From Mya arenaria (taxonomy: Eukaryota > Mollusca > Bivalvia > Myida > Myidae): 64,000 nt of DNA. Shown piece after piece: positions 1 through 64,000 of this stretch. The first letter of the stretch is position 1. Every line of letters starts with the position of its first letter. Position numbers and translations under genes: made by a program. The notes under the pieces are model-generated. The model saw only the letters and a program-made list of their open reading frames with translations. It did not search any database and was not told where the DNA came from. Location: positions 885,001-949,000 of the forward strand of contig NC_069135.1 in the NCBI RefSeq assembly GCF_026914265.1. The letters run 5' to 3'.

Positions 1-315
1 CAATGATCAGGAACAACGAGAAAATAAATAGTGTCAGTGTGGACGAGGTACAGGGCGACTGAACAGCCACAAGAGCACAGCAGCAGCCACACTGCACTCA
101 ACGCCACTTGTTGACAAACTAGGGCACTTTTCCTTGTCTTGTCTTATGACACGGTATAAGGTACCTTCGAGAAACTCAAAGCGTTCCCAAAGTGTTACAG
201 ATCTGTTTATCTCTTTATCCTTCAATCAGCACACAATCAGTATTTTTTATCGGTATAGCTTTTTGATGTGTATTTGTTCTACTTGATGTTTTTATGTGTT
301 TGTGTGTGTGTGATT
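1..315. other. intergenic, nothing recognised
   Basis: Left edge of the window. I see no convincing coding signal or repeat here apart from a short TG-rich run just before the 43-bp array. The small minus-strand reading frame lacks splice context or similarity to anything I recognise. Confidence 0.5.
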
Positions 316-1135
316 ATTGTTTATACAAGTGTGTCTCTAGTTTACTGTCCCCTGGGCCATTGTTTATACAAGTGTGTCTCTAGTTCACTGTCCCCTGGGC
401 CATTGTTTATACAAGTGTGTCTCTAGTTCACTGTCCCCTGGGCCATTGTTTATACAAGTGTCTCTCTAGTTCACTGTCCCCTGGGCCATTGTTTATACAA
501 GTGTGTCTCTAGTTCACTGTCCCCTGGGCCATTGTTTATACAAGTGTGTCTCTAGTTCACTGTCCCCTGGGCCATTGTTTATACAAGTGTGTCTCTAGTT
601 CACTGTCCCCTGGGCCATTGTTTATACAAGTGTGTCTCTAGTTCACTGTCCACTGGGCCATTGTTTATACAAGTGTGTCTCTAGTTCACTGTCCCCTGGG
701 CCATTGTTTATACAAGTGTGTCTCTAGTTCACTGTCCCCTGGGCCATTGTTTATACAAGTGTGTCTCTAGTTCACTGTCCCCTGGGCCATTGTTTATACA
801 AGTGTGTCTCTAGTTCACTGTCCCCTGGGCCATTGTTTATACAAGTGTGTCTCTAGTTCACTGTCCCCTGGGCCATTGTTTATACAAGTGTGTCTCTAGT
901 TCACTGTCCCCTGGGCCATTGTTTATACAAGTGTGTCTCTAGTTCACTGTCCCCTGGATCATTGTTTATACAAGTGTGTCTGTAGTTCACTGTCCCCGGG
1001 GCCATTGTTTATACAAGTGTGTCTCTAGTTCACTGTCCCCTGGGCCATTGTTTATACAAGTGTGTCTCTAGTTCACTGTCCCCTGGATCATTGTTTATAC
1101 AAGTGTGTCTGTAGTTCACTGTCCCCGGGGCCATT
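316..1135. repeat. 43-bp minisatellite, about 19 copies
   Basis: A 43-bp unit beginning ATTGTTTATACAAGTGTGTC is repeated head to tail about 19 times with very few differences. Near the right end a variant pair (GGATC in place of GGGCC, TCTGTAG in place of TCTCTAG) occurs twice, which looks like a recent two-unit amplification. The array lies beside the dispersed element that starts near 1155. Any reading frame inside it is a by-product of the repeat. Confidence 0.97.
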
Positions 1136-1154
1136 GCGTTGTGCCTCGTTACAG

Positions 1155-2325
1155 GGTTTTTTATTATACCCCCACAAACGAAGTTTGAGGGGGTATATAG
1201 GAGTGAGCTTGTCGGTCGGTCTGTCGGTTTTCATGGTTTCCGGACGATAACTCATGAAAGGCTAGACAGATTTGAAAAAAAAATTGGTACACAGATGTAA
1301 CATCAGAAGATACAGGTCAAGTTCGATATTGGGGCTGGTGGGGCCAAGGTCAACGTAACTGTTACTAAAAATAGAAAAACGGTTTCCGGACGATAACTCA
1401 TGAAAGGCTTGACAGATTTGAACAATTTTAGGTACACAGGTGTAACATCAGAAGATACAGGTCAAGTTCGATATTGTGGCTGGTGGGGCCAAAGTCAAGG
1501 TCACTGTTACTAAAAATAGAAAAACGGTTTCCGGACGATAACTCATGAAAGGCTAGACAGATTTGAACAATTTTTGGTACACAGGTGTAACATCAGAAGA
1601 TACAGGTCAAGTTCGATATTGGGGCTGGTGGGGCCAAGGTCAAGGTCACTGTTACTAAAAATAGAAAAACGGTTTCCGGACGATAACTCATGAAAGGCTT
1701 GACAGATTTGAACAATTTTTGGTACACAGGTGTAACATCAGAAGATACAGGTCAAGTTCGATATTGGGGCTGGTGGGGCCAAAGTCAAGGTCACTGTTAC
1801 TAAAAATAGAAAAACGGTTTCCGGACGATAAATCATGAAAGGCTTGACAGATTTGAACAATTTTTGGTACACAGGTGTAACATCAGAAGATACAGGTCAA
1901 GTTTGATATTGGGGCTGGTGGGGCCAAGGTCAATGTTACTAAAAAAAAAAAAAAAAACGGTTTCCGGACGATAACTCATGAAAGGCTTGACAGATTTGAA
2001 CAAGTTTTGGTACACAGGTGTAACATCAGAAGATACAGGTCAAGTTCGAAAATGGGGCTGGTGGGGCCAAGGTGAAGGTCACTGTTACTAAAAATAGAAA
2101 AACGGTTTCCTGACGATAACTCATGAAAGGCTAGTTTTTCTTGTCAGCAGTGTAACTTCTAAATTACTCAACAGATTTAAATAAAACAATGCATGCATGA
2201 TAAAGGAAGATGCAGTGTGCAGTAACCTTGGAGTTATGGCCTCTTTTCAAAGGAATGGTTTGCCATTCCTGTGTCCAGGCGGCATTTGGGGGTATTCGTC
2301 ACTCCTGTGACAGCTCTAGTTTTTT
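1155..2325 (+). mobile_element. non-autonomous dispersed element with ~146-bp tandem core (pearl/HINE-like)
   Basis: The left end carries an inverted repeat: ATACCCCC and CAAAC, a GAA loop, then GTTTG and GGGGGTAT (about 1167-1197), followed by a GTCGGTCGGTC stretch. The interior is six to seven tandem copies of a ~146-bp unit beginning GGTTTCCGGACGATAACTC. The right end, near 2270-2325, has a GGGGGTATTCGTCACTCC motif. Unique ends around a tandem core of ~150-bp units match the pearl-type elements of bivalves, which have been linked to Helitron-related non-autonomous elements. That assignment is inference. The same hairpin end occurs in reverse at about 57980-58015. No transposase is encoded. 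Confidence 0.75.
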
Positions 2326-3930
2326 ATTGTACGCCTACTGTGCTTGTTTTTATTGTATTACTGAGACTTATTTATACTTGAAAAGAAACTAACATCCCGC
2401 GTTCTGAGACATATAATCACTTTAAGGCACATAATATAGCTGACGCATTTTTTTTATCATTTTAATCTATTATCATTTGAATTTAATGATAAAGGCATCC
2501 AAAAAGTATGATTTGTGTAGAGATAAAGAGAGTAACAATATTTTGGCGCTTTTTTAACTGGGGAATTTGTGGCCACGTAGCCAAGGAACAGAAATAATTT
2601 ATAAAGACTACTATTGTTTTATCTGAACACAAATCTTGTTTGTAGTTTTGATCATTAAATTCAAATGAGCTAACATTATTATGCTGAAAAATAAATATAT
2701 TTTGGCAACAACTTATAGTGTGCCCGGTAAAATTGCGATGCAACCACAGGTTGGAAATAAGGAACTGTTGTGTGGAGAATGTCACACATAAATGTGATGC
2801 ATGTCTTTTGAGCTTTGTTCTTCGACAGGTTCTTTACTTATATTTCTACTTCTTGACTGGTCCCTGTAGTTTTCAATGTTTTAACATAACAATTATAAAA
2901 AGTTTTAAACAACATACATTGTTAGTTGGTATTATACATGTTGAAACTTATTGACAAAAAGCTACCAAATAATATTTTATTGTTTAGTTTTTGCATAGCG
3001 TTTTGCTCGTTAAGTTTATTTTAGTTTTAAATTGTTGATACAAGTATCAAAAAAGTTGTAGTAAAATATTCAACATGAAATTTGGTGCCAATTCAATTGT
3101 TGATCTTAGTATTTATAATTTAGATTGTTACGAACTTATTTATATACCATGTTTGTATATAGAGCATAATGAAGCCCCCAAAAGGCTGCAATGCTTCGCG
3201 TGCAAAGAGATTGAATTTATACACCCCCTGGTTGTTGTTAAAATGCCATTTAACCATTTATGTATAAAATACTACATTAAAATATACAGAAGAAAAATAA
3301 AATATAAAATGTTTTGTTTTTAATTAAAGACAGATAAAACACGGGAACTTATATTCTCAAACAATATACATATAAACATATTACACATTAAGATTTGACA
3401 CAGTGTCTTATTCGAGTTATAGGTTTGCTCTCCGTCCGTCGGCCCGAAAAAAAACTAGACGCTGCAATAACTCAAGAAGTATACAAGTTTTGATTGATGA
3501 AAATTGTTGTGTAGACAATTTTTGGTTGGACAAAGGTGGTTTCTATGCCATCGAAAACATATAATTAGAATAACACTTTTTGGACTTTTGCATAACTTAA
3601 AAAGTATAAAAGCTACAGGCATGAAAGAAAGTTTGTGGGGAGAGGCCCATAAGGCTTTGTTTGTTTTCGTCCGACAAAATATATAAACAATAGCAAGGAA
3701 AATAGTAAAAAGCTGCATAAAACTTGCATGGTATGATCAAAATGGCCATTTGGATATCATGCATTTCCTTGTTTTGTCGGATAAAAATGTCGCTAGGACG
3801 ACAAAAATAGTGACCGTATTTCCCCGTCTACTAAAATAACGACATGCAGTAAATATTTAAAGGTTAATACACGGCGAAGCCGGGCCGTTGAGTGAAAACT
3901 GGCCCTCGTCCTCATAATGTCCCTCGACGT
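2326..3930. other. AT-rich intergenic stretch, no gene seen
   Basis: There are only short unsupported reading frames, AT-rich sequence and possible repeat remnants around 3430-3720. A few degenerate relatives of the following 46-bp unit appear from about 3815. Confidence 0.5.
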
Positions 3931-6172
3931 AACCGTAACCATATTTCCCCCGTCTACTATTATGACGAAGTGCAGTAAACATAACCATTTCCCCCCGTCT
4001 ACTATAATGACGACGTGCAGTACACAAGTCATAACCATATTTTCCCCGTCCACTATAATGACGATGTGCAGTTCACATAACCATATTTCCCCCGTCTACT
4101 ATAATGACGACGTGCAGTTCACATAACCATATTTCCCCCGTCTACTATAATGACGACGTGCAGTTCACATAACCATATTTCCCCCGTCTACTATAATGAC
4201 GACGTGCAGTTCACATAACCATATTTCCCCCGTCTACTATAATGACGACGTGCAGTTCACATAACCATATTTCCCCCGTCTACTATAATGACGACGTGCA
4301 GTTCACATAACCATATTTCCCCCGTCTACTATAATGACGACGTGCAGTTCACAAAACCATATTTTCCCCGTCCACTATAATGGCGATGTGCTGTACACAT
4401 AACCATATTTCCCCCGTCTACTAAAATTACGACGTGCAGTAAACATAACCATAGTTCCCCCGTCCACTATAATGGCGATGTGCTGTACACATAACCATAT
4501 TTCCCCCGTCTACTAAAATTACGACGTGCAGTAAACATAACCATAGTTCCCCCGTGTACTATAATGACGACGTGCAGTTCACATAACCATATTTCCCCCA
4601 TCTACTATAATGACGACGTGCAGTTCACATAACCATATTTCCCCCATCTACTATAATGACGACGTGCAGTTCACATAACCATATTTCCCCGTCTACTATA
4701 ATGACGACGTGCAGTTCACACAACCATATTTCCCCCATCTACTATAATGACGACGTGCAGTTCACACAACCATATTTCCCCCATCTACTATAATGACGAC
4801 GTGCAGTTCACATAACCATATTTCCCCGTCTACTATAATGACGACGTGCAGTTCACATAACCATATTTCCCCCATCTACTATAATGACGACGTGCAGTTC
4901 ACATAACCATATTTCCCCGTCTACTATAATGACGACGTGCAGTTCACATAACCATATTTCCCCGTCTACTATAATGACGACGTGCAGTTCACATAACCAT
5001 ATTTCCCCGTCTACTATAATGACGACGTGCAGTTCACATAACCATATTTCCCCGTCTACTATAATGACGACGTGCAGTTCACATAACCATATTTCCCCGT
5101 CTACTATAATGACGACGTGCAGTTCACATAATCATATTTACCCCGTCTACTATAATGACGACGTGCAGTTCACATAACCATATTTCCCCCGTCTACTATA
5201 ATGACGACGTGCAGTAAACATAACCATATTTCCCCCGTCCACTATAATGACGACGTGCAATCATAACCATATTTCCCCCGTCTACTAAAATGACGACGTG
5301 CAGTAAACATAACCATATTTCCCCCGTCTACTAAAATGACGACGTGCAGTAAACATAACCATATTTCCCCGTCTACTATAATGACGACGTGCAGTAAACA
5401 TAACCATATTTCCCCCGTCTACTAAAATGACGACGTGCAGTTCACATAACCATATTTCCCAGTCTACTATAATGATAACGTGCAGTTCACATAACCATAT
5501 TTCCCCGTCTACTATAATGACGACGTGCAGTTCACATAACCATATTTCCCCCGTCTACTAAAATGACGACGTGCAGTTCACATAACCATATTTCCCCCAT
5601 CTACTAAAATGACGACGTGCAGTTCACATAACCATATTTCCCCGTCTACTATAATGACGACGTGCAGTTCACATAACCATATTTCCCCCGTCTACTATAA
5701 TGACGACGTGCAGTTCACATAACCATATTTCCCCGTCTACTATAATGACGACGTGCAGTTCACATAACCATATTTCCCCCGTCTACTATAATGACGACGT
5801 GCAGTTCACATAACCATATTTCCCCCGTCTACTATAATGACGACGTGCAGTTCACATAACCATATTTCCCCGTCTACTATAATGACGACGTGCAGTTCAC
5901 ATAACCATATTTCCCCGTCTACTATAATGACGACGTGCAGTTCACATAACCATATTTCCCCCGTCTACTATAATGACGACGTGCAGTTCACATAACCATA
6001 TTTCCCCGTCTACTATAATGACGACGTGCAGTTCACATAACTATATATCCCCGTCTACTATAATGACGACGTGCAGTTCACATAACCATATTTCCCCGTC
6101 TACTATAATGACGACGTGCAGTTCACATAACCATATTTCCCCCGTCTACTAAAATGACGACGTGCAGTTCAC
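3931..6172. repeat. 45/46-bp minisatellite, about 50 copies
   Basis: The unit runs CATAACCATATTTCCCC, then GTCTACTATAATGACGACGTGCAGTT, and is repeated about 50 times over 2.2 kb. Variants differ mainly in the length of the C run (four or five), in TATAAT versus AAAAT, and in TTC versus AAA after CAG. Blocks of identical variants (for example alternating 45- and 46-bp units) point to multi-unit amplification. The array ends about 650 bp upstream of the first coding exon of the DSL/EGF gene. Confidence 0.97.
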
Positions 6173-6792
6173 ATAAATATAATTAATACGTAATAGTTGT
6201 GATATTGTTATTGTAACCTAACGTCAATTAAAGTAAGTTGATAAGATATGTAATTGTTCTTAATGCATGCATATGCGCGTTCACGGGAATGTTTTAATAA
6301 TTACAATTTCATGAAATCTATGTGGGTCATAGAAATAAGAAAGGAAATGAAAAGTATTCGAATGATTGTATTTACTTTTTAAATAGAACTTGATGAAAGT
6401 CAATTCGTCGACTGATAAAAAAAATAATGACCGGTGTAACGTATATTGACAAGACTGTAACGAAGGAATACAATGAATTCATATCTCAATACTTCTGTTG
6501 TTATTGTATTGTTAACAAGAAACTCAAATATAATTATGACAAATATGATTTTATCTGTCCATTGTCTTTGATAAGAAATACAATCGCCCTGTCACTTCAA
6601 CATCAATTATCAGACTATTGTGTTTAATAGTGAAATAAACACCGCATTGTTTTATAAATGATCGAAAAATGAAATACGTATTAATAACATATAAATGATT
6701 GTCGTGGATGAAAATATCCAAATTTCGATGCGCGTTTAACTCGAAAAGTAAGGAGTGCTTGCCTGCGCTGTGGCTGTTTGCTAACACTCTGT
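6173..6792. other. upstream region of the DSL/EGF gene
   Basis: AT-rich sequence between the 46-bp array and the first coding exon. It probably contains the promoter and 5' UTR. I cannot fix a TATA box or a transcription start, and the two small reading frames here have no support. Confidence 0.4.
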
Positions 6793-6913
6793 CGCACTTA
6801 ACGAGAGGAGCTCCTGCCATTAACGAAAATGGAAAGTAAACTGTGCCAAGTGTTCTTCATATTCACAAGCATATTTGGGGTAAGCTTTTTTCATCTGTGC
6901 TACTTCAGCAACC
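6793..6913 (+). other. first coding exon, copy A, with flanks
   Basis: ATG at 6829 opens [17 protein letters not shown] and stops at the donor GTAAGC (exon 6829-6879). Joined in phase 0 to exon 2 (LCMCLV...) it gives a plausible signal peptide. The same ~121-bp block, including 36 bp upstream and the start of the intron, recurs at 6984-7105. Confidence 0.8.
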
Positions 6914-7855
6914 CCGTCATTTTAAAGTCTTTGCTTTACTATTGCCTTTAATTCTGATATTCACTTGTCATTGGAAAGAATGACGCACTTAACGAGAGGA
7001 GCTCATGCCATTAACGAAAATGGAAACTAAACTGTGCCAAGTGTTCTTCATATTCACAAGCATATTTGGTGTAAACAAAAATTCATCTGTGCTACTTCAG
7101 CAACCATAGAGTTATATCGAAGCAATAATGCAATTCACAAAGACCAATCATTTTGAGACATACTTCGTTTCTTATCTCTTTCAAATATATTTTGATAGGC
7201 AATTTAAATTTTAGTTTAATTTCAAGGCAAAACAATATCACCCATATTCACTGTGATACATTGTGATGATTTACACAAACATCCACGGTACACCATTCTA
7301 TTACAGCTTTGTATGTGTCTGGTCCGCGTGGAGGTGAACATTCTCCAATATGACAACCCCCTGGGGACCTCATACACGGGCAGAAACGAAACTGCTCACC
7401 GGAAATGTTGTGACACCGGCGGAAGTAGTTGTTTCTCTGGCAACGACACCTGTGACGTTTACTTTACGTTCTGCATTGGCCGGTAAACTTAGAACAACCA
7501 CTTGTCCTGTAACAAGACTTAGGATCATTACGCTTGTTATAAACAATTTGCCTCGACATTTCAACTGACACATTTGTTCATTCTCCTCATAATTATCTCA
7601 TATTAAAGTTTAACATGAGAAATTGAACTTTTGAGAAAGACGTGCGTTTTCTCATTTTCAGAACTAGCATGGATCCCGCACACCCAGGATGCAAAGGCCT
7701 CTCCATGGAAACCAGTAAGAACGTCTCCTATGACGTGTTCAGAATCACACACACCCGTTCATTGAAGACGGTTGGCACCATGGACTCGTGGACTCTGGTA
7801 ATGCTTTTGGCAGGCACTTGTAGGTATTGCCAGACCGTCAAGTGCATTCACTGAT

Positions 7856-7927
<72 letters not shown>

Positions 7928-10900
7928 TTTTTCTTTCTTTCTTTTTAAGTGTTATTCTATATAGTTTTTTTCTCTCCTCTATCTCAGGGAAACACGAGTT
8001 TAATGATTGATATCCTTGACGTTGACGAGCTGGGGAAGGGAGGACAGACAGATAACCCTGCGATTGACCTCATCGACACCTTGGCCCGCATTCTGACCTT
8101 TAGCCCTGACCCTAGCTACTGGAAGGCACGCCCACATAGGATGACGTTCACTCACCATGTCAGGTAATGCATGCCATGACCTTCTAGGTCTCCATAACGC
8201 GTTAGTCAGAAATATTTTTTATCATCACCAATGTAACAGGAACAAGACATCCGTCCAAATGCACGTATTTTAAATTACTGAGATTCAATTTTCCTTTATC
8301 ATCAGTGTCGACTTGGAGCTGCGAGTCTGGTGTGAGGAAGACTGGTACGGCAGGTCATGTGACCAGAGATGTAACGTCACTGACGACTTTCACGTGTGTG
8401 ACGTCAATGGAACTAAAACTGCTCTTCAAGAATGCACAGATGGAGGTTAGTATGTATTCAAGGAATATTTGTTGATTAAAATAAAGAAAATGCTTTTTTA
8501 TTTTATAATTTTACATATCTGAATTTTGTATGCGTTTTAGACGTACTGGTATTGACGCTGAAGGAGCCCATGTGGCAGACTGAGAATCGGCATTCGTTGA
8601 CAGATCACGTGACCCGCTACGTCGCTGAAACCTCGTGTCCACCCAATACACAGCACGTTAACGTCACAATACTGGACATGAGATCAAACGGGTAATGCTT
8701 TCAAGTTATGTGGGTAATTACAGTTTCAGTATATTGTTGTTATCTAAAAATGAATTATGGTTAATATGTGGTTGTTTATTCCAAGTATTATTTCTAGGAT
8801 GAACGCGGACGTGCTGTTCCATGCGTACTGTGCCGATAAGCCGGTGTCGTCCCTCAAATTCCGCCAGGGAGTTTACACACTAAACCTTGTCGACACCCGC
8901 ATATCTCCGCCTAAAACCCGCTTTGGAGTGGACGTCGATTCTCCAAGCTTTACAACTAGGAAACAAACGGGCAATGTGAGTTGTTGTTTTTAAAGAGCTC
9001 ACGCCATTTGCTTTTTCCGATCAATACTTCTTTCTTTCGTGATTGAGAATGTTAAGAGCAATGTTTTTTAATATTCAAAAGAACGTGATTTAAACGTTCG
9101 ATTATTATGTCATTGTTTTAAAATTGTATACAAATACATTGTTTTACCGTTTTTGGTCAGTGCCACAAACTAGAAGACCATGCTTTGAGAACGAAGTAAA
9201 ATAAGTGTACTTTTTATACAATTATTTGTAGCCAAGTATCATTGCAATGGTAAGGGTTGTGAAGTTTACCACTGGAAACACCTCGGACTTCGTCAGTCTA
9301 GCCTTCAAATTACAGTATGTTAACCTTCTTATTCTATGATTGAAAACAAGGAGTGTACTGTATACTGTACGTTAATGTTTATTCCTTTGACTTTGGCTTG
9401 ACATTTCATCTGCGCAAGGAAATTGTATCAACACATTTTCACAGACAGGGTGTGGATTCCACAAGTTGGTTGCTTTTGTTACGGAGTGTAACTGACGTCA
9501 CGGACTGTAACGGGCGCCTAGCTGACGTCAGCAGAGACACGAACGTCAACACCTCGGAACCGTCTACAGCTTTATTCCTTCTCACCAGACATTTTGTAAG
9601 CATAGCTATACTACAAGAGAAAATACTCTGCTCAAGTGAAAATTAGGCCAGACTATTCAAGAATTCCCTTATTCCGTTTATGCACTGACAGAAGTTTTTT
9701 AAATAATAAAATTCTCAAATTGCCCTACTCCAGGTGCTTCCCAAATGTCCTGTTTTCCGATAATGCATTGCAAGGAGATACTATACCGGAGATTTTATAA
9801 CTGCCCCGTTCTACTGTGCACTGCAAGGAGATTCTGTGATTGCCCTGGTCCGATTATCACTGAGAGATTTTAGAACTGTCTTGTTCTGATATGCACTGCC
9901 AGGAGTTTTCAGAACAGCCCTGTTCTGACATGCACTGCCATGAGATTCTATAACAGCCCTGTTCTGATATGCACTGCCAGTAGATTCTAGAATTACCCTT
10001 CTCCGGTAATTCATTGCCAGGAGATTCTAGTACTGTCCTGTTTCGGTAATTCATTGCCATGAGATTCTAGTACTGTTTCGGTAATTCATTGCCAGGAGAT
10101 TCTAGGACTGTCCTGTTCCGGTAATTCATTGCCAGGAGATTCTAGTACTGTCCTGTTCCGGTAATTCATTGCCAGGAGATTCTTGTACTGTCCTGTTTCG
10201 GTAATTCATTGCCAGGAGATTCTAGTACTGTCCTTTTTCGGTAATTCATTGCCAGGAGATTCTAGTACTGTCCTGTTTCGGTAATTCATTGCCAGGAGAT
10301 TCTAGTACTGTCCTGTTCCGGTAATTCATTGCCAGGAGATTCTAGTCTGTCCTGTTCCGGTAATTCATTGCCAGGTGATTCTAGTACTGTCCTGTTCCGG
10401 TAATTCATTGCCAGGAGATTCTAGAACTGTCCTGTTCCGGTAATTCATTGCCAGGAGATTCTAGTACTGTCCTGTTCCGGTAATTCATTGCCAGGAGATT
10501 CTAGAACTGTCCTGTTTCGGTAATTCATTGCCAGGAGATTCTAGTACTGTCCTGTTCCGGTAATTCATTGCCAGGAGATTCTAGAACTGTCCTGTTCCGG
10601 TAATTTATTGCCAGGAGATTCTTGAACTGTCCTGTTCCGGTAATTCATTGCCAGGAGATTCTAGAACTGTCCTGTTTCGGTAATTCATTGCCTGGAGATT
10701 CTAGTAGAGCCAGGTTTCGATAATATATTATCATGAGATTCTAAAATTGTTCTTGGCTATTTTAGTAAGTCTAGGATCGTGCAAAGATCTAAAAAGAATT
10801 ATCGATATAGATACATTGTCTCAGTACATTTAAATAATAAATTTCGGTAACGTAAATATTTTGATGTCAATGGCTGCACCGCTGTAGCTCTTTTACTAGG

Positions 10901-13900
10901 AAAACGCATAGCTATAATTAACAAACTGTATATTTTGTAAAAATGTTCCCGTCTTATATCTAAATAGTCAGCGCAAAATCTATTACAGACAAGTATTACT
11001 GTGGAAATTAAAGAACTATCTCAAACAGTTGCGGTCCATTCTTTCAACACCAGTTCCCTTGTGATAGGTAAAAACTTCCTGGATGCTTTTCCCCACATGC
11101 TCCCAGAATCAACCGTTGGGGGAACCAGGTACACGTTTTCTACCCTTACTAAGTCATAGTATTTTACCACAATCGAGCTGCCCTGCGTTCTGTTTCTTTT
11201 TCGTTAGCCTGACAGTCACTCACATCATCATTTTTTTTTATCCCTGTTATATCGCTGCAAGCGCGAAACCAACTCGGACTAGTTAGCTATCGTGAGCGTC
11301 TGTTAGCGTTACTTAAACACAGGGCAGTAGGAATACCAGTACTCTACTTGACAATTATATTTTCACAAATAATTATCCTCTTGATGAAATTAAAGTGTGT
11401 GTTTTAACATTTTGATTCAGTTTGACCATCGAAGTGTTGTCATGGTGCGCAAACTGTCACCATGGAAACCAATGCGAGTCGAATTCAGTATCTTGTGACC
11501 CGGGTGTCACGTTGGTAAACCCGTCTTGCTCAGGTATTTTATATACAAAGTCAAATAATATAGCTGGCTTCATGCAAAACTAAAACTATCTTTCTTGTTC
11601 ATGTCATGGTTTTTGTTTTTTTTTAATCTGGTTTATTTCCCTCCATAATTTGACAAGCATTATTTCAGCCCAGGTAAAATGTGAAAACGGAGGTTCATGT
11701 GTTGGGAACGAAGCTTGCGCGTGCGCACACGGTTGGTTCGGTCCAACGTGCAGCGTTGATGTTGACCAGTGCTCCCTGGGCGCATGTCAGCACGCGGACA
11801 CTTGCGACAATCAGCCAGGTTCCTTTAATTGCACGTGCTCCCCAGGGTTTATCGGGGAGTTTTGTGACGTGGATATTGACGAGTGCACGAGTTACCCGTG
11901 TCGCGATGGTTCTGTTTGTTTGAACACGCTTGGCAGCTACGCGTGCGTGTGCGTCAACGGAACGATCGGTCAGAACTGTGGAGGACTACTTGACTTTTGC
12001 CTTAGTGACCCGTGCAGTAACGGAGGCACATGCAGCAGCAGTGCTTACAACTTCACGTGCACGTGTACGGCGGGTTGGACCGGCAGCACGTGTCAGGGCG
12101 ACATCGATGAATGTCAGAGCACTAACATTTGTCAAAACGGTGGCACGTGTCTCAACACTGACGGCAGTTACACGTGTCAGTGTCTCATTGGATACACCGG
12201 AGGCTATTGTGAAAGTGACGTCAATGAGTGCTTAAACAACACGTTCTGTTTCAACAATGGATCTTGTAATAACACTAATGGTGGATTTTCATGTGACTGT
12301 TTGCCCGGCTTTAACGGAACACGGTGTGAGATGGAGGTCCACGCGTGTGTGTCTAATCCCTGCATGCACGGACAATGCACGGAGCACGGGGACGTTTACT
12401 CGTGCTCGTGTAATGTGGGTTGGGAGGGGAACAACTGTGACCAGGATATGGACGAGTGCCAGGAGTCAGCACGACCATGTTTACACGGTGGTCAATGTAT
12501 TAACACCATTGGTAAGAATTGCACATGTGGCACCTTAAATTGACGTCTGCATATTGCAACTACTAAGCTGATAATTTAAGTTTTGTCCCTAACACGGACT
12601 CCTTATGGAACGTATATATTGACAAGTTTGATGTTGGCAATCGGGTCGCTTAAAGCAGACACTATTAATGTATTCGGGACGAAAGCAATGGTTGCTAAAG
12701 AAACATAAGTGAAGTAATGGTCATAAAACGTCATGAAAGATGCGCCCACGACAATTCTTAAACGAAAAGAAGTTTGTTTTTTGTAACACATTAAAAATCG
12801 TAAAATTGGACATTTTTATTTTTTGCCCTGTAATAAATATGTCCAAACGATGCGGCTGTTGTACAATTATCATAAGAGTGACATAAAAATATTAACTCAG
12901 TATACATTTCAAAATGTAAGTAACATGAAATAGTATGTACATTGTTTTTCAAAATAAACATGGAATTGTATTATGAAGTACATAATGTTTATGATGGCAG
13001 TTATTTGCAGGAAGTTACAAGTGCACGTGCACGGCGGGATGGACCGGAAATCACTGTGAGTCGGATGTGGACGAGTGTACACGCGCAGGTGTATGCGGAA
13101 ATGGAAAGTGCATAAACAACAACGGCAGCTTTAGGTATTGCTTCTCACTACGGTCATACATGATATCACACCGTTGTCATAGCTTTCGTTTTCGCTGCAT
13201 GTAAAATGAAAAATGATATACTGGTATAGTCGACATGCCATTTTGCTATTAACTAATTGCTTTCTGCTGTTTGTCGCGTTGATGGCCCGCCAATTTCTAG
13301 TTTTCACTTCGAAGTTCTGTCCATCTTTGCCCTACTTGACAAATAGGAATTAGCTAACAGCAAACAGGGGCTTCAAAAGTGGAAGGGGGAAAATTGAAAG
13401 GAAACCCTGGAATTTAGATTTATGCAAAGCATTAAGCAAAAAGCAAAGAGCAAAAATACAACTTTGAAGACAATCTCGGAATAGGCGGTCCACAAGCACG
13501 TATTATTCAGGTTTTATATATAGTTTGATCGATTTCTTAAAAGGCACAAAATTGTCCCATAATCAGTAAAATTATTTTTATTTATGTTCCCGTTACCAAA
13601 GGATTTAATGAACCAGTTATAAATACCATCACACGAAGTAAATCCGTTTTAGTTGTAATTGTGGCATGGGATGGACGGGCGACGCCTGTGACCATGACGT
13701 AGACGAATGTACCACCATGTCTCCGTGCTATAACAACGCCACGTGTCACAATACGAACGGAAGTTACACGTGTACGTGTTCCAACGCATGGACCGGGCTG
13801 GACTGCTCCAATGACGTCGACGACTGCCTCAGTTCCCCGTGCGTTCACGGACTGTGCAATAATCTCGTCGGCGGATTCAACTGTTCTTGTTCTCGGGGAT

Positions 13901-16900
13901 GGACGGGAATTACTTGCGACACGGATATTAACGAATGTCGAAACGGAAGCGTGTGCGAAAACGCAGGCACGTGTAACAACACACTTGGCTCGTTCAACTG
14001 CACTTGTCCTAGTGAATATACTGGAGATACCTGTTCCGTCGACATCAATGAATGCCTTACTGGAACACCGTGTAATGGGCATGGTGCATGCATCAATGAG
14101 CATGGAGGATTTAGCTGCAACTGCTCGAGCGCTTGGAAAGGGCCAAATTGTGCGGTGGACGCTGATGAATGTATAGATTACGGCGGGAGCCAATCCCTCT
14201 GCAGCAGTCATGGAGCGTGTGTGAATACACATGGTGGTTATGAGTGCCAGTGTGTGTCCGGTTATAGAGGATCTAATTGCTCAAACGATGTTGATGAATG
14301 TCATGACTCCGCTGTTTACCCGTGCTATAATAACGGAAAATGTATAAATACAATGGGCAGTTTTCATTGCAATTGTAATGAGAGATGGACAGGGGACGAT
14401 TGTTCTACCGATGTGAATGAATGCACCGCATCGCCGCCGTGTTTGAATGGAGGCAACTGTACCAACTCAGAGGGAGGATTTGATTGCGCATGCGCCACAG
14501 GATGGGAGGGACAGACCTGTATTCGTGACATCGATGAGTGTGATAACACTCCGTTCCAATGCAAAAATGGTGCAACCTGTGTGAATTCGGAGGGCAGTTT
14601 TTCTTGTGAGTGTGCGAATGGCTGGAGTGGTCCGTTATGTTCAGAAAACATTGATGACTGTGAAAATGTGACATGCGCAAACGGCGGTCAGTGTGAAGAC
14701 AGAGTAAACGCCTTTATGTGCTTTTGCGCACCTGGCTTCGAAGGAAGATACTGTAAGGTGAACATGGACGAGTGTGCCTCCAATCCATGCCTGCACGGCG
14801 GATTGTGTTCTGACCACATCAACTACTACCAATGCGCTTGCCCAGGCGGCTGGGAAGGCACACAGTGTGAGAAGGACGTGGACGAGTGCCGCCTCCATCG
14901 GTGTGGCAGCCACCAGGCCTGCACCAACAACCAAGGCAGCTACACGTGCACAGGGGTCTTGTTTACAACCACCACAACAGCACCCAGCATTGTCGGTAAG
15001 TTACTGCAGTCTGTGAACAGTCCGTCTAAATGATTATGATTTAAACATATCGGCATAAACTAGTCACACGCCATACTGATTTTGTTGCGTATCTTTGTTA
15101 CTCATAATGATTATGAAACAAAAGTTTGGGAAGAGATCCCTTTTGACCAGGAAATGAATGGTTTTCTTGAATAACTTGAGAAATACTGAATATTATTATA
15201 TGAAGTTTTTCAGAGAGAAAGTTAGGCTCCCAATGGAACAATCAGTCCGAAAAAATCGATGTTTTTTATTTAAACGTCGTAAGTGCCCAACATACTCAGT
15301 TAAATCCACAAAAATGACAGTGTACTGTACCAATAATTAGCCAACTTGAGAAAATGCGATTATTTAAAATAACACACAAAATATTTTCTATTTATCAACA
15401 TATGTTATATCTTCTATTACTATAAAATCTAGCATGTTACTCTGTTTGAACGAGCATTTTGGGTTGATACATTTTGTTGGTTTCCCTCGCTGGAACAAAT
15501 GTTATGCAATTTCTATATTGCTTACTTCTAGCTAATTTTCTAATGAAATTTAATTTTATTTGTTGTATTTTGAAGCTTGAATTGAACACAAAATATCATT
15601 TGTATGAAAAACAATCATACTGGAATTGCAAAACAACGATGTTACAAGGGTATACTTGGTATTGGCGAAAAGTGGTCACTTATGAGTATGCTTGTATAAT
15701 TAATAATAAAGTTTGCTAGATGACGTAGCCAACAGTATGCCGTATGATTACAGACGTATTTTCCCTGGAATTTGTCGGCCCTGTTACCGAGGAGCAGTTT
15801 TCGTCGGTACAGTCGGGTATCGAGGGCGTTCTACGTACGATCACGTGTCGAGATTCCACCAGCGTGCACGTCTCCATCGTGAAAAACTCGGTTCAAACGT
15901 ACGTTACGTATGAGGTAGCATCTAATTGCGCGTGTTTTTCTCCAAACATTCCTCTCCTTCTTACAGCGAGCTTGACGATAAATTAACTAGCAATATTAGT
16001 CAAGTTGTGCTTTAATCTGAATCAAACCGCGTAAACATATTTTAATAATTGTTAATGCAATAAAAATTGCTCTTAGATGTGCTGAACAATTCTAAATAAG
16101 ATAAACTGATTTTATTTGCGTGTATTGGGTTTCTTGGTAACATCGAGTGGGTGGATGTTTGAGTGAATGCTAACCCCTAGTGCATGGTTGGGTGCTTGCT
16201 TAACCCCATTAGTTGGGTGCTTAATTGCTATCCATCGGTGGTTGAAAACCCCAGCCGGGTGCTTGCTAACCCCTAGTGGTTGATTGAATGTTAACCCTTA
16301 GTGGTCGGGTACATGCTAAACCCAATTGGTTGGGTGCTTGCTAACCCCTATTGGTCGGGTACTTGCTAAACCCCATTGGTTGGGTGCTTGCTAACTCCTA
16401 GTGGATGAGTGAATTTTTAACCCCTAGTGGTTGAGTGAGAGCTCACCCCTTGTGGACGAGTGAATGTTAACCCCTAGTGGTTGAGTGAGTGCTCACCTCT
16501 AGTGGTTGAGTGAGTGCTCACCCCTAGTGGACGAGTGAATGTTAACCCCTAGTGGTTGAGTGAGTGCTCACCTCTAGTGGTTGAGTGAGTGCTCCCCCCT
16601 TGTGGACGAGTGAATGTTAACCCCTAGTGGTTGAGTGAGTGCTCACCTCTAGTGGTTGAGTGAGTGCTCCCCCCTAGTGGACGAGTGAATGTTAACCCCT
16701 AGTGGTTGAGTGAGTGCTCCCCCCTAGTGGACGGCTGAATGTTAACCCCTAGTGGTTGAGTGAGTGCTCACCTCTAGTGGTTGAGTGAGTGCTCACCCCT
16801 AGTGGACGAGTGAATGTTAACCCCTAGTGGTTGAGTGAGTGCTCACCTCTAGTGGTTGAGTGAATGTTAACCCCTAGTGGTTGAGTGAGTGCTCACCTCT

Positions 16901-19900
16901 AGTGGTTGAGTGAATGTTAACCCCTAGTGGTTGAGTGAGTGCTCCCCCCTAGTGGACGGCTGAATGTTAACCCCTAGTGGTTGAGTGAGTGCTCACCCCT
17001 AGTGGACGAGTGAATGTTAATCCCTAGTGGTTGAGTGAGTGCTCACCTCTAGTGGTTGAGTGAGTGCTCACCCCTAGTGGTTGAGTGAGTGCTCACCTCT
17101 AGTGGTTGAGTGAATGTTAACCCCTAGTGGTTGAGTGAGTGCTCACCTCTAGTGGTTGAGTGAATGTTAACCCCTAGTGGTTGAGTGAGTGCTCCCCCCT
17201 TGTGGACGAGTGAATGTTAACCCCTAGTGGTTGAGTGAGTGCTCACCTCTAGTGGTTGAGTGAATGTTAACCCCTAGTGGTTGAGTGAGAGCTCACCCCT
17301 TGTGGACGAGTGAATGTTAACCCCTAGTGGTTGAGTGAGTGCTCACCTCTAGTGGTTGAGTGAGTGCTCCCCCCTAGTGGACGAGTGAATGTTAACCCCT
17401 AGTGGTTGAGTGAGTGCTCCCCCCTAGTGGACGGCTGAATGTTAACCCCTAGTGGTTGAGTGAGTGCTCACCTCTAGTGGTTGAGTGAGTGCTCACCCCT
17501 AGTGGACGAGTGAATGTTAACCCCTAGTGGTTGAGTGAGTGCTCACCTCTAGTGGTTGAGTGAATGTTAACCCCTAGTGGTTGAGTGAGTGCTCACCTCT
17601 AGTGGTTGAGTGAATGTTAACCCCTAGTGGTTGAGTGAGTGCTCCCCCCTAGTGGACGGCTGAATGTTAACCCCTAGTGGTTGAGTGAGTGCTCCCCTCT
17701 AGTGGACGAGTGAATGTTAATCCCTAGTGGTTGAGTGAGTGCTCACCTCTAGTGGTTGAGTGAGTGCTCACCCCTAGTGGTTGAGTGAGTGCTCACCTCT
17801 AGTGGTTGAGTGAATGTTAACCCCTAGTGGTTGAGTGAGTGCTCACCTCTAGTGGTTGAGTGAATGTTAACCCCTAGTGGTTGAGTGAGTGCTCCCCCCT
17901 AGTGGACGGCTGAATGTTAACCCCTAGTGGTTGAGTGAGTGCTCACCTCTAGTGGTTGAGTGAGTGCTCACCCCTAGTGGACGAGTGAATGTTAATCCCT
18001 AGTGGTTGAGTGAGTGCTCACCCCTAGTGGACGAGTGAATGTTAACCCCTAGTGGTTGAGTGAGTGCTCACCTCTAGTGGTTGAGTGAGTGATCCCCCTA
18101 GTGGACGAGTGAATGTTAACCCCTAGTGGTTGAGTGAGTGCTCACCTCTAGTGGTTGAGTGAGTGCTCACCCCTAGTGGTTGAGTGAATGTTAACCACTA
18201 GTGGTTGAGTGAGTGCTCACCTCTAGTGGTTGAGTGAGTGCTCCCCCCTAGTGGACGAGTGAATGTTAACCCCTAGTGGTTGAGTGAGTGCTCACCTCTA
18301 GTGGTTGAGTGAGTGCTCCCCCCTAGTGGACGAGTGAATGTTAACCCCTAGTGGTTGAGTGAGTGCTCACCTCTAGTGGTTGAGTGAGTGCTCACCCCTA
18401 GTGGTTGAGTGAGTGCTCACCCCTTGTGGACGAGTGAATGTTAACCCCTAGTGGTTGAGTGAGTGCTCACCTCTAGTGGTTGAGTGAGTGCTCACCCCTA
18501 GTGGACGAGTGAATGTTAACCCCTAGTGGTTGAGTGAGTGCTCACCTCTAGTGGTTGAGTGAGTGCTCACCCCTAGTGGTTGAGTGAGTGCTCACCTCTA
18601 GTGGTTGAGTGAGTGCTCACCCCTAGTGGACGAGTGAATGTTAACCCCTAGTGGTTGAGTGAGTGCTCATCTCTAGTGGTTGAGTGAGTGCTCACCCCTA
18701 GTGGACGAGTGAATGTTAACCCCTAGTGGTTGAGTGAGTGCTCACCTCTAGTGGTTGAGTGAGTGCTCACCCCTAGTGGACGAGTGAATGTTAACCCCTA
18801 GTGGTTGAGTGAGTGCTCACCCCTAGTGGTTGAGTGAGTGCTCACCCCTAGTGGACGAGTGAATGTTAACCCCTAGTGGTTGAGTGAGTGCTCACCTCTA
18901 GTGGTTGAGTGAGTGCTCACCCCTAGTGGTTGAGTGAGTGCTCACCTCTAGTGGTTGAGTGAGTGCTCACCCCTAGTGGTTGAGTGAGTGCTCACCCCTA
19001 GTGGACGAGTGAATGTTAACCCCTAGTGGTTGAGTGAGTGCTCACCCCTAGTGGACGAGTGAATGTTAACCCCTAGTGGTTGAGTGAATGTTAACACCTA
19101 GTGGTTGAGTGAGTGCTCACCCCTAGTGGACGAGTGAATGTTAACTCCTAATGGTTGAGTGAATGTTAACCCCTAGTGATCGGGTACTTGCTAAATCCCA
19201 TTGGTTGGTTGTTTGCTAACCCCCAGGAGTCGGTTGCTTGCTAATCTGCGGTGTTTGGATGCGTGGTAATCCCAAGTGCTCGGGTGCTTATCACCAGTGC
19301 CCGCGATGGCTGGGTGCTTGCTATCCTCTATTGGTTGGGTGCTTGGTAACATCCAATGATTGATTTTGACCCGACAGGCCCAGTGTGATACAGTTCCATG
19401 CACGGTGTGACGGGCATCACCTTAGCAACGCAGAGGTGAATGACGCCATCCACTCCCTCTCCCAGCAGAAACTCAACACATTCTTCCCAAACATGCAAGT
19501 GGCTGCCGCCGAACAGACGTCAGACAATAAGGTTCACAAATATTGTATAATAGAGATTGATTGTCATGGCCATTCACTTATTAAATCCCACACAGCTGAT
19601 ACGTTGCCAATGAAGAAATGCATATTCTGAAAATGTATTTTATGTTTCAAACATATAATAGTAAATGAATTAACTATTAATGTGATTCTATCTTTAGAGC
19701 TGGTTCCAGTCTCACTTGATTATAGTGGCCGGAGCGGGTGGTGGTGGTGTCGTGTTGCTGGTGGTCATCGTAGCTGTTTGTGTTTGCAAGAGGTACCTGC
19801 TTGTTGTACTTTTACCCATTAACCTATCAGAACATAGTACAGTTCGTCATTGTTTATAGAATCAATCGATTGAATACGGCTGCCTGCCAGCATCGTGCAT

Positions 19901-20281
19901 TGGGTCAGTTGTTGTACATGTAGATTGACAATTAATTCCACTCAATTATGATTTTACAATGCACACCTAATGATACTTCATTACATTTTGTACTGGTACA
20001 AGTGTGCGTGTGGCACAGTCATCGACTATTTGTTTGACTTCAGATGACTACTCCATCTGACACGGTTAACTTGAACTAATAAAGTTACACTTATGTGCAA
20101 AGATGGGCATTCTTAAGGTTTATTGTGTTTCCCCTTCAGGAAAAAGCAAGGGTCTCCCGGCGAAGATAAGGACTATTCCTCTGAGTTGGTGGAGAGGGAC
20201 CGGGATTTCGAGGGTCGTTCGAGCATCAAGATCAACAATCCCCTCTACAACACGCTATATCCCCTACAGACAGAGAGCTAA
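6829..20281 (+). CDS. MNNL/DSL-EGF single-pass membrane protein, Notch-ligand-like (19 exons, 1,433 aa)
   Basis: All 19 exons join in one unbroken frame. Order: signal peptide (residues 1 to ~25); MNNL-like N-terminal region (~25-180, Cys-rich, with a CDVYFTFC motif); DSL-like domain (~181-226, [16 protein letters not shown]); about 250 residues I cannot assign (~227-465); about 20 EGF repeats, many with the calcium-binding start D-V/I-D/N-E-C and several with C-x4-(S/T)-C O-fucose sites; a short Thr run; a SEA-like region (~1255-1350); a transmembrane helix (~1361-1384); and a 47-residue tail with NPLY, a PTB-type motif. MNNL plus DSL is diagnostic of Delta/Jagged ligands, but here the DSL lacks the usual G-W-x-G-x2-C ending and is not followed directly by EGF repeats. 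A divergent Notch ligand or ligand-like adhesion protein is likely; function is inferred. Start chosen because it opens a signal peptide and ends at a good donor. Confidence 0.85.
6984..7105 (+). other. first coding exon, copy B (tandem duplicate)
   Basis: A near-identical repeat of 6793-6913, 191 bp downstream. ATG at 7020 opens the same 17 residues with one change (Ser3 to Thr) and ends at donor GTAAAC (exon 7020-7070). Frame and phase match exon 2, so either copy could serve as first exon. Most differences lie just after the donor. The duplicate may be an alternative first exon or an intronic relic. Confidence 0.75.
7855..7946. repeat. (TTTC)n microsatellite in intron 3
   Basis: About 20 tandem CTTT units with minor interruptions near the right end. 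It lies between exons 3 and 4 of the DSL/EGF gene and adjoins the pyrimidine tract of the exon 4 acceptor. Confidence 0.97.
8306..8445 (+). CDS. exon 5: DSL-like domain
   Basis: The exon encodes [20 protein letters not shown] followed by [20 protein letters not shown] and QECTDG. The spacing of the first four cysteines, the WYG motif and the DDF motif match the DSL domain of Delta/Jagged ligands. The C-terminal part differs: a two-residue insertion precedes the fifth Cys, and the usual GW-x-G-x2-C ending is absent. The exon ends in phase 1 and the next exon does not supply an EGF repeat. Confidence 0.85.
8541..11067 (+). CDS. exons 6-10: unrecognised extracellular region
   Basis: Exons 6 to 10 encode about 215 residues between the DSL domain and the first EGF-like cysteines. 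The sequence is beta-rich in appearance with few cysteines (ETSC, HAYC, TDC) and several N-x-S/T sites. I do not recognise a family. Canonical Delta and Jagged proteins have EGF repeats directly after DSL, so this is an insertion or a different domain. A structure prediction would be the natural way to name it. Confidence 0.7.
9730..10745. repeat. 40-bp minisatellite in intron 9
   Basis: The unit GGTAATTCATTGCCAGGAGA plus TTCTAGTACTGTCCTGTTCC is repeated about 18 times from ~9985 to 10700, with more divergent units on the left (from ~9730) and one on the right. It fills most of the intron between exons 9 and 10. I found no match between the unit and either flanking exon. Confidence 0.96.
11107..11128 (+). 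CDS. exon 11: 22-nt microexon
   Basis: Without this exon the phase-1 end of exon 10 would run into a TGA in exon 12. The segment lies behind a strong pyrimidine tract ending CCCAG and before donor GTACAC. It is 22 nt, which converts phase 1 to phase 2 and restores the frame as [17 protein letters not shown]. The inference rests on phase and splice signals only. Confidence 0.75.
11669..12511 (+). CDS. exon 13: EGF repeats 1-8
   Basis: One large exon encodes 281 residues: eight EGF-like modules with six-cysteine spacing, most linked by calcium-binding starts (VDVDQC, VDIDEC, GDIDEC, SDVNEC, QDMDEC). C2-x4-(S/T)-C3 O-fucose consensus sites such as CSNGGTC and CQNGGTC are present, as in Notch and its ligands. 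The last repeat is split by the intron after CINTIG. The overlapping reading frames in other phases are shadows. Confidence 0.93.
13011..13134 (+). CDS. exon 14: EGF repeats 8 (end) and 9
   Basis: The exon completes repeat 8 ([15 protein letters not shown]) and starts repeat 9 ([17 protein letters not shown]), then splits it after NNNGSF. It is entered in phase 1 and left in phase 2, continuing at 13653. Both introns sit inside an EGF module at nearly the same place, before the SY/SF-x-C motif, which is typical of EGF repeats that multiplied by exon shuffling. Confidence 0.9.
13653..14995 (+). CDS. exon 15: EGF repeats 9 (end) to 20
   Basis: A 1,343-nt exon encoding 448 residues, almost all EGF modules with calcium-binding starts (HDVDEC, TDINEC, VDINEC, NDVDEC, TDVNEC, RDIDEC, VNMDEC, KDVDEC). 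The twentieth repeat stops after SYTCT and is followed by a Thr-rich stretch (TTTTTAPS), probably a short O-glycosylated linker to the juxtamembrane region. Long open frames on the opposite strand (about 13582-14232 and 14364-14934) are antisense shadows of this Cys/Gly-rich coding sequence. Confidence 0.93.
15754..19531 (+). CDS. exons 16-17: SEA-like juxtamembrane region
   Basis: Exon 16 (15754-15898) and exon 17 (19378-19531) together encode about 100 residues starting [20 protein letters not shown] and containing [14 protein letters not shown] and [17 protein letters not shown]. The alternating hydrophobic pattern just outside a membrane helix resembles a SEA-type fold, but I see no clear cleavage motif, so the name is tentative. 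The two exons are separated by the 3.2-kb satellite array. Confidence 0.65.
16140..19375. repeat. 25-bp satellite with ~75-bp higher-order unit in intron 16
   Basis: About 130 tandem 25-bp monomers of three main types: CCCTAGTGGTTGAGTGAGTG-CTCAC, CTCTAGTGG... and CCCTAGTGGACGAGTGAATG-TTAAC. They are often ordered as a ~75-bp trimer. The edges (16140-16400 and 19160-19370) hold more divergent units with GGGTGCTTGCTAAC. The last unit ends about 25 bp before the exon 17 acceptor, so the array occupies practically the whole intron. Confidence 0.97.
19698..19792 (+). CDS. exon 18: transmembrane helix
   Basis: The exon encodes [20 protein letters not shown] and [12 protein letters not shown] hydrophobic helix of about 24 residues with a run of four glycines is closed by a basic stop-transfer sequence (KRKKQG) completed in exon 19. 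Cysteines at the cytoplasmic edge could be palmitoylated. Confidence 0.9.
20140..20281 (+). CDS. exon 19: short cytoplasmic tail
   Basis: About 47 residues: basic start (KKQGSPG), an acidic/Ser section ([20 protein letters not shown]), then [19 protein letters not shown] and stop. NPLY matches the NPxY motif bound by PTB domains and used in endocytosis. The tail is much shorter than those of Delta or Jagged and I see no obvious ubiquitin-ligase motif. Confidence 0.88.
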
Positions 20282-21920
20282 AATACAGTGACCTTGAACT
20301 TACACGGATACAGTAATGTGACCTTGCAAGCATACACGTGCTGTTGCATGCTCCTGCATGTAATTGAAAGTCGTCGACTTTGTCAGAAATCGTGAACATG
20401 GCATTTTAAAAGTCATTTTGTAATACAGTATACATTTGTATTGGAATTTTTAAAAACACACTATAAAACATTGGCAATTGACATCATCATGATCTAACTG
20501 TCTACAATATTAATCAATGAAAATAATTGTGCTTTTCACCTATAACTCGGAACATACCTTGTATATGTTATCTGCTACTTCTCATCTATTATGTAAGTGA
20601 TCTGTTTCAGGATTTTAACGAGTAGTGCCTTGCCGTAAAACATGTGTAAACTTAACCTTACATGTAGTTACTTCTCCACACTTGCCTGATTTCCGAGGAC
20701 AAAGAGTCGGGGTACTGTTATAGCCTTGGTGTCGGTGACGTCAGCGCCGTGGACGTGGTTGTAGTGCAACTACTTTAACCTTAGCTGTAGCCGTAACTCA
20801 AATACCGTTCACACTTTTTTTAAATAAATCGCAAATGTATGGTAAGGCCCATCATTCTGGCTTTCATTAATGTCAAGTTATACCCCTTATTCGACAAACA
20901 ACAACAAACGAGCCTTGACGTGTTCCCCCGTGGCGCTCTTCTGATGATTTGTGAAATAGCATCAAATTAACCGTATTATATTTTTGAGTTTAAAGTTGAA
21001 TCATTGTCAAACAACAACGTCAATTGACGGCATTAGGTTTCTCCCTATTGCACTACGTTATCTATTTTAATATACAAATACATCGAACAAAAATAATGAA
21101 CATAATGGAAATTTTGCACATAAAGAGAAAAGAACCCAACGACTTTTGTGATAAATGCATAATTATAAATGAACAAATGTTCTGAAAGAATTGTTCCCGC
21201 TATAAAACTCGGCACTGCAATAAAAGGTACAGTGTTGGTCGAGACGCCAGGCTTTTCTTGACAGCGTTTACATCTCATTTGTTTGATTATTTAGATTGAG
21301 AAAAAGTATACATATTTTACATTGGGCAAGGGTCAGACTTCTGGATATAATTTATGTCTAATGCAGAATCTATGTATCCCTCGTATATACCATTTTAGAT
21401 CATTTTCTCATTTCATGCAAACTACGAGTGATATCAATAATTTATTATGTGTTATTGTAATGTGTAAATCCAAACTTTCAAGTACTTGCAGGCTTGCGCG
21501 AAACGCATATTCAAGATATTAATGTAATCAGATTGTGCAGGATTTAATCGACTGCAAGATCTCATCAATATAACATGTTTATGTTGTTTTGTTTGCTTTA
21601 TAACTATGAATAAACCATTTTACTGTCTCCGCTGGTATTTTTGTATCTGGTATCTGCTGTTTTGCCTCACTACTGCATCCAGGTAAAATAACAAAGCATT
21701 AGAATACAGCTCCTTTACAACCAGGTCAGATTACAAGAAATTTGGACAACGCTTCTTAACAACCATGGCGGGTATAGAACACAACACCAGGTAAAAAACG
21801 AGAGTATAGAACACATCTTCTTAACAACCAGGTCAAAAAACGAGAGTACAGAACACAATTCATTAACAACCAGGTCAAAAAACGAGAGTATAGAACGAAG
21901 TTGCCAAAATATTACTGAAC
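20282..21920 (+). other. 3' UTR and downstream region of the DSL/EGF gene
   Basis: Non-coding, AT-rich. AATAAA-like candidates for polyadenylation lie near 20823 and 21608. At 21715-21905 a ~42-bp unit (with GTCAAAAAACGAGAGTATAG and AACAACCAG) is repeated three to four times. I see no further gene. Confidence 0.45.
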
Positions 21921-22690
21921 TTTTTAAGTCGATCAAGGGCCATTATTTGTATATAAGATAATATGGAGTGATGCAACTTAATTGTGTGATGGCCTTAGAC
22001 AACCTTGTGAAGTACGATGCCCACTGAATGAACGGTATTGGAGTTTTACGTAAAAATGCGAAGTTGCCCTTTTTTAAGTTGATTTGGCCAAAACTATGTA
22101 CATGGAGTTTTGTAACCTTATCCAATGACGACCGTCAACAATTCTGTGAAGTATAAAGAGGATTGAATAAAGCCTATAAAAGTAATAAGTAAAAATCCCA
22201 ACTTGCTTTAAGACTTACTTGACACATTGGGGCGATTATTTATTTTTGCAGTTAACAACACTGTTAACATCATGGTTGTTAACTTGAAATATTTACTGAT
22301 CTAGATACACATGTGATCTGCAGTATTTCTAACAAGATTTGAGACAACTATTTCAGCGTCATCTGTTTTATTTCAAAATATGATAACATCATCAAATAAT
22401 TCATGTTAAAACGCCATCAACGATCTCGTTATCCATTTACATTGTCAACTTTAAAAAGTTTTGAACTATTGACCCAATGTGCCCGAAAACTGAAACCTTA
22501 TTTCCCAATCAGAGGCCTTAGTTTGTTTTATGCTGGTATGGAGTATGAAACCGAAGTGTGTGATGGTCCTGAAGAACTGTGTCAAGTATGAAGAGAATTA
22601 AATGAGCAGGATTTGAGGTTTAAGAGAAAATGCCAACTTGACCTTTAACTTAAACTGGACGGAGACGCCGTCTCCGGGCGAGAAGCATAG
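21921..22690. repeat. dispersed repeat, family copy 1
   Basis: The sequence contains the series GGGCCATTATTTGTAT, GGAGTGATGCAACTTAAT, GAAGTA..., GAATGAACGG and ends with GGACGGAGACGCCGTCTCCG and CTCATTCTTCGAA. Related stretches with the same order of motifs occur at about 48740-49215 and 55350-56275, so this is an old dispersed family with an internal ~170-bp periodicity and a shared ...TTATTCTTTGAA-type end. The class is uncertain. Confidence 0.6.
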
Positions 22691-23101
22691 CCCTCCTCAT
22701 TCTTCGAATAGAAAAGAAATAAAAATAACAGACAATGGGGAACACTTAAAAATAACAGACAATGGGGAACACTATTTTTAAGAATTTATTTCTTAAATAC
22801 AACAACATCAAAACATAGAATTACATATCCGTGATCTCAGTAGTAACACTGTATTTCTAGTAATAACTACACTATTCAGTGATATATAACCCGACATTTC
22901 CTGATAAATAAAGAGTCCGGAAACAACCCATAAATATTAGAAATCAGTCCCAAACATTATCACAATTATACAATGTATCACAACAATCTACGTCACCAGC
23001 TATGATGAGTTGTTCACATATAAGTGTCCCCGTTTCTGCTTGAACGCTACAATGTCAAAAAACACTTTATGACAGTTTGAATGCCAGCACATACATGTTG
23101 A
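22691..23101 (-). other. 3' UTR of COG6
   Basis: Downstream of the COG6 stop on the minus strand. A ~27-bp direct duplication (ACAGACAATGGGGAACACT) lies at 22723-22770. An AATAAA on the minus strand near 22786-22791, about 310 bp past the stop, is a candidate polyadenylation signal. Confidence 0.45.
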
Positions 23102-26100
23102 TCACGTGAGCAGGGCAATAACTTGGTCCGGTGTGCGCGGGACAATACTGGTACTCTCCCGGTACTCGTTCCTGGGATCACAGATGGCCTCGTACATGAG
23201 GCGGTACGCCTGACAGATCAGATCACTCGAGTTCTTCTTGATCAACTCCCTGTAAATATGATTTATATCAACATCTTTCATATAAGGATATCAGTCAAAA
23301 GTTAAACAAATTCTATAGGAATATCACAGATTGCAACTAGTCCATTTTTTTCTTCAATTTTTCAACTTTGTCTTTGAATTGGACACTGGCTTAAATTCAG
23401 TGCACACAGCTATATTATTAAATAATACAGCAAAATAACAAAAAAATGACACTAAATCATTTCAACTTAAGAATGTAATTGGGCTCTTGAGGAATACCAG
23501 TTGGACCATGACTTATAATATGCTTGAAGTAAATACAATAGTTATTTTTGTTCAAGCCTTTGAATAAAATGTTTCTTGATTTCTGTACACACAACACTGT
23601 TATTCCAGCTAAAACTTATCTTGAGGAACATGCATTATTTACACCACTGATAAGCCTTGGCATACCTGTATTTGGAGCTGGTTATTAGACTGCATTGGGA
23701 CAGGGTCAGGGAGTCGGGGCTGGCCAGGTAACTGTCAAACTTGTTCTGTAATCACAAAAATCACAGCTGTCAAATTTTGCCATAGTTTTTCAAACCCTTA
23801 TTTGTATCTTTAATATCCAATTCAGCCAATCTCCTTATTAATTAATCATCAACCAAACCAAACAATAACAGTACATGCATCAAACTGAAATAGCCATAAA
23901 GACAATACTACTGTAGTACTTGGTTGCTTTTACATAGAAAGGGTTATATGGATTTGTAAAGCTTACCATTGCAGACTTGACTGTTATAGGATCTAGGCCA
24001 GGTAGATTGGCTATGGGTCCCTGAAAAATAACATGGACCTCATTGCTATAGGATTAGCCGCTATTGACAATAACTGAACAAGCATTAGAGCAAAGGTTTA
24101 ATCGGAAATATTTGGTTATAGACCTATTTGTAATACAAAATATTAAGTTTATATCACAAAAGTATATTTCCTGCTGAAACATAAAAAATCTATATATTTA
24201 TGAAGTGGTACATTAAGGTGGTGTTGGGCTTTATTACCCTCGCCTGCAATGCTTACTGAGGAAATGGATGTTAAAACGCAGGGACGAGCTGGGAAGTGCA
24301 AGCATACCTGTTTGGGCTGATATTGCTGTATGGTGCCGTAAATCTGGGCCAGGTCTACTCGGTTGAGGACAAACGAGGCCTGCTCACTCACCAGCGCGTC
24401 TATATGTGCATCAACCTGGAAAGTTTGTGTTTACCTTCTACAATCGAACAAAACCTTGCCTGGAAAGGAACTAATTAAGGCATGGACAACAAGAATCTTG
24501 GCAGAAGTAGTCCCCCTTTGCTTCCTTTGTACATTTTTATATGTAATTTTATGATGTTAGTTTAAAAGTATACACTTTCATCTTTTTTTCTATCAGTGTG
24601 TGCTTTTTTGGATAGAAAATTATCATATGTAAGAATAGTATGGTCCAAGACCACCCCTGCCAAAAAGTGGCAACAACTATTCAAAACCCAGAGGGAACCC
24701 CGGAGAAGAAGATTTCACATGTAAGTCTATAAAAAATTTGATTTGTGGAAAATACTCACGCCTCTTGTTTGTACATATAAGAATGTACATGTACATGTCT
24801 GCTTCTTTTACCCTTTCCACCCCATGTTTACAAAGTATATGGATAATTTAAACTTCTTGATTTTCACTAATAACTACCACTATTACACAACAACAGGTGC
24901 ATGCACCATGATGTCATGTTGTTTTGTGATACCTGTGCTTGAAGCATCTCTTGTTTGGTGTCTGTGTACTCATACAGGGCAATGGTTGCCTGCATGAAGC
25001 ATATACAGTTCACCATGTACGCGGCCATGTCCACGGTGTTGAGTCGACTGGCCGACACTGAACACATCTGCAGCAGCGGGTCCAGCACACACGACAGAAT
25101 CTGCAATACAGAGGTTAGGAGTCATATGGAAGGTCTGCTTAGAACAATGAAAGTGGCTGGCTTTATTGATAGTTTTTTATTCTAAACGAAAGCTAAAAAT
25201 TGTTCATTGACTTCAAACCAGTACATGTTTACTTAAAACTTTAAAAAACCTGGAATAATATAGAATCGTTACTACCGTCTGAAGAAATTTCACCTGTTTG
25301 AAGTCCTGTTTCTTGTTTTCGAGAGTGATGACGGAGGAGTCATGACACTGGAGCACGTCTTTCAGCAGGCCAAGTGTCTGGGTAAGTGAGGCCGTGGCTG
25401 CCAGGTCAGCTGGGGGAAGCTCTACCTGTAATATATTTAAATAAAAAATAAAATTATAAGTATTTTCTTTCTATTAAGGATTTGAAGACCTTCTAGAATA
25501 ATTATGGTTGTCAAATTATTATGGCAAATGAAATGTTTCCTTTTAGATATTTTAAATGTCAACTGAGGACTCAGTTTCTCATTTTCTATCAAATACAAGA
25601 CAACTGTGTATCAACAATCATCTTTTCTGAACACTACCCCATACCTTATCTAGGAGTTTGTTGGCGTGACAGGTGAGACTGTTGAAGAACATACGGTGAC
25701 TCAGGTCCTGAATCTCAATGATGGTCCCTAGCAAGGCTGCTTCTGGATTTACTATCTGTCTGCACGTATAAAGGGGGGGGATATGGTATGGGGTATTGTT
25801 TTGATAGAAGTCAAGATTCCAAAGCAAGCCCAAAATATTATTGCTGCAGATGAATTGGCATCAATATATAGACAATGAAGAAGTATAATACTGCACTAAA
25901 TGTTTAACTATTCTTTAATAGCATTGTGTTACATGTAAGCTTCAAATTTAATACTGGCATTTAAATATCTAGAGACAACATAGAAGTTAAACAGTTAATG
26001 CTAGAGTTTTGTTAGACTATAGAACATACTGTATTGTATGATGGTAGAACTTACTGTATGGTATGATGGTAGAACTTACTGTATGGTATGATGGTAGAAC

Positions 26101-29100
26101 TTCAGAATGTTGTTCAGTCTGTAAAGTGTGACTGCATCCTGCTCTGAGACAAGCACCTGCTCCACACGCACCTGCAACCATGGTTACATGTTAATCATTG
26201 GTACTTTCTGTACAAATATAGACTATATATATATAAACTGTAAATACAGTATCCACGGACATCATCACTATAGTCTTAGAGTAAATATCATAAACAAAAT
26301 AATTTAATAAGCTACCATTGTGAGGTGAAAGTCAAGGTGCATAAAAACATTAAAATGTCTATCGTGCACGGAAAAAGAGGCTTCTGCAAATCAATTTGAA
26401 TACATTCTTTACTGTAAAACAAACAGTTTTTAAACCAATCATGTTACCTTGAAAGGCCTGCAAACACCCTCAGTAATGTGCCCAAGCGTGTCCTGTATTG
26501 TGTCCTCTGTTGCTGTTTGGGGGAAAGAGACTAGTGTGAATATCATATACATGTCCATGTACCAGTATACTATCAAACATGCGTGTTAAGCTGAAGTGGC
26601 AAAAGCCAGACATTATTTTTATTGATATTTTTAAATGCAACACTAGTTCTTTTTATGCTGGTTGACAAAACTTTTTGAAAAGGCAACTTAATGTTTTATC
26701 AAAGCTCAGTTGCATACAATTACAACCAGAGTACTTCTTTAAACACAAACTATCATAAAGCAAAAATTGGGCAGGTGTTCAAAACCTCCATTGCAATACA
26801 CTTTCTAACAAAACTGCTCAATTCAAGTCATGCGGTGTTTATTTTAAACAGAAATGAGGAAATCAAGCTTGAGTAGCTAAGCAGAGAAAAAGAGGCAGGT
26901 AAACTAATTCAATAACGGACCCTCTATAGTAAAATCAATATATTTTACCTATAAATATACAAAATTCTTGCCCATTATTGGAACAATGTACATACACCAA
27001 AACTCAAACTTTCATTTCCATAAAAATACATGTGTTATAATTTAAGATATACATCTTTAAATAGATAATTAGGATTAAAGTTGTAGACATTAGTTTTTAC
27101 GGACAATGCAGACAGTATTTACTAACAGTGTGTATAAACATTGTTCCAAATGAGAAGCAAAACCAACAGAAGACCCTCACAAACCGACCAACAGAAAGTA
27201 TGCCCTCAGTTTTACCTTCACAGACAGTAATGTCACTAGAGCTCGGATCAAAGTACTTTTTCTTTGCTATTTTTATCTTCTCTAAGCATTGAATACAAAA
27301 AGCACATTATCATATCATATCAACACACATATATATATATATATATCACTTGAAGAAAATTTAATAAATTTAGTAAACATGCATGAAGTTTTCTACCAAA
27401 ATCAAAACATATGATTGTACATTTACCAACCCATACTACAATAAAAGGCTATCCTTCGAAATGATGTATGCTTCCCGACAGGGTATAGATTTGGAGAAGT
27501 AAATGCAAATTAGAAAATATCACATTTCAAGTGATTTTTAGGTCAAGAAAAATAAGGGCAAAAACTGTTAAAAAACCCAAAACAGAGTTATGGTTCCTAT
27601 GTTCTGCACTTATCAATAAGATCAGAGTGTATATAAGTCTGAAGTCAATACCTCAGAGACCTTTTAAGTAATACTCTGAATACATGGGTGAAAGTTTGAA
27701 TTTTTCAAAATACTGAAAATAGGGTGTTTACATAGGTAAATGCCAGTTTTACAATACATTATATAGGATAAATATTTTCCAAAATACTGAATTCAGTATC
27801 AATACTGAAAACTTTCACCCATGTGAATAAAAAATGAGGTATAAAAAAGGTGGAGATAATTTCTAAAATATGGAAGGTATGATTAACGTGCTAGCGTCCT
27901 GCACTTTCTCTTATTGCAATCTATCTATATTCCAAATTTAATTTAATTCTTTCAGCTCTTTTTAAGTTATGGCTCGTACAAGCACCTTCCTTATTAATTC
28001 ATACTGTAAAAGTGAAAGGTGGAGACAAATCAGCAGTTGTTTTAACGTCATTTACTGAGCATAGGGTGTGGTGGACGGGAGGATGGATTGACAAAGCCGT
28101 GACTACATGCTCTTCCTTCAGACAATACAATAGGTTAGACACAAATGCCGCAGTGATTCACTTGGTCTGCATCTCAGTATAATATTTTTCTCAAGGTTCA
28201 TAGTTATGAAACATAAATGTCCAAGTAGATTTCACTAATGTTACTCTTATTTTAGCATTTATTTGTACAAACAATAATCTACAATAACCGACAGAACTTA
28301 CGTTCACATTTCTTGAGAAGACTGTTGAGATATTCCTTCTCAGAGGCAGTTGCCTGATGTAACCATGCCAACATATCGCCTACATAGCGGAGCGGGTCGT
28401 GGGAGTGAAGCTCGATAGGCCGTGGGGTACCACCAGGGCCTATCAAAAGATAATCATTGGATACAATATATGCATTAACTTTGATAATCTTTATAAAGAA
28501 AAAGGTTTGGTTAAAAATTATGATCAAGTTCATTTTATGAGACTCTCAAGAAGGAAATATATTGATTCAAAAGTGTACGTATTTATCAATGTGTTGCTTT
28601 TTAGTATCGCTAATACTATCTAAAGGTTTTTATTTTGAAAAAATTAATGGGTAACAACAGAAGGTTCTGTAGAACACTAACCATAAACCACTTGTAGCTC
28701 AAATATTTATCCCAAAACCTTAAAAAAGTATTTTAAACTTATGCTCGAAATACTAAAATAGCAAGTATACCTCCCCGTGTAAGAGCATCGATCAGACCTC
28801 GCACAACTGCTGTTCGTCTGGCTGTCCCAAACTCATCTAATGTGTACCTGTTATGAACAAAAATAAACAAATCTGACACAATCTTTAAAATAAGTTTTAT
28901 TTTGTTATCATCCTGTTTTTTACTTGATAGAATGCTATAACATTCAAAGGATGCACTCTTTACATCAGCACCTTAACTGACATTTTATCTAGCAGTATAA
29001 GAGCACTTTTTACCATATGATCTTCATCATCTAGATGCATGAAAACAATTTGTGCACATATGGAATACAATGATAGCCCATACAGAATCTGTCTTTCACC

Positions 29101-32100
29101 CTGGAAATATAAGTGACACGTCAGGATATAATACACATACTTGAAGAGAACAGGCCTATCCTGGAGCGCAGACATGGCCTGGCACAGGATGGGGGAGATG
29201 TCTGGGGACTCCCCAGTCAGCGCACGGCAGTCATCTACAACAATTTAACATTGGCAATAGTCATCAGCAAGAATATAATGATGTTTATCCAATAGAAATA
29301 TTTAGTTTTGCCATAAAATATACATAATGATGAATTGAAATCTTATACAAAGTGTGTTAAACTGTATGCATTTACATCTAATGATCTAGAGTAGGACTTC
29401 ATTTCTTACTTAACAAGATATAACACTTGCATTTACAAAGGGACATGGGAAAAAATGTTTGTTGTTTGTTATATCACAAAGAAAAGTAACATGCACAATG
29501 AATTAACATTATGTATTTTAATGTATTTTCAGTGCAATACAAACAAACCTACTCTGTGCCCATCTGTACAGGCGTTCATACGAGGACTCCTGGTGCAGTG
29601 CCATCGATTCCATTATCTCCAGGCTGGGAAATATGCAGTTACAAGTAATAAACAACAATAGAGAATGGAATGTGGTTTTCACAACAACAAGCAGCTGGTT
29701 TTCACTTTTAAGCATTTTAATATTACCACACTTGTTCTACCTTTACAAGATTCAGGGTTAACCTGGGGCTAAATTACCTTAATAAATTACCGTAACTTGT
29801 GGTGCTCTGATATTAAATTTTACTTTTATATTCTAAGACAAACTCAGGTACCCTTGTATAATGACAAACAGTGCTGATTCCAAAACAAGAAACACGGCTT
29901 ATTGTTTGATAATGAATCATTATCATTGAAAATGCACATACGGTAAGGCTGACATCATAACAGAAGAAAAGAAACAAAATTTGACCCACCCTGCAGTTTG
30001 ATGGTTTGTGCGCAGAAGTATTTTGCAGTCGTTATGGATCTGCTTTACTCTCGCCAAAGATTGGAAAAAGTCCTGCTCAAAAGATGAATTAACAATACTT
30101 GTATAACCTACCATATACAAATATGTAACATGAAGAGGAGTTCAAATGAGTATTTAAAATAAGAACAATTATGAACTCTTAAAAATAATGAGATATGTTT
30201 ATCAAACATAAAGCCAACTGAGCGCAGCTTTGTCAGAAACAGGCAGAGGTTCAATGTCAACCTCCAACAAATTTTTATGGTCCTAGGTCTAACAGTTCTT
30301 GAGTTATTGTGCGAACAAAGTTTTCATAAGACTATTGACTGTGACTGATGTGACCACATAAAGAACAGGGGTCTACTGCAACCAAGTATCATGGTCTTCT
30401 AATAATTAAACCATTCTCAAGTCAAGGTTTTTCTCAAAGTATTGTGCAGACAAGACATTCCCAACTCATCTACCGTTACAAACCCATTTCATACTGGTAA
30501 AATAAAGAGTCACTCACAGCTATATTTGTGTTCAATATTTTAATTGTTTGTTATGCTCTCTGAAAGGAGAGCATGCAGTCACCACTTTGTCCATCCATCT
30601 TTCAATCACTTAAATCCATGCCTACTGAATATTTAAAAACTACAGCTAATTTATCTCCCCCATTCACGTGAACAATATATATTACTATGAAAGTTGCTTG
30701 TCGAACCATAACTTAAAAAATGCAGCAGTATAGATAAATAGCAATATATATATATATATATATATATAATTGTTATCCATATTGAATTCAAACTTCATAT
30801 CCAGATAGATCTTAATGAGCAGAGTGCTTCTTGAGGAGTGCAGTGCACAAGGACCATAACTCTATTTTCATATTTTAACAGTAATTGCCCTTTGATTAAT
30901 TTTGAAATTATGCCTTGTTTACAAAATGATAAATAAAAAGATGTTTATTGTCTGATTTGGTACTTTGTGTCAATCAGAAGACCAAAACTAAAGGCAAAGC
31001 AATCATCTGAGGTTTAATATTTCTCACATATCCTTCAGTTTGAGGTAAATTCAGTGACTAAAGACAGATTCAATATAAAATTGGTGATAATTTATAAGCA
31101 ATTTTAAGCCATATCACCATGCAGGGGTATAATTTATGCAACTATCCCCATTCACTGACCTGTGATAATGCCCCAGCCTTGGCCCCGCGCAGGGATCTGA
31201 CCTCCTCTGGTTTCAGTTGAAACCGTGCCAGAAACTCGTCAGCTACTTGTTGCTTCATCTGCAACTGTTGGCTGTAAGCAACAAAAGTTTTGTAATTGTA
31301 ATTGCATTCAAAAGTTTTCAAATAGAACCATTTTTATAAAGGACATGTAAAATTTGTAAAATCAAAGAATTAAATATACAGAATGACAGTCATTGATTTA
31401 AGGGTTTGAGTCAACAAAGTTGAATACTCACACTTATAATATACTTGGCGAAGCAAGTCTGACAAACATTTTACTAGTGCAGGGCTTTCTCGACTGGAGC
31501 AATGTAGCAGAGAAGTCTGAGAACAACATATTTGTTGTACATGTAAACCTAAACGGCATGTTTACCTAAATAGTAATATTTCTTCATTTCAAAATCATAC
31601 CTTTCAGTCTGCAGATTTGTAGTCTGGTTAATAAGGTCATGGGTCTGCGCTTTGGCTGCCTGTAAGAAAATCACAAACATGTCATATTATGGTAAGTTAT
31701 GTATATACATGTACCACAGAAAAGAACACATTATTTGTTGAATCATTTCTATCAGTTTACTTAATTATTTCTATTAAAATACAACGCCAAGGAATTTAAG
31801 AAAATTATAACTTTTATTTAAAACATCATTAATTTCATGAACTATTTTCATTAAAAGTTTTGTATCATTTTGACATTTCTTTCTGCTTTTTAAAAACTAA
31901 TCAGATATGCCATTAAGTAACTGTGCAAAAAAACAAAGAGGGAGTATCTATTATCCTGTTACTTTTAGACGACTGGTCATGTCTTGACAGCATTCATTCA
32001 TTGATTTCACATCTGCATAAACACTGTCCAGTTGCTGAAATAAAGAAAATGTCATGATTAGGATTGGTATAATTCACTATGTCAATGTCATGATTAGGAT

Positions 32101-33712
32101 TGGTATAATTCACTATGTCAAAAATTATAGTTTTTAAATATTTTAGATTTTTAGCACAAATGAACTATAAGAGATCTAAGGGTATTGGTTATTACAATTT
32201 CATTCCATCCTAATCCTCACCACCATACATATCATCAATTTAACTAATTAATCTTTTTTTGCCTCCCTTGGACCCAAAAAGAAACTTTTAGTGCAAACCA
32301 TATACTCGGACCCAAGTGTCTTCATCACAGACCCAAAATTTTTCAAGCATGAAGGTCACAGGACCTCAGTCTGAGCTACCCTAGTGAGAACCCTGAATTG
32401 CCTGTCATCATTACATCTTTGAACATCTTAATGCAAGAACTCAATATCTACCTTTATTTCTACATGTTACTAGGGTTACATAGTCTAAAATAATAGACGT
32501 GTTATACGGGATTCTTCCAATCCCTAACGTCTAAACGGGAATGAGCAAAAAACGGGGGTGTTTTAAAAATATTGAAATTGTTTTAAGTGAAGTATTTTAT
32601 GGTTGAAATTGATCATAAAGAGTTATATTCATATTTAACCATGCAAGTGAAATGTTATTTTGCACTAAACAAGCATTTAATGCATTAAAACAAGTTGTTT
32701 ACCTTTCCAATAAAACGAAAGTTAACTGACACAGACAACAATTATGCGAAGGGGAACAACTCGATACAATCGTAATAACTCGGCCTCCTCCGACAAAGCT
32801 TTGAGATAGACCTCGTTATACAATCGTAACAACTCGGCCATGGCAGAAATGTTTCGATTGTTTTAAAATTGTGCCCGGAAGCCTTGCAGGTGCCCTTCAT
32901 GTATATATCGTTATGTTTTGACAGAATGAAATGAAGAAAAGCCGTCAAACTCATAATTATAAGTTGGATATTTATTTTTTGTGTACGGAACTAATATAAC
33001 ATAACACTATCTGGTAATATCTTTTTATGATATTTTATAGACGCTATATGCTTTAACCCGGAATCCTGATCGGAACAACTACCCACATTTGATACTAAAC
33101 AATTTGTACGTGAAAGATTTGCCATATCAAAAATCTAAAAAAAATCTGTCAACGTACAATTATTTGGACTATAGGGTTACACTGACATTGACACTTACAT
33201 TTAAGGACGGCATTCTAAAAACAACATTTATTAAACAGCACAATAGAGTAATGTTAGTTTACATCTTTCACAATCTGGAAGGTGGACAGGAACTCTTCGT
33301 TAATGGCCAGACTACGCCTCTCTATGTCACTGCGGAGATTTCTTCTGCTCCGCAAATTGTTTTCCGTGAAAAACGTTGACAGTGCCTTGAGGGCCTCGAG
33401 CATGTCCTGAAACAAGTCAAATAAAAAAAAATCTTCAATAAGTAGCAAATCATCGCTTTAAATCCGATCACACGTAAATTTGCAAAACCTCTATTTACAT
33501 TTCCCCACCCATTAAAGTTACCTTATACGTTCATAGTCAACTCCGATAACGAAAGCAATTTAGAAAATCAGTACATCTTATAATACAGCACAGGAACTAT
33601 TTACCTTATCATTGTCCAGCCGTGTCTCTAGAATCTTGTTTAACTTCTTAGTCAGTGGATTTGAGGCCGAAACATTCCCGGTGTTGACACTTGACGTGGT
33701 GGAGTCGGCCAT
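23102..33712 (-). CDS. COG6: conserved oligomeric Golgi complex subunit 6 (20 exons, 661 aa)
   Basis: COG6 is a subunit of the eight-protein COG tethering complex, which acts in retrograde vesicle traffic within the Golgi and supports glycosylation. The match to animal COG6 is obvious along the whole length: [20 protein letters not shown] and [19 protein letters not shown] near the N terminus, [117 protein letters not shown], and [15 protein letters not shown] near the C terminus. All 20 exons keep frame. Length is 661 residues, or 639 without cassette exon 11; human COG6 is about 657. The ATG at 33710-33712 follows the expected position of the family start. Nothing suggests inactivation. Confidence 0.97.
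26021..26104 (-). repeat. 25-bp repeat of COG6 exon 13 end plus donor (three copies)
   Basis: The last 25 coding bases of exon 13 and the donor (AAGTTCTACCATCATACCAT-ACA|GTAAGT) are followed by two more copies of the same 25-bp unit at 26055-26079 and 26030-26054, plus a partial one at 26021-26029. The copies end in possible donors GTAAGT, GTAAGT and GTATGT. Only the first keeps the reading frame with exon 14. Confidence 0.92.
27216..27281 (-). CDS. COG6: COG6 exon 11, probable 22-residue cassette exon
   Basis: The exon is 66 nt, a multiple of three, with phase 1 on both sides, and encodes a Lys-rich segment ([20 protein letters not shown] and CE). Skipping it joins exon 10 to exon 12 in frame ([18 protein letters not shown]) and gives the spacing seen in human COG6 (LLKH...NIQEVVGH). 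It has acceptable splice sites, so both forms are possible. Confidence 0.7.
30190..30520. repeat. degenerate dispersed-repeat fragment in COG6 intron
   Basis: The stretch starts ATGTTTATCAAACATAAAGC-CAACTGAGCGC and continues with GTCAATGTCAACCTCC and GGTCCTAGGTCTAACAGTTC. The start resembles the left end of the element at 60628 (ATGTTTGTCAAACATTATGC...TGAGCGC), so I read it as an old relative of that family. Boundaries are approximate. Confidence 0.45.
32049..32120. repeat. 36-bp perfect direct duplication in COG6 intron 3 side
   Basis: Two adjacent identical copies of ATGTCATGATTAGGATTGGT plus ATAATTCACTATGTCA lie about 15 bp upstream (in transcription) of the COG6 exon 3 acceptor. A recent slippage-type duplication. 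Confidence 0.95.
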
Positions 33713-33911
33713 GTTGGAAAGTCACTTCCGGGTTAGGCCAACGGACTTATTATCAAACTTTAAATGATCGCACGCAAATGGGAATAGCAATGAAGCTATT
33801 AAAATATAATTGTTGAATTCAAATTATGAAACTTTTCACTAAAAAGCAATTATGGTAATCAGTTATAACCAAGTAGGGATAAATTAGTAAAATTAACGTC
33901 AACCTCCATGT

Positions 33912-34002
33912 GCCTCGGTAGCGCAGTAGGTAGCGCGTCAGTCTCATAATCAATGATCACAGAGCGATCTGAAGGTCGTGAGTTCGATCCTCACCCGGGG
34001 CA
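33912..34002 (+). tRNA. tRNA-Met(CAT), elongator type, with an 18-nt intron
   Basis: The cloverleaf is complete: acceptor GCCTCGG (33912-33918) pairs with CCGGGGC (33995-34001), discriminator A34002; A box TAGCGCAGTAGG; anticodon stem TCAGT/TCTGA; anticodon CAT at 33945-33947; T arm GTGAG-TTCGATC-CTCAC. Compared with the animal elongator tRNA-Met consensus, 18 extra bases (33949-33966, ATCAATGATCACAGAGCG) sit after position 37, the canonical tRNA intron site. Without them the tRNA is 73 nt. It lies 200 bp upstream of COG6 on the opposite strand. Confidence 0.92.
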
Positions 34003-35999
34003 TAACTTTTTCACGTTTCCTACAAACATTCCCATATCGACACTCCAATATGAATTTTATACTTCCAAATTTATAAATCCACACACTTTAACCTTTTGTT
34101 AACACTTATGTATTCTCATTTTACGAATATCAAAGTAATTGGCAAAAGTCAACCGCACATGCATGTTTATTAAACAAGATGTCATTGACGTGGTAACCTT
34201 TCAAGTTATCATACATGTATTTATTCAAAATTATTTGAAATGCACAGTAAGACTTACTATATCTAAAATGCATTCCTATCGCCCACATAACTTTTATTAA
34301 TTTACGTGTTTCCATAAATCGCAAACTCATGTATATTGTGATATCCTTTAATTGTGCGACCTAAAACACTTCACATAATAAAAATCTGACCGTGTCTAAA
34401 TTTCGCAGTATGGACTGGTCCATATAATTGAGGCGGAATGGAGAATTTAACCTCTCACGAAAACGTAAGTTTTTTGTACCATGTAAACACATTCATACAA
34501 GGTAACATGTACTTAAATTTCCAGGTGAGATTATTTTTTTTGCTTCATAATATAGTTTCATTCCATGTGAAATTCACTGGATCCTGCTTGCATTGAGAAT
34601 GTTACCACCCCTGCGATGTGTAGATGTAGACTCATCCTGCCCGAGCAGCTGAAATGCGCGGGAAATATCGGTGTGTGGGATGCTGCGCAATCCACGGACT
34701 AGGAGGCAATATTCTAAAAATAGATTCACCGATAAACGCTGTACGATCTGGGGCCGTCTTAATAAAGCTGTCAGAACTATTCTGGGGGTAATAGTTTCAT
34801 TATTTTGCTACATATTTGAATGAACTGAACTTTTGCCACACATTGTCGAGAAATCATTTTTTTAAAAAGATCTTAATGTGTTGCCATTTGTGATGTAAAT
34901 ATAGATTTTTGAATTCATGACTAAATTCATTTATTACAACGAGCCCATGGACTCTGTCCACGATCTGGGACAATTAACCAGCCACGATAGACTTGCATTA
35001 GGTTTATTAATGACGTAGGGAGTACCCGGACAAAAACATTATACCATGACGTACGGTAGAATGGAACAAGTAATGCTCTGTCAAAAATTTATTTGAATAC
35101 AGTGATTACTTTGGTACGTTTTCATTCCAAAATTCCAAAAATTGAACAAATGTATCAAAATAAGACGCGAATAAAAATTATGATCTGTGCGCCAAACACA
35201 ATTAAAATCACGACATGATGTAGTATGCATGTTTTCGAAGAATAGCTAGGGACCTAGACGCTACCATATAGACTACATGCAACCCGGATTTAAATAAAAA
35301 AGTTTCATGTCTGTCGATATGCCATCAAATAAAGGATGTTTACATTCATTCCTTTATAACATGCTGTACTTTGTTAGGTACAGCACTAAATTTTATCCCT
35401 TTTAAACACTTTGCATTAGTAAGGACTTACTGTCGAAGGGGTTAATTCATAATTATCATGTTCTTTATACCGTTCTATCTCTGTACGAACCAGATACTAC
35501 CGTCCGTTTGCAAGAACACAGAAGAGAATTATCTAAAAAATGTGAGGTCAGTGCCTCAGGTCGTGTTTACAAGCGAAAACGAACAACTTGTAACGCCTTT
35601 ATAGAGAATCGAGGTATGATAAAATACGCCGCAATGATGATAACTTTCAGGGCTACGTTGAGACCAGAATTAGCATTAATTTAGTAAACATATGAACCGT
35701 AAGTAATTGCATTTCCAGTTAAATTACATACTTTGCCTAAATCAAGTGTTCTATCAGCTGATGATAGTCAATCCTGAAAAATAGCCCGAGGTCTGTTTGA
35801 GTATCACGATCAGGATTTAATGCATTTCTCTAAGCAAAATACACACACGCACGCACGCACGTACGCACACAACACACACACACACACGCTCGCACAATAA
35901 GCTTTTAACTTTGTTACATACGGGTCTTTCTCAAAATATTAATTTGCATGTAGTCGAAACAAATCTACACCCCTGTTAAGCCTAAACGCATCAATATAT
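34003..35999. other. intergenic, no gene seen; AC-rich microsatellite near 35840-35890
   Basis: AT-rich sequence without convincing exons. A (CA)n/(CACG)n tract runs from about 35839 to 35893. The region probably includes distal upstream sequence of COG6 and the tRNA gene. Confidence 0.5.
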
Positions 36000-38900
36000 T
36001 TCGGGCTACTCAGATTCACATATGCTGTGAACAGCCAATGCTCAAATGGTATGACAAAGCAAAGTATTTTAAAGCAGTACCCTCAAGTGTTTAAGGGAAT
36101 AGGAAATATCCCTGGTGCATGCAAAATTAAGGTAAACCATGATGCAAAGCCTGTTGTTCACCCGCCACGTAAAATTCCTGTTGCATTGAAAGACAGATGC
36201 AAAACAGAATTAGATCGAATGGAAAAACTAGGGGTCATAGCTAAGGTCAACGAACCTACAGACTGGGTTAAATCCATGGTTAGTGTAGAAAAGTCTGGGA
36301 ACAAATTAAGAATTTGTTTAGATCCACATGACTTGAACAAAGCAATTTTACGACCACACTATCCGAGAAGGACACTGGACGAAGTATTGCCATTACTTAG
36401 TGGGGCGAAATATTTCACAAAACTTGACGCAAGACTAGGTTACTGGGCAATACGCATTGATGAGGAATCATCATATCTGACAACCTTCAAAACAATATGG
36501 GGTAGATATAGGTATAAAACACTACCTTATGGACTTAGACTAAGTGCGGACGTATTCATTCGCGCCATTGACGAATGTTTAGAAGGTCTAAACGGCGTCT
36601 TTGCAATCGTTGACGACTCGTGTGTATATGGTAGCACACAAGAAGAACATGACCGAAATCTTAAGGCAGTCCTTGAGCGATGTGCACAGAAAGGCGTGAT
36701 ATTGAATGATGACAAAATGGAAGTTGGTATGACTCATATCCAATACTTTGGGCATTTGATCACTTCTTTTGGACTCAAACCAAGTCCAGACAAGATTGAT
36801 GCTATCAGCAACATGCCCCCACCGACAAACAAAGCTGAAGTGCAAACGTTCTTAGGAATGGTCAATTATCCTTCAAGATACGCACCAAAATTGTCAGATG
36901 TTACCAGTCCTTTAAGAGAGTTGCTTGAAAACAAAAATGAATTTTCATGGCAGAAACCACAAGAGGAGTCATTTAACAAGGTGAAAAAAATTCAGACAGT
37001 TGTCAAACAGGACTAGGTTCTACGTTGTTGCAAGAAGGTCAGCCTATAGCATATGTATTAAAATCATTGACATCAAGTCAAAAGAATTATGCGATGATAG
37101 AGCTGGAATGCTTAGGTATATTATTTGGCCTAAAACGTCACCATGACTGGGTTTATGGACGTAAGGTCATAGTTGAAATTGATCATATGCCGCTTATACC
37201 GATATTCAAGAAAAACTTGAATAATGCTCCAGCAAGGCTGCAACGCATGCTTTTACAAATGCAGCGTTATAACATTGAAGTCAAATATCGACCGGGCAAG
37301 GAAATACCTATTCCTGATACGTTATCAAGGAAATCGGTACCTGTTACATGCCCAAGTCTGACTGAAAACATTGACATACAGGTCAATATGGTTATGGCTA
37401 GTTTACCGATAAGTGATCGGAAAATGACAGGAATTAGGACAGAGACAGACAAAGACTCACAACTTGTACCATTGAAACAAGTTATTTTACAAGGTTGGCC
37501 TAACAACAGAAAGAATTGTAGGTCAGAAATAATTGACTACTGGAATCATAGAGATGAACTGACGGTAGTTGATGGACTCATTTTGAAGGGAAACAAAGTT
37601 GTTATACCAAGTTCTCTTATATATTATATTCTCTTTATTTCCACCATTACAGTGATTAATTATATAAATAATACAAATTATATAAATAGTACAAGTGTTA
37701 CCCATAATAAACAGTCATAGAAATATCATAAATTATATGCAATATCACATACATCCCATGAAGAAATTATAACATTATTACACACTCTCAAACACAATCA
37801 TACTAGTATTTGGTGACAAAAAAGTAAGAACATTTATATAATATTAAACTTTATGCAAAGGAAATATAGGAAAAAGAGTACTCGTTTATCGTAAAAAGGC
37901 AATGGCTAGAGTAGAGAAGTTTAGGTTAATAATGGTGTTGTTGATAAGGTAGATTTGCCGAATACCTTAAATTGGTGATGATTTGGCAAGAGATGATAAC
38001 TGTAGAAATAATAATAGATGAGTTAGGCACTAATACCCGCACTTGTCGAAACGAAATACAAGTGAAGGTTTTGCGGTGTTAAACATCTACGTTGAAAACA
38101 ATGTAAAAGAAAATAGTATTTGTGATACGTCTCACTTTAATTAGAGTGGTTTGATGTTGGTATGGAAGAATGGTTTAAATTCCCATAATGATTTAATTAG
38201 TAATATTAAAATATTTGTAATTACCAAATTAAAAATAGAAATAATAAAAGAGGAAATATGTTCCTGACAAACAAATTGCTTTACATTATTATAGAGCAAA
38301 CAAAAACAGAGCACAATATTTAGTTGCTAATGAGATCAGCTAAATATGAATTGTTAAATTGTTAAGCTTATTCAATGTACGAACAAACATGTAAAACATG
38401 TAACATGTATTTAATGTGAAGAATATTTCATATCAACATAATGCAAAAACAAGCATTTATAAGGTGATACGTCTTTCAGAGTTTTAGACTGTGATCTAGT
38501 CAATATACAGTTTGCAATAGTAACATTGTAACATCTTAGTCTATTTCTCCACGGATTACTGATGATACGTATTTGCACACATCATTTATATATGTCTGTT
38601 CCATATGGTGGTCAAGTGTATGTAGCGTTCGTTCACTAAACATATGTGATATAATATCAACGTCTGACCCGGCGCACACTATGGGATGTTTATCAGTTCG
38701 TTCCTTGATTGGTTGAAATAGTTTCACGAATTGATCCTGTGATCACAAACATTGTCTGTAACAACATTGCATCTTCTGCACAACGATCGAGCGTTTGTCC
38801 GCGTGTCCGTCAGTAAACGAATCACGACTGTGGCGTTGCGTACTTCAGTCGGGGAGTCGGCGGCGGCCCATATAGACGCCCTTCTAGGAAGTGGATGGAC

Positions 38901-40830
38901 CGTTGTAAACCGAGTAAAGTCAGGGTCTCCGCTGGTACGAATAAGCCACTGTTGCTTGTGATAGTCACTAACACGTGCGCTGACAATGCGTTTCCATGAT
39001 GTTTTGCTCGGCATCGAGAATGTTTCTTTGTAAGAGGTCAGGTAGTTCAGCATATCATACTTCCTCAGCACATTGTATAAATCCGGTATAACACCGCGTT
39101 TACCAGTGGTGTTACGTAACATGAATAAACTCCATATGTAGTCGAAGATTTTCTTAGCTGTGTAGTTAGCGTTCATGCAGCAAAGCTTGTGAAAGAACAT
39201 CAGCTTTCGTTTGTCGACATTTGCAATCACTGGGTACCACCCGAGAAGTCCCAAAGCCATGTCAGTGCGTGTTCGTGATGAAACGTTTTGGCACATCTTC
39301 GCAGCCAGTCTTAATACACGTTCCAGATTTAGAATGTCGTTTACAGTAAGAGTCGACCATAGGTCGGACCCGTATAGCAGAGATGGGACTGTAATCTTCT
39401 GGACCAAATCCGACTCATGATATCCCAGAATATCCATGGCAAATGGTAGCCACAGATCTGTTCTCAGTAGACACTCAAAATTATCTACTTGTTGTAGATT
39501 ACTACTTACATTTCTTTGAGATAAAAGAATTGCCAAGCTGGAAAAGTAGTACGGTTATCAGCCGTATGAAAGCCATATTTGCAAAATTTGGCATTCCAGA
39601 AATTGTGATATCTGATAATGGGCCATGCTATTCATCAGGATAATTTCAAACATTCTCTATAGAGTGGGACTTTAAACACAAAACGAGTTCCCCAAACCAC
39701 CCATCAGGAAATGGCTTTGCAGAAATTTATGTAAAAATATGCAAGAAAATCTTAATGAAAGCCAAAAGGACAAAGAAAGATCCTTTGTTTGCCATTTTAG
39801 AGTACAGGTCCACTCCTCTCAATATTGGCTACTCCCCCGCAGAATTGTTAATGGGAAGGCAATTAAGGTCATTTTTGCCAACTCAGAAAATGAAACTACA
39901 TCCTTAGTATATTTCTCCACAGAAAGTTAGATCTAAATTGGCAGAACATAAGGAAAAAGACAAAGTTTTTTATGACAGAAATGCTAAAAAATTGCCGATT
40001 CTGAATGTAGGTGATTCAGCTAGAATTCAGGGCTCTAATAACCGTTGGCGTAAAGCTGTTGTGACTGAAACGAAAAATGATCGCTCGTATGTTGTGGAAA
40101 CGGAGGATGGTGCTTGTTATCGCCGTAACAGAAAACACCTTTTAAAAACAAATGAGCACTTTATTTCACAACCAGAGATTGACTTTCAGGGTAACAGCGA
40201 AAATGAAAATTCAGCACAAGCTGAAAACCCCCCTGTGACACCCTCGAACTTCGATAATCAAGATTTGTCACCACGTGAAAATGTTCACACGCCAAATTCT
40301 CCAACCAAGCCCGTGAATGAATCTGTCAAGCCAGTGATATGGCAGACAGGTTAAACCCAAAGTGATTACTTCTATGTGAAAGTGTATTGTTTCAATTATT
40401 ATCACATTCGTTTGGATAAACTATTGTTTGTATGACATTTAGCTGGAGAATTTACAATTATTGTTTTCTGATGAAAATTGTTATCATATTTGTGTTGTTG
40501 AGTGAATGGAATTTTATTAACACTGTGAACTTTGCGGTTGATTAACAGAACACACGTTTCTAGACAACAATATGAACTGATAAAAATAATGACACACGAT
40601 CATTTGTTTTTATATATATATAAATTTAAGAATTATTTAAATTAAATTAAAGAAGGGAGATGTTCTGATATTTAATGTTTTAATAGCTTAAGTAATATGA
40701 TACACACGCCTCTTGAGTTTAAATTATACTGTTATATACTGCTAGGCACACAGTTGTCTTGCTGCGTTCTTGGTGTACATATGTAGATGAATAAATGGAA
40801 TAAAAAATTAAGTTGTTTTGTTATTCCATA
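36000..40830 (+). mobile_element. fossil Ty3/gypsy LTR retrotransposon, interrupted by a LINE
   Basis: Plus-strand remnant of a Ty3/gypsy (Metaviridae-type) element. Recognisable parts in order: reverse transcriptase (about 36090-36700), RNase H (about 37030-37330), start of integrase (to about 37620), then after a foreign insertion the integrase core (about 39443-39930) and its C-terminal region (to 40354). A purine-rich tract just before 40661 is followed by a short AT-rich segment that could be the 3' LTR (about 40661-40830). No gag, protease or 5' LTR was found, so it is truncated at the left. It is broken, with several lesions besides the insertion. Long frames still survive, which suggests moderate rather than great age. 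Treated as a fossil. Confidence 0.88.
37621..39440 (-). mobile_element. 5'-truncated non-LTR retrotransposon (LINE) inserted in the gypsy element
   Basis: The minus strand encodes the C-terminal part of a LINE reverse-transcriptase polyprotein: VPSLLYGSDLWSTLTVNDIL, LGLLGWYPVIANVDKRKLMF, and a Cys-rich end CRRCNVVTDNVCDH (about 39440 to 38724). It continues in a second frame to about 38536 (GSDVDIISHMFSERTLHTLD), so there is at least one frameshift. About 0.9 kb of AT-rich 3' UTR follows towards 37621. Endonuclease and the catalytic part of RT are missing, as in a typical 5'-truncated copy. It splits the integrase region of the gypsy element, so it is younger than that element. Clade not resolved (jockey/CR1/L2-like in style). 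Confidence 0.8.
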
Positions 40831-42399
40831 AACAACAAACATTAAAACATAATTTATGTTTTTTCTTTAGGAAAAAATATGAATATACATGTATTCAGGT
40901 GGTCCAAGGCCTGACCCCTTGCAAACTGGTACCCTGAATCTTGCATACCGAACAGTAAAGTATATGAAAAAGATAAAAGAACTGTATTTTGTAAGCCATT
41001 TTCTTGAGATATTTTCTATGTTTGTTCCATTCTTTTAAAATAACCCATCCAAAAATGTGTAATGATAAAGGGAAGGCATCACATAAAAGTGACTGAAAAA
41101 GACAAATATGAAAATAAACATATTTATTTATATAGTACATAAAATCAATGGTATTGCACTTATAATAAAATAGAAATGAAATGGAAACATATCACAAATA
41201 AATTGGAAGCAGTGACATAAGCAAGTACAAGGTTGAATTATTGCTGAGGCCTTGAAACATTCATATATTAACAATTTTCAAACAAACCATATAACATATT
41301 TATGGTTATTTAAAAGATATTTTCGACAAATTTAACTCAAAATATTTTTTTTTTAAAAATTGAAAAAGAAAGGAATAACACCACTATATTTCATAAAAGT
41401 GATTTTAAATAATTTCAAATTGCTTTCTCAGTCCTAGAGATGCATGAATAAAGGATTTTTTTGCATACACAAACTTGCTTTTCATTATTATCATAAAAAT
41501 GTTAAATACAAAGAAAAACAAGTTTACACTCTGTTATTAACAGATGGAAAATACAATCTAGCCCTGGCTGTGAAATTCAAACAGGGAAAAATAGCTAAAA
41601 AAACCTGTTATATTACTTCAAAATCATTTGTATATAATTCAACCATTATATTTCATTTTCTACAGTAAAGGGTAATAACAGTTAAAATCAAATATATGTA
41701 TGTTTAATAAAATACAAAATGTATAAAGCAAATTTCAAAAAAGCAACATACAGTGTAAGTTAAAGTAATACATTTATATTTTGACAGATACAGTAATGTA
41801 TGTTCAGTAAAATGTGTTGCGTTAATGTTAGTGAATATTATATACTGTAAATATCACATGGCTTCCAGTGTGACAGTACATATTGACAACTAATACTGTT
41901 AAAACAGTACCAAAGGCAATTCCAATGGGTAAGTCAGACGCGTAGCTGGGTATACTCAAATATGCAGATGCGTAATGAAATTTTGACCGGTCTTAGAATT
42001 TGAAATAAAAACCAAAGGGGGATAGAGGGTAAAGGAGTTTGGGTAATCCCCTATTGGCCCTAGCCCCCCGCCTGACAATATTGACCCGAATGTTGATAAT
42101 ATGTACTACTACTGTTATACTGGTAGACAGCCAATATTTATTTTATAATACCAATCATAATTTCATATAGTTTTTTCACCATTACAAAACCTTCAAGTTA
42201 AATCAATTTATTCCATAATTATTTCTTTAACGATTAAAAGTCAAACTTTTAACAATGACCATTTGTGATTGATGTCACAAACTGTTAATTGCAATAGTCG
42301 AAGATGTTGTTGCATGCTGCCTTAAGTTGAGAATGTCTATAGTAACTAGTCATATCCTTCATACAGCTCAACACAAGACCAACCTTTAATATGAGTCAG
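40831..42399. other. intergenic, AT-rich, no gene seen
   Basis: No supported exon. It probably includes the GSAP 3' UTR at its right end; minus-strand AATAAA candidates lie near 42133 and 42206. Confidence 0.45.
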
Positions 42400-42640
42400 A
42401 AATTGAAAGTTTCTAGAAGTTGACAGTTCCAGTCCATTTCGAAGATGGTTCGAGTCCATTTAGAAGTTGACTGTTCCAAGTTTCCATCTAGAAGTTGATT
42501 GAGTCCATTTAGAAGTTGAAAAAACCAATTTTTTCCGGTGTCCGATTTCCACTGAGGGTATTTAGAAGTTAACAGTTCCAATTGAGAGGTTGATGGTTCC
42601 TGATCCCATTTAGAAGTTGACGTTTCCCATATCGTACTTG
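42400..42640 (-). repeat. degenerate repeats of the GSAP 3'-terminal codons and stop
   Basis: The end of the last exon (minus strand GTCAACTTCTAAATGGGATC) is followed into the 3' flank by about six to eight imperfect copies of a ~27-45-bp unit with the core CAACTTCTAAATGGAC or CAACTTCTAGATGG, for example near 42590, 42555, 42505, 42485, 42450 and 42415. The true stop TAA (42610-42612) is part of the repeated motif. Confidence 0.75.
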
Positions 42641-45600
42641 GTCTCACAGTGTGTGTGATGCAGGGCCACTTCCTCCAGGGCCACAAAGTCCAGGGGGCTA
42701 ACACGATCTGCACCCATCTGGCTGTCTAAATATACAAGAGGTTGGATATCATTAGAAACAGAGTATAAACAGGTGTAAAGGTCATCTTTATTCAATTGTG
42801 GTATGAATATTTAGTTCACTGTCATAAGACGATAAAATATTTCACTGCTCTTACTAGTTTTTTCTAGATGCCTGAAGAAAGCTGCAAGGGGCCGGAAAGA
42901 GACCTCCTCTATGATGCTGTTCCTCCTTGCCTCGGTCAATGTGTCTATAATAAAAATGTTAACTTGTCTACAATATCAATGTTATTGTGTCTTTAATGAA
43001 ATGTTACTGTGCATGCAATAGAAATGAAAGCATGTCTACAACATCAATGTTTCAGGGTCTGCAATAAGATTGAAAGCATGTCTACAATATCTATGTTATA
43101 GTGTCTACAATATCAATGACAGCATGTCTACAATATCAATGACTGCATGTCTACACTATCAATGACAGCATGTCTACAATATCAATGACAGCATGTCTAC
43201 AATATCAATGACAGCATGTCTACAATATCAATGACAGCATGTCTACAATATCAATGACAGCATGTCTACAATATCAATGACAGCATGGCTACAATATCGA
43301 TGTTTTGGTGTCTGCAATAGAAATGAAAGAATGTCTACAATATCAATGACAGCATGTCTACAATATTGATGTTATGGCTTTCTTATAAACACTGGTCGAG
43401 ATTGGATAAGAAATCTCAAGTAGGGGAGCAAAAACACGAATTTGGCCAATAAACATTATATCCAAGATTTGATAAGAAATGTGTGAGTTTTAAGAATGAA
43501 CATGTAAGTGTGACACCACAAAAGCGGCTGCTGTCGACAACATGATCCCTATATGTCTGCAGTTAATATGCACATGACATAAGAAGCAGTCCGAACTAGA
43601 ATATAGGGGAATTAGCCTATTACTTCTGATTGAGTCCATGCTAGCAGCCTCAGTAGTAGAAGGCCTGTGTTCAGCAAGGATCTTGTCCACATGCTTGTGT
43701 GCCAGGTACGTGCTGCACGTGACATGGTCCCACAGTCTGTAACACTCCTCCCCAGCCCTTAGCGGCAGGCGGGAAATCAGGGAATGCTTTAAGCCAACAT
43801 ACTCCTCATTGTCAGGTAGCTCTGTGGAAAGGGTCGAGTTTAAGGTGTTGAACATATATATTCATCGAAGAATGACTATATCTCAGCTGGCATGATTGAA
43901 TGTAACAAAATGGGATGACGTGTGATTCTACTTGCATTGATTATTGGTGAACAATATGCTTGTGATAATGTTTAGAATTTAACCTGCTCAATAAAAATAT
44001 AACATACAAACTTGCTCATTTAATGTTCACCAATGAATTTCATAGAAGCTCTAACCTTTCAGCAGCTGTGCCATAAAGTCACCTGTGAGCTGCAGCACTC
44101 CATGGTCAACATATTGAAGGAACATTCTGTAAAACATTACAGCAAATACTAAACAAATAGTACTATTTTGTTAAATCAGTGTACATAAGCACTTCTGCTG
44201 TTCTGAAGTAAAAGGATATGAACTAGGGGTCAAATATCACTAACCTTAAGCATACGGCACAAAAGGATAGGGATGTTTGTTAACCATCAAGACAGGTTGG
44301 AGTGTAGGGGTCAGATGTCACAAAGAAAAAGTGCAGAACTCAAAAGGTGGGGGTTAACCATGGAGACGGGCATGCATGAAAAGGTCAGAGGTCACTTTCC
44401 TGAGGTATAGAGCGTGGAAGGCAAGGGATATTAGGTAACCATGGAGACAGGCATGCACCGAGAGGGTTGAGGTCATTTACCTGAAGTTGAGCACATGGAA
44501 GCCAAGGGAGATTAGGTATCCATGGAAACAGGCAAGAATAGGGAAGTAGAGGTCAGAGGTCACTTACCTAAAGTGTATATCATGGATGGCAAGTGAGGTT
44601 AGGTAACCATGCTAATAAATGACAGGACAGGATGGTTAAGGTCACTTACCTGAAATGAAGAGCACGAAAGGCAAGGGAGGTAAGGTAACCATGGAGACGG
44701 GCCGGCACAGGAAAGAAGAGGTCAGATGTCACCGTCACATAGCGATCCAGCAACTGGAACAACTCATATTCATCCAGACCTCCTTTCATTGCCCTGTAAG
44801 GCAGAGAGTAGGTACACATTAACATTTATATTCCAAGCCATCAATGTTCTGTACACATATACATCTATATTCCAAGCCATCAATGTTCTGTACACATATA
44901 CATCTATATTCCAAGCCATCAATGATATTAATACAGTGGTCATAAGAATTGATTTCTTTTATGCTTTTGACATGTCTTATGATGAATTACTAATGCTACA
45001 ACATACATGTGTAAAGAATTTTAGAACAAGATTAGGTAATCCATTTATACATTTAATCTGGGCTGGTTCCCATGGTATGTTATTTAATGCTTATTGCATT
45101 TAAGGTGTAAGGTTTATCCGTAATATTTGTGGACACTTGAAAGTATCAAAATGATAACAAACATAAAAACTCATTCATCTGTCATTAAATGGGACATATT
45201 AAAGGAGTTAATATTTTAATAAGTTCCGAATTAAGGGTATGCTCTACTGGCATGGCTCTTTTGGTCATTTTCAATTCAAAGCATGGAATCATATGCTTGA
45301 AGTGGAGTCAGTCACTACCATAACAGGGATGTGATTGACCCTCAGGGGGGCTTTAAGATAAAATAGGAGTCAAAGGGGATGAAGCACCCTGCTGCAGAAA
45401 CAAAACTGTTTCTATTTTGAGGGCTCTTACGAAGCAAACTGGAGTGTCTATATATACATCAAATAAAATAACAACCAATAGCAACCAATTAATTTTCTAA
45501 ATCAGCTTAAAATTTAAAAGAAACATTTTTTATTTTGTTTATTTTGGTCCCTTGTGCCATTAGATCCGCTAACAAATCACTTCCCTGAAAATAACACAAC

Positions 45601-48600
45601 TCTCTATTCAAAATTGTCTCCTTTGGTTTTTGGTCAGTTGTTACTATGTTAGAAAGAGAGACAAACAATATAATAGTACACAACTCTCTGTACAAAATTG
45701 TCTCCCTTAGGAAATTATTATGCATTTCAAGGGTCATAATCCAGTGCATGTGGCTGGTTTTTGACAGGAACAGAACTCTCATGATTATCTAACTCATGCA
45801 TAAGTTTGATTCAGATACAATCAAAACTTTATTGCATTCACAAGCAATTGGATGCTCGGAATGATGCATAGACTACGGACATTGCACAATGGCATAAGCT
45901 TTCGGCCAGTTGAGCTTAAATGATGTAAAGACATGCTCCGTAGATAGAATGTGCATGATTTCTGAGCAAAAGTTATTGTAAATGAATGAAAGTTTGCATA
46001 TCATATATGATGAACCACAAAGTATGGTGATATATATTTTTAATGTATGTTGATTTTAAGTTTGTTTTTAGTAACTCAGTCCACAAATATAACATAAAAA
46101 GACGTGGTACACCAATAATATATTTCTCACAGTGTGGGTAAAGGGTCCCGCAAGGCAAGGTGTCTTCCCCTCAGAGTCCACAACAGGTGACACAGCAGTT
46201 GGCTCTGTTGTCGCTGCAATATCAAGTAAATCACTGGCCCCAGTTTTTCTAAAAGTCTTAAGTGCAACAATTTTAGTCTCATAATTCGTTTGGTCATATT
46301 ACTAAAAATTAAACAAGAAGCCCACTGCTCAACTGGCATGACATATTTTGGTTTAATCTTATACACTGAACTTACATTCAAAGGGAAGCAATCAGTGAAC
46401 CATATGTTTTACAAAGGACATGAACTTCTTCAATATTTGACAACACTCTGTAAAAAGTTGACTCCCTCAAAAAATACTTTTGATAGGTAGATTTTTTGGG
46501 CATATATGCAAAGTTTTATAACTTTTATAATAATTCACAACTCTCTATACAAAGATGCTTCACTGGCTGCTTTAAGAAAGGAGCCCAGCTTTTATGGATA
46601 TCTACCTTTTGTGTAAGTTTGAATAATATAAGACTGTATCGTATTCACAAGCAATTGTTAACAGACGCACAAACAACAGACACTGCGCAATCCAAAAGCT
46701 CTTCAGGCCTTTGCCCATTAGAGCAAAAAACAGTTAACCATGATAATAATAATGATAATTTCCTTTTAAATTAAAAGTCGCATACTCTTTATAATGAGAT
46801 CATATCACAAATTACCCGGTATAAAAAAGTCTGATTAGCCTCATCCTATTATAAGAGACTACAGATTGCTCGACAAATTGGTGCGAGAGATAAACAAAAC
46901 CAAAAAAACATGAAAAAAACAAAAATTGCATACCAATTATATTATACAACATTCAAAACTTGGAATTCAAAAGCATAATGGCCTCATCTAGGGCCGAGGC
47001 AAATTAATTAACTCTTACATGCAACGATATGGTAATATAAAATATCTTATCCATAAGAAACAATTAAGCAAGCATTCTGTATGTAGCAAGCAGCTTTGTA
47101 CCTGACAGGCAACATACTCTTTGGAGACATTGCCAGCCTTCACCTTTCCATCTTTCATGAGGAATGACATCAGGTACTTTGAGAGGACCTCCCGGGTCTG
47201 AAGTTACAAAACAGATATGGGATTAGACTTCAATTCTTTATTGAAGAAAAACAAGAGCTCATCAAAAAGATACAAGTACCAGTCCATTTTCCTTAATTAT
47301 CTAGCATACACCAAATGCGTCCATTTTCCTTCCAATGCCAGAGTTCACCAAAGCCTAACTTTCCTTGATAAAACCGAGTACACATGCTTGTCCATGTTCC
47401 TTTGTAAGCCAACTTACACCAAAGCTTGTCCATTTTCCTTGGTTAGCAATTGTACAACAAAGCTCCTCCGTTTTCCTTGGTAAGCCAGAGCACACAGACA
47501 CTCCCCATTTTCCTTGATTACCCAAAGTAAACGAACACTAATCCATTTTCCTTGATAAGCCAGAGTACAAAAAGGCTAGTCTGTTTTTGTTGGGAAGCCA
47601 GAGTACACAAATACCCTTCTATATCCTCAGTTATCCAGCATACACTAACGATATCCATTTCCTTGCTTAGCCAAGGGGCAAAACTCAACAACTATTTCAG
47701 CCACAGTTGTGGGCATTGCTGCATGTATTTATGATGTCAATGGCTACATATGTAATACTTCCATTTCAGTATAACTCCTGAACTGCCAATACTAATACAT
47801 ATGAATATGCAAAATCCTTCATTTTATGTCAAGAACAACAACACTAAACAAATAATCTAGACAAAATTGATGAAACAAGAGCTGTTGTATGACGCTCATC
47901 TATAACTTCTTTATCTTAGAAATGAATACAATACTGATGTTATATGTGTCTGTCCTTCACCCTAAGGGCCCTAACACGATGCCGCAAAAGTCCTCAATAA
48001 ACTCATCCTATAGATCAAGTTTGGTCACAATACATCGACCCTAACTAAAGTGATTCAGTACCAAACAGTTATCTATTTTTACTTTTTAGTAAGACTGACT
48101 TTGACCCTAGGGGCCGCAAACGCAATCTCATGAAAGGTCACCATAAACTCTTCATATGTACCAATTTTGGTCACAATACGTCAACCTTAGCTTAAGATAT
48201 TCAATACCAACCATTTTTCTATTTATAGCTACAGTGACCTTGACCTTGATCCAAACAAGGGCCCCAAACATGATTCCATGAAAGGTCTCCATAAACTCCT
48301 CCTATAAACCAAGTTTCTATACTATATGTCTAATCTAACTAAAATTCTTCGATACCATAGGTGAGTTTGACGCTGCCCGCCCTTTTGCCCGCCCTAACAA
48401 CGACGCAAGTCATTCAAATAACCAGTTTTCCCCTTGTGTGCTTGTCAAAAGAATTAAAACAAAGCACCGCTTGCCGGTGCCGAATGCTTGTCTGATTTTG
48501 TCCTTTCACGGTTTATTTGTTTCATTTATTACATTTGACTTTGAACAGGTATTCCAAAATTTGAAAGTAATAGCTTTGATGGTTTACATGTTAGTGACCC

Positions 48601-51600
48601 AACCACAAAACTTTAAAAGTCAGACTAGCTAAAAATTACAAAGTCAAAAAATACTGAAATATCCCCCACCCTCCCAAATGTGTGGGTCCGATACTCAAAA
48701 TCCATCAAAATTCATGTTTTTTACCCCCAAAATCAGGTAAGCTCAGCATCTTCAGGGAACAAGGTGAAGAAGGGTATTAGATGAACAAATTCCCCAAATT
48801 TCAAAGTGATAGCTTTGATAGTTTCCATGTAAGGGTTTAAATGGAGTTATGTTACCTAATTGTAAAATGGTTCTTAATAATTGTGCAAAGTATTTAGTCA
48901 ATTGAATAAAGGGTATAGAAGTTATCAATAAAAATCCAAACTTGCCCGAAAACTTTAACCTGCACTTAAACATAAACCCAAGTTCCTAAGACTACCAGGG
49001 GCCATAATTTGTATTAATGATGATATGGAGTTATGTAACTTCATGAGTGATGGTCCTGGTCCACATGTGTGAAGTATTAAGCTAATTGAATGAAGGGAAT
49101 TGATGTTATAAGTGAAAATGTCAACCTTCCCTAAAACTTTAACCGGACGTGGACACCAATGCCGACATCATGCTGACACCAGAGCAGCAGTAAAGCCTCC
49201 TTATTCTTTGAAAAGTCCAGCTTAAAACAACAACTGAATATAGAAATATGTATCATGTGAGCCCAAATTAAAAAGTTAATTTGAATTATATATCTATACC
49301 AAAGCCATGTGTGTGTCAGATGTCTCAGACACGGACGTTCCCTGCAGGAAACAGGGAGCCTGTCCTAGGACGTTTTCCATCTTGGTTCCGTAGAGGTTAC
49401 CAGAGTCCTCCCCATGTCTGAAAACATAGAGAACAAGAGCTGTTACCGAGACAAATACTCCTTAAGTTACACTTAAGTGTGATTATAGATAATTCAGAAA
49501 AGGAACAAACTTCAATGAAATGTGTGGATAGAGAAACGAATGTTTATGAACAAATGGATTATATAAAAACACTAATTACATCTCATTGATGTTTGGACCA
49601 CCACATAAGACCCATGCATGGTCACTGCAATATGTATATGTGTAATAACAATCTGTCTAATTCTGTGAATGTCACAGCCAAGGCACGACCACCTTTACTC
49701 TAGGTCCTTTTATGCAGCATTCCATAGTAAACAAACACTAAGTGTGACCTTGACCTTAGAGGATGGAACACGGGTCATGCACTAAACACATCATCATAGA
49801 AAGTCGAACACATGTGACAAGTGATTTAAAACCTGTCAATACAAGAAAAGTTACACCCCTAGACTACCACCTATACTCTATGTTCTTATACGCAGTATTC
49901 CAAAGGAAACACACACTATGTGTGACCTTGACCTTAGAGGTAGGAACAAGAATCTTGCATGCAACACATCGTCTTGGTATGTCAAACACAAGTTTATGCC
50001 CATCTTCAGGGGCAGTAAAATAATCCATACCTAAGCCATGGGCATGTTAGGAGTCTCCATAAAGTCAACCTTTAATGTCTCCGATTCCAGTGCACGAGCT
50101 TAACATGTTCATGATCACATATTGGTCTATAATTCATTTAACAATTACAGTTAAAAAGAAACTCAACTATTCAATCAAATTACTTATGAAAATATTAGGA
50201 ATTATTTTGAAAAATATTAAATAACCTTTCTTTCGCTTTGCTGATACTGATAAGAGTCAGAAAGTGTTCCTCCTCCCTGGTCTGTAAATGCTGAAATTCA
50301 TTTATGTCAGTATAAATATGGATAAGCCAATTTTATGTTGTTAACTGGAGCTATCACAGATTTGATTAGTTACTTGGAAAGTTGACACAGATGGAACAAA
50401 GAAGGTGATATGAGTGTTAAGGTATCTGGTTAAGGTTTAGGTTTTGTATCTACCTCCCCTGGAATACCACCAACACTGTGCCAGTAGTGAGTTATATCCC
50501 CGATACAGGCTAAGGGCAAATAATGTGGAACTACTTTAAAATGTGTATAGATCAATTTCAGAACAATCTTTGTGTTTTATGCATGTAGATCAAATATCGG
50601 GAATCCACCCTACCTTTTCTTCCTTGACCTGCATCTGCTGGTAAGCTGTTTTTACGGAGTCAAAGCTCCACCGGCATGTCTTTGTGACCTGCATCGATCG
50701 CAAATGTATACGCAGTATATCGAGCCAGTCATCTCCGATACCGCTCTTCTTCTGGGTACGCTCCTTCCCCGTTTTGTTGGGGAAGTGCAGCCTATGGATT
50801 TGGGAGTAGGAGAGACGGGCCAGCCGGTCACCACTCTTAGTCTGCAAAAATTAGAAAAAAAACATGAAATGTTAATACTGAGAAGAAACATGAACCATGG
50901 GTGCAGGTCAAATATGTTCGAGAGTGAAACAAGATTGCATACAACATAGCTTTCTCTATAGGCAATTTTCTCAATATATTGGACAAAGCAACACAAAACA
51001 CGATGAGCATAACTCCATATGCTGGTTAACATTCCTGTGAAGTTTTATGACTCTGGCTCATGTGCTTTTGGAGATACAAGCTACCCAAAATTTCATGCAC
51101 TATATGCCATTTTTTCACTCTGCACTTTCTGAATGCAGCCTTGCATATAAACCAAGATGAAGAAAAGTTTGATGAATCTGGCTTGAAGCAATACACGAAG
51201 CAAATTTGTTATGGAGAGACATCCAAGGTTTTATGTCTCCTTTCAGTTGAAGGGGCGACATTATTATGTACATCATAGCATATCATTTCAACCCTGGCAT
51301 CCTTCACTGGCCACCTAGCAAATCCTTGACATCCACAAAGTAAAGCAACCTTCTCTGTAAAAAACCCACAAGTTTGTATGTACCTTATCTATCTGTCCCC
51401 TGAAGGGCTCTGAATTCGTGAAAGGCAGCAGACGTAGAACCTCTCGATCTGTCTGACGACGTACAGCCACATATGTCATTGCTGTTTGAAAATAATGATT
51501 CCTTTGAAAAAAAAAGATTTTTACTACCCGGTAAAAAAAATACATTAACACATGTAAAGCAGTTTTATATGTAAAAAGCATCAAACTCTAAGGCTATAAT

Positions 51601-54600
51601 CAACTATTGCAACATTTAAGAAACAGGATGAAATATATATTTCAGGTTATGAATGATTTATTTATTTCCAGTTCTTCAAATATGCGCTTAATCTCTTAAA
51701 ATACACTGAACATTAAGACCTTTCCAAGATCCATCGAAAACCTACTTACCAATAAGGAATTCTTTCATCATAGTTGGGACCTCTGGACTGGCTATGTCAT
51801 TGCAGATCACAGAAAATAGCTGAAATGATAAAAAAAATATATAAATTTGTAAGAAACCTGCTCATTTTGTTAAAGGCTGCACTATATATCAGCATATGTG
51901 TACTATTTTAATGGAAAAAGCTTGTGTTTCTTTAATAATTATAATTGGTCACTTTCACACATATGTACATAAACAAGTACAATATTGTTTATCATGTAGG
52001 TACATGAACAACTAAACTATGAACTTTTACTTTATACAGTAAAACTACGAATGTTTGAGAACTGGCAATTGGTTGAGGTTGAGGCTTAGTCCCGACCATT
52101 ATTCCTTCTTTTTTAATAAAGGATCTAAACCTAAGTATATTGAGAACTAAAGTACCATTGCTAGTCCCAAATACACAAATCATGTGCAAAATGTAATGAA
52201 TACCTAGAAGTAATAATTTCACACATATACCTGAAGCGCGTTCCAAAAAAAACAAACATATGCCAGGTGTTAAAATGTTCACATGTTGTGAAAATGGCAA
52301 TGTTTTTGTGATATAAAACACATGTCACTATATCTAGTTACATTTTACTTCAGAAATTCGTTCCTGATTATGATTATCGTTTCCACCCGTGAAATTATCA
52401 CGGCACATGAGGGCGATAACGGCATAATTACCCGACAAAGAAAGGCATCCCTTACGTCAATTTCACGACAAAATATGGCTGAATATGGTAAAAATTAACA
52501 CAATGAAAGCTTTTTAATGAATTTAAATTTTGGGTTAAAATAAACCTTGCTTTTTATTCGCTGCTTTGTTTCACTTTTACATCTTAATATTTAGTATACC
52601 ACATCCTTTCAACACATGAGCATATTCCACAACGCAATACATAAACAGTGCTGAAGTCAACAATCGGTATGACGACTTCAAACTTCAAAAATACATTTCA
52701 TAGTGTACAAAAATGGTAACTTGGGTAGTTCCAAGCATTGGATAATTGGAGGTTTTAGCTCGGGACCCAACGTCCTTGAATGATCTCAGTTTTACTGTAC
52801 CTGTATTTGGTACTTACCTGTTTGACAAGTTCAAATCCCTTCTGCCTGAGGATGGCGTAGTGTAGCAGAGCAGTACGTGTCATGGTCATACTACAATGAC
52901 TAAATATGTCCACCAGCCTGTCTGGATCTATGGTCACAGAGTACACACATCGCGATCTCCGGTCCAGAAGATATGCACCTGTTCCACAGTGCATAGATTA
53001 TATTAGGAAGATAAGCAATCTCATGGTACTGCACAAAACAATATAATACCAGGTTATAGAATTCAAGTATAATTATACAGTCAGATCAACATAACAAAGT
53101 TGAATAATCATATGTTCTGTTGTGTTATTCTTTGGCAACCAAGTACTGTTTTAATCATTACATACCAGTTCCTTCATTGCCAATGATTTTCAGTGCAGTA
53201 TTTGAAACAAATGAAAACTGCTCCATCCTAGACTCAAGAACAGGAATGAGCTCTTCGGCTGATGCGCCACTGATACTTGCATCTGACTGGTCACTTTTCC
53301 TGGAGTTTGATTGGTTATTTTTCCTAAAATCTGATTGGTCATGTCTCCTGCTATCTGATTGGTCATCACTTCTAGTACCAGTGCTTCTCTCACTGCCACC
53401 TGTCTCCTCATCCTCTATCCCTTCTTCACAGGATTTACCTGGAAATTAATTCTGACATTATATTGTGGAATTTACAGTTTCATTATTTTTGATAATTCCT
53501 ACTCAGCATAATCTTGATTTGTGCTTCTGATAGATAAAAATCCCCTTTTTTACTTAAAAACAACAGTTGTCAGAGGAAATACCACAATCCACTAAATACA
53601 GGCTGGTGTGATGATACTAGGTAAATGAGTGCACATGGTTAAACCATTATGCTGCAATGTGTACCAAGTTTTATGTTAATATCTTTGATAGTTTTCAAAT
53701 TATGGCCATCAATAAAAAGGTTGCATGTACTAGTATACTCAGGGCTTCTAAAAGTAAATAAAAAAATAAATATATTTTGCATATCTTATTTCCGTACACC
53801 CAAATGTTAATTTAATTTATAGAAAGCATTACTTACTGGGTAGCAAGAAATGATTGCAAGGTTCAAACTCTATGGAAACTGCTACTTACTGTGCAGCAAG
53901 ATATGATTGCAAGGTTCATACTCTGTGGAGAGCGATACTAACTGTGCAGCAAGATATGATTGCAAGGTTCATACTCTATGGAAACTGCTACTTACTGTGC
54001 AGTTAGATATGATTGCAAGGTTCAAACTCTATGGAAACTGCTACTTACTGTGCAGCAAGATATGATTGCAAGGTTCAAACTCTATGGAAACTGCTACTTA
54101 CTGTGCAGCAAGATATGGTTGCAAGGTTCATACTCTATAGAGTGCTACTTACTGTCTAGCAAGATATGGTTGCAAGGTTCATACTCTATGGAGAGTGCTA
54201 CTTACTGTCGGCAAGATATGATTGCAAAGTTCATACTCTATGGAGACCTCTACTTACTGTGTAGCAAGATATGATTGCAAGGTTCATACTCTATGGAGAC
54301 CTTTACTTACTGTGTAGCAAGATATAATTGCAAGGTTCATACTCTATGTAGACCTCTACTTACTGTGCAGCAAGATATGGTTGCAAGGTTCATACTCTAT
54401 ATAGACCTTTACTTACTGTGCAGCAAGATATGGTTGCAAGGTTCATACTCTATGTAGACCTCTACTTACTGTGCAGCAAGATATGGTTGCAAGGTTCATA
54501 CTCGATGTAGACCTCTACTTACTGTGCAGCAAGATATGGTTGCAAGGTTCATACTCTATGTAGACCTCTACTTACTGTGCAGCAAGATATGGTTGCAAGG

Positions 54601-57600
54601 TTCATACTCTATGTAGACCTCTACTTACTGTGCAGCAAGATATGGTTGCAAGGTTCATACTCTATGTAGACCTCTACTTACTGTGCAGCAAGATATGGTT
54701 GCAAGGTTCATACTCTATGGAGACCTCTACTTACTGTGCAGCAAGATATGGTTGCAAGGTTCATACTCTATGTAGACCTCTACTTACTGTGCAGCAAGAT
54801 ATGGTTGCAAGGTTCATACTCTATGGAGACATTGAGTAAGTGAGCAAAGTACCCTGGTAACATTACGAGAATCTGGTCTCCTGAAAAAAGTTTATTCATT
54901 GTTTTACACAACAACAGATGCTTTCTTGTATCTTCAGAGATTAGATATTATACATACATTTGACTCAAACAAATGAAATACTGTCATGATGCACAGGTTT
55001 TGTGGATAATAAGTTTATTATAATGTTAAGCTTTCAATTTGCATAATTATTTGACTACATCTTGTTGCTACTCTTTTAAAACCGCTCAGTGAAATTTCGC
55101 ACAAATAAAACTTATTTGTTAAAAGGGACTGTGGTGCCTTGCTGTCTGTTCTGCAGAAATACTGGAGTAGATAGCTGATCGAAATGCTACATGTATACTT
55201 ATCATGTGAAAAGTTTTTGAAAAAGTAGTGGTAGATAATTTGTCTATGAAAATTGTGTATAATTAAAATTGTTATACATGTATATGTTTCAACTTATTTT
55301 TAGTTAGTTTTGAACTGCAAAATGTTGATTTCTTTTTTACTTTTTTAAGATTCATGGAGTGGTTGGTGAATTATAGATTTAATGGTATGCATGCAAAAGC
55401 TTAGACACAATTTCTAAGTAAAAAAGGCCAGACTTTGCATTAAATAATCCTAGAGTTACTGAACTTTCTTAATTTAGTTGGTCTGTTGTCTGTGAAGGGT
55501 TGTTTTAAGACTCAGTCAAACACATTGAGTGGTTGGTGAGTTATTGACTGATATGGTAATTGCATGCAAATCTTCAACAATAATTTCTGTTTGGAAAAGG
55601 ATCATTATTTGCATATATCAATCTTATTAATCCATTGTCTGTAAAGCTTTTTTAAAATTTCAATCAAACAAAATGTCAGTGGAATGTAAGATGTGCACTT
55701 GATGGTGTTTGCACACAAAATTTTAACCACAATTTACATGTCAAACTAGGGCCATTACTTGCATTGTATCATGGAAGATTGACCCTACTTACTTAATTAA
55801 GGTCTGTTGACAGTGAAACTTTGTTGAAGTTTCAATTAATTACATTAATTGGTGGTCAGATAGGGACTCAATGATACTTGGAAAAAACTTAAACCAGAAT
55901 TTCTAAGACGTCCAACAAGGGCCATAATTTGCATTATATTCAAGGTAGAGTTATATTACACTTTGATGGCTGGGAAGCTTTGTAAAAGGTAGTAATAAAA
56001 TATAATATGTGGGGACAGAGCTATGCACTTAAGTACTTGCACATAAAATTAAGACAGAATTACCAGACAAATAAGGTTCATAATTTGCATTATATTCAAC
56101 CTAGAGTGGTCTTAGGTCATTCTTTTAGTTAGTGTGGTTACTGGGAATCCTAGTATAAAGTATTAATCAAAAACATCAAGTGGTAACAGAGATTATGGCC
56201 TTGGTAATAAATCGACATTAATGCCATGATGAGAACAAAAGCTCTCCTTATTCTTTGAAAAGTCAAGTTAAAAAATGCATGTGAAATGTGCACATGTAAT
56301 TTTTTAAGCTTATTTTTTATGGGAAACTCGGATTTGATTGTTCCTTTCATTGAGTGGTAACACACTTTTGTTATACTTGAGTAAATAGAATGCTGAGTTA
56401 AATAAAATATTGAGTATAAAAATATTCAGTTTAAACTGAAATCACTTTACCGGTACATGTTTTTTCAAAAACAGTGACATTCTTCAACTTACAGTGAAGC
56501 CAAAAATTGATCAGTATGTAGCCTTTCAATTTGTTATTTACTCCAGTATTTTTGGCAGAAAGGAAACAGTCTTGTGGACATGTCTTACCTAGCCAGGAGA
56601 AGGCAACTACAGCTCTCCTCACCACAGCAGCTGGTATGTGAGACACGCAACCATGGATGGTACTGGCTGAAACAATAAAAAGTAATATCCATCAAGAACT
56701 TATGAGAGTAACTTACATGTTCAAGCTTCAATAACTTTGGTACTTTTTAAACTTTTTAATTTATCACAAATATAATGCTTTTTTAATATTCATAGGTTAA
56801 TTTCAGCATTGCCTTTGCAAATCTGAGGTAAAATAAAAACATTGACCAATAATCACCCACCATGATGAACCATGCAAATGTAGTAGTTGATTTCTGTTGA
56901 CTCACTCTCAGAGCTGGAACTGCTTCCCTGTAATATGATTCAAATGGATAACTAGAGATTGCCTTTTTGAAAAAGAGCTTGTCACCCCTATTGTCTGGTC
57001 ATAGCTGAGAAAAAATCAATGAGGGACATGAAATTTGTTTCAAACCTATGGACAGGAGACAAATCAACAGTTACCTTGAAGTTTGGCCTTATTCATCCAT
57101 ATTCAGTAGTGAACATTTACTGCATAAGATCAGGGATCAAACTCATTTTTTAATTGAAGGTCACTGTGACATTGACTTACTGTTTGTGTTAGATGTCTTA
57201 TAAGCTATCCCCTATACACCCCCTTAAGTTCTACGATTGTCAGTTTACGATTGCCGATGACCATCTATAAATGAGTTAAGTTACTTTTTTCAAGTTATGC
57301 TCCGGACAAGAAAAAAGTAACAAAGGGCAATAACTCTGTAATTGGCTGAAATAGAATTGCGGTTCCTGTCCACTGCACTTCCTCTCATTATGATCTATCA
57401 CTGTATGAAGTTTTATTGAATTCCATCCAATAGTTTTCAAGTTATGCTCCATATAAGAAAAAGTAACAAAGGGCAGTAACTCTGTAATTAGCTGAAATAG
57501 AATTGTGGTTCCTGTACACTGCACTTCCTCTCATTATGATCTATCACTGTATGAAGCTTTATTAAATTCCATCCAATAGTTTTCAAGTTATGCTCCGGAC

Positions 57601-60600
57601 AAGAAAAAAGTAACAAAGGGCAATAACTCTGTAATTGGCTGTAATAGAATTGCGGTTTTTATACAGTGCACTTCCTCTCATTATGATCTATCACTGTATG
57701 AAGTTTTATTAAATTCCATCCAATAGTTTTCAAGTTATGCTCCGGACAAGAAAAAGTAACAAAGGGCAGTAACTCTGTAATTAGCTGATATAGAATTGCG
57801 GATCCTGTACACTGCACTTCCTCTCATTATGATCTATCACTGTATGAAGCTTTATTAAATTTCATCCAATACTTTTCAAGTTATGCTCCGGACAAGAAAA
57901 AGTAACAGAGGGCAGTAACTCTGTAATTAGAAGAGCCGACAAACCGACAAACTAACCACAGGGTGACTCCAATATACCCCCTTTAAACTTCATTTGTCGG
58001 GGGTATAAAAACTTATCTGTGCATCTGTACTGATTTGCACATGTCAGAAAATACTTTCAGCATTTGAACTGCCATGTTAGCTTTTTTAAACGGTAGAGAA
58101 CCTCACATACATGACTTGAGGTTCCACACTAAAGTATTATTTTCTAATCATGTTAATCAATTTATTCTCAGAAATTAAAATACAACAAGGCTTTTTGAAT
58201 ACTATGATAAGCCTGCTTAAGTAAAATTATCAGAAATTTGAAGCATCTAGCCTCTACCTGGTGTGAGGTAGTGTGTTGTAGCGGGGATGTACGCTGTAGT
58301 GGTGAGGTTCGTGGCAGGGGTGATGACTTGGATCGCCTTTCTGACGTGGCACTAACATGGCTCTGGTAACACAGACAGAATGTGCCGTTACTCTTTGTCA
58401 ACACGGTGGCATTCATGCTGGTTTCTGTGGATATTTTGTGAACATTGGAATGGGGCAATGTTCGAAAATGTTTGTTTCTATAATCATAGAACCAATGGAT
58501 AATAACAAATAAGTTTATTTTACCTCATGTGACTTGGCAGTTGAAAAGTTACTGTAGTCATCACTAGGTATTCCATATTTGTTAAATGTGTTTTTTTTTA
58601 AGATCACCCTTGCATGTGTTTAAACACAGAATTCTGGTTTCCACAACTCAACTGAATCCCAAGGCGACCCAGGTTCGATTCCCGGCCTGGGCGCATGTGA
58701 GTTTGGTTAGTGGTCACCAAGCCGGACAAGTGGGTTTTCTCCGGGTTCTCCGGTTTCCCCCACAACACAAGACCACACTCTCGCGCAACATCGTGCCAAC
58801 GAGAGTGATTAATAGAAGTTGTTATAGCTTGTTTCACAATCGTTGTAAAATTAAATAAAGTTTAAACTAACTGAATAGTAATATTTACATGCATATGTAG
58901 ACTACAAACAGATTTAAAGAAATCCCAATTCAGTAAATTATATATATCATTTAAAGGGAATTTTTGCTTATTTCATTTTTTACTAGATGATATTTCTTAA
59001 TACTTTTGACACCAAATTTTCCATACAATAAAATAAATTTTGGGAAATAGCATGAAATTGCTACTGGTAAAAAGACATTGTCCGGAGTTATTACATTTGT
59101 AATGATATTACAAACCTGGAATGCCACTGCACAATGGAATATCTGCATAAGTACATCTGCCCGAGGACTTGGATGTCAGTGGAAAGTTTAATGGAACATC
59201 CAGCTGAAACATTACAGAAACATTACAGAAAAGAGATTAACAAGATTTCAAGATTTATACTACTGTAACTTACTCAAATGGCATGGTTCAGTTTTGGCAC
59301 TTCAAGTTATATTTATTCAATTTGAAAAATTAGCTATACAATGTAATGTTTAAAAAAAAAAGATTTAACTGCCATTTAGAATAAAACTAACTAAATAAAT
59401 AAATTATTTGTCAAATAAAGGGTATTAGATTATAACTGTTTCTTTTTAAACATATACAGACAGAAATGCTCAAGGACTTAGGAGACTGTCGTATACCACC
59501 ATATCATGTAGTCCGTTATTGTACATCTGTACAGAGGAGAGGATGTGTTGTTTAGCACCGCTGTCATCCATACTTTGGTGGATGTAGAACAACATCTGCT
59601 TCCCACTATCCCACTGACACCACACAAACTTCTTCCCGATCTGCTCCGTCTTCGGCTGGCCCTTCATCACCTGAATATACACAGGTAGACTTTAAGGGTG
59701 GGGCAATATAACATCATACAGAAATGAACTTTTTTTACTCCTTCTAAGGCAATGAGACGGGAAAATGAATTTCATGCATAAAAAGGAAGGTTTCCCTGTT
59801 TATTTTTGAAAAATTAATGCCTTAAACATAACAAATTGACTAATTCAGTGTAAAAGTGAGATGAATTCTTAATATAAAATTTATTTTAACATGCTTCTGG
59901 TCTCACATCTTGATTACACTTTGCCTACTATTATTTTTTCAAATTCTTGCTTTGTGAAAAAAAAAAGAATGAAATAAAATGTGGAGACATACCATTCCAT
60001 GGGCAGCTCTTGCAAGTGGGATTTTGTACAAACCAATGGCTGAAATAAAACCCTAATAAATCTCTTGTTTAACTAAAAATCAAGCTTTAATTTCATATAG
60101 AATTCATTTCTTTTTCAATTGGAAAAATATGTCTAATAACTTTAATTCATTTCTTTTTCAATGTGCTGATCATTTTCCAGTGTTTCAGAAGCAAAATTGA
60201 TTTCAGTTACATGTAAATATCTTTTAACAAAACCAGTTTAAGGCCAATAATCGTACATTCCCTGTGCAGCATGACGATCATGTTTGCTTCCTTTTCCGCC
60301 GGCTTGTCCTCGTAGAGAAATTGGACCTTGATGAATGTCTGCCGCTCCAGGTTCAAGGAGAACACACGTGGGCTCATGGCTTTTATCTCTGCTAGGTAGG
60401 CACTGTACGTCTCTAAAAATAACACTGGCACTTCATAACATGTAATACTGATAAATTGTACTGTTAATGTGTGTGTGGAAATCATTTAACATAAATTATT
60501 AGAATTACTTGTTAAAATACCAGTATAATTTCACCTGAACATATATTTATTCAACATTCAACTCTATGTATTCAGGAATTTCTATAATTTTATGTTGGGT

Positions 60601-63600
60601 ACTATAACAATATGCAAGACCTACAGGACAAGAGATGTTTGTCAAACATTATGCCCCCCCTGAGCGCCATGTTGTCAGGATTATATGGACAATTGAATGA
60701 AATATGCATGGACCGAAATGACAGCTGATTTGTTGCTGTTTTAAGATTATGACCAATAAAGTGTGAGGATAAAGTGTGTTATGACCGTCATGACCTTTGA
60801 CTCTATGAACTCAAAATCCAGAGTCATTAGCTGGTCACCAGAAACCTAAATGTCAAGTTTGAGGGCCATGGGTGCAGGCATTGTCAAGTTATCAAAAAAC
60901 AAGTTTTTTTCGTTCAAGGTTACTGTGACCTTGACCTTTGACCCGATGACCCTTAAATCATAAGGGGTCATCTACAAGTCAGATGCAACTCCAAGTCAAG
61001 TTGGAGGCCATGGGTTCAGGCATTGTTGAGTTATCACTCGGACAACCTTTTACCATTCAAGATCACTGTGACCTTGACCTTTGGCTCTATGAATCCTAAA
61101 ATCAATAATGGTGATCTACTGGTCAGGCTTAACATCCATGTCAAGTTTAATGATCATAGGTTCAGGCATTGTCGAGATATCATTGGGGGAAGATTTGTTA
61201 ACTTTTTTGCATTAAAGGTTACTGTGACATTGACCTTTGGCCTGATGACCCCCAAAATCGATAGGGGTCATCTACTTGGCAGGCCCAACCTTCATGTCAA
61301 GTTTAATGACCATAGGTCCAAGAATTGTCGAGTTTTCTTTCAAGGTCACTGTGACCTTGACCTTTGACCCCTAAAATCAATAGGGGTCATCTACTGGTCA
61401 GGCCCAACCTCCATGTCAAGTTTGAGGGCCATGGGTGCAGGCATTGTTGAGTTATCACTTGGACAACCTTTTATCATTCAAGGTCACTGTGACCTTGACC
61501 TTTCGCCCAATGACCCCTAAAATTAATAGGGACAATCTTCTGGCCAGGCTCAACCTCCAAATCAAGTTTGAGGGCCATGGGTGCAGCCATTGTCAAGTTA
61601 TCACTCGGATAACCTTTTACCATTCCAGGTCACTGTGACCTTGAACTTTGGCCCAATGACCCCTTAAATCAATAGGGACCATCTTCTGGCCAGGCCCAAC
61701 CTCCAAGTCAAGTTTGACGGCCATGGGTGCAGGCATTGTCGAGTTATCACTCGGGACAACCTTTTACCATTCCAGGTCACTGTGACCTTGACCTTTGGCC
61801 AGACGACCCCCAAAAACCATAGGGGTCATCTCCTGGTCAGGCCAATTCTCCAAGTCAAGTTTGAGGGCCATGGGTGCAGGCATTGTTGAGTTATCAATCG
61901 GACAACCTTTTACCATTCAAGGTCACTGTGACCTTGACCTTTGGCCCAATGACCCCCCAAAACAATAGGGGTCATCTACTGGTCAGACCCAACCTACAAG
62001 TCAAGTTTGAGGGCCATACGTCCAGGAATTGTTGAGTTATCGCTCGAACAACCTTTTACCATTCAAGGTCACTGTGACCTTGACCTTTGACCCATTGAGC
62101 CCAAAAAACAATAGGGGTCAGCTACTGGTCAGGCCCAACCTCCAAGTCAAGTTTGAGGGCCATGGGTGCAGGCATTGTCACATTATCACTCGGACAACCT
62201 TTTACCATTCAAGGTCACTGTGACCTTGACCTTTGGCCTGATGACCCCCAAAAACAATAGGGGTCATCTACTGGTCAGGCCCAACCTCCATGTCAAGTTT
62301 GAGGGCCATGGGTGCAGGCATTGTTGAGTTATCACTCGGACAAGCTTTAAAATTATTTTACCATTAAAGGTCACTGTGACCTTGACCTTTGACCCGATGA
62401 CCCCCAAAATCAATAGGGGTCATCTACTGGTCAGACCCAACCTTCATGTGAAGTTTGATGACCATACGTCCAGGAATTGTTGAGTTATCGCTCGTACAAG
62501 CTTTGGTCTACCGACGGACCGACCGACTGACCGACCGACATGCCTGTGCAAAGCAATATACCCCTCTTCTTCGAAGGGGGGCATAAAAATACATTTCCTA
62601 GAATTTTACTTTTTGGCTAGCACACATTTTCATCATTAACCTGTTTTAAGGATCAAATTCATAAATAAAGTAAAAGATAAATTTCCGGGAATTAAAATCA
62701 CATTCACTAAGTAGTTTCCTTAATTTATTTCATGATTCTAAAATTATGAGACCAACACTTCTTACCATTTTAATAAACGAAGTACATTTTTCCCAACCAA
62801 ATTATATTCTAAAATATTTTGTCCGAACCTTTGCCAGTTCTTCTGTCGAGACTGGAGGCCGTCCTGTCACGGGACATTGTGGTGAAGGCTGAAAAGAACA
62901 TTATTGTATACAATTTGGGAGTCACAATATCCATTTTAAAGGAAATGTTTATGAATTGAGTAGAAGTGCGTTTAGTTCAAAAGCGGTACTATATTTGGAC
63001 CAACATGTACTTAATTATACTTATCAAAGAAGCAACTCACTGAGTGAGCGACGCACAACTAAAAACACCAGTAGGCATAAGGAATCAAAACACATAATCT
63101 ACTACTGAAATTAAGTATACTAAATTTTGTATCCAACTATAAAATGTAAATGCCCTAGAAGAAAATCTTACCAATAAACGTTGTGTCCTGGCTGATGGAC
63201 GCAGACACCACACTGACTCGCTGGTTGTGGACGTGCACCACCTGGTAAAGATAATGCAACACACACATTAACTCACATACAAACTCATCTTTTTCTTTAT
63301 TATCAAAACAGGACTTTGTTCATTCCATCGTTTTGTTTTTTGTTTTTTTTTAAATACTATTTTTGTAGTGTAGTTGTCAATCAGCTTATAAAAGCATGAT
63401 CATAAAGCCTTTTTCTATGCAGAGGCAGTCAATTTGTTCCGTCCATGAAACGATTCAATTTTTTTTAAAGCAGTACAAACAGAATTATTTCAAGCTTTGA
63501 TTTAATCAGTTGGTTGATTTGAAACCAGTGCACTTGTCTTTTTGCAGAGCAAAAGCCACGACCATTCAATGCTCCCATATATCAATAGTTCACTTGCAAA

Positions 63601-63988
63601 CAGTTGTATGCTCATGTGCATTAATATTTATATAAATTTTAAGGTAACTTTCAATTTTGAGGAAAGGGCAAATTTCACACAAATTGTTGCTTTTTGCCAC
63701 AATAGTCATTTTGACATCTTTGAAAACTCATGCCAACTTACATTTTTATGGTTTTGTTGTAAAGAAGTCCAGGACAATGTTTAATAAATTGCATTTTAAC
63801 ATGCCGTTTAAACATTTAATAAACCCGGTACTGTCCATTTTTTTTTAAGTCTCCATAAACACTCAATAAAATCTGTCCTGATTTCATAAACTTCTTAAAG
63901 CAATTTTTTCAAAATTACACAAGAGAATCCATACCTTGAAGTGTTTCGATACTGGGTTGTACATGCCGAAGTGAGTAACAACAGCACC
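42610..63988 (-). CDS. GSAP: gamma-secretase-activating protein homologue (GSAP/pigeon), partial: last 25 coding exons, 951 aa
   Basis: The protein lacks its N terminus, which lies beyond 64000. Similarity to human GSAP is clear in order: KVQFLYEDKP (human WVQFLYPH), KKFVWCQWDSGKQMLFYIHQ (human DFVWAQWDMSEQRLYYID), SNGTFCLCYQS (NHTGSLCVCYS), VMLPGYFAHLLNV (VYLPGHFFHLLNV), TALLHYAILRQKG, VTSDLFFPVPARLHGYLTSL (ATNSLFLPLPPGFHTLHTIL), CYRLWDHVTCSTY (ICRLWDHPMSSN), and the C-terminal DFVALEEVALHHTH (AEFVEEAALKHT). In vertebrates GSAP binds gamma-secretase and its C-terminal 16-kDa part promotes amyloid-beta production; the fly relative is pigeon. The N-terminal half is thought to be a beta-propeller. 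The clam protein is longer than human (854) mainly because of a Ser/Asp-rich insert in exon L. All phases agree. Function in molluscs is inferred. Confidence 0.92.
42945..43380 (-). repeat. 23-bp minisatellite abutting the exon X acceptor of GSAP
   Basis: On the plus strand the clean core (about 43085-43290) is CATGTCTACAATATCAATGA-CAG repeated. Towards the GSAP gene the units become divergent (TGTGTCTTTAATGAAATGTTAC, TTGTCTACAATATCAATGTTAT), and the last of them, TGTGTCTATAATAAAAATGTTA, spans the real acceptor of exon X. Each unit therefore carries an acceptor-like ...TGTAG|ACA on the minus strand. Confidence 0.85.
44235..44649 (-). repeat. about five diverged ~80-bp copies of GSAP exon U end plus donor
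   Basis: Downstream of exon U the motif series (plus strand) GGTCACTTACCTGAA, GAGCA, GGCAAGGGA, TTAGGTAACCATGGAGAC, GGGCA recurs at intervals of about 75-90 bp, matching the last ~80 bases of exon U (44650-44730) and its donor GTAAGTGACC. Copies near 44556 and 44640 keep a perfect GTAAGTGACC; the copy near 44470 reads GTAAATGACC; others are more worn. Copies on the left lack clear ends. Confidence 0.85.
44819..44932. repeat. 39-bp tandem repeat, three copies
   Basis: Three copies of CATCTATATTCCAAGCCATC plus AATGTTCTGTACACATATA, the last incomplete, in the intron just upstream (in transcription) of GSAP exon U. Confidence 0.93.
47260..47690. repeat. degenerate ~38-bp tandem repeat in GSAP intron
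   Basis: About eleven imperfect units of the form CATTTTCCTTGGTAAGCCAG-AGTACACAAAGCTTGTC lie upstream of GSAP exon S. Divergence is high, so this is an old array. Confidence 0.8.
47930..48350. repeat. diverged ~130-bp tandem repeat (dispersed-element remnant)
   Basis: Two to three units with ...GACCTTGACC, GGGCCCCAAACATGATTCCA, TGAAAGGTCTCCATAAACTC and CCAAGTTT...ACAATA. The GACCTTGACC motif and the layout resemble the tandem cores of the pearl-like elements at 60628 and elsewhere. Confidence 0.6.
48740..49215. repeat. dispersed repeat, family copy 2
   Basis: Same order of motifs as at 21921-22690: GGGCCATAATTTGTATTAAT, GATATGGAGTTATGTAACTT, GAAGTATTAAGC, GAATGAAGGGAATTG, and an end with CCGGACGTGGACACCAATGC followed by CTCCTTATTCTTTGAAAAG. 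It lies in the GSAP intron between exons R and S. Confidence 0.6.
49680..50025. repeat. ~170-bp tandem duplication with GTGACCTTGACC motif
   Basis: Two imperfect copies sharing CATTCCATAGTAAACAAACAC or CATTCCAAAGGAAACACACAC, then GTGTGACCTTGACCTTAGAG, then ...CATCATAGAAAGTC or ...CGTCTTGGTATGTC. It lies in the GSAP intron between exons Q and R and is probably another remnant of a dispersed element. Confidence 0.7.
53166..53438 (-). CDS. GSAP: GSAP exon L: Ser/Asp-rich insert with short peptide repeats
   Basis: A 273-nt exon entered and left in phase 1. It encodes an acidic start (EEGIEDEETGGSERS), then four related blocks DDQSDSRR, HDQSDFRK, NNQSNSRK and SDQSDASI, then ELIPVLESRMEQFSFVSNTA. 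At DNA level the blocks share ATGACCAATCAGAT (minus strand), so the region grew by ~27-bp duplication. Human GSAP has no comparable stretch here. Probably a disordered linker after the beta-propeller part. Confidence 0.85.
53832..54787 (-). repeat. 53-bp minisatellite made of GSAP exon K end plus splice donor (~18 extra copies)
   Basis: Minus-strand unit: ATAGAGTATGAACCTTGCAA, CCATATCTTGCTGCACA, then GTAAGTAG and AGGTCTAC. The exon part is the last ~40 bases of exon K (IEYEPCNHILLH) and GTAAGT is its donor. About 18 further copies follow into the intron at a 53-bp period, most with an intact GTAAGT. Units near exon K are almost identical; those near 53850 are more diverged. Plus-strand frames that run through the array are artefacts. 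Confidence 0.95.
55350..56275. repeat. dispersed repeat, family copy 3
   Basis: Four to five diverged ~170-bp units containing AGGGCCATTACTTGCATTGT or AGGGCCATAATTTGCATTAT, GAGTGGTTGGTGA, and ending near 56270 with CTCTCCTTATTCTTTGAAAAG, the same end as copy 2. It fills most of the GSAP intron between exons J and K. Confidence 0.6.
57160..58015 (-). mobile_element. pearl-like element with ~145-bp tandem core, reverse orientation
   Basis: The right end (minus strand) reads TTTATACCCCCGACAAATGA, AGTTTAAAGGGGGTATATTG, GAGTC, which matches the hairpin end of the element at 1155-2325. The interior is about four copies of a ~145-bp unit with CAAGTTATGCTCCGGACAAG, AAAAAGTAACAAAGGGCA, GTAACTCTGTAATTAGCTGA and CTCTCATTATGATCTATCAC. 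The interior differs completely from that of the first element. It lies in the GSAP intron between exons H and I. Confidence 0.8.
58640..58866 (+). mobile_element. tRNA-derived SINE
   Basis: A B-box-like GGTTCGATTCCCGG (58672-58685) is followed by a SINE core with GCCGGACAAGTGGGTTTTCT and CCGGGTTCTCCGGTTTCCCC, a widely conserved core type in invertebrate SINEs, and an A/T-rich 3' tail (AAATAAAGTTTAAACT). The A box is not clear, so the 5' end is approximate or truncated. It lies in the GSAP intron between exons G and H. Confidence 0.75.
60628..62590 (+). mobile_element. pearl-like element with ~13 tandem ~148-bp core units
   Basis: Left end GACAAGAGATGTTTGTCAAA, CATTATGCCCCCCCTGAGCG; about 13 core units containing AAGGTCACTGTGACCTTGAC, CTTTGGCCC, AATAGGGGTCATCTACTGGT, CAAGTTTGAGGGCCATGGGT and GCAGGCATTGTTGAGTTATC; right end with a (GACC)n run (62513-62540) and ATATACCCCTCTTCTTCGAA, GGGGGGCATA, again a hairpin-like terminus. 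The layout (5' unique part, tandem core, short microsatellite, hairpin) matches the other two elements. No coding capacity; frames inside are artefacts. Between GSAP exons C and D. Confidence 0.85.
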
Positions 63989-64000
63989 CTGAAACATAAT

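Follow-up and report, generated by a model that had tools for sequence, protein, structure and literature searches.

A minisatellite that opens with the end of a putative GSAP exon and its splice donor in Mya arenaria

How is an intron spliced when it opens with 19 splice donors in a row, and how does such an intron arise? Both questions are raised by array 1, a tandem repeat at the end of a predicted exon (exon K) of a GSAP gene of Mya arenaria. It lies in the window, i.e., the whole stretch of 64,000 nucleotides that was analysed, and the features considered here are listed in Table 1.

Table 1. Positions in the window of both GSAP arrays and of the exons and donor beside them
Feature	Position	Strand	Basis
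Array 1: 53-bp unit × 18.9, opening with the exon K end and its donor	53830..54830	-	TRF, unit list, divergence
GSAP exon K (93 nt), with the repeat source in its final 43 nt	54788..54880	-	Frame open into exon L; human GSAP similarity
First donor GTAAGT; alone among the 19 in preserving the frame into exon L	54782..54787	-	
Exon L, predicted; end placed by eye	53166..53438	-	
Array 2: ~81-bp unit; TRF bounds, last copies reaching ~44240	44355..44732	-	TRF, sequence, units
GSAP exon inside the Pfam GSAP-16 domain, with end CAG/GTAAGT	44650..44793	-	PF14959
Next GSAP exon, in frame beyond array 2; intron 523 nt	44056..44126	-	

Array 1 and the reading frame at exon K

The unit of array 1 consists of 53 bp, namely 43 nt of the exon K tail followed by GTAAGTAGAG (43 + 10 nt). 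There are 19 units including the copy in exon K, which leaves 18 extra copies in the following intron. TRF gave a period of 53 bp, 18.9 copies and 93% matches, and when the array was split at its 19 donors the donor-to-donor spacing was 53 throughout, with single exceptions of 52 and 51. Both procedures bear out the original prediction that the end of exon K and GTAAGT had been copied about 18 times at 53 bp. GTAAGT was the donor in 18 of the 19 units and GTTAGT in one. The context was CA/GTAAGT (the slash marks the exon end) in 18/19 units, and not AG/GT, and the donor of exon K itself has A, not G, at −1.

Array 1 grew at the end of the exon, and the units nearest to it are the most exon-like. 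Over 49 nt (tail plus donor), the successive units differed from exon K at 0, 1, 0, 1, 1, 1, 2, 1, 2, 4, 2, 4, 3, 3, 3, 5, 3, 3, and 6 positions, so divergence rises with distance (rho 0.85; 0 of 2000 permutations as high). A two-unit query of the 1.216-Gb genome gave at least 13 matches, all at the array 1 locus; the counts of this word search, in which very common words were skipped, are lower bounds. Given that its genome matches lie at one locus, array 1 was rejected as a dispersed element, an introner or a transposon-derived satellite.

Exon K joins exon L in frame across an intron of 1349 nt, of which approximately 958 nt are array 1, and the acceptor of this intron (53438) lies outside the array. 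When the first donor is not used, the frame runs on as CAC AGT AAG TAG, an immediate stop that had already been pointed out, and the claim that any later donor would truncate the product holds in silico, where 18/18 later donors yielded a premature stop. It had also been proposed that the array starts inside a GSAP exon carrying its donor, and by frame and similarity the exon does look real. Exon K aligned with a stretch of human GSAP with a score of 58 (maximum of 2000 shuffles, 45), and including exon L and the exon after it brought no increase. The coding score of exon K in our exon scan was low (−0.3), and a Pfam search with this exon gave no match.

Arrays of the same build in the gene and in the genome

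A second array, array 2 (about 44240-44732), has the same build as array 1 and belongs to the same gene; it was absent from the original prediction. The exon in which it begins matched PF14959 in the genome with 30.3 bits, over the cut-off, and the joined peptide did so with an E value of 8.1e-22. Array 2 comprises one exon copy and five decayed copies, with 12-19 differences in 58 nt, and its donors are, in order, GTAAGT, GTAAGT, GTAAAT, GAAAGT, one lost and GTTAGT. The frame was open from one of the four donors counted, the first. Polarity was not significant (rho 0.61; 205 of 2000 permutations as high; one spurious unit is included in the list). Array 2 is older than array 1.

The build therefore recurs within GSAP, and a genome search revealed a third array with protein homology at a cathepsin L exon (locus L047), whose donor heads a 44-bp × 44 array. 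The exon, ending in YVTEVGNQ, had matches to six different sequences in PDB, of which five are cathepsin L (best E 1.3e-4), and the next cathepsin L exon (GQCGSCWAF..) follows in frame after the array. With Pfam, nothing was over the cut-off for the ten peptides tried, this one included. The 44 units are contained in an intron of 2172 nt, and only one of the 41 exact GTAAGT donors, namely the first, leaves the frame open. A near-identical paralogue, with 4/147 differences in the exon and 2/120 in the next one, has an intron of 1102 nt without the 44-bp array, in which about 1.5 decayed units are found at the donor (score 74; block-shuffle mean 26, maximum 45 of 300) and the sole TRF repeat has 79 bp and 2.0 copies. 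Because of this array-free, near-identical paralogue with decayed units at its donor, the cathepsin L array can be said to have grown at the exon end; the difference in copy number (44 versus about 1.5 units) is one between gene copies, not individuals. The pair, alike within 4/147 exon bases, is a ready-made comparison of a gene with and without an array, and arrays of this kind are natural tests of the choice of the spliceosome among up to 41 near-identical consecutive donors. If the pattern were common in minisatellite-rich genomes, gene annotation and donor copy-number variation would merit scrutiny there, as human ABCA7 and CBS illustrate.

Donor motifs were also counted across the genome, as triple motifs and against the reversed motif. 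The counts were 276 vs. 395 for CAGGTAAGT, 1011 vs. 333 for CAGGTGAGT, 662 vs. 290 for AAGGTAAGT, 128 vs. 219 for AAGGTGAGT, and 198 vs. 301 for GAGGTAAGT, that is, below the reversed control in three of five comparisons and above it in two. The single 9-mer occurred 8209 times and its reverse 10355 times. Distinct loci on C1-C7, judged by eye, numbered 7 for CAGGTAAGT and at least 14 among the matches listed for its reverse. Since the comparisons go both ways and a few large arrays account for most of the triple-motif counts, we make no claim of a general enrichment.

In addition, 32 donor-array loci (L040-L069, L072, L073) were fetched, of which six (L050, L051, L052, L061, L062, L069) were dropped, because the 5′ edge or first donor was ill defined or coincided with the end of the fetched piece. 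The GSAP arrays, with exon scan scores of 18.0 (array 2) and that given above for array 1, were kept out of the 26-locus count. An exon-like start (score >8) was found in 7/26 arrays (L047, L049, L054, L058, L064, L066, L068), in 5/60 isolated CAGGTAAGT sites, all lying at one end of contig 1, and in approximately 83 (6.9%) of 1200 random GTs. Fisher p values were 0.029 against the isolated sites, or 0.031 with 59 sites, since L089 and L092 are one sequence copied, and 0.0019 against the random GTs, in a comparison made after the fact, because the exon scan, whose first acceptor cut-off was too strict and missed known exons, was altered once the array results were known. CAGGTAAGT arrays alone gave 3/14 exon-like starts (p 0.17). 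It must be noted that the sample mixes motif types, that some arrays are related (L045, L046), that in L041 the donor tested was inside the array, and that the score uses average amino-acid frequencies. The best-scoring frame of L049 differs from that judged likeliest by eye. Homology support among the seven loci came from the PDB search and for L047 only; this search gave no match for L064 and L066, nor did an NCBIfam search for four peptides. Chance birth alone may not explain the excess of exon-like starts in donor arrays.

Polarity was present in three of six arrays (array 1, L047, L049) and lacking in L054 and L044. Conservation is slightly higher in the donor hexamer than elsewhere in the unit, a feature not required of a pure passenger: six-base windows at least as conserved numbered 12/53 in array 1, 2/44 in cathepsin L, 5/47 in L054, and 22/57 in L044, the last three figures being biased since those arrays were chosen by their donor pattern.

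Known donor-spanning repeats and the origin of array 1

The original prediction regarded repeats that start at a splice donor as an undescribed class; the published accounts of two human VNTRs refute this. That of ABCA7 intron 18 is described as having a 25-bp unit that begins with the exon 18 donor, with 23.7 units in the reference; an isoform retaining one unit amounts to about 2 ± 1% independently of array length and goes up under translation block, and exon 19 skipping increases with VNTR length (PMC5954066). The unit is not a multiple of three, and therefore one retained unit shifts the frame. Array 1 likewise begins at an exon donor and has a unit length that is not a multiple of three. 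Unlike the 53-bp unit with its 43 exonic nt, the ABCA7 unit starts with the donor GT, and its description states no exonic tail. Moreover, the ABCA7 VNTR is backed by RNA and population data, whereas array 1 is known from one assembly. The alternative initially posed, that such an array is either ignored or a regulatory decoy, omits a mixed outcome like that reported for ABCA7, in which low retention and exon skipping coexist.

The 31-bp VNTR of human CBS, c.1444_1467+7(16_21), is given as 24 exonic plus 7 intronic nt in 16-21 copies, and the title of Lievers et al. (2001), cited in the same source, links it to reduced CBS activity (PMC2630376). Array 1 has this layout, with a unit spanning exon end and donor (43 + 10 nt, 19 copies), although the CBS VNTR is in another gene and its unit is shorter. 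The donors of the CBS repeats are reportedly used in splicing, a finding said to be that of Lievers and co-workers. Array 1 is a further example of this known human repeat kind, now in Mya arenaria. Its unit holds the donor of an apparently coding exon, taking the predicted splicing of exon K as correct, with the exon copy first; it includes the last bases of the exon (43 nt, 24 nt in CBS), and all 18 later donors lead to a frameshift or stop in silico.

We consider it probable that array 1 is a minisatellite seeded by a chance duplication across the donor, and a tolerated passenger in which the first donor is mainly used. A local tandem duplication of a stretch straddling the GSAP exon end and donor would have given rise to it, with later expansion and partial homogenisation beside exon K. 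The exon K copy would be the first unit, and its donor would make the normal mRNA. First-donor use is assumed here: the spliceosome most likely picks this donor in most transcripts, because the exon is then short and of normal size. The site itself does not favour it, given that the donor of exon K recurs almost unchanged in the units. In a small share of transcripts a neighbouring donor may be used and one or more units kept, leading to a stop and decay; the one-unit retention in ABCA7, known from RNA data, is an analogue that supports such a rare event. Since the first donor would be mainly used, the array could be tolerated, mostly as passenger DNA, albeit at some cost to GSAP output or with some tuning of it, and we infer that it has no selected function.

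It is unlikely that the row of donors is a selected decoy, which would retain U1 snRNP and channel a defined proportion of transcripts into decay or intron retention, with copy number tuning the GSAP dose. The stop after each of the 18 later donors, the donor retained in 18/19 units, the two arrays in one gene and the response of ABCA7 exon 19 skipping to VNTR length would agree with such a role. However, the donors of array 2 were left to decay, the cathepsin L paralogue manages without an array, one-unit retention in ABCA7 is independent of array length, donor motifs do not consistently exceed their reversed controls (under in 3/5, over in 2/5), and the RNA fold of four array 1 units was ordinary with respect to shuffles (z −0.93; 38/200 as good), by which a special structure was rejected. 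We would also regard as doubtful that minisatellites of this genome arise preferentially at exon ends, their exon-adjacent copies being kept fresh and the length of the row of competing donors setting the share of transcripts that decays; if this were true, many genes would carry a hypermutable row of competing donors.

It is very unlikely that the units remain in the mRNA as coding repeats, or that the array is an intron being born. Intron gain has been described to proceed through tandem duplication of segments with AGGT, one case being a 24-bp exonic segment that is repeated in fission yeast (PMC4974935). Array 1 resembles this route in that the short stretch duplicated includes splice signals; array 2 units with AG/GTAAGT or near could act as acceptor and donor together. 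In that model, however, a new intron appears within an exon, whereas at exon K an existing intron is lengthened on its donor side. The K-L intron is not bounded by two copies, its acceptor being outside the array, the donors are CA/GTAAGT in 18/19 units, no new intron was found, and every counted reading of a retained unit, in three arrays, met a stop.

That exon K is non-coding and array 1 an ordinary intronic minisatellite would be in line with the low coding score and the silence of Pfam, but it is highly improbable in view of the in-frame K-L join with a stop just beyond the donor, the similarity to the human GSAP stretch and the occurrence of the same build both in a GSAP exon with Pfam support and in cathepsin L. 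Finally, tandem arrays are hard to assemble, yet an artefact, in copy number or of the whole array, is barely credible, as the ordered divergence away from exon K is not what misassembly of identical units would produce, and the same build is found at other loci.

Repeated splice donors within the GSAP gene

The observation on the donor of GSAP exon K was confirmed, and it was extended by an older-looking array in the same gene, by a cathepsin L array for which copies with and without the repeat are available, and by weaker candidates elsewhere in the genome. As the original prediction had claimed, the tail of exon K and its donor are repeated downstream with a 53-bp period. This repeat (array 1) starts 43 nt before the exon K donor and extends to 53830, and TRF assigned it 18.9 copies with 93% matches. 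Cutting the array at its donors gave 19 of them, spaced 53 bp apart except once at 52 and once at 51, and 18 read GTAAGT, the exception being unit 17 (GTTAGT). When two array 1 units were used as query against the genome (1.216 Gb, 18 contigs), the sole matching locus was array 1 itself. The RNA fold of four units was ordinary, with no unusual structure. In the minus strand at 54570-54790, CUUGCUG of one unit and CAGUAAG at a second unit's donor are able to base-pair, and because of this possible pairing the donors may be partly covered.

Regarding the coding nature of exon K, we think that it is a real exon, on the basis of frame, splice sites and similarity. Its reading frame continues into exon L (from 53438) beyond an intron of 1349 nt. 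A stretch of what we take to be human GSAP aligned with exon K with a score of 58 (highest of 2000 shuffles, 45), which serves as a lead only; the score was no higher when the query was extended by exon L and the exon after it. The single match to Pfam GSAP-16 reported genome-wide falls within the window, and the joined C-terminal peptide matched GSAP-16 at E 8.1e-22; exon K lies outside this domain and had no Pfam match. Its coding scan score was poor (-0.3).

A second array (array 2) follows a GSAP exon in the GSAP-16 domain; splicing of this exon to the following one (44126) leaves the frame open. Five further copies of about 50 last exon bases plus the donor lie downstream, spaced 74-87 bp, each departing from the exon copy at 12 to 19 of 58 nt, and with later donors reading GTAAGT, GTAAAT, GAAAGT, one lost and GTTAGT. 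We read array 2 as having the build of array 1 at an older stage. Several of its units (44240-44732) contain AG/GTAAGT or a near variant, and each could in principle serve as acceptor and donor together. Tandem arrays, ten in our own list, occupy about 18% of the window; by an estimate that assumes a guessed 20 donors in the window, not a count, 0.23 donors in a terminal unit are expected by chance, with a probability of 0.02 for two or more.

Exons and loci bearing on donor arrays (a slash marks the exon end)
Feature	Location	Strand	Description
GSAP exon K	54880-54788	-	3' end ..TTGCTGCACA/GTAAGTAG
GSAP exon in GSAP-16 domain	44793-44650	-	ends CATTTCAG/GTAAGT
L047	contig 8, 32.10 Mb		exon TYEEYRANMFGFKSDPDHVRNTLYQSSLSELPAAVDWKAKGYVTEVGNQ, donor CAG/GTAAGT; exon matched by cathepsin L chains
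L071/L074	contig 8, 27.04 Mb		cathepsin L paralogue, 5 Mb from L047
L064, L066, L054, L044, L049, L058, L068			donor-carrying arrays; 5' edge resembles coding exon end

Donor arrays elsewhere and the cathepsin L pair

The genome was scanned for triplets of CAGGTAAGT at intervals of 25-55 bases and for two variants, and the 5' edges were then read. Among the matches listed, which covered the earlier contigs, further arrays apparently begin at exon ends. The cathepsin L locus L047 is the firm case; the others are weaker candidates, and no homology support was found for the candidate exon ends of the seven loci grouped in the table. Exon-like starts were found in 7 of 26 donor arrays versus 5 of 60 isolated motifs (p 0.029), a weak difference that comes from a comparison made only after the scan had been revised. 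On contig 1, AAGGTAAGT arrays are shared between ~35.0-35.3 Mb and ~44.9-45.2 Mb in mirrored order and on opposite strands, as in a large inverted duplication.

The comparison of unit divergence with distance from exon K, suggested in the original prediction, was run with the exon copy as reference and 2000 permutations. Divergence rose with distance in array 1 (rho 0.85, 0/2000 permutations), and farther units also differed more in L047 (rho 0.46, 1/2000) and in the candidate L049 (rho 0.70, 16/2000). There was no polarity in L054 or L044, and that of array 2 was not significant. Fresh copies beside the exon were seen in half of the six arrays, not in all. The donor hexamer was slightly better preserved than the remainder of the unit, a weak effect.

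The best evidence on the birth of donor arrays is the cathepsin L pair. The L047 array has a 44-bp unit (n=44 including the exon copy), and the exon GQCGSCWAFTATGALEGQ.. comes after it in frame. The paralogue differs at 4 of 147 bases in the exon and 2 of 120 in the next exon; it is without the 44-bp array, and its intron measures 1102 nt versus 2172 nt in L047. About 1.5 decayed units can still be aligned with its first 72 intron bases, at a score of 74, whereas 300 shuffles gave a mean of 26 and a maximum of 45. Since these units stand at the donor of the array-less copy, a short duplication across the donor is probably older than the gene duplication, one copy having expanded afterwards. 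An alternative is that the array-less paralogue lost units, rather than never expanding.

Splicing consequences and human counterparts

Exon definition entails a preference for the donor yielding a short exon, whereas among equal donors in a row the intron-proximal one can be favoured. In silico, the claim that later donors of array 1 would truncate the product held, the first being the sole donor of 19 from which the frame stays open into exon L. The first was likewise the only open one among the 41 exact GTAAGT donors of the cathepsin L array, and again among the four that were counted for array 2. Production of full proteins from these genes would therefore require frequent use of the first donor.

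The claim that no known class of repeat starts at a splice donor was rejected; such repeats are of an already known kind. According to PMC5954066, the 25-bp array of the human ABCA7 VNTR takes in the exon 18 donor, which forms its first two bases. The same paper describes frameshifting isoforms from a cryptic acceptor (14 +/- 6%) or with one unit kept (2 +/- 1%), no effect of array length on either, more premature-stop transcripts when translation is blocked, and more exon 19 skipping with longer arrays. The isoform data support the view that, where an array is comparable, the first donor is strongly preferred, and they count against simple length-dependent decoying. The layout of array 1 is that of the CBS VNTR, whose name in PMC2630376, c.1444_1467+7(16_21), denotes 24 exonic and 7 intronic bases. 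No mollusc donor-starting array was recognised by title in a limited literature search, and absence from print is not claimed.

Other features of the window

On the plus strand, long open frames seemingly rich in EGF-like repeats (by eye) lie at 11584-15033 and apparently belong to a separate gene, and open frames resembling a Gypsy-type retroelement polyprotein (by eye) are located at 35943-37720. A tRNA-like gene was detected on the same strand at 33912-34002 (Rfam 57.1 bits, and ARAGORN).
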